From positions 1-64,000 of the forward strand of contig NZ_JAQMUB010000058.1 of assembly GCF_028330965.1 (NCBI RefSeq): DNA of 64,000 bases. Direction: 5' to 3'. Below, in pieces: positions 1-64,000 of this stretch. Position numbers and translations under genes: made by a program. How positions within the stretch are numbered: the first letter of the stretch is position 1; each line of letters starts with the position of its first letter. The notes below the pieces were generated by a model. It saw only the letters and a program-made list of their open reading frames with translations. It was not told the origin of the DNA and searched no databases. Source of the DNA: Oscillatoria sp. CS-180 (GTDB lineage: Bacteria; Cyanobacteriota; Cyanobacteriia; Phormidesmidales; Phormidesmidaceae).

Positions 1-99
1 GTTACGACAGCGATAGCGCTGTTTCCCTTCAGCACTTTTACCATTTTTGACCACATCCGTCGTGTGACAGTGCGGACAACAGACCGGTTCTAATACCAT
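1..99 (-). CDS. IS1-family transposase InsA-like N-terminus (partial)
   Basis: The reverse strand reads 33 codons from an ATG at 97-99 to the window edge with no stop. The peptide has a CxxC zinc-finger pattern (CPHCH near residues 8-12), then DVVKNGKS and a QRYRCRN ending. This is the typical N-terminal zinc-binding domain of IS1-family InsA proteins, which bind the element's terminal repeats and with InsB make the transposase. It is too short to have been picked up as a long reading frame. The catalytic part lies outside the window, so intactness cannot be judged. Confidence 0.8.
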   Translation of the reverse strand, partial: MVLEPVCCPHCHTTDVVKNGKSAEGKQRYRCRN

Positions 100-162
100 T
101 GTGAGCGGACCTGATAGACACCATGATCATCTTGACTCATTGCACAGGTCTAGAACACTACC
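1..162 (-). mobile_element. IS1-family insertion sequence, left end (partial)
   Basis: The InsA-like start at 99 is preceded on its own strand by about 60 bases and then a GGTAGTG sequence (complement of 156-162). That resembles the GGTRATG start of IS1 terminal inverted repeats and sits at roughly the distance expected upstream of insA. I infer the element boundary is near 162. The other end and the target duplication are outside the window. Confidence 0.5.
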
Positions 163-317
163 CCATTTCATCGCAGTTCACCCAAAAACTGAAAATTTTG
201 AAGCCTAGCTCAAATTCAACATACTGTACGTTTCTCGAATCCGATATTGCCCGAGAGATAGATAGTCTCTGGAAGAAAATCTCTTGCCTCTTGCAGTGCT
301 CTGGCCTTCGCCTTTGT

Positions 318-1529
318 CTAAAACGAAGCAGGAGGGGTAATGCCTCGCCGAACGAGGTCTGATTCTAGGGATTGCAAAAACTCAAATTCCTTTCCAGGAA
401 GGGCATGATCGTGCCCTTCCTGCTCGGGCTGTATGAACCCAAACGCGGCTTGGAATTCAGCTGGACCCATTGAGATGGGCGCACTGAGATGGCAGGGAAT
501 TGCCCGTTCGAACTGCCACTGAGCTACCTGGTTGACCCATCTTTGGACTTCAGGGACATCTCGGTTAAAGATAAGCGTCTGTAACACCGGGGCAACAAAC
601 GGTCGTCCTTCGCCATGGAGTGCCTGAAACGATGCTTGCCAGTCCGTTTTCCACTGAAAAGGATAAAGCCCAAAATAAGCTTTGCGAGAATTGTCCGGCG
701 CTTTTCTGGCGTCTTTGATAGCTTGACCTAGCGTAGGAACATGCAGCGAACTGGGACGAAAGAAGAAGGAAAACAGAGCAATGCGGTGCCAACCTCGACG
801 ACGTGCTTCAGGAGTATCCACTATTGGGTCCTCAACGCGATCGCGGGAATGGAATAGAAGCGGATAGGGATCTAGATTTAATACTGGTGGTGGATCGAAG
901 GGGACCGAGACGATGGCATCTGTCAGCAGCAAGGTCCGACTATCGCGATGAAAGAGAGCCACTTCGACAAACGGCCCTAACCCTAATCTAATCGGACCCA
1001 AAATCGCACAATCAAATTGATCTGCGAAGGGGATAGAGCTACTTTGGGTCAAAATATGGGTTCGTTTTGGGGGCAGACCTAGCCAACTCAGAGGCAGGTT
1101 GATAGGGTAGCTCCACTGATTGGGGGCAACGTAGACCTCTGCCTGAGGGAATTTTCGAGCAAAGGGACCGACAAACACTTTGTGCTCGATACCCGTTGTC
1201 GTGGTCATCAGGATGTATCGCACAGGACCGTGTTGTACTTCCAGCGATCGCACTTGGCGAATACATTCAGGCGTCGGTGCGACGGGAGAGTAAACAAGCA
1301 GTCCAGTCGGTCGTAACTTAACAACCGTCATGCGAATCGGAACTACAACGTAAAAGATGCCTTGGTACTGATCAAACGTCCAGAGGGTATCTTTGACCAC
1401 TTCCCTAACTAACGTCGGGCGCTGACCATAGGGATAAAGCGGCACGGCAGGCCAAAAGGGCCAGGCATAGGCGCGATCGCGTTTGTGAAAGCCATTGGTG
1501 CTGGAAGACGTAGATCCTTGACTGCCCAT
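318..1529 (-). CDS. DUF4336 domain-containing protein
   Basis: A 403-residue protein whose central part (about residues 60-330) matches the cyanobacterial and plant DUF4336 family: LRPTGLLVYSPVAPT, VRYILMTTTTGIEHKVF, FARKFPQAEVYVAPNQWSYP. Family members are related in fold to metallo-beta-lactamase proteins, but the biochemical function is unknown. Here the usual H-x-H-x-D metal motif is not evident (TTTTGIEHK occupies that place). The first 20 residues are Ser/Thr-rich and show no clear signal peptide. It starts at ATG 1529 and reads away from the stress-protein gene. Family assignment is confident; the role is unknown. Confidence 0.8.
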   Translation of the reverse strand: MGSQGSTSSSTNGFHKRDRAYAWPFWPAVPLYPYGQRPTLVREVVKDTLWTFDQYQGIFYVVVPIRMTVVKLRPTGLLVYSPVAPTPECIRQVRSLEVQHGPVRYILMTTTTGIEHKVFVGPFARKFPQAEVYVAPNQWSYPINLPLSWLGLPPKRTHILTQSSSIPFADQFDCAILGPIRLGLGPFVEVALFHRDSRTLLLTDAIVSVPFDPPPVLNLDPYPLLFHSRDRVEDPIVDTPEARRRGWHRIALFSFFFRPSSLHVPTLGQAIKDARKAPDNSRKAYFGLYPFQWKTDWQASFQALHGEGRPFVAPVLQTLIFNRDVPEVQRWVNQVAQWQFERAIPCHLSAPISMGPAEFQAAFGFIQPEQEGHDHALPGKEFEFLQSLESDLVRRGITPPASF

Positions 1530-1620
1530 GTTGTCTAGTTGTAGTTTGCCCCTCTGAATTGTAAAGACTCCTGACAGTTGTTCGATCAGTCAGCCAGCAG
1601 AAAATACGAATACCAATTTT

Positions 1621-1684
1621 CAAAATCAGGACTTACGCAGTTGCATCCAGCAATGACAAATTCCCACACCGTGTGATGTGGGAA
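1621..1684. other. Intergenic IS-end-like sequence and hairpin
   Basis: Between the DUF4336 and stress-protein genes, 1625-1640 contains CAGGACTTACGCAG. To my knowledge this resembles the ends of several cyanobacterial insertion elements. It is followed by a perfect 8-bp inverted repeat (TTCCCACA 1661-1668, TGTGGGAA 1677-1684). No second end or transposase frame is seen, so this is at most a remnant. The hairpin could alternatively be an mRNA structure. Confidence 0.3.
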
Positions 1685-1785
1685 CCGATGCAGGAGCATG
1701 ACGTGTCTGTGGCTGCCGAGCTTTAGGTGATCAAAGACAAGTCCGTTTCATAGACTGCTTCACCCTATTGCTCTACATCTTGGAG

Positions 1786-2334
1786 CTAGTTAACAGCGTC
1801 GGCTGCTGTTTGGACCTCGCTTTGGGTGTCTTGAGCGGATGCTGGTGCCTCATCTATAAGGCCGTGGGCCACCAGGACCGAACACGTGGCGTGGTGCATG
1901 ACATAGTTGCTGACGCTACCAAGGAAAAACTCACTTAAACCGGAGCGTCCTCGGCTACCCACAATCACCAAATCAGCATTCCAGGTCTGGGCAATGTCAC
2001 AAATCACGCGGCCTGGATCACCAGCGACTTGCGTGAATTCGGTTTTGACCCCTTGGGTCATCGCGTCAGCCGCAAACTGACGCAGCTCAACAATCCCTTC
2101 CTGTTCATACGTTTCCCATCGCTTTTGATAAGTATCCCAAGCAGCGCTGTCAGAAATTGGATAGTAAGAGTGATAGGCCCTGACTGGTAACCCTGGACTG
2201 CCATCTTCATAGGCAGAGAGGACGCGAACAAGCATTAGGTCGGCTGACATGGCTTTGGCGACCGACATCGCTTTATCCATTAGTGGAGTTCGCAGAGAAG
2301 AGTGATCCAGCGCAACCAAAATTCTTTTATACAT
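1786..2334 (-). CDS. Universal stress protein (UspA family)
   Basis: A 182-residue single-domain UspA protein. It begins MYKRILVALDHSS and ends the fold with VIVGSRGRSGLSEFFLGSVSNYV, the G-x2-G-x9-G(S/T) nucleotide-binding signature of ATP-binding Usp proteins, then VLVAHG. About 20 residues of Ala/Thr-rich tail follow the domain. The start ATG at 2334 has a good ribosome site (AGGAGA) about 6 bases upstream on its strand. Usp proteins are cytoplasmic and help survival under stress; the specific signal here is not visible. It appears monocistronic. Confidence 0.92.
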   Translation of the reverse strand: MYKRILVALDHSSLRTPLMDKAMSVAKAMSADLMLVRVLSAYEDGSPGLPVRAYHSYYPISDSAAWDTYQKRWETYEQEGIVELRQFAADAMTQGVKTEFTQVAGDPGRVICDIAQTWNADLVIVGSRGRSGLSEFFLGSVSNYVMHHATCSVLVAHGLIDEAPASAQDTQSEVQTAADAVN

Positions 2335-2468
2335 AACAGTCTCCTAGAATCGGGGCAGCTTGAAGTCGTGGTGACGCCTTGAATTGGAGGACACACTCTG
2401 AGCGTTCTGAAATGAAGGACTACGAGAAGATCCTAAGCAACTCCTACCTATGGGAAGGCATCCCTTAC

Positions 2469-2741
2469 TCAAACCGGAAAGAATGGCCTATTGACTAGCC
2501 AGCTATCTTTCCTTACTTCGATCTTAGTGTGGCGATCGCGGGAATCTAAACTTCGCTTAATATGCGATCGCACACTGAGCAACAGCTGTAAACTTTCGCA
2601 ATCTTGTTGGGTCAGGCGATAGGTAAATGATCTTCTCAGATCTTGCAATTGTCCCGATATTGCCTGGTCTGGCCCCCCTGCCCCCAAATTTGGGGGGTTC
2701 TGACATCGAAGTTCCCCAGAATTGGGGGACTTAGGGGGCAA
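2469..2741 (-). CDS. Doubtful small hypothetical protein
   Basis: A 90-codon reading frame in an otherwise gene-free stretch (2335-2883). Its first 25 or so codons lie inside the intergenic repeat at 2681-2776 and are therefore probably not ancestral coding sequence. The rest (SFTYRLTQQDCESLQLLLS and following) looks more protein-like, with an amphipathic helix pattern. If real, translation may begin downstream of the repeat. I recognise no family. Confidence 0.25.
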   Translation of the reverse strand: MPPKSPNSGELRCQNPPNLGAGGPDQAISGQLQDLRRSFTYRLTQQDCESLQLLLSVRSHIKRSLDSRDRHTKIEVRKDSWLVNRPFFPV

Positions 2742-2776
2742 ATGTAGGATGCTGAAGTACTAGTGCAAGATCTTTG
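2681..2776 (+). repeat. Dispersed C/G-run hairpin repeat, copy 1
   Basis: About 96 bp built of short palindromes: CCCCCAAATTTGGGGGG (2681-2697), then TTCCCCAGAATTGGGGGA, then TTAGGGGGCAAATGTAGG, ending TGCAAGATCT. The same order of motifs in the same orientation occurs at 57902-57997. This type of CCCCCAAATTTGGGGG element is widespread between cyanobacterial genes and is non-coding. The remainder of the 2335-2883 gap holds nothing else I can name. Confidence 0.75.
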
Positions 2777-2883
2777 ATCTTCCCATTCAGGACTGCATCA
2801 ACCATAGAGTGCACTTGCTGTAGGATGCACAACACCCAATGGGAGACTTCAGCCATATGTAGCTCTGCGCCTTGGAAAATACA

Positions 2884-3660
2884 TCAGCGCCCAGACAAGC
2901 GGACCAAACCAATGCCGCCAAAGTAGAGAGACAGCACCGCCCCTGCCAGCAAACTTTGAGTTACCGGATCCGTGGAAGGCGTGAGAACAGCCCCCAGAAC
3001 CGCAGCACCTAATAAGATATAGCGCCACCCCTTCAGCATCGTATCGGAACTAACAATCCCCAATAGCGCTAGCAAGAACTGAATGACAGGAATTTGAAAT
3101 GCCAGTCCTGTACTGAACAACAGCAGCAGCACAAATTCAAAGTACCGATCGATCGACCACAGTTGTTCAACCACATCCTCGCCGTAGCTAATGAAGAAGT
3201 TTAGCGCAGCGGGAATCAAAGCAATGTAGGCAAAAAACAGTCCCACAAAGAACAACACACTCGATCCCAAGACGATTGGCCCCATTAGACGCCGCTCTCG
3301 ACGGGTCAGTCCTGGCAGCACAAACATGATGAGCTGATAAAGAATGAACGGGCTAGCAATTAGAATGCCACTGTAGCCCGCCACCTTGAGAGAAACAAAG
3401 AAGTATTCTCCGGGTGAGAGCTGAAGAAACTTAGCTCCTTGAGCAGGGACCTCAAGCAGCTGCACGATGCGATCGACAAACGCAAAGCAGCCAATGACCC
3501 CAACAACAACAGCAATGAGCGAATAAAAGATGCGTATCCGCAACTCTTCGAGATGGTCAAAAATAGACATCTCAACATCGTTAGGAAGCTCATCGAGAAA
3601 GTCTTCTCGATCCAGCTCCGACTTCGGCGGTAGCGTATTGGTGTTAGGAGAAGAGGCCAT
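2884..3660 (-). CDS. tatC: Twin-arginine translocase subunit TatC
   Basis: A 258-residue polytopic membrane protein of the thylakoid/plasma-membrane Tat system, which moves folded proteins bearing twin-arginine signals. The diagnostic N-terminus [18 protein letters not shown] is present after a 35-residue acidic leader, and [22 protein letters not shown] follows the second helix; both are TatC hallmarks. Six hydrophobic segments can be traced. I prefer ATG 3660 (MASSPNTN) over an in-frame TTG seven codons upstream. It lies 71 bases downstream of the RodZ-like gene on the same strand, so co-transcription is likely. No tatA/B gene is nearby. Confidence 0.95.
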
Positions 3661-3731
3661 AGCTTCGTAAGAGCGACTCAAAAAGACAAACTGTCCTCAC
3701 TATTGTAAAGGCATCGCCATTCATAGGATTT

Positions 3732-4664
3732 CTACTGGGTTTGCAACGCTTGTGGGTCAGTTTCTGGCGTCAGAGTCAGGCTGCTGACGGAACCCGGAGA
3801 TCCCATAGGGACCTCTTCACTACCATTGAATGAGTACATCACGCTGCCAGAATTTCCAGCCGTCACGGAGAGTTCACTATCAGCAGTCCAAGATTCTTTG
3901 GCGCCAGCCGTCAGAATACCCTCGTAGACTTCCTCTCCATCAGCGGTGACCCGCATCCAGGCATCCTCTTCAATGTTGACCGCGAAGGTAATAGGAGAAC
4001 CCGTCAACGGAGTGTTGGCGATCGCGCCCTCAGCTTCAGTCGTGCCCGCGACTGTTGTATCGCTAGCACCTGCCTCTACAGGAGCGGTGCCCTCAGCTGC
4101 CGATAGGTCTGACGACTCCTCTGGTTCAGCAGGCGTGACTGATTCTTCAGTCGTCTCAGGAGACGCTGCTTGCTGAGGTGTATTACGAGTGGTGAGCAAA
4201 GCAATAAGACCTGTGATCGCCCCCAGCGCCACAACGCCCAACAGCCAACCCCAGCTATTGCCTGTTTTACTTGCCCTCACAGGTGTGAAAGAGCTACCGT
4301 TATGGGTCGGCTCTGCTTTAGAAAGCACCTTCAAACCGTGGCGGTCCTGCTGCTTAACGATCCCCTCAACGGAACCGCTGTTGGCAAGTTCAGGATTAGG
4401 CAAAACGGAGACAGGCGTTGGCTCAAACTGCTGAGAAACTTCTCGACCGTTTAAGCCCAGATGCTCAGCATATCGGCGAATAAATCCTTGAACAAACACA
4501 GGCTCTGGCAGCGTTTCCCAGTCACCTGCTTCGATCGCTCTTACCAAAGCTGGACGAATGAAAATCTGGTTGGCAACTTCATCGACGGTCTTGCCCTTTT
4601 CCTTGCGAACGCTTTGGAGATAGGCACCGACATTGAGAAGCTGTTCCTGCTGAACTGAATTCAC
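3732..4664 (-). CDS. RodZ-like helix-turn-helix membrane protein
   Basis: A 310-residue protein with three parts. There is an N-terminal HTH_25 domain (about 8-85; VGAYLQSVRKEKGKTVDEVA, FIRPALVRAIEAGDW, FVQGFIRRYAEHLG) and one transmembrane helix (about 140-160; WGWLLGVVALGAITGLIALL). After it comes an acidic Ser/Thr/Ala-rich linker and a C-terminal DUF4115 domain (about 225-300). This is the RodZ architecture: in rod-shaped bacteria RodZ couples MreB to the wall-elongation machinery. It starts at GTG 4664. It sits between a lytic transglycosylase and tatC on one strand, consistent with an envelope role. Whether it performs the RodZ job in this organism is inference. Confidence 0.85.
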   Translation of the reverse strand: MNSVQQEQLLNVGAYLQSVRKEKGKTVDEVANQIFIRPALVRAIEAGDWETLPEPVFVQGFIRRYAEHLGLNGREVSQQFEPTPVSVLPNPELANSGSVEGIVKQQDRHGLKVLSKAEPTHNGSSFTPVRASKTGNSWGWLLGVVALGAITGLIALLTTRNTPQQAASPETTEESVTPAEPEESSDLSAAEGTAPVEAGASDTTVAGTTEAEGAIANTPLTGSPITFAVNIEEDAWMRVTADGEEVYEGILTAGAKESWTADSELSVTAGNSGSVMYSFNGSEEVPMGSPGSVSSLTLTPETDPQALQTQ

Positions 4665-4747
4665 CGTGTTTACCTTGCCTCATTCAGGGAAACAGTTGAG
4701 AAGAGTCTATAGAAAACTCTTCATGGAGGTAATTGTAAAGGGAAATG

Positions 4748-6955
4748 TTATTTTAATGAATCACCGGAGCGCTGCAATATTTCAATGCGGCGAGCAATGT
4801 CTGGATTGTATAAGCGCAAGTAGTTCCAATATCCGCCAAATACGGAGCGAATATAGTCTTTCGTTTCGGGAAACGGAATCTTGTCGGCGAAATCATCTTC
4901 ATCCGTGTAATTTCTGCGCGCAATCCAGTCTGCTACGTTTCCAGGTCCCGCATTATAGCTCGCAACAGCGTAGAGGGAATGATTGCCGTACTCTTCGTGG
5001 GTGTAGTCCAAATACCAAGTCCCCAGCTCAATATTGCTGTTAGGATCATCCAAATTGTAGGCAGCAATATCCGTTTGGGCTTGAATCCACTCGGCGGTGT
5101 CGGGCATCACCTGCATAAGGCCAGCCGCCCCAACTACAGAGCGAATCTGCGGCTGAAATCGAGATTCCTGACGAATTAATGCTGTCACCAGCAGTGGATT
5201 CAAGTCGCGTTTCGCAGACCAGTCAGCAATCAAATTAGCGTAAGGGAATGGATAAAGCGTCTGCCAATAAGCAGGGTGCTCTTGCAGGGTTTGATGAGTT
5301 GCTTTTTCTTGAGGCTCATCTCGCCAGCTCAAGCTAGACACCATGAAGATGCCGTCTAAGTTGTCGCCTACGCCGACTCTAAGCACGCCATCGGTAAATT
5401 GTTCCTCAACAGAGGGATCTTGGCGGTTGTCGAATTCGACTTGCCAGAGGGACCAAGCATCTTGGTCTTGGCCTAGCAGATAAAGCTCTTGTAGGGTTGT
5501 CGAACCAACGGGTAGAGGTTGACGCCGAGTAGGAAGGGTGATGTCGGGCTGTAGCGATCGCACGGTGCGAAAATCACCCACATCCCATCCCAATGAAGCA
5601 GCCGAACGCCAGGCAAAATAGGACTCTGGATAAGTCCGAATGACCTGCTCGAATCGCTGGGAGGCCTCTTTTGTTTGTCCTGCTCTAAGTGCCCATTTAG
5701 CTGACCAGAAACCAATTTCAGGTGCTAGTTCACTGTCGGCATTCTCCTCCAGAAGCTGATCGGCCCACTGTAAAGCACCGGACCAATTCCCGGCCTGTCC
5801 AGCATTACGGGCGTATTGCGATCGCAGCTCCGCAGCCTCTTCCGACTGACTGTACTGCGCCAAAATGGTCTTCCGAATCTGAACCGCAGTGTCCGGGCTG
5901 TTGAGCGTCTCCATGATCTTGGCCTTTTCGACCAATGCTTCTCCAGCTCGATCAGGAAAGCGCTGGATAACCTGATCTAATAGCGGGAGCGCTGTTTCTT
6001 CATCGACCAGAGCAGACAGCCTCATGAGACCTAGGCCGGTTTCGGGAGCTTCAGGAAACTGGGCATTCAGCGCATTGTAATAGGCGATCGCCGCTGCTCG
6101 TTGCTGCCCCAACTGTGATCCCCGCGCTGCTCGATACAGCGTTTGTGGACTCGCAGGTGCTTGACTGTAAGCCTTCCCAGCCGCTTTGTAAGATAGCCGT
6201 TCCCAGTAAGCAAAACCTACGTCCTGCCATTCCTCAGCTGTCAACTGTTCGCCATAGTTATCCACCAGCCGATCAACAAACGCTAGGCTATCGGAGCGAT
6301 AAATGCCGTGCCGCGTAATCACCAGCAGCCAATCCTTCTTATTCGATGAAGGGGTCTCCTCAGAGAGCTTCTTCGCTGCGACCTCGACACTACGGGGATG
6401 ATCGGGAAACCGCTGCAATAGTTGGTCCCAATATTCTGGCTGCTGCTGACCCAGCTGAAATAACGCCTCTGCGGCGGCTGGCTGATCGCCGTGCTCTTGC
6501 AAGACCGTTTCCCACGTTTCTTGGGCGATCGCTAACTCACCGATGCCTTTCTGCGCCTTGCCCAGCTTGATACGCGCATAGGCTTCTAGCTCAGGATATT
6601 CCTCGCTCAGTGCCTCAAGAATAGGAACTGCTTGCTCGTCTCGTCCTTGAGCGACGAGATCGCTGGCCAAGAGATAACGTGCGCGCAGCTGCTCAGCAGA
6701 AGGGGGTTGAGCCGCGATGACCGCCAGTGACTCTTCTCGTTGCTCTCGTGGCTGTAGAGCGAGTGCTAAGACCAGCGAATCTGGGTCAGCTTCTGAGAAC
6801 GCCGACTGCTGTACATTAGCGGTTACTCCGCGACCATATTGACGTCCTGGCAACCAACCAGCTGCATCGGCTAGCGCTAAGGTTACCCCTAACCCCAAAG
6901 CCGTTACGCTGCCCAACCCAATCCAGGGCATCCACTCCTCTAATCGCTTCCGCAT
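4748..6955 (-). CDS. TPR-containing soluble lytic transglycosylase (Slt70-like)
   Basis: A 735-residue exported protein. It has an N-terminal signal anchor (WIGLGSVTALGLGVTLALAD), a long alpha-helical solenoid of TPR-like repeats (about 50-530), and a C-terminal SLT domain (about 575-720). The catalytic Glu is in ALIRQESRF, followed by VVGAAGLMQVMP and YAVASYNAGPGNV, the three signature motifs. Such enzymes cleave peptidoglycan to 1,6-anhydromuropeptides during wall turnover or insertion of envelope machines. It starts at ATG 6955 with GGGGAGG about 6 bases upstream. It is likely the first gene of a unit with the RodZ-like gene and tatC; the 83-base gap could allow a separate promoter. Confidence 0.9.
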   Translation of the reverse strand: MRKRLEEWMPWIGLGSVTALGLGVTLALADAAGWLPGRQYGRGVTANVQQSAFSEADPDSLVLALALQPREQREESLAVIAAQPPSAEQLRARYLLASDLVAQGRDEQAVPILEALSEEYPELEAYARIKLGKAQKGIGELAIAQETWETVLQEHGDQPAAAEALFQLGQQQPEYWDQLLQRFPDHPRSVEVAAKKLSEETPSSNKKDWLLVITRHGIYRSDSLAFVDRLVDNYGEQLTAEEWQDVGFAYWERLSYKAAGKAYSQAPASPQTLYRAARGSQLGQQRAAAIAYYNALNAQFPEAPETGLGLMRLSALVDEETALPLLDQVIQRFPDRAGEALVEKAKIMETLNSPDTAVQIRKTILAQYSQSEEAAELRSQYARNAGQAGNWSGALQWADQLLEENADSELAPEIGFWSAKWALRAGQTKEASQRFEQVIRTYPESYFAWRSAASLGWDVGDFRTVRSLQPDITLPTRRQPLPVGSTTLQELYLLGQDQDAWSLWQVEFDNRQDPSVEEQFTDGVLRVGVGDNLDGIFMVSSLSWRDEPQEKATHQTLQEHPAYWQTLYPFPYANLIADWSAKRDLNPLLVTALIRQESRFQPQIRSVVGAAGLMQVMPDTAEWIQAQTDIAAYNLDDPNSNIELGTWYLDYTHEEYGNHSLYAVASYNAGPGNVADWIARRNYTDEDDFADKIPFPETKDYIRSVFGGYWNYLRLYNPDIARRIEILQRSGDSLK

Positions 6956-7039
6956 CGCCGCCTCCCCTTTTGATGCCGCCGCGCTTCCCTCTAGCAGTTC
7001 TAGCAGAAACTACCGAAAAAAGGGTGGGCGTTCCCAAAA

Positions 7040-7143
7040 TATAGCTTTAGCCATCTAGGCTGGTGCACCCATATTATCCAGGTATTTAGCCCATAGTTCA
7101 GATGGCTCGCCGTCTTGCCCTAACAGAACTAACGACGGCTATA
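7040..7143 (+). repeat. 104-bp hairpin repeat (MITE-like), copy 1
   Basis: The element starts TATAGCTTTAGCCATCTAGG and ends AACGACGGCTATA, so its ends form an imperfect terminal inverted repeat (TATAGC..GCTATA). A second internal inverted pair is AGCCATCTAG/CAGATGGCT. A copy of identical length is at 14101-14204 in the same orientation, and a partial one is at 35160-35201. It lies in the 6956-7375 gap between divergent genes; nothing else is recognised there. With TA-rich ends and no coding capacity it looks like a non-autonomous mobile element. Confidence 0.75.
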
Positions 7144-7375
7144 GTTCAGTAATCACGGAGTTCACTCAGCGACTTTTTCCACTTGTCTCATTTGATCCCT
7201 GACTAGTTGCTATTACTAGGCTGCTGAAGAAACGGCTAAAAAGACTGTCAAATCCCATGTTGGATAAAAGAAAACGGTAGCCTTAGACCTTTCTGCCCCC
7301 TTTGGCGAATTGCAGAACCTGTCAAGCTGTGATCAAATGTAGGAAAGGAAATTTTCTCAAAGTTGCTTGCACTAT

Positions 7376-8851
7376 ATGGACCTTCATCTTTCGACCCAGC
7401 CGCCACTTGATTGGACAGGAGATTGCTTTGCAGTAGGTGTCACTGAATCCGATTTGCCCCTGACTGGAACCTTAGCGGAGCTTAACGAAAAGCTCTCTGG
7501 ACTGGTACAGGAATTGATTGATGAAGTTGAGTTTAAGGCAGCAGCCGATACCCATGCGACCATCCGTGTTGGTAACTCAGGCCCTTTCCGCAAGCTCATT
7601 TTGCTGGGGTTGGGTAAGCAAGAGGACTTGTCATTGGAAACGATGAGACGAGCGGGAGCCGCTGCTGCCCGTTTAAGCAAGAAGGAGAAGTGCAAAGTTT
7701 TAGGCATTTCTTTGCCTGTTTGGAATGACAATGCTGCGCTGACTACTCAGGCGATCGCAGAAGGAGCACTCCTTGCCCTCCATGAGGACAACCGCTTCAA
7801 GTCTGAAGCAGAGGATAAACAGTTCACGCTTGATCGTATCGAGATCATTGGCTTTCCTAACGAGGCCCCAGCCCTTGCTAGAGCACAGCAGGTTGCTGAT
7901 GGTGTCATCCTGGCCCGTGAGTTAGTGGCTGCGCCTCCTAACGTCGTGACTCCCGCTAAGCTGGCCGAGACGGCTGAGGACATTGCTCAACAACATAGCA
8001 TTGAGGTTGAAATTTTAGACAGAGAAGCCTGTATGGCACTCGGTATGGGGGCATTCTTGGGCGTCTCTCAAGCATCCGATCTGCCGCCCAAATTTATTCA
8101 CTTAACCTATAGACCGTCAGAGACACCGCGTCGCAAGCTCGCCATTATTGGCAAAGGACTCACCTTCGATTCGGGCGGCCTTAACATCAAAGCAGGCGCG
8201 GGCAGCATGATCGAAATGATGAAGTTTGACATGGGTGGCGCAGCAGCAACATTGGGAGCCGCCAAAGCGATCGCGCAAATCAAGCCAGACGTTGAAGTTC
8301 ACTTCATCAGTGCAGCAGCAGAAAACATGATCAGCGGCAATGCTCTGCATCCTGGCGACATCGTTACGGCCTCTAATGGCAAAACCATTGAAGTGAACAA
8401 CACCGACGCAGAGGGCCGCTTAACACTGGCCGATGCTTTAGTCTTCGCTGAAAAGTTAGGTGTCGATGCCATGATTGATCTAGCAACGTTAACTGGAGCT
8501 AGCATCATCGCTTTAGGAGACTCTATCGCTGGATTGTGGAGTCCAGACGATACGTTAGCAAAGGAAATCGAAGCGGCTTCTGGCGTTGCGGGCGAAAAGC
8601 TTTGGCGGATGCCTCTCGAAGAAAAATACTTTGAAGGCATGAAATCTCTCGTTGCGGATATGAAAAATACAGGCCCTCGATTTGGCGGCGCAATCACCGC
8701 AGCGCTGTTCCTCAAGCAATTCGTCAAAGAAACCGCCTGGGCACACCTAGACATGGCGGGTCCCGTTTGGAACGATCGCGAAAACGCCTATAACAGTCCT
8801 GGTGCAACAGGTTACGGCGTTCGTACCCTTGTTCAATGGGTACTGTCCTAA
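7376..8851 (+). CDS. pepA: Leucyl aminopeptidase (M17 family)
   Basis: A 491-residue cytoplasmic dizinc aminopeptidase that removes N-terminal residues from peptides. The C-terminal catalytic half carries the family's metal and active-site segments: [25 protein letters not shown] and the M17 signature NTDAEGRL (about residues 341-348), then DLATLTGA. The length is normal. I start at ATG 7376 (MDLHLSTQ) rather than at an in-frame TTG three codons upstream. It is monocistronic, divergent from the transglycosylase gene, and followed by a short non-coding stretch before the nSTAND gene. Confidence 0.95.
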
Positions 8852-9100
8852 GCGCCTTTCAGGGGGTGACCAAAACATCCCCCATACCTCCTTCCATTTC
8901 AAAAAATTCGTACCGTAACCCGCTGCGCATTTTATATTCAGTGCCTTCAGTCGCACCGGATGCATCCTCGTGGATGCATGATGATGAGGTTTCATCAACA
9001 AAAAATTCTTGGACGTCGTTTTGCCGTTAATCTATTACCAATTGCGGAATTAACGCCTGCTTGCTTGTTGCATGCTTCATAGTCATCTACTTATAGGTCT

Positions 9101-12100
9101 ATGCATCTCTTCGAGCGTGAGCGTCAGGAACTTGTCCGAACTCTCAGTAACTTACCTGCCGTCCAATTCGACGAAGTTGTCTTCGTGATGGAACTGCCTG
9201 GCGGTGTTTTGCCCCCTTCGTCAGCACCTCAAGGACAGCGCGCGGTCTCTTTACTGGAATGGGCTGAAAAAACTGGGCCAGGATTGGACTCTCTGCGCAG
9301 TGTTCTCAATGAAGTTTTAGGCCGAGAGCTACCCTCCCAAGAGGCGATTTGCCCGTATAAAGGACTCGCCTATTTCGACTGCAACGACGAAGACTACAAG
9401 TTCTTTTATGGCCGCGAGGAACTGGTTCGAAGGCTGTTAGATCGAGTTGCTAAGTCCAATTTTTTGGCGATCGCCGGAGCCTCTGGTAGCGGCAAGTCAT
9501 CTGTCCTGCGAGCCGGCCTACTTCAGCGGCTTAAAGATGAAAAATCAAACGAGATTCGGATTTTAGTTCCGGGAGAACATCCCCTCAGCAGCTTGGCGCT
9601 TGCCTTTGTTAACAAGACGGCTGGACGGGTTAGACAAGCCAGAGAACAGCGAGACGCCGAGGCTCTACTGCAAGATGGCGCCAAAGGACTGCGGTATTTA
9701 ATCCAAAACTCCAGGGCACAGCGAGTTGTGCTGGTGGTTGATCAATTCGAAGAAGCTTTTACTCTATGTCATGACCCCATAGAGCGGCAGCAGTTTTTTG
9801 AAACGCTGCTGGGGGCCGTGGAGAGTATGCCCTCGCAGCTCTGCCTGATCTTGGCGATGCGATCAGATTTTCTCGGCAAGTGTCTGGAACAGGACTATGG
9901 TGGTTTGGCCCAAAAGGTGCAAGATCATCTAGAGTCCGTCCGGGTGATGAATCCTCACGAGCTAAAGCTGGCGATCTCTGAACCTGCGCGGAGAGCCGGT
10001 CTGACTTTAGAGCCAGGATTAGTAGAAAGGCTGCTGGAGGACGTGGAGCAATCACCGGGGGGCCTTCCTCTGCTGCAATATACGCTGACGGAACTGTGGA
10101 AGCGGCGCGAAGGCAACCAACTCAAGATATCGACCTACCGAGAACTTGGGGGAGTGACTGGGACACTCAAACAGCGGGCCGACAAGATATTGGAGTCCTT
10201 ATCACTCAAAGAACAGGAGACCGCTAAACACATTTTCCTAAACCTGACCCAGTTGGGCGAAGGGGCTGACGATACACGCCGTCGCGTGACTCAAGATAGT
10301 CTGGTCTCTTCTCAGCATCCCCAAAAGCAAGTCGCGACAGTCGTCAAAGCTTTAGCCGATGCTAATCTGCTTGTTACCGATGAACGGGGAGCATCTAATC
10401 AACGGGGCAAAGGTGTTGCTACCCTTGATGTTGCCCACGAAGCGCTGATCCGCAACTGGCCTCAGCTGAAGCAATGGCTGAACGATAGTCGAGATTGGCT
10501 GCGGCAACAGCGCAAGATTGAAACGGACGCTCAGGAATGGGTGCTGCACAAGAAGCCAAGTAGTTTTCTTTTGAAAGGCCCTAAACTAGCGGCGGCTGAA
10601 AGCTTTTTCAAGGATCCTGCCAAACGAGCGGCGCTATCCAGCGATGCTGAGGCCTTTGTGAAAAAGAGTGTGCGATCGCACCGCAACTGGACCTTAATCC
10701 GAAAAACTGCTTTCAGTGCCGCCATCTTGATCTCTGCGGGGCTATTGGGGACTTTTGCGATCGCCAACCAATCGAGCCGCAGTCGCGTCTTGGCAGAAAA
10801 TGCTGGAACGTTGCTTAGCCTGCGTGAAATCGATGCTTTGAACGAAGCGCTGACGGCTGCCAACATTCAAGAAAGAGTCGGATTCATCACTCGATTACCG
10901 AGACAAATTCCAGGGATTGCCCCCCTGATTGACAATCATTTCAGAGTCAACGGAGCCTTACACAACACCGTTTACGGCATTCGTCAGAAAAACATTCTGA
11001 GAGGGCACGAAAGCATTGTTTTGGCTGCTAGTGTCAGCCATGACCAGACGTTGATTGCGTCTGCTGATGCGAGCGGCGTCATCAGGCTCTGGGATTTTGA
11101 CGGAGCGCTGTTAGGAATGGTCGATACGTACCCACTCGGAGTGCATATGCAAGACATTACCAGCGTTGCGTTTGACTCTGAAGACCAGCAATTGGTTTCC
11201 GCTAGCTCCGATGGAACGATCGCTCTTTGGGATCTGCAAAGGGAGGGAGAAACCGTTGAGCTAGAGCATGAAACCACTATTGCAGGCCATAGCGATCGCG
11301 TCAGCAGAGTGGAATTTGAGCCTGGTGACGAAGGCATTATCTCTGCTAGCCACGACGGCACCATTCGATTCTGGACGCTAGAGGGCGAACCACAGACCTT
11401 AGACGGCAATCCCAAAATCATTCAGGCCGAGCAAGGCGCTATTCATGACCTTGATGTCAGAACAAGCGACGATGCTGAATCAGGCGCTTTCTTACTCGCA
11501 TCAGCCGGTGAGATAGGTACTGTCAAGCTGTGGAGGCCAACTGGAGAATTCCATAAAGGGTTCAAAGTTGATAGCTGCAATGATATGTCGTGCAGTGTAT
11601 ACGGTGTCGGCTTCAGCCACAACGGCGATTATTTAGCGACTGCGAGCGCCAACGGACGAGTTCATCTCTGGACCTTGGACGGAAACTACATCGAGATGCT
11701 GGGTAAATATGGTGAGGAAGTGACGGAACTGACCTTTGCGCCCAAAGTCGATGCGGAAGATGAGGCGATAAAAGACGCGGATACCCTAGCCGCAGTGGAT
11801 CGAGACGGTGCTATTAGGCTTTGGTTTCGAGGGCGAGACGGTCAATTCACGCCTAATGAAGATCTTTCCCTGCCGGGACACGATCTTGGTGTGAATCAGA
11901 TCAGCTTCAGCGCAGATGGTCAAACAGTGGTAACCGCTAGCGATGACCAAACTGTCCAGCTTTGGCAAGGCACTCGCGACACCCTTAATCCTGTTATGAA
12001 CCCGTGGCACGGTAATGTCATTGCTGTTAGCAGCAGCTTGCATCCCAGTGGTGAAAAGCTGGTCATGGCTGGAGATTCAAGCGATGAAAACGCCGGACAG

Positions 12101-13075
12101 GTCCGCTTGTTACAGCTCGATTTAGAGGCAGGCAGTTGGCAAGAGGTCGTCAAGAGACCTCATCTGTTGAAACCCAAAGGGGCTGCAACAGAATCTAGCA
12201 GTGACGACATCGCCCCAGCTTGCGATGACGATCGCAGTCTGAGTCAAAGCGACGAAACGGAAGCCGTACCCGTTCATGACATTAACTTTAGCCATGATGG
12301 GGAGGTGATTGCATCAACTGGCGTGGATGGCACGATTAAGCTGTGGACAGCAGACCTAGACTGTATCGCAGTCCTCGCAGAGCACGAAAGTCGAGTTGCT
12401 GCCGTCAGCTTTGCTCCAGATGGGACATTGGCGTCTGCCGACCAGGGCAGTCGAATTGTGGTTTGGGAACCCGGCGGACAAAACCCTCAAGATCTGGAAG
12501 TGGAAGGCTATGTTGTTTTCTACTCGATCGCCTTCAATCCTGATGGCACCCTACTCGCAGCCAGTGGTCATGACAAAATCATTCGGCTGTGGCAAAAGAC
12601 TGATGCAGGCTGGCAGGCACTCGCACCCCTTGAAGGACACGTATCCAACGTTTACACCATTGCCTTTAGTCCTGACGGCAAGCTCCTAATCTCTGGTAGC
12701 CGAGGTGGTGCAGTCAAAATTTGGAAAATTAACGGTACTACAGGTAAACTCCTCGAAACGGTTTATGACCATGCAGACAGTATCAACGACATTAGCTTTA
12801 GTCCTAATGAGCAGGTTTTTGCAACCGCTGGAAGAGATGGAAAAGTCGTTGTCTGGAGTCGTGACGGGAATAAGCTTTATGACATTCGCGGACATTATCA
12901 TTCCGTCGATAGCGTCCAATTTAGCGCCGATGGTTCTTACCTGGTTTCCAGCAGTCGGGACGGTTATACACTCATTCGAAATTTTGACTTGAAGACTCTG
13001 ACGAGTCGAGGCTGTGGCCTGTTGGAGAATTATTTGCGATCGCCCTCCTCAGCCGAACAACAGGCCTGCAAATAG
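9101..13075 (+). CDS. EAD-like / nSTAND NTPase / WD40 receptor protein
   Basis: A 1324-residue multidomain protein. Residues 1-75 form a small helical domain (LVRTLSNLPAVQF, ELPGGVLPP, QGQRAVSLLEWAE) that is clearly related to the N-terminus of the TIR protein at 14247; both resemble effector-associated domains. Residues 83-480 are an nSTAND-type P-loop NTPase: CPYKGLAYF entry motif, FFYGRE, Walker A GASGSGKS at 126-133, Walker B VLVVDQFEE near 211-219. About 525-550 is a hydrophobic helix (TAFSAAILISAGLLG). From about 625 to 1305 run many WD40 repeats (SASDDQTVQLW, ASADASGVIRLWD). STAND proteins are ligand-triggered oligomerising switches; the beta-propellers would sense and the NTPase assemble. 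Linked effector and peptidase genes suggest an immunity or cell-death role, which is inference. Confidence 0.88.
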   Translation: MHLFERERQELVRTLSNLPAVQFDEVVFVMELPGGVLPPSSAPQGQRAVSLLEWAEKTGPGLDSLRSVLNEVLGRELPSQEAICPYKGLAYFDCNDEDYKFFYGREELVRRLLDRVAKSNFLAIAGASGSGKSSVLRAGLLQRLKDEKSNEIRILVPGEHPLSSLALAFVNKTAGRVRQAREQRDAEALLQDGAKGLRYLIQNSRAQRVVLVVDQFEEAFTLCHDPIERQQFFETLLGAVESMPSQLCLILAMRSDFLGKCLEQDYGGLAQKVQDHLESVRVMNPHELKLAISEPARRAGLTLEPGLVERLLEDVEQSPGGLPLLQYTLTELWKRREGNQLKISTYRELGGVTGTLKQRADKILESLSLKEQETAKHIFLNLTQLGEGADDTRRRVTQDSLVSSQHPQKQVATVVKALADANLLVTDERGASNQRGKGVATLDVAHEALIRNWPQLKQWLNDSRDWLRQQRKIETDAQEWVLHKKPSSFLLKGPKLAAAESFFKDPAKRAALSSDAEAFVKKSVRSHRNWTLIRKTAFSAAILISAGLLGTFAIANQSSRSRVLAENAGTLLSLREIDALNEALTAANIQERVGFITRLPRQIPGIAPLIDNHFRVNGALHNTVYGIRQKNILRGHESIVLAASVSHDQTLIASADASGVIRLWDFDGALLGMVDTYPLGVHMQDITSVAFDSEDQQLVSASSDGTIALWDLQREGETVELEHETTIAGHSDRVSRVEFEPGDEGIISASHDGTIRFWTLEGEPQTLDGNPKIIQAEQGAIHDLDVRTSDDAESGAFLLASAGEIGTVKLWRPTGEFHKGFKVDSCNDMSCSVYGVGFSHNGDYLATASANGRVHLWTLDGNYIEMLGKYGEEVTELTFAPKVDAEDEAIKDADTLAAVDRDGAIRLWFRGRDGQFTPNEDLSLPGHDLGVNQISFSADGQTVVTASDDQTVQLWQGTRDTLNPVMNPWHGNVIAVSSSLHPSGEKLVMAGDSSDENAGQVRLLQLDLEAGSWQEVVKRPHLLKPKGAATESSSDDIAPACDDDRSLSQSDETEAVPVHDINFSHDGEVIASTGVDGTIKLWTADLDCIAVLAEHESRVAAVSFAPDGTLASADQGSRIVVWEPGGQNPQDLEVEGYVVFYSIAFNPDGTLLAASGHDKIIRLWQKTDAGWQALAPLEGHVSNVYTIAFSPDGKLLISGSRGGAVKIWKINGTTGKLLETVYDHADSINDISFSPNEQVFATAGRDGKVVVWSRDGNKLYDIRGHYHSVDSVQFSADGSYLVSSSRDGYTLIRNFDLKTLTSRGCGLLENYLRSPSSAEQQACK

Positions 13076-13229
13076 GCAGGCAAAGTCACTATTTTTTGCG
13101 TTCTATCCGCATTCCTGACTCGATGAATTGAAGTTGAAATTACCGAACCCGTTAGACCCTTTTGCCTAACAACTATAGGCAAGCCTGACAGATTCTTTAA
13201 CCCCAATCAGAGTGTAAAGGATATCAATC

Positions 13230-14099
13230 ATGCCAACCGTTACAGCCAATGCAACGACTGTTCTGAAAGCTAAGAATATTCATTCCACCGAACTTCAAGA
13301 CTCTGAAAAGATCGTAGTACCCGAAGGGCAGGAGTTCTTCGTTACCCACTTTGGTCCAGATCAAAACAATCACATGTCGATGCGGTTAGCGAGTCCTCTA
13401 TTAGCTGCTGATCGTTCCACTAAGCTGCAAGAAGTGTTCGGCTACATTCCCCACTTTGAATTTACGGGTAGTCCTAATCGGTTTACAAATACACATGACA
13501 CTAATAAGCTCATTAAGCTTGACGTTCCCTATTTCTTTCAGCGCGATAACGACTGGCATACCACTCACGGTGGAGGGTGGCGTCACTGTAATTTAACCTG
13601 CCATGCCATGCTCGTTGATTTTCTTCTGAAAGGCGAACTGACTCGATTAGCAGAACAAAAGGGCATTCGAGAGCCAGAGGGCGTGTATGCCGATGTGTTG
13701 GCGAAGTATGGCAACACGACTGACCATCACCCTCATCCCCAGGCTTTAAAAGACTTTGGAATTGAGGCTTATTTTTCTTATTCTCTGTCCAACAAAGACT
13801 TAATGCGATCGCTCCAGGCTGGTATTCCTGTGGTCATCGGTGTGGACTACAAAGACTCCGGTCATTTCTGCTGCGTTGTTGGGCATGATCCCGATCAGAA
13901 AGGCTACATCGTTCACGACCCTAACGGTGTTCGCTACGGCGCATCAGATATGTACGACACTAGTGTTAAAGGTGCCTTTGATTTCTACAGCTACTCGCTG
14001 ATGAAACAAATCTTTTGGGTTGAAGGAGCTGAGAGAGGTTGGGGAACCATCGTCACTTCTGTTAAAGGACGTCCAACAGGGTTACCTCAAGGTTTATAG
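13230..14099 (+). CDS. C39-like (papain-fold) cysteine peptidase
   Basis: A 289-residue protein. Residues about 10-80 resemble a small SH3-like domain of the kind found in front of wall- or peptide-cleaving domains (LQDSEKIVVPEGQEFFVTHF). Residues about 95-275 form a C39-type peptidase fold: oxyanion Gln104 in YFFQRDND, probable nucleophile Cys120 in WRHCNLTCHAM, His212 in DSGHFCCVVGHD and Asp230 in VHDPNG. No signal peptide is visible, so it is probably cytoplasmic unless exported by another route. It is intact and lies 154 bases after the nSTAND gene and just before the TIR gene, all on one strand. It might be an effector or a processing enzyme of that module, or simply a neighbour; this cannot be decided here. 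Confidence 0.75.
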   Translation: MPTVTANATTVLKAKNIHSTELQDSEKIVVPEGQEFFVTHFGPDQNNHMSMRLASPLLAADRSTKLQEVFGYIPHFEFTGSPNRFTNTHDTNKLIKLDVPYFFQRDNDWHTTHGGGWRHCNLTCHAMLVDFLLKGELTRLAEQKGIREPEGVYADVLAKYGNTTDHHPHPQALKDFGIEAYFSYSLSNKDLMRSLQAGIPVVIGVDYKDSGHFCCVVGHDPDQKGYIVHDPNGVRYGASDMYDTSVKGAFDFYSYSLMKQIFWVEGAERGWGTIVTSVKGRPTGLPQGL

Positions 14100-14100
14100 T

Positions 14101-14204
14101 TATAGCTTTAGCCATCTAGGTTTGTGCACCCAAATAGCATCTGGGCACTTAGCGCATGCCAGATGGCTTGCCGTTTTGTCCTAACGGAACTGGCGACGGC
14201 TATA
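14101..14204 (+). repeat. 104-bp hairpin repeat (MITE-like), copy 2
   Basis: Exactly the same length and layout as 7040-7143: TATAGCTTTAGCCATCTAGG at the left, GGAACTGGCGACGGCTATA at the right, with an internal stem (AGCCATCTAG/CCAGATGGCT) and a nested GTGCACCC/GGGCAC pairing. It begins two bases after the peptidase stop and ends 42 bases before the TIR start. It therefore occupies most of the space in which the TIR gene's own promoter would lie. Confidence 0.8.
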
Positions 14205-14246
14205 AGCGATCGCGCGTCCTCCTTTGCCCTTTTCCTATCTCTTCCT

Positions 14247-15155
14247 ATGACCGAGATTGTCCTCGATCCTAAAACGCGACTGGCCTTAATCCGGAGTTTG
14301 GCGAGCCTGCCGCCGTCTCAATTTGAAGAGCTGTTGTTTGCCCTTGACCTACCGCAAGGAATTCTCTCATCATCTCAGGCGTCTCAGGGAACGCGGGCTA
14401 AAGAGCTGCTCGACTGGGCCAAAGGACCAACTGGAACAGGATTATCATCGGTCTTGCAGATCTTGGATGACTACGTTCCTTTAGCCAATTTGGGGATTGC
14501 TGTGGCAGGCAAAGCTGTAGCGTCTCAGGCTGGTTCTGTTTCTCAAAGGGCTTCTTCTAATAGGGAATCTGGGGTGACCAACCCTGTTTCAGCTTCCGCT
14601 AAAGCGGTGTTTATCTCCTATGCATGGGGCGGCGAAAGTGAGGCGATCACGAATCAAATTGACGCAGTCTTTCAGACAAAAGCAATTACGCTGATTCGTG
14701 ACAAACGCGACCTAGGTTTTAAGGGACGTATTAAAGCGTTTATGGAAGACATTGGTCAGGGCCGAGCGGTGATTGTGGTGATCAGCGATAAGTACCTCAG
14801 ATCTGAGAACTGCATGTTCGAATTAGTGGAAATTGCGGCCAATGGGGACTTCTACGATCGCATCTTTCCGATTGTTCTCGCAGACGCTCAAATCTATAAG
14901 CCGCTCAAGCGTATTCAGTACGTCCAGCATTGGGAAAAAGAAATTGCTGAGTTAGACGAAGCCATGAAAACAGTCAGTGCTGCTAATCTTCAGGGCTTTC
15001 GCGAGGCGATCGATCTCTACACTCGCATCCGCAACACCATCGCTACCCTGACAGAAACTCTGAAGGACATGAATACCCTGACGCCAGAAATGCATGTGGA
15101 TTCTGAATTTGCCGATTTGTTTGCCGCGATCGAGCAACGCCTTAACCGCGATTGA
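14247..15155 (+). CDS. EAD-like domain / TIR domain effector protein
   Basis: A 302-residue protein with two domains. Residues 1-78 repeat the helical domain at the start of the nSTAND protein (LPPSQFEELLFALDLPQGIL, SQGTRAKELLDWAKG). After a Ser/Ala linker, residues about 118-260 form a TIR domain: AVFISYAWGGESE, DLGFKGRIKAFMEDIGQG, AVIVVISDKYLRSENCMFE. Glu192 in CMFELVE sits where catalytic TIR domains carry their NAD-cleaving glutamate. Pairing by like domains is the known logic of EAD systems, so this is probably the effector recruited by the 9101-13075 receptor. I use ATG 14247; the frame stays open upstream but that part lies in the repeat. No strong ribosome site is seen. Confidence 0.85.
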   Translation: MTEIVLDPKTRLALIRSLASLPPSQFEELLFALDLPQGILSSSQASQGTRAKELLDWAKGPTGTGLSSVLQILDDYVPLANLGIAVAGKAVASQAGSVSQRASSNRESGVTNPVSASAKAVFISYAWGGESEAITNQIDAVFQTKAITLIRDKRDLGFKGRIKAFMEDIGQGRAVIVVISDKYLRSENCMFELVEIAANGDFYDRIFPIVLADAQIYKPLKRIQYVQHWEKEIAELDEAMKTVSAANLQGFREAIDLYTRIRNTIATLTETLKDMNTLTPEMHVDSEFADLFAAIEQRLNRD

Positions 15156-15240
15156 ACTCTACTGTGAATGTTTTTCTGAACCAGGATTCTGAACCGGGCT
15201 TCATACAATTGACCCAACTTAAGAAGTGAACGGCCAATAA

Positions 15241-15270
15241 TTGACACTGCGACAAGTGTCACAGTAAATT
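15241..15270 (+). promoter_or_regulatory. Sigma70-type promoter with embedded palindrome
   Basis: TTGACA (15241-15246) and TAAATT (15265-15270) are 18 bases apart, about 95 bases before the start of the beta-barrel-like gene. The spacer is largely a perfect 7-bp inverted repeat TGACACT (15242-15248) / AGTGTCA (15255-15261), which overlaps the -35 box. Such placement suggests an operator for a dimeric repressor; no regulator is identified. Confidence 0.45.
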
Positions 15271-15365
15271 GGCACACGAAAAGTCATCCAGCGCTACAAC
15301 AGTGTCATAGCGAAAGGAAATTCTCCTCAAGCTAAACAACACTTTCTCAAGGTTTGGAAAATTCC

Positions 15366-15854
15366 ATGAAAGCACAATTCTTTTCTATCGCTGCATTGGG
15401 TTTGCTTGGCTCTATCGTCCTCACATCTTCTGCTCAGGCTCAATCGGTACCCACTGAACCCACTGATTACAACTATGTAGGGCTTGGCGTAGGAGTTGGT
15501 GATGTTGGTGACAGTGACTTTGGCTTAGCCGTTAACGGTAAGGTAACTGTGGGCAACAACGTTTCCGTCCGTCCCAGCGTGCTCACCGATTTTGACTTCT
15601 CTGATGGAGGGACGGCTTTTCAGATTCCGCTGACCTACGACTTCAACCCCGTCACGGCTAACGGTAAGCTGCTGCCTTACGCTGGAGGCGGTGTCGCCTT
15701 CACCGTAGGAGATGATAGCGATGTTGGTCCCCTGTTGACTGCTGGTGTTGACTATCGGGTTACTGAAGAAGTGACACTCAATGGAGCAGTGAACTGGGCA
15801 ATCTATGACGACAGCCAAGTCAACGGCGTTGTCGGCGTTGGCTACACGTTCTAG
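15366..15854 (+). CDS. Small outer-membrane beta-barrel-like protein
   Basis: A 162-residue protein with a clear Sec signal peptide (FFSIAALGLLGSIVLTSSAQA, cleavage after AQA). The mature chain has alternating Gly/aromatic beta strands, ending in VVGVGYTF; the terminal Phe is the usual outer-membrane assembly signal. It resembles the eight-stranded OmpA/porin-like small barrels by pattern only; I do not assign a named family. ATG 15366 is preferred over TTG 15354. It is followed by the strong hairpin at 15975. Confidence 0.7.
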   Translation: MKAQFFSIAALGLLGSIVLTSSAQAQSVPTEPTDYNYVGLGVGVGDVGDSDFGLAVNGKVTVGNNVSVRPSVLTDFDFSDGGTAFQIPLTYDFNPVTANGKLLPYAGGGVAFTVGDDSDVGPLLTAGVDYRVTEEVTLNGAVNWAIYDDSQVNGVVGVGYTF

Positions 15855-15974
15855 CAATCCATCAAAAGCTCAGGGTTCTTGTTTGGTTCAGCGATCAGCA
15901 GGCTGATTGGTCAGAACCCTGGGTGACGGTGTAGCTTTAGTCAGCCTAGTCAGGACCGTTAAGCGATAAAACCA

Positions 15975-16012
15975 AGCAGGCCAAGGGATTTTTGCCCTTG
16001 GCCTGCTGCCTT
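15975..16012. terminator. Strong bidirectional terminator
   Basis: A perfect 13-bp stem, AGCAGGCCAAGGG (15975-15987) with CCCTTGGCCTGCT (15994-16006), and a 6-base loop ATTTTT. It lies between the convergent beta-barrel and Lon-domain genes. A short T-containing tail follows on the plus strand. Confidence 0.8.
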
Positions 16013-16020
16013 TAGAGTAG

Positions 16021-16659
16021 CTATTCCAATACGTCTTTGAGAGCTGTACGAGCTGCGAGGTGATTTCGGGTTGTCATCAAGATCTCAGCTTCACGCTCAA
16101 GTCGATTGCCCGTACTCACCATCTCTAATAAAGCTTGTTGTTCATCAGCAGCGTCGTAGAGATTACTTGCAATCCAGTAGGAGAGTTCTCTAGGGAGGGT
16201 TGGAATATTGTTGGGCAGTTCAACTTCCCGACTGGTTAGCTTGGCTGACAGCTGAACAACATCCCGTAGGAGTTGGTCGACTTCACCGACAAGAGAGGAC
16301 AAATCCTGCTCGGAAGGTTGATCGTCAATCCATTCAACCAAGCCTACTCGATAAGGCTTCTCTCGCACATAATCTAGAACTCGAAAACGCTGCTTGCCAA
16401 TAGTCAGCATTTTCATCCGATCGTCTGGCAGCCTTTGGGAATGCAATATCTCCGCAGAACAGCCAATGCGAGCAGGTTTCTCAGTATCAGGATCAAACAT
16501 TAATACTCCAAAACTGCGATCGCCCTGGAGTATGGTGTTCATCATGATTCTGTAGCGAAATTCAAAAATATGAAGCGGTAAGTGAGCACCTGGAAATAAA
16601 ACCAGCTCAGGTAGAGGAAACAGAGGAAGTTCTCTAACAGCCAATGAAGAAGAAGGCAT
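16021..16659 (-). CDS. LON N-terminal substrate-binding domain protein
   Basis: A 212-residue stand-alone Lon-N (PUA-like) domain protein. RELPLFPLPELVLFPGAHLP, HIFEFRYRIMM and FGVLMFD are typical of the substrate-recognition domain of Lon protease, but no AAA or protease domain follows. Such short proteins are widely conserved in cyanobacteria; their function is unknown, possibly recognising misfolded proteins. It lies downstream of the str operon on the same strand with a 174-base gap. Confidence 0.88.
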   Translation of the reverse strand: MPSSSLAVRELPLFPLPELVLFPGAHLPLHIFEFRYRIMMNTILQGDRSFGVLMFDPDTEKPARIGCSAEILHSQRLPDDRMKMLTIGKQRFRVLDYVREKPYRVGLVEWIDDQPSEQDLSSLVGEVDQLLRDVVQLSAKLTSREVELPNNIPTLPRELSYWIASNLYDAADEQQALLEMVSTGNRLEREAEILMTTRNHLAARTALKDVLE

Positions 16660-16833
16660 TTATCTGTACGTGCCAAATCCGTAATTACAAGAGAGACGAG
16701 AACGTCAACGCTCTCAACCTCTGGTTATTTTTATTCTATCGCATCAATTTTTTAACACGTAGATGAAACCAGCGGCGCTATGAGGTTAAGAGCTACTTTT
16801 CAGGCGACGATCAATACCTTCAAGCAACAGCTT

Positions 16834-17151
16834 CTATAGCTTCACCTCAATATCTACCCCAGCGGGTAAGTCAAGCTTCATCAAAGCGTCGATCGTCTTA
16901 GAAGAGGGTTGATAGATATCAATAATGCGGCGGTGAGTTCTGGTTTCAAAGTGCTCGCGAGAATCCTTGTTGACGTGAGGAGAGCGGAGAACACAATAAA
17001 TTTTTCGCTTAGTCGGAAGCGGAATTGGGCCGATCGCTGTAGCGTTGGTGCGATTGGCCGTATCGACAATCTTTTCACAAGAAGTGTCAAGCAGTCTACG
17101 GTCAAATGCTTTTAAGCGGATACGAATTTTTTGCTGCTGAATAGTCGCCAT
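16834..17151 (-). CDS. rpsJ: 30S ribosomal protein S10
   Basis: 105 residues of normal length. [20 protein letters not shown] and [20 protein letters not shown] are S10 signatures, followed by [16 protein letters not shown]10 is a 30S head protein and, as NusE, a transcription-antitermination factor. It is the last gene of the str operon, 143 bases after tuf, the order usual in cyanobacteria. Confidence 0.97.
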
Positions 17152-17241
17152 CCCAAAGTTACCTAATCTAAATTTTCAAGGTTCTGTGCAAATCAGTAGA
17201 AGAATCCAAGAGCGTCCAGGTCCTTCTTCCAAAGACTTAAA

Positions 17242-17273
17242 GAGGAGAGCTTCAGCCGCAGGAAACTCTCCTC
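17242..17273 (-). promoter_or_regulatory. tuf-rpsJ intergenic hairpin
   Basis: An 8-bp inverted repeat GAGGAGAG (17242-17249) / CTCTCCTC (17266-17273) lies just after the tuf stop. There is no T run in the direction of transcription. It looks like an mRNA processing, stability or attenuation structure that could lower rpsJ expression relative to tuf. Confidence 0.4.
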
Positions 17274-17294
17274 AAGTTGAATCAGCGAGGTTAC

Positions 17295-18524
17295 TTATTC
17301 AACGATTTTAGAAACGACACCCGCACCAACGGTACGACCGCCTTCACGAATCGCGAAACGCATTCCGTTCTCAATCGCGATCGGGTTGATAAGCTTAACC
17401 GTCATCTTAATGCGATCGCCTGGCATCACCATTTCCACTTTGCTGCCATCATCAGCAGTGTACTCAGCAATCTCGCCAGTCACATCCGTAGTTCGGATGT
17501 AGAACTGAGGCTTATAACCTGCAAAGAAAGGAGTATGACGACCGCCTTCTTCCTTCTTGAGAATATAAACTTCACCCTCGAACTGAGTGTGAGGCGTGAT
17601 GGTACCAGGCTTAACTAGCACCATGCCACGCTCGATATCTTCCTTCTGAATACCCCGGAGTAGCACACCAACGTTGTCGCCAGCTTGCCCTTCGTCTAGG
17701 GTTTTCTGGAACATTTCGACACCTGTGACCGTGGTGCTGCGAGTGTCTCTGATGCCGACGATTTCAACTGTCTCACCAACTTTGACGATGCCGCGCTCAA
17801 TACGACCCGTAGCCACTGTTCCGCGACCCGTAATTGAGAAGACGTCCTCCACAGCCATCAAGAAGGGCTTATCAACGTCCCGCTCTGGAGTAGGAATATA
17901 CTCGTCAACGGTACCCATCAGGTTCAGGATCTTGTCAACCCACTCATCATCACCTTTGGTGATAGAAGGCTTAGCCGTCAAAGCTTCTACAGCCTTCAGC
18001 GCAGAACCAATTGTGATGGGAATATCGTCACCAGGGAAGTCATAGTCGCTAAGCAGTTCACGAACCTCTAGTTCGACTAGCTCAAGCAATTCTTCGTCAT
18101 CCACCTGGTCTTGCTTGTTCAAGAACACGACCAACGCGGGAACACCCACCTGCCTTGCCAAGAGAATGTGCTCTCGGGTTTGAGGCATGGGACCATCTGC
18201 GGCAGAGCATACCAGGATGGCACCATCCATCTGAGCAGCACCCGTGATCATGTTCTTCACGTAGTCTGCGTGACCAGGGCAATCCACGTGAGCATAGTGA
18301 CGGTTATCCGTCTCGTACTCTACGTGAGCCGTATTGATAGTAATCCCACGAGCTTTTTCTTCGGGAGCAGCGTCAATGTCCTCGTAGTTACGAGCTTTAG
18401 CGCCACCCGCCGCCGCAAGAGCCATAGTGATTGCTGCTGTCAACGTGGTCTTACCATGATCGACGTGACCGATGGTACCAATGTTGACGTGAGGTTTGTT
18501 TCTTTCAAACTTCTCTCGTGCCAT
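17295..18524 (-). CDS. tuf: Translation elongation factor Tu
   Basis: A 409-residue GTPase that brings aminoacyl-tRNA to the ribosome. G1 [21 protein letters not shown] and NKQD motifs are in place, and the C-terminal [15 protein letters not shown] is typical. The length matches cyanobacterial EF-Tu. It is 26 bases downstream of fusA in the str operon. No second tuf copy is in this window. Confidence 0.98.
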
Positions 18525-18550
18525 TTACGTTACGTGTCCCTAAACTAAAC

Positions 18551-20626
18551 CTACGCGTTCCCATTGTTTTTAGCGATGATGGCTTCTGCCACACTCCGAG
18601 GAACCTCTTCATAGTGGCTAAATTCCATCGAAAAAATGCCACGACCCTGGGTTTTGGACCGGATATCCGTGGCATACCCAAACATCTCGGCCAAGGGTAC
18701 CTTAGCAGCAACCTTGGTGATGCCGTCTTCAGATCCCATACCCTCGATCTGACCTCGCCGAGAATTGAGGTCTCCAATCACGTCCCCTAAGAAATCTTCA
18801 GGGGCTTCGACCTCAACTTTCATTGTAGGTTCGAGGAGCACAGGAGAAGCCTTTAAGACCCCCTCACGCATAGCCATTGATCCTGCGATCTTAAAAGCCA
18901 TTTCTGAGGAGTCAACGTCGTGGTAAGAGCCGTCTACCAGAGTGACCTTAAGGTCGATGACAGGATACCCGGCTAGAATACCAGATTCACAAGCCTCTTT
19001 CATACCCTGTTCCGCAGGAGCAATAAACTCCTTCGGAATAGTGCCTCCCACAATTTTAGACACAAATTCGAATCCGCTTCCACTTTCAGCCGGTTCGACC
19101 TCGATGACGACGTGACCGTACTGCCCTTTGCCGCCACTCTGGCGAATGAACTTGCCTTCCACATTAGATGTTTGGCGAACGGTTTCTCGGTAAGCCACTT
19201 GAGGCGTGCCAATATTCGCTTCAACTTTGAATTCTCGCAGCATCCGGTCCACCAGGATGTCTAAATGTAGCTCACCCATACCAGCAATGACCGTCTGATT
19301 GGTTTCCGAATCGATGCTGACGCGGAATGTTGGATCTTCTTCGGATAAGGATTGCAGTGCTTTGGAAAGCTTCTCCATATCCTGTTTGGTTTTCGGCTCA
19401 ACCGCAACTGAAATGACAGGTTCTGGGATGTAAAGCGATTCTAGAATGATGGGTTCATCCGGAGTACAGATGGTATCACCCGTGATGGTATCCCTGAGAC
19501 CCAGAACTGCTCCCAAGTCACCCGCACGCAACTCATCCACTTCAATTCGTTCGTCTGCCTTGAGGACGATAAGACGTGAAATGCGCTCCTTTTTGTCCTT
19601 AGTGGCATTCAAGACGTAGCTGCCTTTTTTAAGCACGCCTGAATAGACCCGAATGAACGTTAATCGTCCATAAGGATCAGCCATGATCTTAAAGGCTAGC
19701 GCTGCAAATGGCTCATCGTCGTTGGCCCGCCTCTTGGCCTCTGAACCATCAGGCAGCAGCCCTTGAATCGGCGGTACGTCGATGGGGGCCGGCAAATAGT
19801 CAACCACTGCATCCAACAGAAGCTGAACGCCTTTATTTTTGAAGGCTGAGCCACACAGCATGGGTACCATTGTTCCTGAAAGCACGGCTTGCCGAATAGC
19901 AGAGACGATTTCCGCTTCAGTCAGCTCTTCGCCTTCCAGATATTTCTCCATCAGGGCATCGCTAGTATCAGCGATCGCCTCAAGCAGTTCAGTGCGATAT
20001 TCCTGCGCTGTTTCCAAAACTTCTTCAGGAACCTCGGTATCTTCCATATCGACGCCAAGGTCGTCGTTGTAGATGCGGGCTCGCATGCGAACCAGGTCAA
20101 CAACTCCTCTAAAGTGATCTTCTGCACCAATCGGAATCTGAATTGGAATCGCAGGTGCTTTAAGGCGATCGCGAATTTGCTCGTGAACCTTAAAAAAGTT
20201 GGCTCCAGTGCGATCCATCTTGTTGACGAAAGCAATACGAGGCACCGTGTAGCGATTGGCCTGACGCCACACCGTTTCAGACTGAGGTTGAACTCCCTCA
20301 ACCGATGAGAACACCGCAATCACTCCGTCCAAAACCCGCATAGAGCGCTCCACCTCAATGGTGAAGTCAACGTGTCCAGGGGTGTCGATAATATTGATGC
20401 GGTGATCGCGCCAGCTAGTACTGATCGCCGCTGCCGTGATGGTGATGCCGCGCTCTCGCTCTTGCTCCATCCAGTCGGTAACCGCAGTACCTTCATGGAC
20501 TTCACCAATCTTATGAACCACCCCTGAGTAGAACAGCATCCGTTCAGTCGTGGTGGTCTTTCCTGCGTCAATATGAGCAGCAATACCAATATTTCTTATG
20601 GACTCTAAGGGATTCGTACGTGCCAC
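18551..20626 (-). CDS. fusA: Translation elongation factor G
   Basis: A 691-residue translocase GTPase. [20 protein letters not shown] (G1), [12 protein letters not shown] (G3) and [10 protein letters not shown] (G4) are seen, with EF-G domains II-V following. I start at GTG 20626 ([14 protein letters not shown]) because AAGGAGA lies six bases upstream on this strand; an ATG eight codons earlier lacks such a site. It is third in the rpsL-rpsG-fusA-tuf-rpsJ order. Confidence 0.97.
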
Positions 20627-20721
20627 GGTGGTCTCCTTGGCAATCACCAAGACTAGCTGATGCCTAGTCTATCGTTTTGGACATTAAACGTCTCAAGCCA
20701 CTAGCGCTCAAGGTTAATAGC

Positions 20722-21192
20722 CTAATAACGATAGTGAGCAAAGGCTTTGTTGGCTTCAGCCATTCGATGGGTTTCTTCGCGCTTACGCACAGCGCTGCCT
20801 GTCTCGTTAGCGGCGTCCATCAGCTCATTCGCTAACTTCATCGCCATCGTCTTGCCGCCGCGACTGCGCGAGAATTGAGTAATCCATCGCAGGGCTAGCG
20901 CTGTTCCCCGATCCTGCCGAACTTCCATCGGCACTTGGTAGGTTGCGCCCCCAACCCGTCGAGCTTTCACTTCGACCAAAGGCGTCACATTGCGAACAGC
21001 CTCCTCAAAAACTTCGAGGGGTTCGCCATTGGTTCGCTCTTCAATAATCTTGAAAGCGTCATAGACGATGTGATTAGCAACCGACTTTTTACCGTCTAGC
21101 ATGATACGGCGAATCATCATGCTGACTAGGCGACTGTTGTAAACAGAATCGGGCGGAACGGTACGCTTCTGTGCGGAAGTACGACGAGACAT
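20722..21192 (-). CDS. rpsG: 30S ribosomal protein S7
   Basis: 156 residues. It begins [20 protein letters not shown], with the [18 protein letters not shown] and [11 protein letters not shown] signatures of S7, and ends [17 protein letters not shown]7 nucleates assembly of the 30S head. Standard length and operon position. Confidence 0.97.
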
Positions 21193-21335
21193 AATAATCC
21201 TTCAGGTGCTCTGTGGTTGGGCCAGAAAAAAATCAAAGTGGAGTCTGGAGCAGATTTTTAAGTCAGGCAAGCCCCGTACCTGAAAAGCATTTGCTCTTTC
21301 GATTGAAAGCCGGTGTCAGCTCAACGACTCTGACA

Positions 21336-21710
21336 CTATTCCTTAGGCTTTTTAGCGCCATATTTAGAGCGCCCTTGTTTCCGGTCCTTAACACCAGCGG
21401 TGTCAAGCGTTCCACGAATGATGTGATAGCGCACACCAGGAAGGTCTTTGACACGACCTCCTCGGATCATGACAACGGAGTGCTCCTGCAAGTTGTGACC
21501 AATGCCAGGAATATATGCAGTCACCTCAAACCCCGACGTTAAGCGTACCCTTGCAACCTTACGCAAAGCAGAGTTTGGCTTCTTAGGGGTGGTCGTGTAA
21601 ACGCGAGTACAAACCCCACGCCGCTGAGGACAACTCTTGAGCGCTGGAGACTTAGTTTTCTCTTTTAACTTTGTACGTTCACTTCGAACTAGCTGCTGAA
21701 TAGTTGGCAT
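21336..21710 (-). CDS. rpsL: 30S ribosomal protein S12
   Basis: 124 residues with [14 protein letters not shown] at the start and the conserved decoding-centre segments [19 protein letters not shown] and [12 protein letters not shown]. Both lysines commonly altered in streptomycin-resistant strains are wild-type (TPKKPNS and [11 protein letters not shown]). It is the first gene of the str operon, with a promoter about 60-85 bases upstream. Confidence 0.97.
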
Positions 21711-21766
21711 TTGGTCGACAAATTAATGGTAGTGAATTGTGCTTTCTATTGATGTCACAAGCTCTA

Positions 21767-21796
21767 ATAGTACCGAAGAATTCCATAAAGTGTCAA
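21767..21796 (-). promoter_or_regulatory. Sigma70-type promoter of the str operon
   Basis: On the minus strand TTGACA (complement of 21791-21796) and TACTAT (complement of 21767-21772) are separated by 18 bases, about 57 bases upstream of the rpsL start. This near-consensus pair is a convincing main promoter for the ribosomal operon. Confidence 0.7.
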
Positions 21797-22007
21797 CGAC
21801 AACAATTTTCTCACTGCCATAGTGCTGGTGAGTCAGTTTGGCGCAGATTAGTCAAGCCTTAGTGGACCCCCAAGAGAGCTATCGCATCTTTAGCCACTCC
21901 GAATCACAACATTGCCAAATCTGATGTTTTTCCTTCCACCCAATACATATGGACATTCCTGAATAGATATTACTGATGGCACTGCACCTGCTAGGTCACG
22001 GAGGAAT

Positions 22008-22146
22008 TAGGGTGTTGCTGAATTTCGGGATGAACTGGTCAGGTAGTCAACTTGGCGAATTAGCTTGTGGCATGACTCCCTTAACCTCCCACCTTGAGGG
22101 ACTTCCAAGCAATGCTCCTCGGTTGAAAGGGACAATCTTCCTTTTA
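22008..22146 (+). repeat. Diverged intergenic repeat, copy A
   Basis: This contains TGTTGCTGAATTT, then GGATGAACTGGTCAGGTAGTC, GGCATGACTCCCTTAACCTC and CTTCCAAGCAATG. The same blocks occur in order at 31463-31670, with about 80 extra bases there. It lies in the 21711-22770 gene-free stretch. Apart from the str promoter I see nothing else there; a 67-codon frame at 21976 overlaps the repeat and is not convincing. Confidence 0.5.
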
Positions 22147-22770
22147 ATAAGCAGATTGATAAGCAATGTTGAAATCTAGTTTGAAGCTCTGACTATCTCA
22201 AGAGGTTTGAAAAGAGTCTCAGCCTACACAATAAGAAAAGATTAGTTGGCAATGAACAACGGGACTAGATGGCAGTAGGGTCAAAGCAATTGGAATAGAG
22301 GGTCTTCTATGGTCTAAATTCATATTTCGCGCCTTTTCTAGCGACAAGTTTAAAAAACACGTGGTTACGGTGAATTCGCAAAGCTATATTTTTTATCTGA
22401 GCATATTAAAATCAGAATGAGAGATATCTATCAGTCCTGCAAAGGCATTTCACGGCGCTCTTTTGCAAAGCTAGCTCATCTCTGTTGAGACTAAGGCACA
22501 GCATCAACTGAGACAGATTGCCTTGGAATAGGTTCTCTGTTCTTGCTTCATGGGCCTAACTCAAGGCTCAAATTTCATCTGGCTGGGCGTTAAAACTATC
22601 ACGTTATTGTCTCTTGACTTGTAACGGGACGGTTTTTTAGTAGTTGCGCTATCTATCTAAGAATGCCTTCTCAGGTGGACAATACTATCCAAAGAAATCT
22701 GTTGTTTAACAGGTAGATTGTCCTATCAAAATTAGGGAGAAATTTGTTTGCATTAGGAGGATTTTACGCA

Positions 22771-23058
22771 GTGGCGAACTACTACCCTTGGAAGATCGAT
22801 AGCCTGAAGAATTTTCTTGAGCTTGAAATGTGCTGTGGAAGAGATTTGAAGGAGATAGCCAACCGGTTAAGTATCTCATCGAGTGTGCTCAAAGGATGGC
22901 TAACACCACCTTACTCAATAACGTTGACCATTACATTCGAGCAAATTCGGGCGATCGCTCATTATCGTGGTTGGTCAATTGACAAGACATTAGAATGGCT
23001 GGAAATTGGACCAGCTCACCTAAAAGAGATACTGGAGCGTCAGAGCCACAAGACCTAG
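22771..23058 (+). CDS. Small helix-turn-helix-like hypothetical protein
   Basis: A 95-residue protein starting at GTG 22771 with a strong ribosome site (AGGAGG at 22755-22760). LKEIANRLSISSSVLKGWLT reads like a helix-turn-helix with the turn at SISSS, and the C-terminal half has a second helical segment (FEQIRAIAHYRGWSIDKTLE). I do not recognise a named family. It is isolated, with over 400 bases of non-coding DNA on both sides, which would suit an independent regulator. DNA binding is inference from the pattern only. Confidence 0.55.
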   Translation: MANYYPWKIDSLKNFLELEMCCGRDLKEIANRLSISSSVLKGWLTPPYSITLTITFEQIRAIAHYRGWSIDKTLEWLEIGPAHLKEILERQSHKT

Positions 23059-23536
23059 AAGCTATCCAGCCAGGTGATCTGTGCCAGACAGATTAGGTAT
23101 TGGTACACTGATGACAAACGAGTAGCCTTTGAATAGATTGCAGATTCTTCAGAGCCTACTCAGTTTTTCAGCATTTCAAAAAGACGTATATTAATCGAAC
23201 GCTAGAGCTTGAGGATGTCAGACTTGTGACAATTGTCTGTATGTTGATGCAACAGTGTAAGCTATCGTGCCTTTGGGTATAAGTCTGGATGTTCATCTTA
23301 AGTTGACTTTAACTATTGACCAGAGCTGGCAAAACTCTTTACAAGACAGGAAAACGTTAGATTTCAAAGTTGTCTTCAGCGCTTTCCAATTTATATCTTG
23401 CTAAACCAAGCTTGCTAGGGTCGCGACGCAAGGCTAGATAGAGGAATAGTCCAGGATCTTTCTTCACGGAGAGATTTAGATGGAAAAATGGTGATTGGAA
23501 TATTGTGAATTAGCGCGATCGCACCCTCACTCAACT
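23059..23536. other. Intergenic region, no gene seen
   Basis: About 480 bases between the small HTH-like gene and the reductase gene. The sequence is AT-rich with no convincing reading frame, RNA gene or repeat. It presumably contains the promoter of the downstream gene. Confidence 0.5.
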
Positions 23537-24682
23537 ATGACCCTTTATGACTGCATCATTGTCGGAGCTGGCCCCAGTGGAGGAGCGGCGGCTTATCACC
23601 TTGCTAAGGCAGGGCGCTCAGTTCTGATTGTTGAGCGAGAAACATTGCCTCGCTACAAGCCGTGTGGAGGTGGAGTTTCTCCCCAAGTTGCTGAGTGGTT
23701 TGACTTCGACTTTTCGCCGGCAATTTCCGTACGAGTGAATCGGATTCGCTGCACGTGGAAAATGGCAGACCCCGTTGATGCAGAGGTGCCCAAAGATGAG
23801 GCCTTGTGGATGGTGCGTCGTGATGAATTTGACTATTTTTTGGTGCAGCAGGCTCAGCGTCAGGGAGCAGAGTTGTGGGATGGAACAAAGGCAAAGGGCA
23901 TTGTGTTTACGGGCGATCGCTGGCGAGTTGAAACTTCGCATCAGCCCGTCGAAGGTCAATATCTTATCGCTGCAGATGGTGGACGAGGCGTGATGGCGAG
24001 GTGGCTGGGTTTTAAGCAGCGACGCCATCTGTTAGCCGCTGCGGTTGAAATCGAACCCCGTCTCACCATGCCAGATAATCCGCTTCTGTATCTAGAAATG
24101 GGAATGGTGCAGCACGGCTACTTATGGAATTTTCCAAAAGCAGACGGGTATTCCATTGGGGGTGGCGTTATGCGGGTTGGAGAGCAGCGGCGTCAGGATT
24201 TACGACCTCCTATTGCTGACTATGCCACTCATTTTGATATTGAGATGGCGCAGCAAAAAGCACACGGACATCCTATTCTTGCTTGGGATGGCGACCAACC
24301 CCTACATACGCAAAATGCGCTACTTGCGGGAGAAGCTGCGTGTGTAGTCGATCCGTTCACAGCCGAGGGTATTCGTCCAGCTCTATTTAGTGGAGTTAAA
24401 GCTGCCGCTGCCATTGACCAGGCACTCGCCGGAGACGTCGATGCATTAGAAGGGTATACCCAAGTGATGCAGGTTGAATGGGGACAAGATATGCGTTGGG
24501 CCAAGCGTCTCGCTAAGGTCTTTTATAAAGCGCCAAAGCTGGCTTATCGCATTGGTGTCAAGCGCCCCAACGCGGCTCCAACCATCGTGAAGCTATTCAA
24601 CGGCAAGGCTGGCTATGCGGAAGTTGCCCAGCGAGCTATCAACCGTCTAAGTGGCGGTCTTTTAAAGGGTGTATCTCGATAG
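23537..24682 (+). CDS. Geranylgeranyl reductase family FAD-dependent oxidoreductase
   Basis: A 381-residue flavoprotein. The N-terminal FAD-binding Rossmann motif is IIVGAGPSGGAAAYHLAKAG, followed by PRYKPCGGGVS (the family's KPCGGG motif) and the second FAD segment GEAACVVDPFTAEGIRPAL. Members reduce geranylgeranyl groups (ChlP in chlorophyll and tocopherol synthesis) or other polyprenyl chains. Cyanobacteria usually have several paralogs, and this one is rather short for ChlP, so the substrate is uncertain. ATG 23537 fits the family start; the frame extends 14 codons upstream to a TTG. Confidence 0.85.
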   Translation: MTLYDCIIVGAGPSGGAAAYHLAKAGRSVLIVERETLPRYKPCGGGVSPQVAEWFDFDFSPAISVRVNRIRCTWKMADPVDAEVPKDEALWMVRRDEFDYFLVQQAQRQGAELWDGTKAKGIVFTGDRWRVETSHQPVEGQYLIAADGGRGVMARWLGFKQRRHLLAAAVEIEPRLTMPDNPLLYLEMGMVQHGYLWNFPKADGYSIGGGVMRVGEQRRQDLRPPIADYATHFDIEMAQQKAHGHPILAWDGDQPLHTQNALLAGEAACVVDPFTAEGIRPALFSGVKAAAAIDQALAGDVDALEGYTQVMQVEWGQDMRWAKRLAKVFYKAPKLAYRIGVKRPNAAPTIVKLFNGKAGYAEVAQRAINRLSGGLLKGVSR

Positions 24683-24684
24683 CA

Positions 24685-25008
24685 TTAGGGATCTGTGGGC
24701 ATTTGATGCTGTTCCAACCATGCCATTAAATCTGCTATCTCTGCAAAATCAAATAGTGCTTCTCCTAAGCTCTCCAAGGCTTCTCGTGAGAGCTGTTTTA
24801 TCTATTCCTCTACAGTCGCAGGTGGTTCTCCCAACTTACGAGTGAGTTGTCGTTGGATCAACAATCTAGCTTCTTCTTCCCGACCCTTTTCCCGGCCCTA
24901 TTCCCGGCCTTCCTGGTAAACACGAGTTTCTCTAACATCAGTTGTTCCAAGCATGGCAGCAATCTCCTCGCGCGAAAGACTGGGAAAGTGTGCATAACAA
25001 TCGCGCCT
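24685..25008 (-). pseudogene. Decayed Rpn-family (DUF4351-type) nuclease gene, C-terminal part
   Basis: The minus strand keeps one frame that reads YAHFPSLSREEIAAMLG, TRVYQEGRE, stop, GREKGREEEARLLIQRQLT, VEE, stop, IKQLSREALESLGEALFDF, and ends WLEQHQMPTDP. Both internal stops are TAG (a single change from CAG, AAG or GAG). The text is typical of the C-terminal region of cyanobacterial Rpn/PD-(D/E)XK transposase-like proteins. The N-terminal nuclease domain is missing; the remnant begins where folC ends. A degraded mobile-nuclease relic. Confidence 0.8.
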
Positions 25009-26352
25009 TTACCCCTCGTCAACCGTCTGTGTATGAAAGAAATGCCCAACCAAATAGAGAGACCCACAAAGGACCTTGAGAGGTGTCCTATCTAATGTTG
25101 CCACCTGCAGAGCCGTGTCCAAATTCTCGTAAGTTGTGCAAGCCGCTAGTTCAGGACACACTCTCAAGGCAATCTCTCGGAGTGCTATGGGTGTCATTGA
25201 GGAGTGATCAGGAACGGGCACAAGGTGTAGACGATCGCCCGGTTTCAGCAGTGCCTCGAAGACATCAGCGTGATCTTTCGTCGTCAACATGCCCATTAGC
25301 CAAGTTGTGGGTCCCTGAAGCGGCACTGATAGACCCCACTGGTCCAAAGACTGATGCAGAGCTACCGATAAATTGGGTTGAGCGATCGCATCAACATAAT
25401 CCCGCAGCACTGTTGCCGCAGCAGGATTGTGGGCACCGTCCACTAGCCACACAAATTGATTCTTGTCAGGAGCGTGCCAACGTAACCACTGTAGGCGGCC
25501 CCGCCATCGTGCTCGGGCAATGCCGTCGATCATGGCCTGATCTGAAACCTGCCAGCCCTGTTCACGCAGAGAATGGACCGCAGCAATCGCAATAGCAGAG
25601 TTCGTCAACTGATGGCGGCCTGGCAAAGGCAGACTGTATCGAATCGTAGAGTGTTGGGGCGAGTTCGATGAATAGATAGCAAAGCCCTCTCGACTAAGTT
25701 CAGCAGGTTGAGGGCGAATGATCGGACAGTCAAGGGCGATCGCTCGCGCTAATACAACTGCTTCAGCCTCATCGGGTAATGGCCCAATCACAGCAGGTCG
25801 ATGAGATTTCAAGATACCAGCTTTTTCCCTCGCAATATCGGCAAGAGTAGGTCCTAGGCGTTGCCAATGTTCGCGGCTGAGAGAGACGATTGCTGTCACC
25901 AACGGCTGATCGACGACATTCGTGGCATCTAACCGTCCACCGAGACCCACTTCAATAACGGCAATATCAACCGACTGTTGAGCAAAATATAGCCAAGCAG
26001 CAGCCGTAAAAACTTCAAACTGGGTGGGCGTTTCATCATGGGCCGCAATTGCTGATTCGACCTGCGCCAAAGTTCGATCAAGATCAGCAGGGGCGATCGC
26101 CTGGTTATTGATGCAAATCCGTTCACACCAACTCACTAAGTGCGGCGATGTATATCGTCCCACTCGATACCCAGCTTCAGTCAGAATAGAGGCAACGTAG
26201 GCACAAACAGACCCTTTGCCATTTGTCCCAGCAACATGGACAACGGGTACCTGAAGCTGAGGATTCTCTAATGCTGCTAGTAGGCTTTGAATACGCTCTA
26301 GCCCCAGATGGATCCCAAATCGTCCATATTGCTCAAGACGTTGGGCAATCAC
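25009..26352 (-). CDS. folC: Folylpolyglutamate / dihydrofolate synthase
   Basis: A 447-residue Mur-ligase-type ATPase of folate synthesis. P-loop VVHVAGTNGKGSVCAYVASI, YTSPHLVSWCERI and VGLGGRLDATNVV are FolC signatures, and LVDGAHNPAAA lies in the C-terminal domain. I start at GTG 26352 (QRLEQYGRFGIHLGLERIQ follows), which fits homologs and lies 11 bases after the glnB stop; the frame stays open to 26415 inside glnB. It is probably co-transcribed with glnB. Its last codons abut the Rpn remnant; the C-terminus still looks normal (VLCGSLYLVGHFF). Confidence 0.93.
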   Translation of the reverse strand: MIAQRLEQYGRFGIHLGLERIQSLLAALENPQLQVPVVHVAGTNGKGSVCAYVASILTEAGYRVGRYTSPHLVSWCERICINNQAIAPADLDRTLAQVESAIAAHDETPTQFEVFTAAAWLYFAQQSVDIAVIEVGLGGRLDATNVVDQPLVTAIVSLSREHWQRLGPTLADIAREKAGILKSHRPAVIGPLPDEAEAVVLARAIALDCPIIRPQPAELSREGFAIYSSNSPQHSTIRYSLPLPGRHQLTNSAIAIAAVHSLREQGWQVSDQAMIDGIARARWRGRLQWLRWHAPDKNQFVWLVDGAHNPAAATVLRDYVDAIAQPNLSVALHQSLDQWGLSVPLQGPTTWLMGMLTTKDHADVFEALLKPGDRLHLVPVPDHSSMTPIALREIALRVCPELAACTTYENLDTALQVATLDRTPLKVLCGSLYLVGHFFHTQTVDEG

Positions 26353-26362
26353 AGCCTCTTCA

Positions 26363-26722
<360 letters not shown>

Positions 26723-26760
26723 TCACTGCAACGCAGTGCAGCCCTATGTCTATCGGGGCT

Positions 26761-26773
26761 GTATGCACAATAC
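26761..26773 (-). promoter_or_regulatory. Possible imperfect NtcA site upstream of glnB
   Basis: GTATGCACAATAC is a GTA-N7-TAC palindrome about 60 bases upstream of the glnB start. The NtcA consensus is GTA-N8-TAC, so this is one base short. NtcA control of glnB is known in cyanobacteria, which makes the site worth noting, but the spacing is wrong. Confidence 0.2.
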
Positions 26774-26827
26774 TGTAACGTGAAGCACATTTGTAGACAT
26801 ATTTGTTTATGTCCTTGATATGCTGTG

Positions 26828-27553
26828 CTAGCGGTTTAACAACGGACGCATAATCAAGAACCCAGCACCAAATGCAGAAACGACAACCAATAGGATAGTG
26901 GTGGCTAGCCATAGATTTCCTAAGTCAGCCCGAGAAGCAACTTTACTCAGAGGACGTGTCCCTTCATGCTGTTCGGTGAATAGTCGATGTGGATTGAGTT
27001 CTGGCTCCGGTCCGTTGGGGCGATCGCGCTTTTTGGTCTTCGGATGGGGAACGATCGCGCTATTTGGCGAAACAGATAAGGGTGTCTCGGCAGCAGCAGA
27101 AGAGGGAGTTGCTTCCTGAGGTGGAGCAGGCCGAACAGCCGTCTCTTTGACCTTCGTAACTTTGGCCGGCGCTTGAGACCGAGATGTGACCTCTGAATGA
27201 TCCGGAGATCCAAACAAGTCTGACTGAGTAGATGGCTCTTGCACACGGACGGTGGTTGCCTTATGGTGAGGCGCTGTTGTCGTCTCCTTAGGAGAAACCC
27301 CCGCAAAATGGCCTAGCTGCTCTGCTGCCTGCACGAATCGGTGAATTTCAGTTCGTAGCAGTTTGTTTTGTCTGAGCAGCTGCTGATTTTGTTGGGTCAG
27401 AGCGTCTACAGTTGCTTGAGTTGTTTTAAGCTCCGTTGCCAGCTCTCGATAGATGGAAATAGGTACCGAGGGAGAATATCCCGAAGGTGTCGAAACGTTT
27501 CCGACATCAGAAGCAGAATACAGTTGAGAATCAGAATTAAAGGGAGCGTTCAT
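26828..27553 (-). CDS. Coiled-coil single-pass membrane protein
   Basis: A conserved-looking hypothetical of 241 residues. An N-terminal coiled coil (YRELATELKTTQATVDAL, then QNQQLLRQNKLLRTEI) is followed by a long Pro/Thr/Ser/Ala-rich disordered stretch and a C-terminal transmembrane helix (LWLATTILLVVVSAFGAGFL). The layout resembles a C-tail-anchored protein with its bulk in the cytoplasm. ATG 27553 (MNAPFNSD) is my preferred start; an ATG 21 codons upstream would add a hydrophobic leader. It lies downstream of the CapA-like gene on the same strand. Function unknown. Confidence 0.6.
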   Translation of the reverse strand: MNAPFNSDSQLYSASDVGNVSTPSGYSPSVPISIYRELATELKTTQATVDALTQQNQQLLRQNKLLRTEIHRFVQAAEQLGHFAGVSPKETTTAPHHKATTVRVQEPSTQSDLFGSPDHSEVTSRSQAPAKVTKVKETAVRPAPPQEATPSSAAAETPLSVSPNSAIVPHPKTKKRDRPNGPEPELNPHRLFTEQHEGTRPLSKVASRADLGNLWLATTILLVVVSAFGAGFLIMRPLLNR

Positions 27554-27750
27554 AGCATCTTTTCCGAAAACGCGATACACCAACCAGTGCCACAGTAAGA
27601 CCAAGCCAAATCGCATCTAAAAGAGACGATTTAGAATATGAGGGATTCTAGTACATAAGATTCCGTCCAAAGGGTATCGCAAAATCGAGTAAAAGCAACG
27701 TTTTTGGGGCAGTATTTCTATCAAGAAATGTATTCGTCCTGCCGTGTTTA

Positions 27751-30267
27751 CTAATCGTTTGTTGATGGGACAACTTCAGTTTTGATCTCGATGGTGATCA
27801 TTTCTTCTGCTGGCTTTAGTGTGTTGAGTGGTTCAAACACTTGACTTTCAGGCATCCCTGCTTGCGGTCGGGGTTGGGTCGGGGCGATCGCTGCCGACTG
27901 CATTGTTGTGTCAGGAGAAAGGTTTGGTAAATGACTCATGGGGCCTACCAGTGGCTCGCTATGGGGAGAAATAGACTCGTTGGGCTGTATGACTTCCAAC
28001 TCAACTTCAATCGGCTCAGCAGGGGCAGACATCGGTTTGGCCTCTTCTACAGGTTCGGTAGCCGATTCAGTGGCCGGAGAAACGGTTTTCTCAGCTTCCG
28101 CTTCTTTGGAGGGGGTGCCGTGAGGCAGTAGAGATTCCGGTTCGTAGAGTGTATTAGGACTCTCTTTCGGTCCCCAATTGTTTAACAGGTCATCCGGATA
28201 GGTCTCCAATTCAAGATCATCTGGTGAACCGTCTTGCAGATCCATTGGCGACTCATGGGATGCTTCCGGATCGGCTGTCTCCAAGGTCTCTGGATTGAGT
28301 ACTTCGTCATCTTGAGGCGAAATCAAGGGCTCAGGGATTACGTCAGCAGGTGGCTCTTCTACAGGAGCCACCACCTCAGCATCGTCAGTAGGCTCCTGCT
28401 GCAATTCCGCTTCGTGCTCTTGGCTGTCAGTAAATGAATCGGAGTCCCCTGAATGGGGAGTCTCACCGGGGATGACAGGCTGCGTCTCTAGCACAACCGA
28501 GGCTGGCATAGGTTGCTGGAATTCTTGGGAAGCGACTTGAATTTTGTTGAGGATGCGATCAGCTTCAGCACCGTTTACTTTCTGGGGCTGGCCGTTTTTG
28601 ACCTTGACTGGAATTAAGTCCACTTTCATCTGGCGATCGCGCAGAGAAACTTGCAAGATAGCCGTTTCAGGAGTTGTTTCTGGCGTTGATTGACCAAAAA
28701 CGAAATCGCCTAGAGAGTAAGCGATCGGTCGTCCTTTGTAGATCTCAGCTCCCTGGAGTTGATTAGGATGATGGCCGACTACCATATCCGCACCCTGATC
28801 GATCGCTAATCGGGCTAAATTCGTTTGCGATTCTGCCGGAGTCTCCGGGGGCTCCTCCGTCCAGCGATAGTTCACCACCAGCCAATCCACTTCATCCCGA
28901 ATGGCCTGAATATCTTGAATAATGTCCTGCATCTCTGCCGCATTCACGCCGCCAACGGAGTCATAGGCCGCTATCGCAAAGTTGCGGTCATAGCTCAAAT
29001 AGGCAATTCGCTGTCCCTTGACATCGATGATTTCAGGACGACGAGCTTCCCGTTCACTGCGGCCTGCTCCTACTCGGAAAATACCATTGCGGTCCAGGCT
29101 CTCCAGAGTCTCTGCTAGCCCATGTTCACCAAAGGATAAGGATTCTTCGCCTGTCAGATTGACGACGTCTACTCCCCCAGACTTGAGCAAATTCACCGCC
29201 TCTGGACGTTGCCGCTCCAAGAATTCCTCTTCTAGGGAAGTCGCGGCAACTGAGAGAGAAGCTTGTAGGTTCACCATGGCCAAGTCAGCCTGCTGATAGG
29301 CTGGAATCCCTGAAAGCAACTGCTCATCATGCTCTAGCTCGGCGTAAGGCAGTCCGTCTAAGTCAACATCGCCGCTAAACAATAGGGTTACTGTGGGTTC
29401 TTCTGGACTGAGCAACCGTTCGTGCTTAAGCACGCCAACAGGTTCGAGAGCTGCGTTAATAACGTTGGGGCGATCGCGCTCAAGTTCGCTCTTGAAAGAG
29501 ACAGACGTCACCTCTTCAACTGGAGAGGCGGCAAGACTATCGTCAGTCATGGCCGTTGTTTGATCTGCGGTCACGGTTTGCGGAGATGTTTGAAACTCAG
29601 GGAGCTGAGGCTCTCGGGCTTCTGACTTGGGCGACGAGGTATCGGGATGCGATCGCGCGTCGTGCAGCAGGTCGGAACGACTTTGCGTTTGAAATGGCAA
29701 TGATGGTTCTGGTCTGGAAGACATTACCACTTCAACCATGCAGCCAAAGACAAAGGCAGCCACTGCTGATCCAGTCAGCATGAATGCTCTGAGGGTTTTT
29801 AGTTGTTCAGTGAAAAACAAATGAGCATTGAAACCTGCCAGCATAGGTGTGGTCTGCGATCGCGTTGCAATCCGTGGTGGAATAACTGAGATTGAGGATT
29901 CCTGACCGCGTTCTCGGCTGATACGCTGCTTGATGGCCGGCGTCATCACCCGAACGCGCTGTTCCCAAAGTAGCTTGCTGTCCCCAATCGAACGAGCAGT
30001 CAGATGAATTCCTTCAATCAAAGGCGAGTTGAGCTGCCACATGAGATGGCAAATGTATTGTGTCAATCTTTTCTGCTGAGGAACCCGCTCAAATTCAACA
30101 TCGACACGAATGCAGCCGGGGCGTTTGCCTGGACTCACTCGAACATAGATGCCTTGAGGAATAAGAGGCTCATTTAACCACAGGGCGATCGCTCGAAATT
30201 GACCAGCAGCAGCTAATGCCTTAGTGGACAGTCGTTCTGGCGATAAGTGAGCGGCTACATTGACCAT
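27751..30267 (-). CDS. CapA-family (PGA_cap) metallophosphatase-like membrane protein
   Basis: An 838-residue protein. Residues 1-155 form an N-terminal domain of unknown type, 161-182 a transmembrane helix (AFMLTGSAVAAFVFGCMVEV), about 294-550 a CapA domain, and about 560-838 a long acidic Pro/Glu/Ser-rich tail. CapA motifs are LLFSGDVDLDG, ADLAMVNLQASL, VDVVNLTGEESLSFGE, VVGHHPNQLQGAEIYKG and AYSLGDFVFGQ. CapA proteins belong to the calcineurin-like fold and were named from poly-gamma-glutamate capsule synthesis. The tail is much longer than in typical CapA proteins. No other capsule genes are adjacent, so capsule synthesis is not implied. Confidence 0.82.
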   Translation of the reverse strand: MVNVAAHLSPERLSTKALAAAGQFRAIALWLNEPLIPQGIYVRVSPGKRPGCIRVDVEFERVPQQKRLTQYICHLMWQLNSPLIEGIHLTARSIGDSKLLWEQRVRVMTPAIKQRISRERGQESSISVIPPRIATRSQTTPMLAGFNAHLFFTEQLKTLRAFMLTGSAVAAFVFGCMVEVVMSSRPEPSLPFQTQSRSDLLHDARSHPDTSSPKSEAREPQLPEFQTSPQTVTADQTTAMTDDSLAASPVEEVTSVSFKSELERDRPNVINAALEPVGVLKHERLLSPEEPTVTLLFSGDVDLDGLPYAELEHDEQLLSGIPAYQQADLAMVNLQASLSVAATSLEEEFLERQRPEAVNLLKSGGVDVVNLTGEESLSFGEHGLAETLESLDRNGIFRVGAGRSEREARRPEIIDVKGQRIAYLSYDRNFAIAAYDSVGGVNAAEMQDIIQDIQAIRDEVDWLVVNYRWTEEPPETPAESQTNLARLAIDQGADMVVGHHPNQLQGAEIYKGRPIAYSLGDFVFGQSTPETTPETAILQVSLRDRQMKVDLIPVKVKNGQPQKVNGAEADRILNKIQVASQEFQQPMPASVVLETQPVIPGETPHSGDSDSFTDSQEHEAELQQEPTDDAEVVAPVEEPPADVIPEPLISPQDDEVLNPETLETADPEASHESPMDLQDGSPDDLELETYPDDLLNNWGPKESPNTLYEPESLLPHGTPSKEAEAEKTVSPATESATEPVEEAKPMSAPAEPIEVELEVIQPNESISPHSEPLVGPMSHLPNLSPDTTMQSAAIAPTQPRPQAGMPESQVFEPLNTLKPAEEMITIEIKTEVVPSTND

Positions 30268-31370
30268 TTTTTGTCTCGGTGTCCCAGGAAACTCGATAGT
30301 GCTCTTTAAGGTGTTAAAGATGCTCTCTTAAACGATAGACCCTATCCCCTTGAGAAGCATCTCGGTAGAAGCGCTCATGATAATAGCAACGAATTTAGCG
30401 AAAAAGCCTCATTTGTCAACAATTTAAGGTGGATTTTTGGGGTAATTGTGTTTTCAATAGAAATAGCCCTGAGTTCACACGAGTTTGACGCTTGCGATCG
30501 TGCCAACAGAATCCCTATAAGACGATCCCTTTCTGGCCATCGGAAAGCCCAAAAAACAGAGGAAACACGCTGGATAATTGTTGCGGAATCGCCGTCATAG
30601 AGGATGGTCTAGAGTATTCATGGCTGAAGAATCGCTCTTTCACGCTTAACCAATTTGGTGCCCCAGCAATCTAGTTGTATCCTCGGGAAGCTACCAATTT
30701 CTTTGTTCAATCGACACAAAATCACTTAGGTGGTTCTGGCATTTTGCTTACGACACATCTCACACTATATTTTCAACAGATTGATACAGCAAAAAAATAT
30801 GGCCTGGTGTGTCCTTACCAAACCTTCTACACTGTTTCAAACCTTCTAATGCTATTCAGAGAGCCTGCTGTATCCTTCTCGCATCTGCTGCATGTGGTTT
30901 CAGGGTATTTACCGATAGAACTATGCCAAGATGAGTTCAGGTCAATTTCTTGTCAGCCAATCTAATGCATAAGCGCAGAGCCTAACGCTTTGAATACTCT
31001 TTGAGTGAGAAACTCTTGTCTAGCAATAAGCAGTGTTTGCCATTAAAGGTCTCAAGAAAGTGAGTGTCTGCAGGACGTTTTCGACACCACGCTGCTGTTT
31101 TTAGAACAATGAGTCAATAGCATTTTTCCATCAGGATTAGGTTTGCTCCTTAGTTAACGGGGGAAATCAATCGCCTGCGCTTTTTAATCCCTTAAATCCA
31201 GCTGTTTGAGAAAGAGCTACTTGCAAAATTTACCCATCTTGTCAGGACTCAAAGGCTGTCTCATGTTCCGAACTCTGGCAAAAGGCAGAAACCAATACCG
31301 AAAAGTTAACAGGTGTCTCATGAGATATCGCGATCTGAGTTGACTGACAGTATTTCAGGATGTGATGCAC

Positions 31371-31390
31371 GGAACTGACCACGGCTATAG
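31371..31390 (+). repeat. Right-end remnant of the 104-bp repeat
   Basis: CGGAACTGACCACGGCTATA matches the right end of the copy at 14101-14204 (CGGAACTGGCGACGGCTATA) at 18 of 20 positions. The rest of the element is not recognisable here, so it could be a decayed copy or a chance match. Confidence 0.4.
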
Positions 31391-31462
31391 CGCGACACAG
31401 CATTAGAACTAATAGGACTGATTCCTCAGCCATGACTCAGACCCAGCCAACTGCGAAAATCG

Positions 31463-31670
31463 TGTTGCTGAATTTTATAGTCCTGTGCAGCTCGGTAAGT
31501 CCATCTCAATGCCTTAAGGAAGCAGGGAATGGAGAACCGGGAATGAGGTGTGCTTGATTCAAACGCACGCCGTTATTAGGGATGAAGTCAGGCAACTCGG
31601 CATGGTTCCCCTAAATCTCCCATTATTGCGGGTTTCCAAGCAATGACTCTTCTGAAAAGGAGAGTTAATC
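31463..31670 (+). repeat. Diverged intergenic repeat, copy B
   Basis: This shares with 22008-22146 the blocks TGTTGCTGAATTT, GGGATGAA, TCAGGCAACTCGGCATGG, CCCCTAAATCTCCC and TTTCCAAGCAATG in the same order and orientation, with about 80 additional bases after the first block. It ends about 110 bases before the start of the modular secreted protein and so may contribute to its leader. Confidence 0.45.
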
Positions 31671-31779
31671 ATGCTGCTGAGAACCTACGTCAAAAAAATT
31701 GTTAGGCCGAGTGAATGTGAGTAGCTCCGCCGATTTTGGTGCGTCTCAAGACAACGCCAATAGCAGAGGATATAACGAC

Positions 31780-34700
31780 ATGGATAGTCAAAATTCATTG
31801 CCAACTACTCTATCCGCTGAGCCCATCAGAATCGAAGCTGAAGCGATGGATCTTGTTGGCTACACAACAGAAACTGTATCGGGCTCTGGTGCATCTGGTG
31901 GTAAGCATATTTCGTTGAAGTCAGGAAATCAATCAGCGGGTACTGCTTCTGGCACATTTGATGGCGAAGCGGGCACCTATCAGATCACTGTGGGGTATTA
32001 CGACGAGAACGACGGCATCTCTTCAGGAAGCCTAAAAATTGGCGGAAAGACAGAATCTTTTGACTTCGATCGCGATCTTCCTAACAACTGGGCCAAACCA
32101 CAGTCCTTCACGACTCGTGTCACCCATGAAGCGATCGCTCTCAAACCTGGCGATCGCTTCACGTTGTCGGGGGCCAAAGACCGAGGAGAGTTCGCCCGTT
32201 TCGACTACGTTGAGTTCACGCCTACTGCAGTAGACGACGGTTCAACATCACCTCAACCGCCCGCGTCTGAACCGTTGATGACGTTTGCCCTGGTGGATGC
32301 GAAAAGCAACAAAATTGTCAAAGGCTACGAGGATTTGGCCGCAAATGATGCCATTAATCTGGATGGTATCGACTTCAGTCAGTACAGTATCGTCGCGCAG
32401 CTCAATCCCAATCATCCTGACGCTGCCTCAGTTCAGAGTGTCAAATTTGAGTCTCCCTATGGCGATCGCATCGAAAATATTGAGCCTTATGCGCTATTTG
32501 GCGATACCGATGGCGACTACTGGGGCAAGGCGCTCAAAGCCGGTGATTATACGCTGAAGGCTACAGCCTATACCCAAGACAAAGGCAAAGGAACGGCGAT
32601 TTCGTCTACCGATCTTAGCTATTCCATAGTCAAGGGAACGACGCCCCCAGATCCTGATCCCAATCCTGATCCAGGGGATCCTTTCAAGGATTCTTTCATG
32701 AATCAGTTTGATCACGTCATTTCCCACTTCGATGGTAATAACAACGATCGCGACGACATTGCAGCTCTGCCAATGGCGGCGGCAATTACCTACGCAGCAG
32801 GCTTTCAAGACAAATCAACGTTCTTCTACAGCAACAACTTGGGTGAACCCAGTTTGCCAATGCGGGAAGAGATGATGCAAGAGAGCGCTGCCTTCGCAGA
32901 AAAACTGGGGATTCAAACTTACGACTACCAGGAAGATGCTGACAACGCCACAGCGGAGCTCGTCAAAATTCTCAATTCTGGGAAAAAGGTGTTGGCGATC
33001 GAGGGGGGTCCAATGGAAGCCATCTATCGGGCACTGGACCAGGTCGATGCTGATAAGCACGAGAACATCACTCTGCTATCTCATTCCAGCTGGAACGAAA
33101 ATCGCAATATTGCTAACAAGCCTGGTGTTGAAGATGTTCGCACTTGGGACGACCTTAAAAATGATTTTCCTGACGTTACGTTAGTCGAAATCCGCGACCA
33201 GAATGGTTCTGGTGACAAGGGCTTCAATAGTTCCAAATGGACTTGGTTAGACAACACATCAGATCCCCTTTTGCAGGAAGTGCGGGACTTGATGAAGAAT
33301 GCCGCCAACAAGGTTAATGACCCGTCAGATTCGGGTATGCACTTCTACGCCCTCACCGGAAACGAAAGTGCTGATCCTTTAGATGCCAAAGCATTCTTTG
33401 AGGAATATCCTCTTGATTTAGGGACACTGCCTGATCCAGTCCCAACGCCGGATCCGGTTGATCCAACACCAGACCCAGTTGATCCGACTCCTGACCCCGG
33501 CGACCCTGCGCCTGATGGCAAAGTCTTCATGGCGGAAAAAGGACAGCTCATTTTAGAAGCCGAGTCTGCCGCTTTGACGGGTGATTGGACATCGACCACC
33601 GTTGAGGGCGAAAAGTCTGTTCTGTGGGATGCCGACAAGAGTAGCTATGGCAAGGTGCCTACAGGCCAAACCCTGAGCTATCAGTTTGAAACTGATGAAG
33701 CCGGCAGCTACAGCATTGCTCTCCATTCAGGGCGCGTTAAAGATGTAATGAACGATAGCGATCGCTACGAAAAGGGCAGTAGTGGCAAAGAGCGGACAGA
33801 TACGGGCAACGATGCTTACGTCGCCATCATTAACGCCGAGACAGGGGAAGTCGTGCAAAAGCCGACAAAACTCTTTACCGGGTTAGGAAACTCAGACCAA
33901 GATCTGAAGTGGGGCACAACGTTTGATGCCAATCATAAGAAATCTTCGGCTCAAGTTGGCCTAGAAGCCGACACTCAATATCGACTAGAAATTACGGGGC
34001 GCTCTGACGGATACGTACTGGATCGGATTACCCTCAGCAACGATGGTGCTCTCAAGGATACTCAGGCATCGCAGTCGCCCATCAAAGGTGAGAAGACAGA
34101 GCCGCAGCCACAGCCTAAACCACCGACAAATCCCGAAACTCCGGATTCCACACCGGATGTTCCTACGCCCACACCGGACGCTCCGGAGCCGGAAACAGAC
34201 CCTACGCAAAATTCTGCCTTTGAACAGGAAGTTGTCAGACTAACCAATGAGTTTCGCCAGCAGAATGGGCTGGATCGGCTTGTTGTGGACACTGATTTGG
34301 CTGATACTGCTGACCTCCACAGCGAGAATATGGCCCGTCAGGATTTCTTTAGTCATACCGGAAAGGACGGCTCGGAACCTTGGGATAGAGCAAAAGGGGA
34401 AGGGTATGAATCGGGGTTTGTCGGTGAAAACATTGCGGCTGGCACCCTCTACAGCACTCCTGAAGATGTTGTGCAAGGATGGATTGACAGTCCTGGACAT
34501 CGGGCGAATATGCTCAATCCCGACTTCAATGAAATTGGGGTTGGTTACTACTTCTTAGAGAACGATACAGGAAGCGTCAACTACAACCACTACTGGACTC
34601 AGGTGTTTGGCAAAGGCACTATCGAGGAACCCGCAGCTGGTTCTGGTACAGATTCGTCGTCCAATTCAGATATCGCTAGTGCAACACCTAAGTCGGTTTC

Positions 34701-35040
34701 TGGCGATGGGGCTAGCGCTATTTCCAATGCTGATCCGCTCATGGGAGACGCGACCCAACTAGTCGGTGATCCTGATGTAGACGATTGGCTCACCAACTAC
34801 GCTGGCGCTGAGGACATCTCTGCGGATGCCGATATCTTGACGGGGGCAGGCGGCGACTTCATTCCACTGGATTCTGGTGATTTTGCAGCAGTGGATGCGA
34901 TCGCGGCTACCCCAATGGGCATCAACACGCCCGCAGAAGAAACAACCGAAGCCGATCCCTTTGGCGATGCCATGCCAATGGGCAATCCGGCTCTGACAGT
35001 AGAACTAGATCCGTCAAAAACATCTGTTCTAGCTGGATAA
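31780..35040 (+). CDS. Large modular secreted protein: two CBM-like, nucleoside-hydrolase-like and CAP domains
   Basis: A 1086-residue protein. About 16-148 is a CBM6/35-like beta domain (IRIEAEAMDLVGY, FARFDYVEFTP). About 165-286 is an Ig-like beta module and 303-547 a domain starting HFDGNNNDRDDIAALPMAAA, whose Asp cluster recalls the metal site of nucleoside hydrolases. After a PDP-rich linker (VDPTPDPVDPTPDPGDP) comes a second CBM-like module (about 583-755). A second Pro-rich linker leads to a bacterial CAP/SCP domain (about 812-945; TNEFRQQNGLDRL, DFFSHTGKDG, VGENIAAG, WIDSPGHRANML) and a 140-residue acidic tail. No N-terminal signal peptide is seen, so type I secretion is possible. ATG 31780 follows AGAGGA; the frame is open upstream to a TTG at 31699. 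Confidence 0.75.
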   Translation: MDSQNSLPTTLSAEPIRIEAEAMDLVGYTTETVSGSGASGGKHISLKSGNQSAGTASGTFDGEAGTYQITVGYYDENDGISSGSLKIGGKTESFDFDRDLPNNWAKPQSFTTRVTHEAIALKPGDRFTLSGAKDRGEFARFDYVEFTPTAVDDGSTSPQPPASEPLMTFALVDAKSNKIVKGYEDLAANDAINLDGIDFSQYSIVAQLNPNHPDAASVQSVKFESPYGDRIENIEPYALFGDTDGDYWGKALKAGDYTLKATAYTQDKGKGTAISSTDLSYSIVKGTTPPDPDPNPDPGDPFKDSFMNQFDHVISHFDGNNNDRDDIAALPMAAAITYAAGFQDKSTFFYSNNLGEPSLPMREEMMQESAAFAEKLGIQTYDYQEDADNATAELVKILNSGKKVLAIEGGPMEAIYRALDQVDADKHENITLLSHSSWNENRNIANKPGVEDVRTWDDLKNDFPDVTLVEIRDQNGSGDKGFNSSKWTWLDNTSDPLLQEVRDLMKNAANKVNDPSDSGMHFYALTGNESADPLDAKAFFEEYPLDLGTLPDPVPTPDPVDPTPDPVDPTPDPGDPAPDGKVFMAEKGQLILEAESAALTGDWTSTTVEGEKSVLWDADKSSYGKVPTGQTLSYQFETDEAGSYSIALHSGRVKDVMNDSDRYEKGSSGKERTDTGNDAYVAIINAETGEVVQKPTKLFTGLGNSDQDLKWGTTFDANHKKSSAQVGLEADTQYRLEITGRSDGYVLDRITLSNDGALKDTQASQSPIKGEKTEPQPQPKPPTNPETPDSTPDVPTPTPDAPEPETDPTQNSAFEQEVVRLTNEFRQQNGLDRLVVDTDLADTADLHSENMARQDFFSHTGKDGSEPWDRAKGEGYESGFVGENIAAGTLYSTPEDVVQGWIDSPGHRANMLNPDFNEIGVGYYFLENDTGSVNYNHYWTQVFGKGTIEEPAAGSGTDSSSNSDIASATPKSVSGDGASAISNADPLMGDATQLVGDPDVDDWLTNYAGAEDISADADILTGAGGDFIPLDSGDFAAVDAIAATPMGINTPAEETTEADPFGDAMPMGNPALTVELDPSKTSVLAG

Positions 35041-35069
35041 ACGATTTGCCAAAGCTGGTGCTGGTCGGT

Positions 35070-35125
35070 GCCGCATCACTAGATATCAGGAAGTTTTCAA
35101 CCGATATCTAGCGATGCGGCTTTTT
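35070..35125 (+). terminator. Rho-independent terminator
   Basis: A long stem GCCGCATCACTAGATATC (35070-35087) pairs with GATATCTAGCGATGCGGC (35103-35120) with one mismatch. TTTTT follows directly. It terminates the 31780-35040 gene. Confidence 0.88.
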
Positions 35126-35159
35126 GTCTTTGGCAACTCAAAGGTGACATACATCTTTT

Positions 35160-35201
35160 GATAGCTGTCGTCAATTTCGTTAGGACAAGACAGCGAGTCA
35201 T
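35160..35201 (-). repeat. Inverted half-copy of the 104-bp repeat
   Basis: ATAGCTGTCGTCAATTTCGT and TAGGACAAGACAGCGAGTCA follow the reverse complement of the right half of 14101-14204 with scattered substitutions. The left half is absent. Just after it, AAACCTTCA (35208-35216) and TGAAGGTTT (35229-35237) form another small hairpin. The rest of the 35041-35401 gap is AT-rich leader sequence. Confidence 0.6.
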
Positions 35202-35401
35202 AAGTCCAAACCTTCAGAACTTCAATTTTGAAGGTTTGATTTTATTGCTCTAAAAAACCTGGTTGAAAATTTTATACTTCTACATGGCTGCAACCCTATG
35301 CTTAAATTTGAATGGTATTTTCCATATATCAAGGGATTTAGTCTTTGAGGATTTTTCTGGCCCGTACTGTAAATGCATCTATACAGGTGTAGAAATTTAC
35401 G

Positions 35402-36643
35402 ATGAGTTTTGACATTTTTAGCGAAAGCTTTTATTTAGCTAATAATCCAGACGTCGCAGCTGCTGTAGCTGCTGGTGCCTTTCAATCTGGCCTTGCTCAT
35501 TTTCAGCAATTTGGACTCACGACTGGCCGAACTCAGATCTCCCCCTTTTTTAACGAACAGCTTTATCTGCAAACCTACCCTGACGTCGCAGCTGCTGTGG
35601 CCAGCGGGGTCTTGAGTTCTGGTTTGCAGCACTTCATCACGCAAGGTGAAAGTGAGGGGCGAGGATTACTGCAAGAGATCTATAACGAACAGGCTTATCT
35701 CACCATTTATCCTGATGTGGCTACTGTGGTTAACGCAGGCATCTTTTTGTCTGGTTATGACCATTTCCGCCGCTTTGGGATTTTCGAAGGTCGTTTAGAT
35801 GCAGCCTTCAACGAAACGTTCTATCTGCTCAAAAATCCAGATGTTGCTAATGCCGTCGCACTAGGGGCTTTCAGTTCTGGATTAGAACACTTTTTGAATT
35901 TTGGGCGCAATGAGGGACGCATCGCTGCTGCACCCTTTAACGAAGGGATCTATCTGCGCTTTTATCCAGATGTTGCCAATCTTGTGGCTCAGGGGGTGAT
36001 CACGTCGGGACTTGAGCATTTCATTAATGTTGGTCAATCAGAAGGTCGCCAAGGAGGACACTTTAACGAAGGTCTGTATTTGCTCTTTAACCCGGACGTT
36101 GCTGTCGCTGTTGCCGGGGGGGCATTTGAGTCAGGTTTGCAGCATTTTCTTTCCAATGGTCAGTTTGAAGAATCTCGTATTGCCTTCTTTTCAGGCACCA
36201 ATGGTAACGACATCGTACAAAGCTATGGCACAGGGTTGATTAGCGTAACGGGCACTCAGTTTACGCTCGATTCTGTTGCTGCCGGCGTTCCCATCAATGA
36301 AGGCGTCGGTGAAATCGATATCCTGATCGGTACTCCTAATAGCCTCGACTCTTATGTTCTCGGGACCGTTGATGTCGCTACGAATGAAATTACGCAGTTC
36401 TACATCGGTGGAGGCAACAATGATTATGCGCTTATCCGAGGCTTTGATCCGATGTCAGATATCGTTACGTTGGGTGGGCAACCTGATCAATTCATCCAGA
36501 CACCTGTTGCCAATGGTATTCATATTTCTACTTCTGCAGGTGACTTAGTCGGCATCGTTGAAGGTATTGCATCCCCCCTGCAAAGCCGCGTAATCAATGC
36601 ATCCAGCTTCTTTTTGGCATCTGATCAAAGCATGTTTGTATAA
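35402..36643 (+). CDS. Six-repeat surface/secreted protein with RTX-like C-terminal domain
   Basis: A 413-residue protein. Residues about 5-265 are six tandem repeats of 43-44 residues, each of the form FNExxYLxxxPDVAxAVxxG, then a SGLxHFxxxGxxEGR ending. This repeat is common in cyanobacterial exported proteins, often beside calcium-binding domains. The C-terminal part (about 268-400; FFSGTNGNDIV, VGEIDILIG, FYIGGGNNDYALIRGFDP, DIVTLGG) resembles the end of RTX/haemolysin-type proteins, which carry an uncleaved C-terminal type I secretion signal. There is no N-terminal signal. It sits next to another large putative secreted protein. Function unknown; adhesion or S-layer association is a guess. 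Confidence 0.7.
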   Translation: MSFDIFSESFYLANNPDVAAAVAAGAFQSGLAHFQQFGLTTGRTQISPFFNEQLYLQTYPDVAAAVASGVLSSGLQHFITQGESEGRGLLQEIYNEQAYLTIYPDVATVVNAGIFLSGYDHFRRFGIFEGRLDAAFNETFYLLKNPDVANAVALGAFSSGLEHFLNFGRNEGRIAAAPFNEGIYLRFYPDVANLVAQGVITSGLEHFINVGQSEGRQGGHFNEGLYLLFNPDVAVAVAGGAFESGLQHFLSNGQFEESRIAFFSGTNGNDIVQSYGTGLISVTGTQFTLDSVAAGVPINEGVGEIDILIGTPNSLDSYVLGTVDVATNEITQFYIGGGNNDYALIRGFDPMSDIVTLGGQPDQFIQTPVANGIHISTSAGDLVGIVEGIASPLQSRVINASSFFLASDQSMFV

Positions 36644-36732
36644 GCCTCTTGATGTTTGGGGACCTAGAACGAGGCAAGACTTATCACGTTCCTCTGAATG
36701 GCATTATTCGAGGGATCATCACTCTCTAACAG

Positions 36733-36763
36733 GCCCTTTTCTTCAAATTAAGAGAAGGGCTTT
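36733..36763 (+). terminator. Rho-independent terminator
   Basis: GCCCTTTTCTT (36733-36743) pairs with AAGAGAAGGGC (36750-36760) around a short AT loop, followed by TTTAT. It closes the six-repeat protein gene before the BtuF-like gene. Confidence 0.65.
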
Positions 36764-36797
36764 ATAGTTATCAGTAAGTCGAGTCAGGTGCTGTCCT

Positions 36798-37760
36798 ATG
36801 CTGCCTCTGAAAATCGTGTCACTGTTACCTAGTGCGACTGAAATTATTCATCTTCTAGACTTAACTGAGTATCAGGTAGGGCGTAGTCATGAATGTGACT
36901 ATCCCGACGGTATTGGCGTGCTTCCAGCCTGTACGGCACCTAAATTTAACCCCGAGGGTACCAGTGCCGAAATTCACGATCGCGTCACTACTCTCTTACA
37001 GTCAGCGCTCAGTGTCTATCAGGTTAAAACTGATATTTTACAGACCCTGAAACCAACACACATTTTGACTCAGGCTCAATGTGAAGTGTGTGCCGTCAGT
37101 CTTGCTGATGTTGAGGTGGCTGTAGAGTCCATTACCGGAATATCGCCCCAAATTCTATCGCTTCAGCCCAACTCGCTAGAGCAGGTTTGGGGAGATATTC
37201 GGCGGATTGCCCAGGAATTACTAGGCTCGGTTGAGCCAGCGGAGGCCGCGATCGCTCCCCTCAAAAACCGTGTCGAAACTTGCCGCACGCTGACTCAAGA
37301 CGCGCTCCATAAACCTTCTGTTGTCTGCATTGAATGGCCTGAACCGCTCATGGCGGCGGGCAATTGGGTGCCAGAACTGGTCAGGCTTGCTGGCGGCATG
37401 CCCATGCTCAGTAAAGAAGGACAGCATTCGCCGTGGATTACCTGGAACGATTTAGTCAAAGCTGATCCAGAGGTCATCATTTTGATGCCCTGCGGCTATG
37501 ACATTGAACAGACTATTCAAGAAAGCCGCCCGCTACTCGATCACTCTTTTTGGCCGTTGCTGAGAGCGGTCAAAACAGGGCGTGTCTATGCCGTGGACGG
37601 CAATCAGTATTTCAATCGTCCCGGTCCGCGTTTAGCAGATTCCGTGGAAATTTTGGCCGAAATGTTGCACCCCGATATTGTGCCGTCCCGCTATCAGAAT
37701 CAGGCTTGGCAGACCGTAGTTGAAATGCGTCAGCCATCCAGATTGATGTACCGCGTTTAA
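36798..37760 (+). CDS. BtuF-like (cobalamin/Fe3+-siderophore type) substrate-binding protein
   Basis: A 320-residue protein of the periplasmic-binding-protein class III fold. KIVSLLPSATEIIHLLDL, VGRSHECDYPDGI, LKPTHILTQAQCEVCAVS and DPEVIILMPCGYDIEQT match the cobalamin-binding family. No signal peptide is present, so unlike classic BtuF it is predicted to be cytoplasmic; such signal-less forms are common in cyanobacteria. No permease or ATPase gene is adjacent. It is convergent with thiL. The ligand is unproven. Confidence 0.78.
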   Translation: MLPLKIVSLLPSATEIIHLLDLTEYQVGRSHECDYPDGIGVLPACTAPKFNPEGTSAEIHDRVTTLLQSALSVYQVKTDILQTLKPTHILTQAQCEVCAVSLADVEVAVESITGISPQILSLQPNSLEQVWGDIRRIAQELLGSVEPAEAAIAPLKNRVETCRTLTQDALHKPSVVCIEWPEPLMAAGNWVPELVRLAGGMPMLSKEGQHSPWITWNDLVKADPEVIILMPCGYDIEQTIQESRPLLDHSFWPLLRAVKTGRVYAVDGNQYFNRPGPRLADSVEILAEMLHPDIVPSRYQNQAWQTVVEMRQPSRLMYRV

Positions 37761-37821
37761 GTGCTTAACGGGTTTAATTTTGAGTCGAGTCTCACCCTAT
37801 CCGAGACCTTGGGTAGATTTG

Positions 37822-38820
37822 CTAGAAATGCCGAAAGCAGCTCTCCCAGGTGAGCGCCAAACCTGTGGTCTCCTCCGGAGAATCCAGAAGCAAAATTTCG
37901 AGATCGGCGACGACTGTGCCGATAATAATTGCGCTACTGCCCATAGACGCTATCAGGGCATGAGCAAGTTTTGACGGCAAACACAGAACCAGCTCAAAAT
38001 CCTCGCCGCCATAGAGGCACCAGTCCAAAGCAGTTTGTTCTCCTACCCAATCAGCAAGAGCTGGTGGCAGGGGCAAGCGCGATCGCACTAATCTAGCCCC
38101 CACTCCGCTTGCCTGACAAAGGTACAGTACGGCATTCGCTAATCCATCGCTGCTGTCCATTCCCGCAATAGTCTCAAAATCACTGTCTGGCAAAGTATTC
38201 ATCTGATGCCCCCAGTCCAGCCGAGGAATGGGGCGTTGATGAGCTTGAATGAAAGACTGTTTTGTTTGGTTGGGGACCTGCTGTCCTTTTTGGGGATGGA
38301 GTAGCAATTCCAACCCGGCACGAGATGCCCCATGCTCTCCAGTCGCGACAATGACGTGGCCTGGCTGAGCGCGATCTCGTCGAATCACTCGCCTTGGTGC
38401 CACCTGCCCAATGGCTGTAATCGCCAGCATGACTTGACTCGATTGAACAACGTCTCCTCCCAAAATCTCACCGCCGTAGGCGCTTAGACAAGCACTCATG
38501 CCCTGATAAACCCGCTCAATCCAGTCAACAGCTATTGTTCTGGGAACACTCAGTCCTACGGTGACACCAATTGGCATGGCTCCCATTGCAGCTAGGTCTG
38601 ATAGATTAGCTGCGATCGCCCGCCAGCCCACATCCTCTGGGGCCGTAGTGCGATCGCTGAAATGCACACCCTCTACCAGCAAATCAGTCGTGACCACATG
38701 GGCGGTATCCGCTTCAGGCAAAACCGCAGCATCGTTGTCTAAGGATCCTTTGGCACAAAAATGCTGGAGTCGCTTCAGCAACCCCAGCTCGCCAATGTCA
38801 GCCACAGTTGGCTGATCCAT
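37822..38820 (-). CDS. thiL: Thiamine-monophosphate kinase
   Basis: 332 residues. ThiL phosphorylates thiamine phosphate to thiamine diphosphate. GELGLLKRLQ, the metal/ATP-binding NDAAVLP, TTDLLVEGVHF, IAANLSDLAAMGA, GGDVVQS and MDSSDGLANAVLYL are the conserved PurM-fold segments. The length is normal. It lies 76 bases downstream of the cyclophilin gene on the same strand, a neighbourhood often seen in cyanobacteria. Confidence 0.95.
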   Translation of the reverse strand: MDQPTVADIGELGLLKRLQHFCAKGSLDNDAAVLPEADTAHVVTTDLLVEGVHFSDRTTAPEDVGWRAIAANLSDLAAMGAMPIGVTVGLSVPRTIAVDWIERVYQGMSACLSAYGGEILGGDVVQSSQVMLAITAIGQVAPRRVIRRDRAQPGHVIVATGEHGASRAGLELLLHPQKGQQVPNQTKQSFIQAHQRPIPRLDWGHQMNTLPDSDFETIAGMDSSDGLANAVLYLCQASGVGARLVRSRLPLPPALADWVGEQTALDWCLYGGEDFELVLCLPSKLAHALIASMGSSAIIIGTVVADLEILLLDSPEETTGLALTWESCFRHF

Positions 38821-38896
38821 AGGATTGACTCCTTTGCTTGGGTGAGGGAAAAGGGAAATGGGTGAAGTAGCCTCAATCGCTGACCTGAATGCACCA

Positions 38897-40036
38897 CTAG
38901 GTCATCTGCGGCTCAACCAGGTTTTCGAGACCGTCAACGACTTCTGCTGATAGGATGCGATCGCCCTGTCCTAGGTTCTGTAGCACTTCTTTACCATCAA
39001 CTACGCTGCCAAAAACGGTGTAGCGACCGTCCAACAGATTGAGACCTGCGGGCGTGAGTTCAGGCTCAAATAAGAAGAAGAAGAATTGCGAAGAACCACC
39101 GTTAACGTCACTTTCGGGACGAGCCATGCCCATCACCCCATAGGCTGAAAAGGGCAGAACAGGATCTTCTAGATATCGTCCTAATTCTTCAAGGGTGGCT
39201 CCATAAATAGGTGCATCATCGCCCTTCACTAAGATTTCCAGTGGGACTGCCCGATATTCTCCAGTATCTGGATCGACAAAACCTACTTCAGGACCATCAG
39301 GATCGCCCGTTTGGAGAACATAGTTATCTTCAGCGCGAATAAATGGCATCCCATCATAGAATCCACGCTGAACCAAATCGACAAAGTTACCGCCAGTCAC
39401 AGGCGCAGTGTAGCCGTCAATAACCGCCGTAATATCTCCTTTAGTGGTCTCAAAAGCGATAGTGGCGCGGCCTTTTAGCTGAGGTAGATCGCGATACTCT
39501 TCGGGCACTTCATAGGGAAATTCGGTGACCATCATCTCTTCGATCGCGCCAATCTTGCTCAGCAGTTCTGCGCGTTTGATCCAGATCGATTCGCGATCGC
39601 GCTCATCAGCCGCCGCCAACATCGGTTCAAGACCTGCGCGAATGTCGTCTAAATATTCGGAAGCCAGGGCCTGCCGGTCTTCAGGAATATCCTCCAGAAT
39701 GGCTTGACGGCGGCGACCTAAGAGACGGTTGATTTTAGTGATGTCTCGCTTTATGGGGCTCCAACGCTTGCTCCGCAGCCACTCAGATAACCCTTCCAAC
39801 TGCTCTTGAACAGCGCGAATATCTTGATTGTCAATCGGCAGCGAATATCGCAAGAGCGCTCGCCCGTCTGTAATGGCATTACCCGGTGGAAGGTAGGCTA
39901 CAAGCGGAGTGGGGAGTGGCGCTGCTTGCACACTACCTGCTGTGCTGCTTCCCAGTGCGGATTCAGTCGTTATGAATCCTGTCAGGAGGCAAAAGCTCAA
40001 GGTAAGACAAGTCAGCCATCGGTTAAGTAGTTGCAT
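38897..40036 (-). CDS. TLP40/CYP38-like lumenal peptidyl-prolyl isomerase
   Basis: A 379-residue exported cyclophilin. A signal peptide (WLTCLTLSFCLLTGF) leads into a helical N-terminal domain (about 55-190), which in plant CYP38/TLP40 interacts with the photosystem II apparatus. A divergent cyclophilin beta-barrel follows from about 195 (IAFETTKGDITAVIDGYTAP, FVDLVQRGFYDGMPFIR, GMARPESDVNGGSSQFFFF). Several catalytic residues of classical cyclophilins are altered, as in CYP38, so isomerase activity may be low. I use ATG 40036 (MQLLNRW) rather than an upstream TTG. A role in photosystem assembly is inference from the family. Confidence 0.87.
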   Translation of the reverse strand: MQLLNRWLTCLTLSFCLLTGFITTESALGSSTAGSVQAAPLPTPLVAYLPPGNAITDGRALLRYSLPIDNQDIRAVQEQLEGLSEWLRSKRWSPIKRDITKINRLLGRRRQAILEDIPEDRQALASEYLDDIRAGLEPMLAAADERDRESIWIKRAELLSKIGAIEEMMVTEFPYEVPEEYRDLPQLKGRATIAFETTKGDITAVIDGYTAPVTGGNFVDLVQRGFYDGMPFIRAEDNYVLQTGDPDGPEVGFVDPDTGEYRAVPLEILVKGDDAPIYGATLEELGRYLEDPVLPFSAYGVMGMARPESDVNGGSSQFFFFLFEPELTPAGLNLLDGRYTVFGSVVDGKEVLQNLGQGDRILSAEVVDGLENLVEPQMT

Positions 40037-40179
40037 AGGGAGTACTAGCAAAAGGTCACATCAAGCAGACGACTTCGATCTTGCCATAGCATGGTTCATC
40101 TCCAGAAGCATTCTGGAAAGTTGGCAACTGAGCGGTAAAATGAGATGCCGATATTCAAGATCTACAAGTAGCCAGCGTT

Positions 40180-40737
40180 ATGATTTCCAGCAATGACTTT
40201 CGTACAGGCGTCAGCATCGAATTGGATGGGTCAGTTTGGCGAGTCGTCGAATTTCTGCACGTGAAGCCAGGCAAAGGTTCTGCTTTCGTCCGCACAAAGT
40301 TAAAGAACGTTCAGACGGGCAACACCGTTGAAAAAACGTTTCGAGCTGGTGAGACCGTTCCTCAGGCTAATCTCGAAAAGAAGGTGATGCAGCATACCTA
40401 TCGAGAAGGTGAAGACCTCGTGTTTATGGATATGGAAACCTTCGAAGAGGTTCGCATGAGCGAGGAGCAAGTTGGCGATCGCGTCAAATACCTTAAAGAG
40501 GAAATGGAAGTCAACGTTGTTCGCTGGAACGAGCAAATCCTTGAGGTTGAGCTACCGAATTCGGTTGTCCTAGAAATTACTGAAACTGATCCCGGGGTTA
40601 AAGGCGATACCGCAACGGGTGGAACCAAACCTGCGATCTTAGAGACGGGTGCTCAGGTTATGGTGCCGTTGTTCATCTCTATCGGCGAGAAGATCAAGAT
40701 TGATACTCGTAACGATTCTTACTTGGGACGAGAGTAA
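40180..40737 (+). CDS. efp: Translation elongation factor P
   Basis: 185 residues. EF-P relieves ribosome stalling at polyproline. It has three OB-like domains, with the loop [17 protein letters not shown] holding the conserved lysine that can be modified, and the C-terminal [17 protein letters not shown]. It is divergent from the cyclophilin gene and 73 bases upstream of accB; the efp-accB pair is conserved in cyanobacteria. Confidence 0.96.
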
Positions 40738-40810
40738 AAGCATTGTTCTTATGTTCGAAGATGCTTGTAGGGGTGGACACGCTCCATCGTGTTGGTAGGG
40801 AGTGCAATTG

Positions 40811-41308
40811 GTGGAACTGAACTTCAACGAACTGCGTGAGCTGGTGACGACGCTGAGCCAGACGGATATTTCGGAATTAACGCTGAAGAGTGGTGACTTT
40901 GAGTTGACCTTGCGTAAGCAGGGCGCTTTAGTTGTTTCCAGCCCGTCAGCAGATACTGTTTCAGTCACGCCTGTGCCTGTCAGCGCTCAATCTGGTGAAA
41001 TACCTCAGCCCATTGTTGTTAGCCCCCCTGCGGCTCCTCCCACTCCACCTCCTTCCGTAGACTCGAATCTAGTCGAGATCACGTCGCCTATGGTTGGCAC
41101 GTTTTATCGCGCACCTGCGCCTGAGGAACCCCCCTTCGTTGATGTGGGCGATCGCATTCAGTCGGGTCAAACGGTGTGCATCATTGAAGCGATGAAGCTG
41201 ATGAATGAGCTTGAGGCAGAAGTTACCGGAGAAATCGTCGAAATTCTCGTCGAAAATTCTCAACCTGTGGAATTTGGGCAACCCCTAATGCGGGTAAAGC
41301 CTAACTGA
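40811..41308 (+). CDS. accB: Biotin carboxyl carrier protein of acetyl-CoA carboxylase
   Basis: 165 residues. AccB carries the biotin used in the first step of fatty-acid synthesis. The N-terminus [19 protein letters not shown] is typical, a Pro-rich linker follows, and the C-terminal biotinyl domain holds the biotinylation motif [11 protein letters not shown] 40811 is chosen over GTG 40802: TAGGGAG sits 8 bases before 40811 and would overlap the other start. Confidence 0.95.
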
Positions 41309-41383
41309 CAAAAATAAGGTCATCGTTAACCTCGTGTAGCCTGGATACAGGTTTATCTTGCCTGCAACAGTGGGGACAGCTAG

Positions 41384-42109
41384 ATGACGAGAAATACTGT
41401 CAGGCTCAAAGCGGCTACTGCGCTGCTAGTGCTAACAACAGCAGCCAGCGTCGGTATTTTGACAAGGACTTATCTCCAAGGGCAAGGCGGGCAAGTCGTC
41501 TTTGTTGCGACTCGTGTATGGATTTTGATGTTGCCACTGTTGTGGCATTGGCGTGTTGATCGAGAACGTATCTCGTTGGCACTCCCGTCACAAACGGAAT
41601 TGATTTCAGGCACTCTGCTCGGCTTAGTCATGTTTGCGGTGATTCTCGGCAGCTATTTTGGGATCGGACAAACCATCATTGATCCTGAAATAGTCCGAGC
41701 TAGAGTACAAGCGATCGGTCTGCTGCGACCGTCTTTTTATTTAGGGTTTGCCGTCTATTTCACTTTTGTGAATGCTCTGGTTGAAGAGTATGTATGGCGG
41801 TGGTTTGCCTATCGTCAATGCGAAAGGCTGGTTTCTGGCTGGAAGGCTGTTGTGTTAGCCGCAGCGTGCTTCACACTGCACCATATTTTTGCCCTGGCTG
41901 GATTTACAGGCAGCGGATGGATCACAGCAATAGGGTCTTTCGGCGTATTTCTAGCAGGTGCAGTGTGGTCTTGGTGTTATCTCGCCTATCATTCGTTGTG
42001 GGCAGTGTACATTAGCCACTTGCTCGCGGATTTAGCGATCGCCTTGGTAGGGTGGCACTTACTATATCTTAGTCTAAATGTCTCCTTCACCTTCAAACAG
42101 GGTTTCTAA
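41384..42109 (+). CDS. CPBP-family intramembrane glutamic protease
   Basis: A 241-residue polytopic membrane protein with about six helices. The family's catalytic EExxxR motif is seen as Glu134-Glu135 and Arg139 in NALVEEYVWRWFAYR, followed by the FTLHHIF histidine motif and the YISHLLADL segment. These proteases (Abi/CAAX-type) process prenylated proteins, or in bacteria small peptides. Its final 36 bases overlap the end of the convergent exonuclease gene. Substrate unknown. Confidence 0.85.
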   Translation: MTRNTVRLKAATALLVLTTAASVGILTRTYLQGQGGQVVFVATRVWILMLPLLWHWRVDRERISLALPSQTELISGTLLGLVMFAVILGSYFGIGQTIIDPEIVRARVQAIGLLRPSFYLGFAVYFTFVNALVEEYVWRWFAYRQCERLVSGWKAVVLAAACFTLHHIFALAGFTGSGWITAIGSFGVFLAGAVWSWCYLAYHSLWAVYISHLLADLAIALVGWHLLYLSLNVSFTFKQGF

Positions 42110-43066
42110 AGGTTGAGCGTCAATGCGGCACACTTCCGTCAAGTAACGAGAAAGCACATCATTTTGTCCGTGGGTGACATAGACTTTGCTAGCTCCTGTT
42201 TCTTGAACAGTCCGAATTAGGCTAGGCCAGTCTGCATGGTCAGATAGAACAAAACCGCGTTCATAGCCTCGGCGTCTACGGGCACCACGAACAGCCATCC
42301 ATCCTGAGGCAAAGGCCGTTTGAGGTGATTTGAAGCGCTTCATCCAGGTAGAGCGATGTCCTGAGGGGGGAGACAGCACGAGATCGCCTGTGTACTTATG
42401 ACTTTTGGGCATCTCCGATGTTGTAACTGTGGGCAGCATCGGAATATTTTGATCCCGATAGATCTGGTTCAGGGCTGCGATCGCCCCGTGCACATACACC
42501 GTCTGGTCAGTAAACTTCGTCAGCTCGCTCAACACCCGCTGGGCCTTACCGAAGGAATAGCAAAAGAGAATGGAGGGGCGATCGCGATCGGCCTGCCACC
42601 AGTCGTAAATTTGATGCGCCGTCTCTTCTCCGGTATCCCATTTATAGATAGGCAGTCCGAAAGTGGCTTCAGTAATAAAGACATCGCAAGAGACAACCTC
42701 AAACGGTTCACACGTTGGGTCAGCACAGCGTTTGTAGTCTCCAGAAACAACCCAAACGTCATCCTTGTGTTCTACCCGTACCTGAGCCGATCCCAAAACG
42801 TGACCTGCTGGATGGAGGGATACCCAGGTGTCGCCATACTTCAGCTTTTCGCCATACTGCACTCCTTGGAGATCAATTTTTTCACCCAGACGCTTTCGCA
42901 AAATCCCTTCAGAGCTAGCCATGGCCACATACTGCTGCGACCCCGACCGAGCATGATCAGCATGGGCATGGGTAATGATTGCCGTCTCTACAGGACGCCA
43001 CGGATCAATGTAGAAATTGCCTGCTTCGCAGTAAAGGCCTTCAGGACGAACGGTAATGAGAGACAT
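42074..43066 (-). CDS. Ligase-associated DNA exonuclease (MBL/beta-CASP type)
   Basis: A 330-residue metallo-beta-lactamase nuclease. The metal motif THAHADHAR (His33, His35, Asp37, His38) is near the start, followed by HPAGHVLGSAQV, VVSGDYKR and the C-terminal LSDHADWPSLI and VYVTHG motifs. In other bacteria this family is encoded with an ATP-dependent DNA ligase and a helicase in a DNA-repair module; neither is adjacent here. It is co-directional with the DUF2854 gene upstream, 18 bases away. Confidence 0.87.
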   Translation of the reverse strand: MSLITVRPEGLYCEAGNFYIDPWRPVETAIITHAHADHARSGSQQYVAMASSEGILRKRLGEKIDLQGVQYGEKLKYGDTWVSLHPAGHVLGSAQVRVEHKDDVWVVSGDYKRCADPTCEPFEVVSCDVFITEATFGLPIYKWDTGEETAHQIYDWWQADRDRPSILFCYSFGKAQRVLSELTKFTDQTVYVHGAIAALNQIYRDQNIPMLPTVTTSEMPKSHKYTGDLVLSPPSGHRSTWMKRFKSPQTAFASGWMAVRGARRRRGYERGFVLSDHADWPSLIRTVQETGASKVYVTHGQNDVLSRYLTEVCRIDAQPLETLFEGEGDI

Positions 43067-43084
43067 AGTACGGCAAGTGTAGAG

Positions 43085-43657
43085 CTATGAAGCCACTTCA
43101 GCAGGCTTCGGGGTGTTAACAGTAATGAGCGCTAGGTCAACTTTGTTTTCGCTCGGTTCCTGAATATTGGCACGGATATCAGGACCAAAAAACTTCTCAA
43201 TCTTTTCCCGTTTTTCCTGCCACTTTTCTAATGGCATCAGAGGCGACTCAAACTCAAGTAGGAGGGCATAGGCACCCTCGATCGCTTCTTCACGAACGGC
43301 CACCAATTCAGGACGTTCCTCATCAGAGGGAGCTAATCCCAAGCGCTCTAGGACTTCATCTAAGTGAGCCTCTTGTCCATAGCGATACCGAGTCACATCG
43401 CTGAGAACCTGCTTCTGAGTGGGTGTGGCCTGCTGTTCGCGTAACGAGGCCACTTCAGGAGACGTTTCTTGGGAATACTGGGTTGGCTCTAGCTCGGCTG
43501 CTCGTAAGGCCAAACCTCCTAATAAGACAGGGATACCGTAGAAAAAGCCCGCTAGGTTGAGCGTGGCATTGTCCTGAAAATAGGCCACAAACCCGATGAT
43601 CGTCAGCACCCCGCCGACAACCAATAGAACATTCCCTAGGGACATTTTTCGCAACAT
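43085..43657 (-). CDS. DUF2854 membrane protein
   Basis: A 190-residue protein conserved in cyanobacteria and chloroplasts. Two N-terminal transmembrane helices (GNVLLVVGGVLTIIGFVAYF, FFYGIPVLLGGLALRAA) precede a soluble domain of about 125 residues. No molecular function is established as far as I know. It lies directly upstream of the exonuclease gene, so the two may be co-transcribed. Confidence 0.85.
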   Translation of the reverse strand: MLRKMSLGNVLLVVGGVLTIIGFVAYFQDNATLNLAGFFYGIPVLLGGLALRAAELEPTQYSQETSPEVASLREQQATPTQKQVLSDVTRYRYGQEAHLDEVLERLGLAPSDEERPELVAVREEAIEGAYALLLEFESPLMPLEKWQEKREKIEKFFGPDIRANIQEPSENKVDLALITVNTPKPAEVAS

Positions 43658-43996
43658 AATGATTTATTTACATTCACTTTGTAAATTGTATCGCTCTAGC
43701 TCGGTCAAAACGGCCTATATCCCAATCGAAAGTTGCTGACTCAGTCTCTGTGATGACCGTCAGGGTAGATGATCGGAATCCAACCATGATGCTGATGTTT
43801 ATGAAGATTCTCTCAGCACAAAAACATCTGATTCAGGCTTCGAAGCCGTGTAGAAATTCTGTGAATTGCTTTATTGTCCCGCTAACCTCTTAACGGTTGA
43901 GTGTCAGAATACATGTAGGCTCCTCTTAACATTTCTTTGCTGATTCAACTGAAATTGTGTTTATTGCCTATTCCTTTCCTGAGGATATTGCCTGAT
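43658..43996. other. Divergent intergenic region, no gene seen
   Basis: About 340 bases between the DUF2854 and HAD genes, which are divergent. It must hold both promoters. I see no repeat, RNA gene or strong consensus promoter. Confidence 0.4.
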
Positions 43997-44686
43997 ATGT
44001 TACGCATTCTTACGGATTTTGATGGTCCCATCATGGACGTGTCAGAGCGATATTACCAGGTATATCAGTACTGTCTTGAAGAGGCCAAAGAACCCCAGCA
44101 ATCCGTTAATCGGCTTTCCAAACAAGATTTTTGGCGTCTCAAGCGATCGCAGGTACCCGAACGCCAAATCGGACTCATCTCCGGTCTTCATGATGATCAG
44201 GCGAGACAATTTGCCTTGTTGCGGCGAGAAACTGTTCACAGTCGCTCTTATCTTAAGTACGACCTGCCGATAGAAGGCGCATCTGAGGCCTTGAGGAAGA
44301 TCCAGGCCCTCGACGGTCATTTAGTCGTGGTCACTATGCGCCGAGAGTACGCTCTCGATTTTGCGCTCTCCCAATATGATTTAGAGCATTTCTTTCCGCT
44401 GAATGTGCGCTATTGTCTGCCAGATGACTACCTCAAAGACCAAGACATTGTTGAAAAAACTCGACTGGTTAAAAAGGCACTGGCTGAACTGCCTCCTGCT
44501 TGCGAAACCTGGATGGTGGGCGATACAGAGGCCGATATTGCAGCGGCCCGTGCCCATGATTTACCCGTCGTAGCGGTACTTAGCGGGATCCGCGATCGCG
44601 ATCGTCTCACAACCTACAGTCCAGACTACATTGTTGCCAATTTGCAAGAGGCAGTGGTGACCATTTCAAATCGCCAAGCTGGCTAA
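43997..44686 (+). CDS. HAD-superfamily phosphatase
   Basis: A 229-residue HAD hydrolase. Motif I is DFDG (Asp7 and Asp9; MLRILTDFDGPIMD), motif II VVVTMRRE, and motif III/IV WMVGDTEADIAAARAHDLP. An alpha-helical cap of about 90 residues sits between motifs I and II. The phosphoglycolate phosphatase/5'-nucleotidase branch is the nearest match by pattern, but the substrate is unknown. ATG 43997 gives the usual start just before motif I; a TTG 20 codons upstream is less likely. Confidence 0.82.
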   Translation: MLRILTDFDGPIMDVSERYYQVYQYCLEEAKEPQQSVNRLSKQDFWRLKRSQVPERQIGLISGLHDDQARQFALLRRETVHSRSYLKYDLPIEGASEALRKIQALDGHLVVVTMRREYALDFALSQYDLEHFFPLNVRYCLPDDYLKDQDIVEKTRLVKKALAELPPACETWMVGDTEADIAAARAHDLPVVAVLSGIRDRDRLTTYSPDYIVANLQEAVVTISNRQAG

Positions 44687-44803
44687 GCGCGAGCGACTCA
44701 CGCAGGCACGCGAAAGCAGCCTATGAAACAAGTACACCCTGTTCCCCACTCCCTATTGAGACCTACCCTGCTGATAAACCTTGTCGCTGCCTAACCACTG
44801 AAA

Positions 44804-45805
44804 TTAGAACTGCTTGAGGAACCGCAAATCGCTGCTATACAGCCGTCGGATGTCATCAATTTCATGCTGCACCATGGCGAGGCGCTCGACTCCCAGACCC
44901 GCCGCAAAGCCCGTGTAGACTTCGGGGTCATAGCCTACCGCTTCCAGCACATTGGGATCGATCATGCCGCAGCCCAACACCTCTAGCCAACGCCCATTCC
45001 ATTCCACATCGACCTCAGCCGAGGGTTCTGTGAAGGGAAAGAAGCTGGGGCGAAAACGAATGGGAATATCGCCAAACAAAGCGTCGATGAAAGCGCGGAT
45101 GGTTCCCCGTAAGTCAGTGAACGTGATTCCTTTATCGATTGCGAAGAACTCTATTTGGTGAAAGACCGCCGCATGGGTGGCATCCACCGTATCGCGACGA
45201 TAGCAGCGCCCTGTGGCTAGCACACGGCAGGGAGGCTCATGCTCCTTCATATAGCGAATTTGAATGTTGGACGTATGCGTCCGCATCAAGTCACCATTCG
45301 GCAGGTAAAGGGTGTCCTGCATGTCCCGTGCCGGATGGTCTGGTAGGAAGTTAAGAGCCTCGAAGTTGTAATAATCCGACTCGATTTCGGGACCACTGGC
45401 AACCGTATAACCTAAACCCACAAAGATCTCGGTGATTTGGTCGATGATACTGTTGATGGGGTGAACGCGCCCCTGAGACTTGAACACGCCCGGCATCGTG
45501 ACGTCCAGAGTCTCTGCTTCAAGCATGGCTTGAATTTCAGCATCCTGTAAAGCAGCCTTACGCGCTTCCAAGGCGATCTGAAGCGCATCTTTAACTTGGT
45601 TGGCAAGTGCTCCAATGCGAGGTCGATCTGCCGGCGGCAGCTTTCCCATACCGCCTAATACTTTAGAGACTTTGCCTTTTTTCCCGAGGTAGTCTAGTCT
45701 AATTTTTTCGAGATTGTCTAGATTTTCGACTTGGGCGATCGCCTCTTTTCCTGCATCTTGCAGCGCTTGGAGGTCGGTTTCCAGACTCAACGGAGGTTGG
45801 GACAT
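44804..45805 (-). CDS. pheS: Phenylalanyl-tRNA synthetase alpha subunit
   Basis: 333 residues. PheS supplies the catalytic class II domain of the alpha2-beta2 enzyme. The N-terminal coiled coil ([19 protein letters not shown]) is followed by class II motifs: motif 2 [11 protein letters not shown], motif 3 [13 protein letters not shown], and [20 protein letters not shown] 45805 (MSQPPLSLE) fits homologs; the frame stays open 36 codons upstream. pheT is not adjacent, as is usual in cyanobacteria. Confidence 0.96.
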
Positions 45806-46170
45806 GCTCAGGATCAATGCTTGTTTAATAACGACTAAAGGGGAAACCCTTGGTTGATGAAAGCGTCCTCTTCTAGAGTCTCGTCTTATCAGAGCTGTAA
45901 TGACATTATTCATTCACAGTGCATCAGAAGAGGCTACCGGACGAAACGCTCTTAATGTGGAATACTCCTAATCTAGTCCATGAGGTGGGCGATCGCTCAA
46001 TGGATTTTCCGTTTAGCATGAAGAACCTTCCGAATTAGCAATTCCATTCCCTTGTCTTTGTGGAAAACACTGCGGAGAACACTTCTGATGATCAAAAAAT
46101 TGTTGTCACTAGCTTGGGCACGGTATCACGCACAAGGCTTTGTTCAGAGACTGTCAGATAACTAGTTTTG
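45806..46170. other. Divergent intergenic region, no gene seen
   Basis: About 365 bases between divergent pheS and surE. One GCGATCGC palindrome is present. No tRNA-like or T-box-like structure and no strong promoter was recognised. Confidence 0.4.
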
Positions 46171-47055
46171 ATGAAACTACTCATTAGTAATGACGACGGC
46201 ATTTTTGCTAACGGAATTCGTAGCCTGGCGAACACGATGGCGGAGGCGGGCCATGAGGTTTGGGTGGTTTGTCCTGACCGAGAACGGTCGGCAACGGGAC
46301 ATGGACTGACACTTCATAAACCGATTCGGGCTGAACAAGTAGAGGGCGTCTTTCATGCTGATGTTCAGGCTTGGGCCTGCTCAGGAACACCTTCTGATTG
46401 CGTTAAGTTAGCGCTGGGAGCGATTTTGGAGAATCCTCCCGATATGGTGTTATCTGGCATCAATCAAGGGGCAAACTTAGGCACCGATGTGCTCTACTCT
46501 GGTACGGTGTCGGCAGCCATGGAAGGGATCATTGAAGGGATTCCAGCGATCGCCTTCAGCCTGACCAACTATGCCTGCAAGAACTTTGTGCCGGCTGCCC
46601 AGTTTGCTAAAAATTTGGTGAACGTTTTGAGGCAGCATCCAATCGCAGCTCCCCCACTGCTGAATGTCAACATCCCAGCCGTTGAGGCACATCAGATTAA
46701 AGGTAGTGTGATTGCCCGTCAGGGTGTGCGGAGGTATGTTGACCTATTTGAAAAGCGCAGCGATCCTCGTGGCAAAACCTACTATTGGCTCGCTGGTGAA
46801 GTGTTGGAAGCGGTTGAACACGAAGAGGACAGCTATCAGCTTCTGACGGAGCAATTGCAGCGTCTATCTGACTTTTCTTGCCTTGAAGGAACCCCCATTG
46901 ACGTTGAAGCAATTCAACAAAATTTGATTACGATCACACCATTGCATTACAACTTGACATCTCCTTTGGGTATCTGCCAGCTGCAAGCCTGGCAAACTCA
47001 GTTTGACAAACAGTTACTCCATCCTGATTCTCCGACCAATGTAGCGAAGTCATAA
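46171..47055 (+). CDS. surE: 5'/3'-nucleotidase SurE
   Basis: A 294-residue metal-dependent nucleotidase. [20 protein letters not shown] carries the Asp-Asp metal site at the start. [16 protein letters not shown], the catalytic [20 protein letters not shown] and AIAFSL are the SurE signatures. It starts at ATG 46171 (a TTG precedes it directly). The length is slightly above average, with an extended C-terminus. Confidence 0.95.
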
Positions 47056-47282
47056 GCAGTTATTTAAAACGATCAAGACTAAAATATGACGGCATCAGCT
47101 TCTTAAAAACGTTGTTTCGTACAGAGTTTGTGAAGATTAGCCACAAAGTGACCAGACCGATTTGACTTCAGGCAACACTTTGTAAAGGGCGAAATCAAAA
47201 GATTTTTAATACCATTGAGTAATGTTCGTTGTACACATCAGGCCAATCCGTAGCGACTTGCAAACTTTGAATCAACACACTC

Positions 47283-48158
47283 ATGTCTGATATAGAGAAC
47301 CAATTTTTGATTCGCTTCTGGGGTGTAAGAGGCAGCATTGCGTGTCCCGGACCACAAACGGTGCGCTATGGCGGCAACACCTCCTGCATCGAGATGCGGG
47401 TTGGCGGCAAGCTGTTAATCTTCGATGGCGGTACTGGACTTAGAGAGCTGGGTCTCAAGCTACTGTCAGAAATGCCTCTAGACGGGACCATGTTTTTCAC
47501 CCATTCTCACTGGGATCATATTCAAGGGTTTCCCTTCTTTGTGCCCGCCTTTGTTCCAGGCAATCGCTTTCATATCTATGGCGCGATCGCCCCTGACGGT
47601 TCAACAATTGAGCAGCGCCTCAACAATCAAATGCTGCATCCCAACTTTCCAGTCCCACTGCAAATCATGGGAGCCGATCTTAAGTTTTGCGATGTTGAAG
47701 TGGGCGAAACGGTTGAGGTAGAGGACGTTAAGGTCGAAAATACCCTGCTGAACCATCCTGGAGAGGCGATCGGCTATCGGGTCACTTGGAACGGCAGAAC
47801 AGCTGCCTACGTGACGGATACCGAGCATTTTGCAGATCGACTCGACGAAAATGTTTTGTGGCTGGCGCGGAATGCTGACGTCATGATTTACGATGCCACT
47901 TACACCAACCAGGAATACTACAACGAGAAATCTAGCAAAGTAGGTTGGGGCCATTCGACTTGGCAAGAAGCCGTCAAGGTTGCCAAAGCAGCTAATGTCA
48001 GGCAGCTTGTTATCTTCCACCATGATCCGCTCCACAACGATGACTTTATGGACGAGATTGCTCAAGACACCTCAGAGCAATTTTCTAATAGTGTCGTCGC
48101 CAAAGAAGGCATGGTTATTGATCTGATGACAGCTCCTGAGCCGGCAATATTTGCTTAG
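47283..48158 (+). CDS. MBL-fold metallohydrolase
   Basis: A 291-residue metallo-beta-lactamase-fold protein with the metal motif THSHWDHIQG (His74, His76, Asp78, His79), LLNHPGEAIGYRV, AAYVTDTEHF and IFHHDP. The start (IRFWGVRGSIACPGP) is typical of a group related to phosphoribosyl 1,2-cyclic phosphate phosphodiesterases. The substrate is unknown. It is monocistronic between surE and ribF on the same strand. Confidence 0.85.
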   Translation: MSDIENQFLIRFWGVRGSIACPGPQTVRYGGNTSCIEMRVGGKLLIFDGGTGLRELGLKLLSEMPLDGTMFFTHSHWDHIQGFPFFVPAFVPGNRFHIYGAIAPDGSTIEQRLNNQMLHPNFPVPLQIMGADLKFCDVEVGETVEVEDVKVENTLLNHPGEAIGYRVTWNGRTAAYVTDTEHFADRLDENVLWLARNADVMIYDATYTNQEYYNEKSSKVGWGHSTWQEAVKVAKAANVRQLVIFHHDPLHNDDFMDEIAQDTSEQFSNSVVAKEGMVIDLMTAPEPAIFA

Positions 48159-48273
48159 GCTGCTTTCGCTGTTCAGCGTTTGTTTTCCCAAGCGCTCTCA
48201 ACGCTTCCAAGCTTTGACCCTGGGTTGATGAAGATTGGCTAGCGTCCGGGCCGAATTGTGTCAAAATGTAAAT

Positions 48274-49335
48274 GTGTGGATTACGTCTTCACTACAAACG
48301 GCTCAAACCCCAACGGACATTGCTTTGGGGAACTTTGACGGTGTTCATCGAGGACACCAGACTGTCATTCGCCCGATTCTCCCAGAGTCTTCAAATTGTC
48401 CTACGGCTGCCGGTGAATTCCCTGCCGGTACGACTTTGAATTCAGATTTATGGGGCTATAGCGATCGCTGTCCGCAATTGCTAGGTGACTGCGACTTTCA
48501 GTCAGCGGTGCCGCCAGCCATCACATCTGACGCACCAGGACCGATACCGACAGTCGTGACGTTCTATCCTCATCCGCAAGAGTTTTTTTCAGGTCAATCG
48601 CGGCCTTGGCTAACACCGCTAGAGGAAAAGGCCGTATTCATGAAGCGGTTGGGTGTACGTCAGCTTGTACTGCTGCCCTTCAACAGTGAGCTGTCTGGCT
48701 TGCAACCCGAAGCATTTGTTGAAAAAGTTTTGCTCGATCACTTACAGGCTAAGCACATTAGCGTCGGGGCAGATTTTCGGTTTGGTCATCAGCGACGGGG
48801 AGACGTTGATCTCTTGCAGAAGCTGGCGACGCGAAGAGGAACGCAAGTGACTATTGTTGGTCTTGCTCAAGCCGATGGCGATCGCATTAGCAGTTCTCGA
48901 ATTCGTCAAGCCTTGTGTGCTGGCGATATCTATCAAGTTCGACATCTCATGGGGCGTCCTTATCAGCTCACCGGAAAAGTCGTTAAAGGTCAGCAGTTGG
49001 GACGGCAACTGGGTTTTCCAACAGCTAACTTACGAGTTCCCCCCGAAAAGTTCTTGCCCCGAACCGGTGTCTACAGCGTGTTAGTGTTTGGGGTGCCAGA
49101 TCATCCAGCTGAGCAAGGACTGCCTGGCGTCATGAATTTGGGTGTGCGTCCAACAGTAGACGGGCAGAATCAATCCATTGAAGTTCACTTGCTCAACTGG
49201 CAAGGAAACCTATACGACCACACCCTGACCGTAACGCTGAAAGGATTTCTCAGACCCGAGCAGCGCTTTGATTCTTTGGAACATCTCAAAGCCCAGATTC
49301 AGGCGGATTGTGAAGCCGCGTTAGCTGTGCTGTAG
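48274..49335 (+). CDS. ribF: Bifunctional riboflavin kinase / FAD synthetase
   Basis: A 353-residue enzyme making FMN and FAD. The N-terminal nucleotidyltransferase domain has GNFDGVHRGHQ, FYPHPQEFF and the ISSSRIR motif; the C-terminal kinase domain has GRQLGFPTANL and GVMNLGVRPTV. GTG 48274 gives the family start (MWITSSLQTAQTPTDIALG). Between GHQTVIRPIL and VVTFYPHP there is an insert of about 55 residues, low in homology and Cys/Pro-rich, where homologs usually have a shorter linker. Confidence 0.93.
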   Translation: MWITSSLQTAQTPTDIALGNFDGVHRGHQTVIRPILPESSNCPTAAGEFPAGTTLNSDLWGYSDRCPQLLGDCDFQSAVPPAITSDAPGPIPTVVTFYPHPQEFFSGQSRPWLTPLEEKAVFMKRLGVRQLVLLPFNSELSGLQPEAFVEKVLLDHLQAKHISVGADFRFGHQRRGDVDLLQKLATRRGTQVTIVGLAQADGDRISSSRIRQALCAGDIYQVRHLMGRPYQLTGKVVKGQQLGRQLGFPTANLRVPPEKFLPRTGVYSVLVFGVPDHPAEQGLPGVMNLGVRPTVDGQNQSIEVHLLNWQGNLYDHTLTVTLKGFLRPEQRFDSLEHLKAQIQADCEAALAVL

Positions 49336-49394
49336 GTAGGCAAAATTCTCAATGTGAAGGCATTATAGGGCCATACAGCGATAAAGGAAGAACA

Positions 49395-50306
49395 ATGGGC
49401 GATCGCGTTCGGCAGCTAGTTGAAAACCTGAGCAAGACGATTGTGGGGAAGGAAGATGCCATTCAACTGGTTCTGGTTGCCCTTTTTTCGGGGGGTCATG
49501 CTCTGCTGGAGGATGTTCCAGGCGTTGGCAAGACCCTGCTCGCTAAGTCTCTGGCACGATGCATTGACGGAACGTTTCAACGAGTGCAATGTACTCCTGA
49601 CTTGCTCCCTGCCGATATCACCGGTACGAATATCTGGAATCCAAGCAGCGGCGAATTTCAGTTTTTGCCGGGGCCTATTTTTGCCCATGTGCTGCTGACT
49701 GATGAAATTAACCGGGCGACACCAAGAACTCAATCGGCCTTACTTGAGGTTATGGAAGAACATCAGATGACCCTTGATGGTGTTTCTCGTCCTGTGCCAA
49801 TGCCGTTCTTCGTCATTGCGACTCAGAATCCTGTGGAATATCAGGGGACTTTTCCCCTGCCAGAAGCGCAAATGGATCGCTTTGCCTTGTCGTTCACACT
49901 GGGCTATCCCTCTGAAGCAGAAGAGACCAGAATGTTGGATCGTTTGGCGACACCGACGCGACCGCAAGACTTGCAGCCGTGTATCACCCCCGATGAGGTA
50001 GCAGCCATTCAGTCACAGTGTGCTCAAGTGCGAGTAGAAGACTCGGTAAAACAGTATTTGCTGGCGCTGGTGCGGGCGACTCGCGAGCATCCTGATATCA
50101 CTTTGGGGGTGAGTCCTAGAGGCAGTGTGGCCTTCTATCGAGCGATTCAGGCATTGGCCTTTTTGAGCGATCGCGATTACGTTCTGCCAGATGATGTTAA
50201 ACGTCTTGCGCCGTATGTTCTAGCCCATCGTTTGATTCCAGCTGGTGGGCATCAGGCTGCGATTTTGATTCAGAACTTGCTGGATGGTGTTCCTATCCCT
50301 GCTTAG
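49395..50306 (+). CDS. MoxR-family AAA+ ATPase
   Basis: A 303-residue AAA+ ATPase. Walker A is EDVPGVGKTLLAKSLA, Walker B is HVLLTDEINRATPRTQSALL, with IATQNPVEYQGTFPLPEAQM and the C-terminal lid (SPRGSVAFYRAIQA). MoxR proteins act as chaperones for metal-cofactor or complex assembly, often with a VWA-domain partner (DUF58). No partner gene is adjacent here, as the next gene is convergent chlH. Ribosome site AAGGAAG precedes ATG 49395. Confidence 0.92.
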   Translation: MGDRVRQLVENLSKTIVGKEDAIQLVLVALFSGGHALLEDVPGVGKTLLAKSLARCIDGTFQRVQCTPDLLPADITGTNIWNPSSGEFQFLPGPIFAHVLLTDEINRATPRTQSALLEVMEEHQMTLDGVSRPVPMPFFVIATQNPVEYQGTFPLPEAQMDRFALSFTLGYPSEAEETRMLDRLATPTRPQDLQPCITPDEVAAIQSQCAQVRVEDSVKQYLLALVRATREHPDITLGVSPRGSVAFYRAIQALAFLSDRDYVLPDDVKRLAPYVLAHRLIPAGGHQAAILIQNLLDGVPIPA

Positions 50307-50365
50307 GACCTATGGGTTGGAGGGGATTGTTAGCGTGAATAACCCCCAACGTGTAGACCCTGGGG

Positions 50366-53300
50366 TTAAGGCTGGACGCCTTCTAGGGTTACATCGGCTT
50401 CGTCATAGAGGTTTTGGAGTTTCTCTAGGGTTTCTTCATCGGGACTCCAGAAACCGCGTCCGTGAGCTTCAATCAAACGACCGACAATGTTGCGAAAGGC
50501 TTCAGGATTAGCCTGTCGCAATTGGTCTGCCATAACCGGATCAAAGGCGTAGGTGTCTGCTGCTTGGTCGTAGACCCACTGATCTTTGAAGCGAGCCGTT
50601 CCAGCCCAGCCGAGAATGGCTGTCATTCGTTGAGAAATTTCGTAAGCTCCGCCGGATCCTTGAGCAGCCATCGCCTCGGCCCATTTAGGATTGAGTAATT
50701 TAGTCCGATACTCCATCCGCAGTAGTTCGTCGAGCTTGCGAGGGGTCGTATCTTTGGAGAAGCTTTCGACAAAACTGGCTGTCACGGACTGGCCTCGTGT
50801 CTGTTCTGCGGCTTGCTTGAGTGCCCCCGTATTAGCGTAGTATTCCTGGATATCGGTAAGGCCATATTCTACCGAGTCAATTTGCTGCACGATGCGATCA
50901 GTGGTGTTCAGCAGCGTATTGAGGACTTCGGGCCGAGCTTGGCCTTTGTCACCGCGCCCGTAGCTGTATGCATTGCGATCGCGCCACGTTTGGCCCAATT
51001 CGTCGGCCTCCTCCCAGTTGGAATCAATAATGCGATCATTGACCAGAGAGCCGTAGTCTCCAGCTGGGTTGGAAAACAGCCGAGCAGCAACATTGTCTAC
51101 TCCCTGAGCCTGAAGCGCCAATGCATGCTTGCGAATGAAATTATCCTCTACAGGCTCGTCTGCTGTTGCTGCCCGCTGAAAGAGATCATCAAGCAGCTCA
51201 ATAATGTTGATAAAACTGTCGCGGAAAATGCCCGAGAGATTGCCCAGGATGTCAATGCGGGGATGACCGACCTGTTCCAAAGGCTGCAATTCATAGCGAA
51301 CAATCCGTCCGGTCCCTTCTTTGACAGGTTCTGCACCCACTAACTCCAGCAGAATGCCTAAGGACTCACCCTTGGTTTTGATGGCATCCAGCCCCCACAA
51401 CATCACGGCGACTGTTTCTGGGTAGCTGCCATGCTCCGTCTGCTGTTGGGCGATGAGTTTGCGACCAATCTCGCGACCTCGCAGATAAGCGGCTGGCGAC
51501 GGCATGCGATAAGGGTCCAACGCATGAATATTGCGTCCCGTTGGCAACACCCCAATACCATCCCGCAGCAGATCTCCACCCGGTGCAGGCGGAATATACT
51601 CACCGTTGAGTCCCCGCAGCAGGTTTGTCATTTCGTCAGAGGTTTGACGCAGGCGATCGCAAATCTCTAGAGCCTCCAGGATGCGCGACTCGATCTGTGC
51701 CCATTCAGCGACCTCCTTCTCATCGCGATAGAACCGCTGTAGTAACCCTCCAACGATCGCTTGGCGGTCTTCGGTCGGGTTTGCGGTTGCCAAGGCCCCA
51801 ATCGCGGCCTCCTTCAGATCCTCGCCAAAATAGGCCGATAGATAGCTCTGCAACTGTTCGGCACTGGGCATCTGGCCTAACACATGCAGGCCGCTGGAAA
51901 ACAGCCGCGCTTCCAAGACTTGCAGGTATTCATACAGATCTGTTAGATAGCGCGTTAGCGCTTCGGGACTAAACAGCCGCGCATTTTCTGGCGTGAATTC
52001 AATGCCAGACTTCTGAGCTTCTGCAAACGGACAGTCAGCGTCTAGGCCAGAGTCGGCGATCGCTTTGAGGATAGCGTCCCGCAGCACCGTATTTTTGCGC
52101 GGGTCTTCGCGGTACTCCGCGATCAAATCCCGCAGGTTCAACAGCTCCTTGTACAGTCCGGCCCGCCCATAGGGTGGAACATTGTGGGATACCAGTACCC
52201 CATAGCCGCGTCGCTTAGCCAAGATGGATTCGGAGGGATTGTTGGCGGCATAGATGTAGAGATGGGGGCGATCGCCTAGCAATATGTCGGGCCAGCAGTA
52301 GCCCGTATTCCCCAAAGGCGACCCCGGCAGCCACTCCACCGTGCCGTGCATCCCAAAATGCAATACCGCATCGGCCTGAAACTCTCGTTTCAACCATTCA
52401 TAGAAAGCAACGTACTGAGGATGAGGCGTTAGATCTCGCTCGAACATCAGCCGCATGGGATCACCGGCAATTCCCAGCGGCGGCTGTACCCCCAGCCATA
52501 CGTTGCCCAGATGAACGCCCCCTACCAGAAATTCGTCACCCCAAGTTTTGATGCCTGTTTTGGTCAGGTCTCCCCACTGTCGCTCCATGCGATGGCGCTG
52601 GAGGTAAGTCAGCCAGTCAGCCAGCTGACGTTCAGAAATCGCAATTGGGATTTCTCCTGATGCAGACTGTGACGGTAACGGGACCGCCTCATCTGCCGCT
52701 TTAACCCATTCGATCAACGTTTCTCCGTCTTCCGGCAGTTCGCCAACGGTATAACCTGCCTGCTGCAAAGCCTTCAGCACAGTTAGCAGAGAATTAGGCA
52801 CATTGAGCAATGCCGCCGTCCCTGTCGCGCCATAACCTGGGGGAAACCCATAAAGCACGATCGCAATCTTGCGTTCACTTAGGGGCTTGCGGCGCAGCTC
52901 CACCCAGCTTCGCACTCGCTGAGTCAATCGCTGCACTCGTTCGGGAACGAGATAAATTTTGTCTCCAACCAGTCCGCCGAGGGGCACTGGGTCAATCGCT
53001 CCGTCTAACTCCGGTAAGGCATAGAGCACAACGCTTTGCAAGCCACCGATGCCTTTACGAGTCCACGATGCAATGTCTTGGATCAGTAGAGGGGCTGACA
53101 CGAAGTACGGTACGTTTTTAGCGCTGAGAATTTGCTTGGCAACCTCGACCTGACGCCCAGCTTCCATTGAGCCTGCCGGACCCCCGACTAGAGGAAAGCC
53201 AATCGTGGACACGATCGCGTCGACCTTTGCTGCATCGCTTGAGAGCGAGGGCGTTTCGTGATGACCCTGCGATCGCAGTCTCTGTTCGTGATCGGTGGTG

Positions 53301-54172
53301 AACCAATCTCGGACAGCGACATGGCCCTCAACGCCGTTAATGAAGACAGGCAGCGGCACTAAGCCCGCCTGCTCGAATTGCTGAATCAGCTGCGGGATAT
53401 AAGGCTGCTGGGTAATGACGTGCTTGCGGTAGAGCAAAATGCCCACAACAGGTGAGGAATCTGAGAGTGGTGGGGTAGCTCGTTTTGCAGTAGGGCGATC
53501 GCTAAAGTACCAGTCTAGATACGCTCGGGGCGTCAAAAAATAGCTCTCATTGTCAGGATGCACCAGCCCCATATTGGGCGTTTCAATAGCTGGAGCAATA
53601 TCACCGACCGTTAATCCCAGGTAATGCTTTCCTAAATAGTGCAGCATTGAGGCGACGTTCTCTGGCCCACCGGCATTCCAGTAGCCGTAGAGAATAAGCC
53701 AGTTGCGGAGATCTTGAAGCTTCCGTACGGGCAAATACTTCAGCAGCTTCGGTCCGATTTTCAGAAAACTGATATAGCCGGCTAAGCGATCTTCCTCTTT
53801 GCCGCTACCGAATTTACTGAGGATGAACTTAACTGGCTTCGGCATCCCCTTGGGTTTCTCGCCAAAGGAAAACTGTCCCAACTGAGTGAGCGACATCAAC
53901 TCTAAAGCAGACTCAAATGCCAGTCGAACTGGAATGGCTGCGGCTCGTTCCCGCAGCCAGAGGACTTGGTCGTAGTCAAAAATCAAGCTGGCAAAAAGGG
54001 CATCTGCACCTGCGAGTGCGGCGGCGATCTCATCCGGTTTGTCGCTGAGATCGCGATCGCAAAACACCTGCACCTCCAGTTCAGGGCAGTTCAACCGAGC
54101 CATCTCAGTGGCTTGTCGGTATAGTTCGGTGTTGAATGCTTCGAACCCAGCAATCAAAACGATGCGTGCCAT
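50366..54172 (-). CDS. chlH: Magnesium chelatase subunit H-like protein (second ChlH paralog type)
   Basis: A 1268-residue protein of the ChlH/CobN/BchH family, which binds the tetrapyrrole for metal insertion. LHFGMHGTVEWLPGSPLGN, SESILAKRRGYG and ALPELDGAIDPVPLGG are family hallmarks. The N-terminus (MARIVLIAGFEAFNTELYRQ) differs from that of the main cyanobacterial ChlH and matches the shorter second form found in many cyanobacteria. Lacking the usual N-terminal ~60 residues, it may serve chlorophyll synthesis under particular conditions or another tetrapyrrole. It is convergent with the MoxR gene (about 60 bases apart). Confidence 0.85.
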   Translation of the reverse strand: MARIVLIAGFEAFNTELYRQATEMARLNCPELEVQVFCDRDLSDKPDEIAAALAGADALFASLIFDYDQVLWLRERAAAIPVRLAFESALELMSLTQLGQFSFGEKPKGMPKPVKFILSKFGSGKEEDRLAGYISFLKIGPKLLKYLPVRKLQDLRNWLILYGYWNAGGPENVASMLHYLGKHYLGLTVGDIAPAIETPNMGLVHPDNESYFLTPRAYLDWYFSDRPTAKRATPPLSDSSPVVGILLYRKHVITQQPYIPQLIQQFEQAGLVPLPVFINGVEGHVAVRDWFTTDHEQRLRSQGHHETPSLSSDAAKVDAIVSTIGFPLVGGPAGSMEAGRQVEVAKQILSAKNVPYFVSAPLLIQDIASWTRKGIGGLQSVVLYALPELDGAIDPVPLGGLVGDKIYLVPERVQRLTQRVRSWVELRRKPLSERKIAIVLYGFPPGYGATGTAALLNVPNSLLTVLKALQQAGYTVGELPEDGETLIEWVKAADEAVPLPSQSASGEIPIAISERQLADWLTYLQRHRMERQWGDLTKTGIKTWGDEFLVGGVHLGNVWLGVQPPLGIAGDPMRLMFERDLTPHPQYVAFYEWLKREFQADAVLHFGMHGTVEWLPGSPLGNTGYCWPDILLGDRPHLYIYAANNPSESILAKRRGYGVLVSHNVPPYGRAGLYKELLNLRDLIAEYREDPRKNTVLRDAILKAIADSGLDADCPFAEAQKSGIEFTPENARLFSPEALTRYLTDLYEYLQVLEARLFSSGLHVLGQMPSAEQLQSYLSAYFGEDLKEAAIGALATANPTEDRQAIVGGLLQRFYRDEKEVAEWAQIESRILEALEICDRLRQTSDEMTNLLRGLNGEYIPPAPGGDLLRDGIGVLPTGRNIHALDPYRMPSPAAYLRGREIGRKLIAQQQTEHGSYPETVAVMLWGLDAIKTKGESLGILLELVGAEPVKEGTGRIVRYELQPLEQVGHPRIDILGNLSGIFRDSFINIIELLDDLFQRAATADEPVEDNFIRKHALALQAQGVDNVAARLFSNPAGDYGSLVNDRIIDSNWEEADELGQTWRDRNAYSYGRGDKGQARPEVLNTLLNTTDRIVQQIDSVEYGLTDIQEYYANTGALKQAAEQTRGQSVTASFVESFSKDTTPRKLDELLRMEYRTKLLNPKWAEAMAAQGSGGAYEISQRMTAILGWAGTARFKDQWVYDQAADTYAFDPVMADQLRQANPEAFRNIVGRLIEAHGRGFWSPDEETLEKLQNLYDEADVTLEGVQP

Positions 54173-54231
54173 GATATTAACTGGATGTGAGGACCTACGT
54201 TGATCCTAGACCTCGGGGAGAAGAACGTGCA

Positions 54232-54483
54232 ATGTGGAATCGAGTAATCAATGGATTGAATTGGCTCTTGGTTGCCAATTTGTTTTTCGTGCTGGCTAGC
54301 TTTGGCTGGTTCGCCACCGCTGTCATCGGTCGTGGCCTCAACGTCAACCTTGGACTGGATATTTGGTACAGCCTGTGGATGCCGATATTTCAACCGGCAA
54401 TTGGCATTCTGATGGCAGGGGCGATCGCGATCGGCGTTCTCCGATGGGTGTCCAACAAGCTAGCTGCCCTACGCGAAAGCTGA
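54232..54483 (+). CDS. Small two-helix membrane protein
   Basis: An 83-residue protein with two transmembrane segments (LNWLLVANLFFVLASFGWFA; FQPAIGILMAGAIAIGVLRW). It is divergent from the ChlH-like gene with a 59-base gap. I use ATG 54232 (MWNRVING), with GGGGAGAAG about 8 bases upstream, although GTG 54187 is also in frame. No family is recognised. Confidence 0.6.
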   Translation: MWNRVINGLNWLLVANLFFVLASFGWFATAVIGRGLNVNLGLDIWYSLWMPIFQPAIGILMAGAIAIGVLRWVSNKLAALRES

Positions 54484-54560
54484 CTTTCTCGCTTTCCCCC
54501 TCCTCTCAACTAATCATAGGGATGCGGCTATGATAGGGAGCGGTTTACCGAGGTTGCCAC

Positions 54561-55241
54561 ATGGGTGCAATGGGAAATGTGACAGGAAGTCTGGTAACAC
54601 TGCTGCTGTTGGCAACGTCCTTGGTGGGGATGACCCTGATCTTTGAGCGACTTTGGTTTTGGAATCGCATTTCTAAGCGTCAAAAAAAGCTTGTCCGCGC
54701 CGTTCTGGATAGTTATGAGCAACAGCCTCAAGCTGCCTTATCCAAACTTAAGAAGAACTCAGATCTCCCCATAGCTCGCATCTTTTTGGCGGCTCTGACC
54801 ACACCCGATGCGACGCCTGAAGACTTTCGAATTGCTCTAGAAAGTTCGGCGCAGGGCGAATTGCCCTTATTTCAAAGGTTTTCGGCTGCGTTGAATACCA
54901 TCGTGGGCATTGCTCCTTTGCTGGGACTGTTGGGCACGATTTTGGGGCTAATGAAATCGCTCTCGGCACTGGATATAGGTGCAGGCAATAGCGATCGCAC
55001 GCTGGATGTCATCTCGGGTATCGGCGAAGCCTTGATCACAACCGCGTTGGGCTTAATCATTGCCATTGCGACTCTGATCTTCGCGAACGTTTTTCAGGGA
55101 CTGTATCGACAGCAACGGGCGTTTATTCAAGAAACGGGGGGACAGCTGGAGCTGCTGTATCGCAGGCAGCATCGGCAAACAACTCGGCGACCCTATGACC
55201 CAACTCGCACGACCTTTCAGCAACCCTATTCCAAAAGCTGA
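54561..55241 (+). CDS. MotA/TolQ/ExbB proton-channel family protein
   Basis: A 226-residue three-helix inner-membrane protein. The helix pair around GIAPLLGLLGTILGLMKSLS and IGEALITTALGLIIAIATLI is the ExbB/TolQ signature. With ExbD/TolR it would form a proton-driven motor energising TonB or outer-membrane processes. No ExbD or TonB gene follows; the next gene is mgtE, 114 bases on. The C-terminal tail is basic. Confidence 0.85.
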   Translation: MGAMGNVTGSLVTLLLLATSLVGMTLIFERLWFWNRISKRQKKLVRAVLDSYEQQPQAALSKLKKNSDLPIARIFLAALTTPDATPEDFRIALESSAQGELPLFQRFSAALNTIVGIAPLLGLLGTILGLMKSLSALDIGAGNSDRTLDVISGIGEALITTALGLIIAIATLIFANVFQGLYRQQRAFIQETGGQLELLYRRQHRQTTRRPYDPTRTTFQQPYSKS

Positions 55242-55355
55242 TCCAACAACTGAAGTCGGGGCATTCTAGGTCCATTCCTATACCTTTCGACTCTCGACAG
55301 AGGGAGGCGTTAACATCAGCCATTACAATGCATTAAGACTATTCGGAGTAAATCT

Positions 55356-56756
55356 TTGACAGAGCAAATCGTACAGCCTGCGTCCATTGCCCCTCCGTTC
55401 TCACGGCAAGAGCTGCGAGAACTGGTGCGATCGCAGCTGCAAATGCTCTTAGAACAACAAAATTTTCAGGGAGTTAAAGCTCTGCTTGTCCCTGTACAGC
55501 CTGCGGATATTGCGGAGGCCATCGAGGGATTACCGGACACCATGCAGGCGCTCGCGTTTCGTCTACTGTCGAAAGATGAGGCGATCGAAGTTTATGAAAA
55601 CTTAGATTCCAGCGTTCAGCAAACGCTAATCGAAGACTTCAAGCGCCAGGATGTGCTGGACATTGTGGACAAAATGTCGCCAGACGATCGCGCTCGTCTC
55701 TTCGATGAACTGCCGGCCAAAGTTGTCCGCCGACTCCTTAGTCAAATGAGTTCCCAAGAAAGACAGGCAACTGCACTGTTGCTCGGTTACGAAGCGGATA
55801 CAGCTGGGCGCATTATGACGCCCGAATATATTGCCCTGAAAGAAACCTGGAGTATTTCAAGAGCACTCGAACATATTCGTAATCGAGCAGACATTAGCGA
55901 AACCGTTTATTACTTGTACGTCACCGACTCAGCGCGTCGTTTGACAGGCATTTTGTCGCTGCGGCACCTTGTTATGGGTCAGCCTGAGCAAACGATTGGC
56001 GACATCATGACCCGTGAAGTAGTCTCAGTGCAGACCGATACAGACCAGGAGGAAGTTGCCCAACTCATTCAGCGCTATGACTTTCTGGCGGTGCCGATTG
56101 TCGATACTGAGCAGCGGCTGGTGGGCATTGTCACGGTTGATGACGTCATCGACATTCTGGAAGAAGAAGCGACTGAAGATATTTATGCGTTGGGAGGGGT
56201 TCAGTCCGGGGGCGACAACTACTTTCAGACCAACCTGCTGACTGTTGCCCGTAAACGGGTGGTTTGGCTTTCAGTGCTGCTGTTGACGAACACCGTGACG
56301 ACGTGGGTGATCCGCAGTCAGGAGGCCATTTTGGAACAGGTGGTTGTTCTGGCGGCCTTTATCCCGTTATTAATCGGCACGGGCGGTAATGTAGGTGCGC
56401 AGTCCTCAACGGTCGTGATTCGCGGCATTAACACCCAAGAAATTGGCAACAAGAGTGCGTTTTCTGTCATTCGGCGGGAGGCGATCGCAGGTGCTTTTCT
56501 CGGCATTATGCTGGGCGTCGTCGTGACAGGGTGGGCTTTCCTGTTGCAAGGAAGCTTGTCCGTGTCAGTGGTGGTTGGGATCAGCTTAGTGGCGATCGCG
56601 ATTTTGGCTTCTACTGCCGGAGCCGCACTCCCTTTTTTGTTTAGCGCGATCGGTTTTGACCCAGCACTCATGTCAGCCCCCTTCATCACAACGGTTGTGG
56701 ATGTTCTCGGCGTGCTAATTTACCTCAATCTGGCCCGCTATATTCTGCAACTTTGA
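55356..56756 (+). CDS. mgtE: Magnesium transporter MgtE
   Basis: A 466-residue Mg2+ channel: N-terminal helical MgtE_N domain (about 35-140; SPDDRARLFDELPAKVVRRL), two CBS domains (about 145-275; IGDIMTREVVSVQTD, LVGIVTVDDVIDIL) that gate by Mg2+, and five transmembrane helices with the pore segment PLLIGTGGNVGAQSSTVVIRG. The start is TTG 55356 with GGAG about 8 bases upstream; no ATG fits. Length as in the family. Confidence 0.95.
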   Translation: MTEQIVQPASIAPPFSRQELRELVRSQLQMLLEQQNFQGVKALLVPVQPADIAEAIEGLPDTMQALAFRLLSKDEAIEVYENLDSSVQQTLIEDFKRQDVLDIVDKMSPDDRARLFDELPAKVVRRLLSQMSSQERQATALLLGYEADTAGRIMTPEYIALKETWSISRALEHIRNRADISETVYYLYVTDSARRLTGILSLRHLVMGQPEQTIGDIMTREVVSVQTDTDQEEVAQLIQRYDFLAVPIVDTEQRLVGIVTVDDVIDILEEEATEDIYALGGVQSGGDNYFQTNLLTVARKRVVWLSVLLLTNTVTTWVIRSQEAILEQVVVLAAFIPLLIGTGGNVGAQSSTVVIRGINTQEIGNKSAFSVIRREAIAGAFLGIMLGVVVTGWAFLLQGSLSVSVVVGISLVAIAILASTAGAALPFLFSAIGFDPALMSAPFITTVVDVLGVLIYLNLARYILQL

Positions 56757-57087
56757 AATCGAAGTGTGGGCACCACTCCACTTTTAGTACTGTTAATTGC
56801 TGCCCCGGGATCACAATCCCTGCTTGGGGATCACGACTGGGGATCAAAAAACTAACGGGGTGTGTAGTCCCGTCTCCACATCTTTTCGCATGTCAAGTAG
56901 AATACAAAATATCGCTAGAACTGTAGGGAATCATCAATCACCCGGGCACATTGAGACCTATCAATTCGCCATTCTGTAAACAAATGTTTACAATGTCGGG
57001 TGAGGCGTACGAGTGAAAGTCCATGGGCTGTTTTGTAGCTCGTACTTCTATGATGGTTAGCATCGTTCTGCGAATTATAGATCTGGG
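56757..57087. other. Intergenic region with short inverted repeat
   Basis: About 330 bases. GGGATCA occurs three times between 56808 and 56845 (short direct repeats). A 7-bp inverted pair GTACGAG (about 57008-57014) / CTCGTAC (about 57039-57045) could form a stem before the DUF502 gene. No coding sequence is convincing. Confidence 0.35.
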
Positions 57088-57822
57088 TTGCCTGTGCTTC
57101 AGAAACTTCGACAGGATTTAAAGAACGACCTCATTGCGGGTTTGTTGGTGGTGATCCCTTTGGCTACGACCATTTGGCTCTCTACTACAGTCGCGATTTG
57201 GGTGATTCGGTTTTTGACCCGATTTCCTAAGCAGCTCAATCCTTTTACGGGGCTGCCGCCTCTGCTAGGTGACATAATTAATCTAGCGGTTGGGTTTGCA
57301 GTGCCCCTGCTGAGTATTCTGCTCATTGGGCTGATGGCTCGTAACATTGCTGGCCGTTGGCTATTGGATCTGGGTGAACGGATTGTGCAGTCAATCCCTT
57401 TAGCAGGCTCAGTGTATAAAACGCTCCAGCAGCTGCTTCAGACTGTTTTTCAAGATTCGAAAAGTCGTTTTCGGCGGGTCATTCTAGTGGAATATCCGCG
57501 TCGAGGACTGTGGGCGGTTGCTTTTGTAACAGGGACGGTTGTTACCTCTGAACCGAAGGCTTCTACTGCTTCGATGCTCAGCGTCTTTATTCCAACAACG
57601 CCTAATCCTACGAGCGGTTGGTATGCGGTTGTGCCTGAAACCGACGTTATCAATCTCTCGATTTCGATTGAAGATGCGTTCAAGATTTTGCTGTCCGGCG
57701 GCATTGTGGGACCTAATTTAGCGGAGTCCATTCCTCAGGAGCGGCTTCTGAGCAGTGGAGCTGTTCAAGAAAACAGCGTGAATCGTCCCATCCTCAACCT
57801 CAACCAGCCTGTGTTGGAATAG
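57088..57822 (+). CDS. DUF502 membrane protein
   Basis: A 244-residue protein of the DUF502 family, found in bacteria and plants (LCV-like). Two N-terminal transmembrane helices (LIAGLLVVIPLATTIWLST; LAVGFAVPLLSILLIGLMA) precede a conserved soluble domain with SIPLAGSVYKTLQQLL, FRRVILVEYPRRGLWAVAFV and FIPTTPNPTSGWYAVVP. The molecular function is not established to my knowledge. The start is TTG 57088, or GTG 57094. Confidence 0.85.
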   Translation: MPVLQKLRQDLKNDLIAGLLVVIPLATTIWLSTTVAIWVIRFLTRFPKQLNPFTGLPPLLGDIINLAVGFAVPLLSILLIGLMARNIAGRWLLDLGERIVQSIPLAGSVYKTLQQLLQTVFQDSKSRFRRVILVEYPRRGLWAVAFVTGTVVTSEPKASTASMLSVFIPTTPNPTSGWYAVVPETDVINLSISIEDAFKILLSGGIVGPNLAESIPQERLLSSGAVQENSVNRPILNLNQPVLE

Positions 57823-57901
57823 CGGACCGACCTTCTTAATCCAACATTCCTAAACTTAGATCCTGTAGTTCAGTTTACGCTGAGCGCTTCGATCTCAGAA
57901 T

Positions 57902-57997
57902 CCCCCGAAATTTGAGGGGTTTTGAGATCAGAGTCCCCCAAATTTGGGGGATTTAAGGGGGCGAATGCAGGGATAATGCTCCAGGGCAAGATCTGAG
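57902..57997 (+). repeat. Dispersed C/G-run hairpin repeat, copy 2
   Basis: CCCCCGAAATTTGAGGGG, then GTCCCCCAAATTTGGGGGAT, then TTAAGGGGGCGAATGCAGG, ending GGGCAAGATCTGAG. It follows 2681-2776 block by block in the same orientation. It lies between the convergent DUF502 and tail-cluster genes. Confidence 0.75.
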
Positions 57998-58053
57998 TTA
58001 AAAGCATGGTGGTCCCCTAATTCATCTCTTCAGAAGTCATAGCCACGATCTCG

Positions 58054-61000
58054 CTATGTCGGCTGGGAAGCTTCTCTGATTCGCTGCATTCTCGTGTTGA
58101 TTCGTTCAACACCTTGCCGGTTTCCCTGGCGCTGAAAGATTTCGACTGCTTGTGAAAGATCGGACAGCGCCCCGTCACGATCGCCCACCTCTGCTCTACT
58201 CAGTCCGCGACGATAGTAGGCTTGGCCTACGGTGGGAACAGCTTCAATAAATTGGTTGTAGTGGGCGATCGCCTCAGTGTGTTGCTCTAATTTGCCGTAA
58301 GCATCTCCCAACAGCAAATAAGCCAGAACCGTAGTCTCTTGCGCCTCTTCACGAGCAATCACTCCTTCATAAACAGCAATAGCGGCTTGATAGTCTTGAG
58401 CAAGGGTAAGCCGATAGCCTTCCTGTAGCGCTGTTTGAGCCGCTCGGGGAGCACTAGCAATAAAGGCGGCGAGACCAGACGGAAGTTCTGATGAAGGAGG
58501 TGGTGAGGAAGCCGATCCGTTCCTCACGTTGCGATCGCTTCGGGCAGAAAGCGGATTTGGGATAGCCGATCCGTCAGTAGATAAGTCTTGGGTCAGGGGT
58601 TGAACCCGTCTCAGGCTTGATCCAGGTTGGCGGAGTATGACTGGAGTGCTGGCGAAAGGCGAACTAGGTGTGCTGCGTGTACGAACTACCGCATCTCTTG
58701 AAACCCCCACTCTGGCTGTGGACAAGCTTGGATTCGGCGAGGAGTTTGCTGTAGGAATCGGTGGTAGTAACGGCGTAGCGGCGGGGAGGTCGTATTCGAC
58801 TTGCAGATCGGACACTACAAGATCGCCGGGTGCATCGCTGAGGAAGACGAGTGGAACGTCCAGAGTGTCTGCTTGAGTGAAAGAGATGGCAGTCACCTGC
58901 AGGGAGTCTGAATAGGGCTGAACAACGCGGATTTCAGCTTGGGTGGCATCCAATGGAGAACGTCCCGACCAGTTGAGTCCGGGAAATCCAGGATCATCTA
59001 AAGGCAGAACGATAGGCGAGGAGGCACCGTTCCAGATGATTTCTAGGCGCGATCGCTTTATCAGAGGCAATTCCTGGCTGTCTGGCGAGAGCGGCGCGGC
59101 AAATTGAGCCTGTACTTTCAGGCTGTAGTCTGTATCTGGCAGGACTTCAACGGTCTGAGATAGCACGGCGTCCCCTGCGTCATCACCGCGCAGTTCTACA
59201 ACCGCATTGTTTACACTGACACCGCCCAAGGTTTCCCAATTGGCGAGTTCACCGTCTGAATTCAGCAAGAAGCGAGCGTTGCTGAGGGTCTCGGTCGTCG
59301 GCGTGAGGGCTACTGAGTCTAGAATGAGGCCGCCTGGCAGTTCTTGCTCGAAGCGAACTTCCACGGCGATCGCGCCCACGGGCGCATGAAGACTCACTTC
59401 ATAGAACCGAAACCCAACCTGTTCGTCTTGTGACCCACCGCCTTCACCGCCTTCACCGCCTTCACCCCCCTCGCCACTGTCATCAGAGTCCACGATGATA
59501 GGTTGAACCGGAGTCAGGAAGGCTTCATCCATGCGAAGCGTTCCATCGTTTTCATCTCGCCAGATTACTTTCCAGGTAAAGCCCCTCATTGGCGGAGAAA
59601 AATCAAGCAGAGGGCTATCTGGCAAAGAACCATAATTGAATTGAAAACGATATGTGCAGCCTGCCCGACAGGCCACTTGCTGCCACAGGCTCAGGCTTAG
59701 GGCTGAATTGTCTGCGGCAGGGGGAATGGGCGGAAAGCAGGGTAGGTCAATTTCATTGTCAGTCCAATAGCTGGGATGCATGAGGAGCACGGCAAAGCGA
59801 ACCCTGTCTGCTGCATCGCGCCATCTGAGCCGCAGCGTTTGACCATCTATCCCTTGCCACCCTTCAGGAACGACCGTGCTGCACCAGGTATGGATGTGGA
59901 GGTTCTCAATGGCAAAATCCTCACCTTCCAGATCCCAGTTACTGCCGCCAAAATTGGACAGTCTGGCGATGTTTCGTCCTACGGCTGAGTTAATCGCGTT
60001 AATAATATCGTCTACTCCGGTTTGAGCGGGATTTGCTCCAGCGCAATCAATCCTAATGAGCCGATTTGGCGTGGGCGTTTGCTGCTCAAGGGAGAGGGTA
60101 ATGTAGCGCTCCGTACTGAGATCAATGCGGTTAATTCGCCGGGTGAAGCTGGCTGACGAGGTAAAGCCATAATGGCCGAGTTCTAGGGGAGCCGATTCGA
60201 GGGCTAAGCGATCAAAAAAGGTGGATTGAAAGCCAAAATCTTCGTCTTGATCGCGCAATTCAAAGAGCCGATGAGTTGCGTCGTCACTGGCAGGAAAACG
60301 GAAGTCGCCGTTGACCAGCAGGGTTTCGCGCCCGCACCCTTCAACGGTCTCAGCTTGACTCAAATGCTCCCCTAGCGTCTCTTCAAAGTCAAACTGGAAT
60401 TCGACACGACCCAAGGGCGCAAATTCATCTAACCGTCGTCGAATCGCGGTTGGCCCTGCCCCGATTTGCAGCTGAACGGGCATCGTGAACTGCTCTGGCT
60501 GATTCCGCAGGCGAAACAGGGCACTGAGGGGCTGGGGTTCTCCGGGAACAGTGGCGACGCGCCAAGCGGTACCTTCGCGGATACTGCACTGTAAGCCAGG
60601 TTCAGGACCAATGCCGGGTTCTACCTGCCAGCTCGCCTCACCCAGTTGACTTTGCAGCACGAGCCAATAGCGCCGGGGAGAGCCGTCATCGAAGGGGGCG
60701 ATTCGCAAGGGGTTTGTCAGCGTGGCACTGCCCCAACTGGCTTGCTCTGGGGGAACGGGTTTACCCACCACCACTTCAGCCGTTTTAAGGATTTCTCCCG
60801 AGGGTTTGCCGTCCGCATCCGACTGAAACGAGATGTGGATACCCGCCTGATTCGCGATCGCCTTCGAAAACAATACATCGACTGCTGTTACAGCAATCTC
60901 GCGATCAATCCAAACGGGCTGGGCCAAGGAGCACTCTGGAGAAACCGTGACAGGGACCGTTGGCGGCAGCGTTCCCACGGGGCCTAAGGCAATGCGGGTC

Positions 61001-61863
61001 GGTTTGAACTGGCCCTGAATGCGGGCCGTGGCCGCACGGGGCATTGCGCCTGTGGGAAGGGAGAGCCGTAACAGTGACTCAGACGCAGCAGGTATAGTGC
61101 CAAAGGTGAAGGGGAGCGTGGCTTCAGGCAGGTGGGGCGGCAGGACTTGCTGAGAAAGGGTGTAGGTGATGCGAATGCGGATATCCAGTCGGGCGATCGC
61201 ATCGGAGTGAATCACCAATGGAATAGTGTAGAAGCCATTCTCTGGGGTCGCCGTACTGAGATAGCTGTTGAGCACTGCGGCAAAGTCCGTGGTGGAGACT
61301 TCGGCGGTGAGTTCCCCAAGCTGTGTCCAAAAAGCGGGCAAATTACCCAAACGCAGACTCAAATTGGTCGGAAGCGACTGGATCGTGACTGAAGTAATGT
61401 TGGGATTTCCCTGGGGCTGCGAGAGTGAAAACTGCTGGACGACGAGGCCCGGTACCGGATGCGTTTCGCCCCCCAGAAAGAAGGTGGGATCGTCGGGTGA
61501 TTTGATGGCATAGCGACTGTTCAACTCTACAAAGGAGCCGCCAATGTCAATTTGTAAGGTAGCGTCGTCAAGGTCATTGTTGGTTTGAAACTCTATAAGC
61601 TTGCGGCGACTATGAAAGTTAACGGCAACAAAGTCAGTTCCACCATCGGTCTTTGTTGCAATCTGGCGATCGCTCCCCTCTAACCGTCCCTCGTTTCCTT
61701 CAAAGGTGATGGTTTCTGCAAAAAGCGTTTCTCCAGCCGTCACGGGTGTCAGGGTGATGATGGCCTTTTGAACTTTGGCTCCAGCGGGTAAGGTCCGGAG
61801 AGACAGGGTTCTATCGCCCTCAAAAGGGGTATTGGCTCCAGGATAGCGATCGTCTAGCAGCAT
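58054..61863 (-). CDS. Giant beta-rich tail-cluster protein with C-terminal TPRs
   Basis: A 1269-residue protein I cannot place in a named family. Most of it is beta-rich and reads like serial carbohydrate-binding or tail-tip modules, for example LLVNGDFRFPASDD near residue 512 and ARFLLNSDGELANWETLGG near 870. A glycine-rich linker with (GEG)n repeats lies near 790-808. Residues about 1140-1255 are TPR repeats (AIAVYEGVIAREEAQ, YLLLGDAYGKLEQHTEAIAH, AYYRRGLSRAEVGDRDGALS). No signal peptide. It starts at ATG 61863; a stop lies 20 codons upstream in frame. Context (tail-fibre-like and sheath-like genes upstream) suggests a role in a tail-like particle; that is inference. Confidence 0.6.
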   Translation of the reverse strand: MLLDDRYPGANTPFEGDRTLSLRTLPAGAKVQKAIITLTPVTAGETLFAETITFEGNEGRLEGSDRQIATKTDGGTDFVAVNFHSRRKLIEFQTNNDLDDATLQIDIGGSFVELNSRYAIKSPDDPTFFLGGETHPVPGLVVQQFSLSQPQGNPNITSVTIQSLPTNLSLRLGNLPAFWTQLGELTAEVSTTDFAAVLNSYLSTATPENGFYTIPLVIHSDAIARLDIRIRITYTLSQQVLPPHLPEATLPFTFGTIPAASESLLRLSLPTGAMPRAATARIQGQFKPTRIALGPVGTLPPTVPVTVSPECSLAQPVWIDREIAVTAVDVLFSKAIANQAGIHISFQSDADGKPSGEILKTAEVVVGKPVPPEQASWGSATLTNPLRIAPFDDGSPRRYWLVLQSQLGEASWQVEPGIGPEPGLQCSIREGTAWRVATVPGEPQPLSALFRLRNQPEQFTMPVQLQIGAGPTAIRRRLDEFAPLGRVEFQFDFEETLGEHLSQAETVEGCGRETLLVNGDFRFPASDDATHRLFELRDQDEDFGFQSTFFDRLALESAPLELGHYGFTSSASFTRRINRIDLSTERYITLSLEQQTPTPNRLIRIDCAGANPAQTGVDDIINAINSAVGRNIARLSNFGGSNWDLEGEDFAIENLHIHTWCSTVVPEGWQGIDGQTLRLRWRDAADRVRFAVLLMHPSYWTDNEIDLPCFPPIPPAADNSALSLSLWQQVACRAGCTYRFQFNYGSLPDSPLLDFSPPMRGFTWKVIWRDENDGTLRMDEAFLTPVQPIIVDSDDSGEGGEGGEGGEGGGSQDEQVGFRFYEVSLHAPVGAIAVEVRFEQELPGGLILDSVALTPTTETLSNARFLLNSDGELANWETLGGVSVNNAVVELRGDDAGDAVLSQTVEVLPDTDYSLKVQAQFAAPLSPDSQELPLIKRSRLEIIWNGASSPIVLPLDDPGFPGLNWSGRSPLDATQAEIRVVQPYSDSLQVTAISFTQADTLDVPLVFLSDAPGDLVVSDLQVEYDLPAATPLLPPIPTANSSPNPSLSTARVGVSRDAVVRTRSTPSSPFASTPVILRQPGSSLRRVQPLTQDLSTDGSAIPNPLSARSDRNVRNGSASSPPPSSELPSGLAAFIASAPRAAQTALQEGYRLTLAQDYQAAIAVYEGVIAREEAQETTVLAYLLLGDAYGKLEQHTEAIAHYNQFIEAVPTVGQAYYRRGLSRAEVGDRDGALSDLSQAVEIFQRQGNRQGVERINTRMQRIREASQPT

Positions 61864-62082
61864 GATGTTGGCCTCGACCTGAGGGCAATTTTGGATTGGC
61901 GATTTTGGATTGAGGAATATTCATTAGGTAGGGTGGGCACTGCCCACCACACCAATGGTGCATGAGCAGAATTGTTCCTAGACTTCCGAAAGTCAATAAC
62001 CCAGGCAGTGCCACCCATGCAAAAGATAGAGGAATGAAGGCAGAATTTAATTCCATTTGCCTTCATTCCTTAGCCCCAAAAG

Positions 62083-63027
62083 CTAGGTTCGCAGAACGAC
62101 CATAAGGTCGATTTTGTTTTGAGCGCGAATTTCTAACAGATTTTGGCTTAAATGAAAGACCTGAACGGTGTTAGGAACTGGGGCATTGTCGGCTCGTTCA
62201 GACGAGTCAAATGAAATATTGGTCGGGATCATCTGGGGGCGAATGGCTAAGCGCAGATCAGGCCAAACACCGCCATCCTTCAACTCTTTCACCGTGCGGC
62301 TGTTGCCTAAGAGCTGATCTTGAACGTATTTGGTATGTCCGTAGGAATTGCGGCGGAAGTGGTCTTGCTCTAGTCCTGGGTCAAATATTTTGCCCCACAG
62401 GTCATTCAGGACATCATCGAAATACTGAGTATCCGTCACCTGCAGGCCAAACTGATCCAGGATGTCTTGAATTGGGTCGCCCCAGTGCAGTGCATCGGTA
62501 CCGGCACGGGTCATCAACCTTGCGGCATCCGGGTCACGGTGCCCTGCGTAGTAGACCAGAAATTTGACGGGAATCTTATCGGCGTCCCTTACAACCTCGG
62601 TCTCGTTGGGATCTCCACCACCGCGCAGTTCTGCTAATTCACCGCGCAGTTCGGCTAGTTCAAACAGGCTGACGACGGGATAGCGACCCAGGTTGTGTTC
62701 AATCAGTGCCGGCAAGGGCGTACCGGAAGGTAAGGCCAACTGCTTGAAATAGCGGCGGTATTGACCCAGGCTGCCTTCTAGGTCAGCTTTCAGCACGTAG
62801 CGTTCATCATAGTAAGCCTTCCATTCGTCTGGCGTTTGACCTCCGAACGTGTCGGCATCCACAGGCTGCTCTTTGAACTCATCCAAATCGTCTTGAACGG
62901 TTTCCACCTTGGCATGAATGTCTTCTTTGATGGCGACCTGCATGGCGTTCAGACGCTCGGCGGCGATCAGTTCACCGGGGTTGAACGTATCGTAAGGGGT
63001 TGTGTCAGTCTGCATGTTGGCTTGCAT
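62083..63027 (-). CDS. Tail-fibre-like protein
   Basis: A 314-residue protein. The start (FNPGELIAAERLNAMQVAIK) and the coiled region EDIHAKVETVQDDLDEF resemble the entry modules of phage tail-fibre or tail-associated proteins, where a pG..i.A..lN.lQ pattern recurs. A middle segment VEHNLGRYPVV-like (IEHNLGRYPVVSLFELAE) and a beta-rich C-terminus follow. ATG 63027 has a strong ribosome site (AAAAGGAGA). It lies 45 bases downstream of the partial gene and 219 before the giant protein, on one strand. Family membership is by pattern only. Confidence 0.55.
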   Translation of the reverse strand: MQANMQTDTTPYDTFNPGELIAAERLNAMQVAIKEDIHAKVETVQDDLDEFKEQPVDADTFGGQTPDEWKAYYDERYVLKADLEGSLGQYRRYFKQLALPSGTPLPALIEHNLGRYPVVSLFELAELRGELAELRGGGDPNETEVVRDADKIPVKFLVYYAGHRDPDAARLMTRAGTDALHWGDPIQDILDQFGLQVTDTQYFDDVLNDLWGKIFDPGLEQDHFRRNSYGHTKYVQDQLLGNSRTVKELKDGGVWPDLRLAIRPQMIPTNISFDSSERADNAPVPNTVQVFHLSQNLLEIRAQNKIDLMVVLRT

Positions 63028-63072
63028 AGGAATCTCCTTTTAAGTGAACTTTGAACTTCGGATGTCGAAACG

Positions 63073-64000
63073 TTAGGGATGACAGGTATCGCGAGTGACG
63101 GTGGCTTTGACACCAGCGGCTTTGGCTTGCAAAATACCGATGGGGCTGGGTTCGAGCAGATCCTGAGTCGAAGCCGGGAGAGGATTGCCGAGAACCACCT
63201 GACGAGCATTTTCGAAACGGCTGGCTTGGTAGGCGATCGCCACCTCATACATCCCCTGACCAGCGGGACGAGCGGAGACGGCAATCTCGTTGCCCCAGAC
63301 GCCTACAGCCTTGGCCTCTAACAGAACAAATTGATTGGCGACGTCAGGATCTTTGAGATAAATACGAGCGGCTGCGTCACGGCTGCCCAATGTCAGCACC
63401 TGAGGTCGTCGGAAGGGCACTTCCACCGCAGCCCATCCCAAGGGCACGCGGTCTACGATTTGAGCTTTGACGATGGTGGATTGCTGAGTCCCCTGGTTGA
63501 CTCGCGGCACTAAGCTATGAGCAGCATCGAAATTGGTGTTGCCCGTCGTTTCCAGAACTGCATCGGAATACCGTTCTGGCTGTCCGACACTTTGGCTAAA
63601 GCGGGCTTCGTTGAAGCGCCCGCCAAAGCGCGGTGGCAGATCGGCAGGAAGATGCACCTCGAAGCTGCCGGGTTGATGGCTGAGCCAGGAAAAATGGACG
63701 AGAACGGGCGGCTCAACACTGATTTCTCCAGTGAAGACGGCCTCCACCAACTCGGGTGGCTCGTGGACAAACCGACTGACGTTGAAGATGCCGCGCTCTC
63801 GACAGCGATCGCCCGCAAAGTACGCTTGATTGAAATCGGCTTGATTGAATCGACTGCTGTAGCAGTCCAAATATTGCCAGTGAGACGGACCCAGGGGTAA
63901 CCGTAACCCGCCCGATTTTGGCAGTAACTCCGCCGTTAGCCGCTGGGAACGTGCATTAACCTGCTGGCTGAGTGACTGTTCATCGTCTGCGCCGATGGTC
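63073..64000 (-). CDS. Tail sheath/baseplate-like protein (N-terminus outside window)
   Basis: The frame is open from the stop at 63073 to the window edge, so the gene continues beyond 64000; the first in-frame start codons here are internal. Visible motifs include short repeats FNQADFNQAYF and GRFNEARF. The C-terminal GVWGNEIAVSARPAGQGMYE followed by ARQVVLG has the GxWGN pattern seen in the beta-sandwich of phage tail sheath proteins. It is close upstream of the tail-fibre-like gene in the same direction. A component of a prophage tail or contractile injection system is plausible; a definite name needs the missing part. Confidence 0.5.
   Translation of the reverse strand, partial: TIGADDEQSLSQQVNARSQRLTAELLPKSGGLRLPLGPSHWQYLDCYSSRFNQADFNQAYFAGDRCRERGIFNVSRFVHEPPELVEAVFTGEISVEPPVLVHFSWLSHQPGSFEVHLPADLPPRFGGRFNEARFSQSVGQPERYSDAVLETTGNTNFDAAHSLVPRVNQGTQQSTIVKAQIVDRVPLGWAAVEVPFRRPQVLTLGSRDAAARIYLKDPDVANQFVLLEAKAVGVWGNEIAVSARPAGQGMYEVAIAYQASRFENARQVVLGNPLPASTQDLLEPSPIGILQAKAAGVKATVTRDTCHP

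What the first reader, a model, noticed from the sequence alone, without database searches (positions are those of the whole stretch)
58054..64000. Edge of a possible tail-like particle or contractile injection system locus
Three co-directional genes look, in turn, like a sheath/baseplate-type protein, a fibre-type protein and a giant beta-rich protein ending in TPRs. Cyanobacteria are known to carry thylakoid-anchored contractile injection systems, so the rest of such a cluster may lie just past 64000. A tail protein with C-terminal TPRs is unusual.
Basis: partly seen in the sequence, partly recalled or inferred. Interest (0 to 1): 0.65.

Follow-up and report, generated by a model that had tools for sequence, protein, structure and literature searches.

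The report
Headless contractile tail island with enzyme slot
The three genes are the tail end of a 27-kb island that encodes a phage-tail-like spring-loaded syringe without any virus head; the island was inserted into this cyanobacterium, has close copies in four bacterial phyla, and carries a swappable enzyme gene (here a tyrosinase), which hints at what the device delivers or displays.

Summary
Beyond 64000, on the same contig, lie sheath, putative tube, tail chaperone, baseplate adaptors, hub, spike, gp25, gpJ and a 1650-aa gpI-like protein whose last 308 aa are the window's first gene. With the 314-aa and 1269-aa genes they form a 17-gene island (C98:58054-85122). The genome has no terminase or portal match. 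The island lies between a DUF502 gene and glgA, which are nearly adjacent in four congeners.

It belongs to a well-supported clade of ten loci in Cyanobacteria, Acidobacteria, Chloroflexi and Proteobacteria with invariant gene order. It is not the thylakoid-type CIS suggested: it lacks the Cis15 AAA+ ATPase, and the genome has a separate ATPase-bearing CIS. Clade features: a baseplate adaptor tied to a peptidoglycan-binding OmpA domain, a 130-aa protein where sister lineages have a ~1100-aa tape measure, the 1269-aa protein, and a variable enzyme slot (tyrosinase here; phospholipase D, alpha/beta hydrolase or a metalloprotease motif elsewhere). The C-terminal TPRs are not conserved. Best reading: a contractile device that presents or injects the slot enzyme; function is inferred, not shown. 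New variant of a known kind.

The parts
58054..61863 (-). 1269-aa clade-specific putative arm or receptor-binding protein, last gene of the island
   Evidence: Orthologues in all nine other members of the clade, beyond the TPR part; genomes of other lineages match only in the TPR part; same last position in the complete islands
61159..61863 (-). Residues 1-235 of the 1269-aa protein: beta-sandwich region
   Evidence: Model pLDDT mostly 73-93; resembles sugar-binding domains of beta-glucuronidases (Z up to 8.8) and, for residues 49-162, discoidin domains; a common fold, so function is not shown
60547..60993 (-). Residues 291-439: jelly-roll-like domain
   Evidence: Best match is a phi812 contractile-phage baseplate chain, Z 9.9, rmsd 3.9, 127 residues aligned; unrelated folds reach Z about 8
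59959..60129 (-). Residues 579-635: one copy of the beta-repeat that occurs eight times in the 1650-aa protein
   Evidence: Repeat profile, domain E 4e-12
58138..58410 (-). C-terminal TPRs (residues 1152-1242), not conserved in homologues
   Evidence: Pfam TPR models; absent in the Myxacorys homologue, HHH_5 in four others
62083..63027 (-). 314-aa fibre-type protein with N-terminal coil
   Evidence: Conserved in 8 loci, 24-57% identity, always between the 1650-aa and 1269-aa genes; no family match; model poor
63073..64000 (-). C-terminal 308 aa of a 1650-aa gpI-like baseplate protein with eight internal repeats (full gene C98:63073-68025)
57823..58053 (.). Left junction of the island, next to the conserved DUF502 gene 57088-57822
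   Evidence: DUF502 and glgA lie 152-221 bp apart in four congeners; here 27.6 kb apart

Best explanation
The finding is the 3' end of a horizontally acquired 17-gene island for a headless contractile tail-like device of a distinct lineage, with Mu/PBSX-like gene order, without phage head genes and without the CIS ATPase. Shown: gene order, conservation across phyla, insertion at a site that is nearly empty in congeners, and no terminase or portal match in the genome. Inferred: sheath and tube assemble on a baseplate (adaptors, hub, spike, gp25, gpJ, 1650-aa protein). The 314-aa and 1269-aa proteins form external fibres or arms that bind a target, perhaps a glycan. One baseplate adaptor carries an OmpA/peptidoglycan-binding arm that docks on a cell wall. 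On contraction the device breaches the envelope and delivers or presents the enzyme of the variable slot, here a tyrosinase. The short protein in the tape-measure position suggests a very short tail or one whose length is not set by a ruler.
For: Tail families in order: sheath, chaperone, hub, spike, gp25, gpJ. Same gene set and order in ten loci of four phyla, tree support 100/99. DUF502-glgA nearly adjacent in congeners, where the sheath is absent. No terminase or portal in the genome. No Cis15 ATPase in the contig or in related loci. OmpA domain keeps the Asp...Arg spacing in the matched members. Slot enzymes: tyrosinase, phospholipase D, alpha/beta hydrolase, HExxH motif fused to OmpA. The 1269-aa N-terminus has baseplate-like and sugar-binding-like beta domains.
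Against: No particle, expression or activity has been observed. Tube and PAAR-like assignments rest on position only. DNA_circ_N matches are below Pfam's cut-off. The 130-aa protein could not be shown to be homologous to tape measures: reversed sequences score nearly as well. A tyrosinase is found in this locus only, so it could be a passenger. The Uma2/nucleotidyltransferase genes on the other strand split the operon. The fold matches are to common beta-sandwich folds.
Confidence: 0.6

Rival explanations
1. R-type tailocin: a released bacteriocin particle that kills by puncture, with the slot enzymes only helping penetration at the tail tip.
For: Headless contractile tail, no ATPase, phage-like order with tail chaperone; PMC12210884 describes phages and R-type bacteriocins as lacking the ATPase.
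Against: No holin or lysin matched among the island proteins searched; R-tailocin clusters encode them (PMC10598620), though that review says some eCIS loci lack the cassette. Diverse hydrolases and an oxidase at one fixed slot fit a cargo better.
Confidence: 0.22
2. Cell-anchored device: the OmpA/peptidoglycan-binding arm ties the baseplate to the producer's own wall and the machine fires outward, as in T6SS or thylakoid CIS.
For: OmpA and PG_binding_1 domains in the baseplate adaptor; a TagL peptidoglycan-binding domain anchors T6SS to the cell wall (PMC8253398, title and abstract); T6SS also lacks a tape measure (PMC12210884).
Against: No ATPase; no membrane helix in the 314-aa or 1269-aa protein or in the OmpA adaptor of this species, so it is unclear how a cytoplasmic baseplate would reach the wall; no membrane complex recognised in the island.
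Confidence: 0.12
3. Decaying remnant of a prophage or tail cluster without present function.
For: Tail genes only; two genes inserted on the opposite strand between PAAR and gp25; patchy distribution.
Against: All 17 ORFs are intact (translation check); same gene set and order in distant phyla; no terminase or portal in the genome; phage records hold only three weak partial sheath matches.
Confidence: 0.04
4. One reading: edge of a thylakoid-anchored CIS of the Anabaena type.
For: A cyanobacterial genome with a contractile locus and a fibre-type gene.
Against: No Cis15 ATPase; no membrane helix in the fibre-type protein; a separate ATPase-bearing CIS exists on C84; close relatives are mostly non-photosynthetic bacteria of other phyla.
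Confidence: 0.02

Closest known systems
Contractile tail modules of Mu-like and PBSX-like phages
   Same: Order sheath, tube, chaperone, adaptor, hub, spike, gp25, gpJ, gpI, fibre (order in those phages recalled, not tested here)
   Different: No terminase or portal in the genome; short protein at the tape-measure position; OmpA-linked adaptor; enzyme slot; expanded gpI-like protein; extra 1269-aa protein
Thylakoid-anchored and extracellular CIS (Anabaena tCIS, Afp, PVC)
   Same: Headless contractile sheath-tube-baseplate locus in a cyanobacterium; spike and gp25/gpJ baseplate parts
   Different: No Cis15 AAA+ ATPase; no transmembrane fibre; has a phage-type tail chaperone; tail genes more phage-like. 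The same genome has a separate ATPase-bearing CIS on C84
R-type tailocins
   Same: Headless contractile tail, no ATPase
   Different: No lysis genes matched in the island; variable enzyme genes; short protein in the tape-measure position; one gene order across phyla

Membership tests
eCIS/tCIS (Afp-PVC type) | Contractile sheath with baseplate and spike | tested here: met
   Sheath PF17482 and PHROG 279, spike PF04717, gp25 and gpJ PHROGs; the tube is positional
eCIS/tCIS (Afp-PVC type) | AAA+ ATPase (Cis15) | tested here: not met
   phmmer with the genome's own C84 ATPase finds only itself among ORFs of the contig and of the related loci; role of Cis15 as a separating feature from PMC12210884
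eCIS/tCIS (Afp-PVC type) | Spike plug (PAAR-like) | tested here: inconclusive
   109-aa protein after the spike, no Pfam or NCBIfam match
Thylakoid CIS | Transmembrane domain in the tail fibre | tested here: not met
   Highest 19-residue hydropathy 0.64 (314 aa) and 1.19 (1269 aa); which of them is the fibre is inferred
R-type tailocin | Contractile tail without head or packaging genes | tested here: met
   No Terminase_6N or portal match in the genome; capsid models were not searched genome-wide
R-type tailocin | Long tape-measure protein | tested here: inconclusive
   Only 130 aa at that position; homology to tape measures not established
R-type tailocin | Lysis cassette in the cluster | tested here: not met
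   No holin or lysin match among island proteins in Pfam; feature from PMC10598620
R-type tailocin | Kills related bacteria | not testable with these tools
   Needs a killing assay
Prophage (complete myophage) | Terminase and portal genes | tested here: not met
   None in the whole genome; control genomes gave matches
Tyrosinase (slot gene) | Whole central domain with copper-binding histidine motifs | tested here: met
   PF00264 positions 3-213 of 214, E 4e-45; bacterial tyrosinases in the PDB E about 1e-71; HRGPAFLPWH, HNRGH and FLHH motifs in the sequence

The most novel reading that the evidence does not exclude
A mobile, cross-phylum lineage of contractile devices with ultra-short or ruler-less tails, in which an OmpA-armed baseplate carries interchangeable enzymes (tyrosinase, phospholipase D, alpha/beta hydrolase, metalloprotease) as its payload: a syringe that presents or injects an enzyme at a cell wall without the CIS ATPase.
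Probability: 0.3. Interest if true: 0.8.

Novelty: new variant of a known kind. Interest (0 to 1): 0.6.

Why it matters
It defines a compact, ATPase-less contractile-tail lineage that has moved between cyanobacteria, Acidobacteria, Chloroflexi and Proteobacteria. Its clearly delimited enzyme position makes delivery or display directly testable. The short protein in the tape-measure position bears on how contractile tails set their length, and this host carries a second, ATPase-bearing CIS for comparison.

Tried and rejected
A scan of genome contigs with the 1269-aa protein alone found no relatives; the sheath alignment worked. The thylakoid-CIS reading was rejected on ATPase and membrane-helix tests. 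Prophage rejected. The idea that TPRs are intrinsic to the tail protein was rejected. Homology of the 130-aa protein to long tape measures was tried and not established: forward best 21.1 bits, reversed best 15.9. The 314-aa model was too poor for a fold search (mean pLDDT 54). No solved-structure relative by sequence for the 314-aa protein; the PDB hits of the 1269-aa family alignment are mostly beta-propellers inserted in homologues. No Rfam RNA in 56800-64000. No recombinase or clear terminal repeats at the junctions; longest shared direct repeat 9 bp. Flagellin_IN resemblance of the repeat is below Pfam's cut-off (E 0.026) and was not relied on. Literature searches with tyrosinase/tail sheath terms and with OmpA/baseplate terms found no description of this architecture; the library is open-access only.

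Full report
WHAT IS THERE. The window is bases 1-64000 of a 103,998-base contig, C98. Three minus-strand genes at the right edge continue into a run of minus-strand tail genes up to C98:85122. In transcription order (C98 coordinates; the window ends at 64000): 312 aa of unknown function 84184-85122; sheath 557 aa 82426-84099; putative tube 191 aa 81841-82416; tail assembly chaperone 173 aa 81127-81648; proline-rich 468 aa 79724-81130; adaptor 179 aa 79139-79678; 130 aa 78631-79023; adaptor fused to OmpA and PG_binding_1, 743 aa 76395-78626; tyrosinase 386 aa 74810-75970; hub 359 aa 73712-74791; spike 268 aa 72826-73632; PAAR-like 109 aa 72467-72796; two plus-strand genes (Uma2-like 70262-70873 and nucleotidyltransferase-like 70955-72136, names from reading the sequence, not tested); gp25 159 aa 69661-70140; gpJ-like 542 aa 68036-69664; 1650 aa 63073-68025; 314 aa 62083-63027; 1269 aa 58054-61863.

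FAMILY EVIDENCE. Sheath: PF17482 E 1e-11, PHROG 279 E 3e-49. Chaperone: PF10109 E 1e-6. Hub: PHROG 52 E 1e-13. Spike: PF04717 E 5e-6. gp25: PHROG 975 E 6e-18. gpJ: PHROG 6 E 8e-35. OmpA E 3e-9 and PG_binding_1 E 4e-15, with DNA_circ_N below cut-off. Tyrosinase: PF00264 E 4e-45. The tube and the PAAR-like protein have no family match and rest on position. The Mu/PBSX gene order used for comparison is recalled knowledge.

NOT A PROPHAGE. Terminase_6N and portal searches find nothing in this genome while several control genomes give matches. GenBank phages hold only three weak partial sheath matches. Capsid models were not searched genome-wide.

NOT THE CANONICAL CYANOBACTERIAL CIS. The genome carries a second sheath on contig C84, in a cluster that also reads as tube-like genes, spike, gp25 and an AAA+ ATPase (names there are from sequence reading and from matches of our spike and gp25). 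Searching with that ATPase finds no counterpart in contig C98 or in the related loci fetched. [quoted passage not shown] The anchoring feature of thylakoid CIS, a transmembrane domain in the fibre (PMC8894136), is not seen.

RELATIVES. A sheath profile finds 57 loci in bacterial genomes. The window's copy falls in a clade of ten with 100/99 support, mixing Cyanobacteriota, Acidobacteriota, Chloroflexota and Pseudomonadota. Complete or partial islands in this clade share one order from the 312-aa gene to the 1269-aa gene. The 1269-aa family is found in all nine other members; the other genomes tested match at most in the TPR part. Several members are MAGs, so organism labels are provisional.

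ISLAND INSERTION. In all five congeners the sheath is absent. In four of them the DUF502 gene and glgA are 152-221 bp apart; in the fifth the gap of 2.6 kb holds an 870-aa leucine-rich-repeat ORF. Here about 27.6 kb lies between them. No recombinase or strong terminal repeats were seen. G+C is 54% in the island against 50% to its left and 48% to its right.

CLADE-SPECIFIC ANATOMY. (a) Between the first adaptor and the hub, many loci of other lineages have an 1100-1250-aa helical protein in the tape-measure position; this clade has 130-236 aa. Homology is not established. (b) The second adaptor carries, or is followed by, an OmpA domain; the Asp...Arg pair at the spacing recalled from peptidoglycan-binding OmpA domains is kept in the matched members. 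(c) The gene or domain before the hub varies: tyrosinase here; phospholipase D in Phormidesmis; an alpha/beta hydrolase within 1154 aa in a proteobacterial MAG; an OmpA protein with an HExxH motif in a Leptolyngbyaceae MAG; OmpA-beta-helix-TIG in the acidobacterial Dive96 MAG, with a similar protein in Myxacorys; and an unassigned 342-aa protein in another acidobacterium. (d) The 1650-aa protein is expanded by eight ~113-aa repeats (3-9 in homologues), one copy of which sits in the 1269-aa protein. Its N-terminus matches smaller proteins that follow gpJ in other lineages, and its C-terminus resembles a sheath domain. (e) The 1269-aa protein has sugar-binding-like and phage-baseplate-like beta domains. 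Its mid region holds a beta-propeller in some homologues. Its C-terminus is variable: TPR here, HHH_5, GT2 or a basic tail elsewhere.

MECHANISM. Shown: anatomy, conservation, insertion, absence of ATPase, terminase and portal matches. Inferred: assembly of a contractile particle; target binding by the 314-aa and 1269-aa proteins; docking on peptidoglycan by the OmpA arm; delivery or display of the slot enzyme. In some members the slot domain is fused to OmpA, which favours an enzyme carried on the baseplate over one packed in the tube, but this is not decided.

LIMITS. Only open-access papers were searched, and no description of this architecture was found. Only two structure predictions were possible; one was poor.

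Noticed in passing
window 61928-62016: Short dispersed DNA repeat in the gap between the 314-aa and 1269-aa genes; copies with 80-82% identity on contigs C20, C7 and C75, sharing a GGTGGGCAGTGCCCACC palindrome.
   Followed up: partly
window 62030-62070: Hairpin (inverted repeat GAATGAAGGCA...TGCCTTCATTC) just after the 314-aa gene; could be a terminator or attenuator that separates the 1269-aa gene from the operon.
   Followed up: no
L024/L025 (G000:C84, about 41558-66718): A second contractile locus in the same genome with sheath, tube-like genes, spike, gp25 and an AAA+ ATPase: a better candidate for the eCIS/tCIS type.
   Followed up: partly
C98:70262-72136 (L007:13262-15136): Two plus-strand genes, Uma2-like and nucleotidyltransferase-like, sit between PAAR and gp25; Myxacorys has a glycosyltransferase-like gene at the same place, so this is a second variable position.
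   Followed up: no
L148:1515-4127: In one congener the same DUF502-glgA gap holds an 870-aa leucine-rich-repeat ORF, so the site may accept insertions repeatedly.
   Followed up: no
L083-L086 (IMG/VR contigs): Four contigs filed as viral carry this tail cluster; L084 is nearly identical in sheath to Microcystis chromosomal copies, so some may be bacterial islands misfiled as viruses.
   Followed up: no
L053:6386-9064 and L043:6390: Sister-lineage loci carry a protein of about 900 aa upstream of the sheath; the L053 copy matches zinc-dependent phospholipase C (E 9e-9).
   Followed up: partly
L109:10570-14385: The Chloroflexota homologue of the 1269-aa protein ends in HHH_5 followed by a glycosyltransferase-2 domain in one reading frame; it may be a real fusion or an assembly effect.
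   Followed up: no
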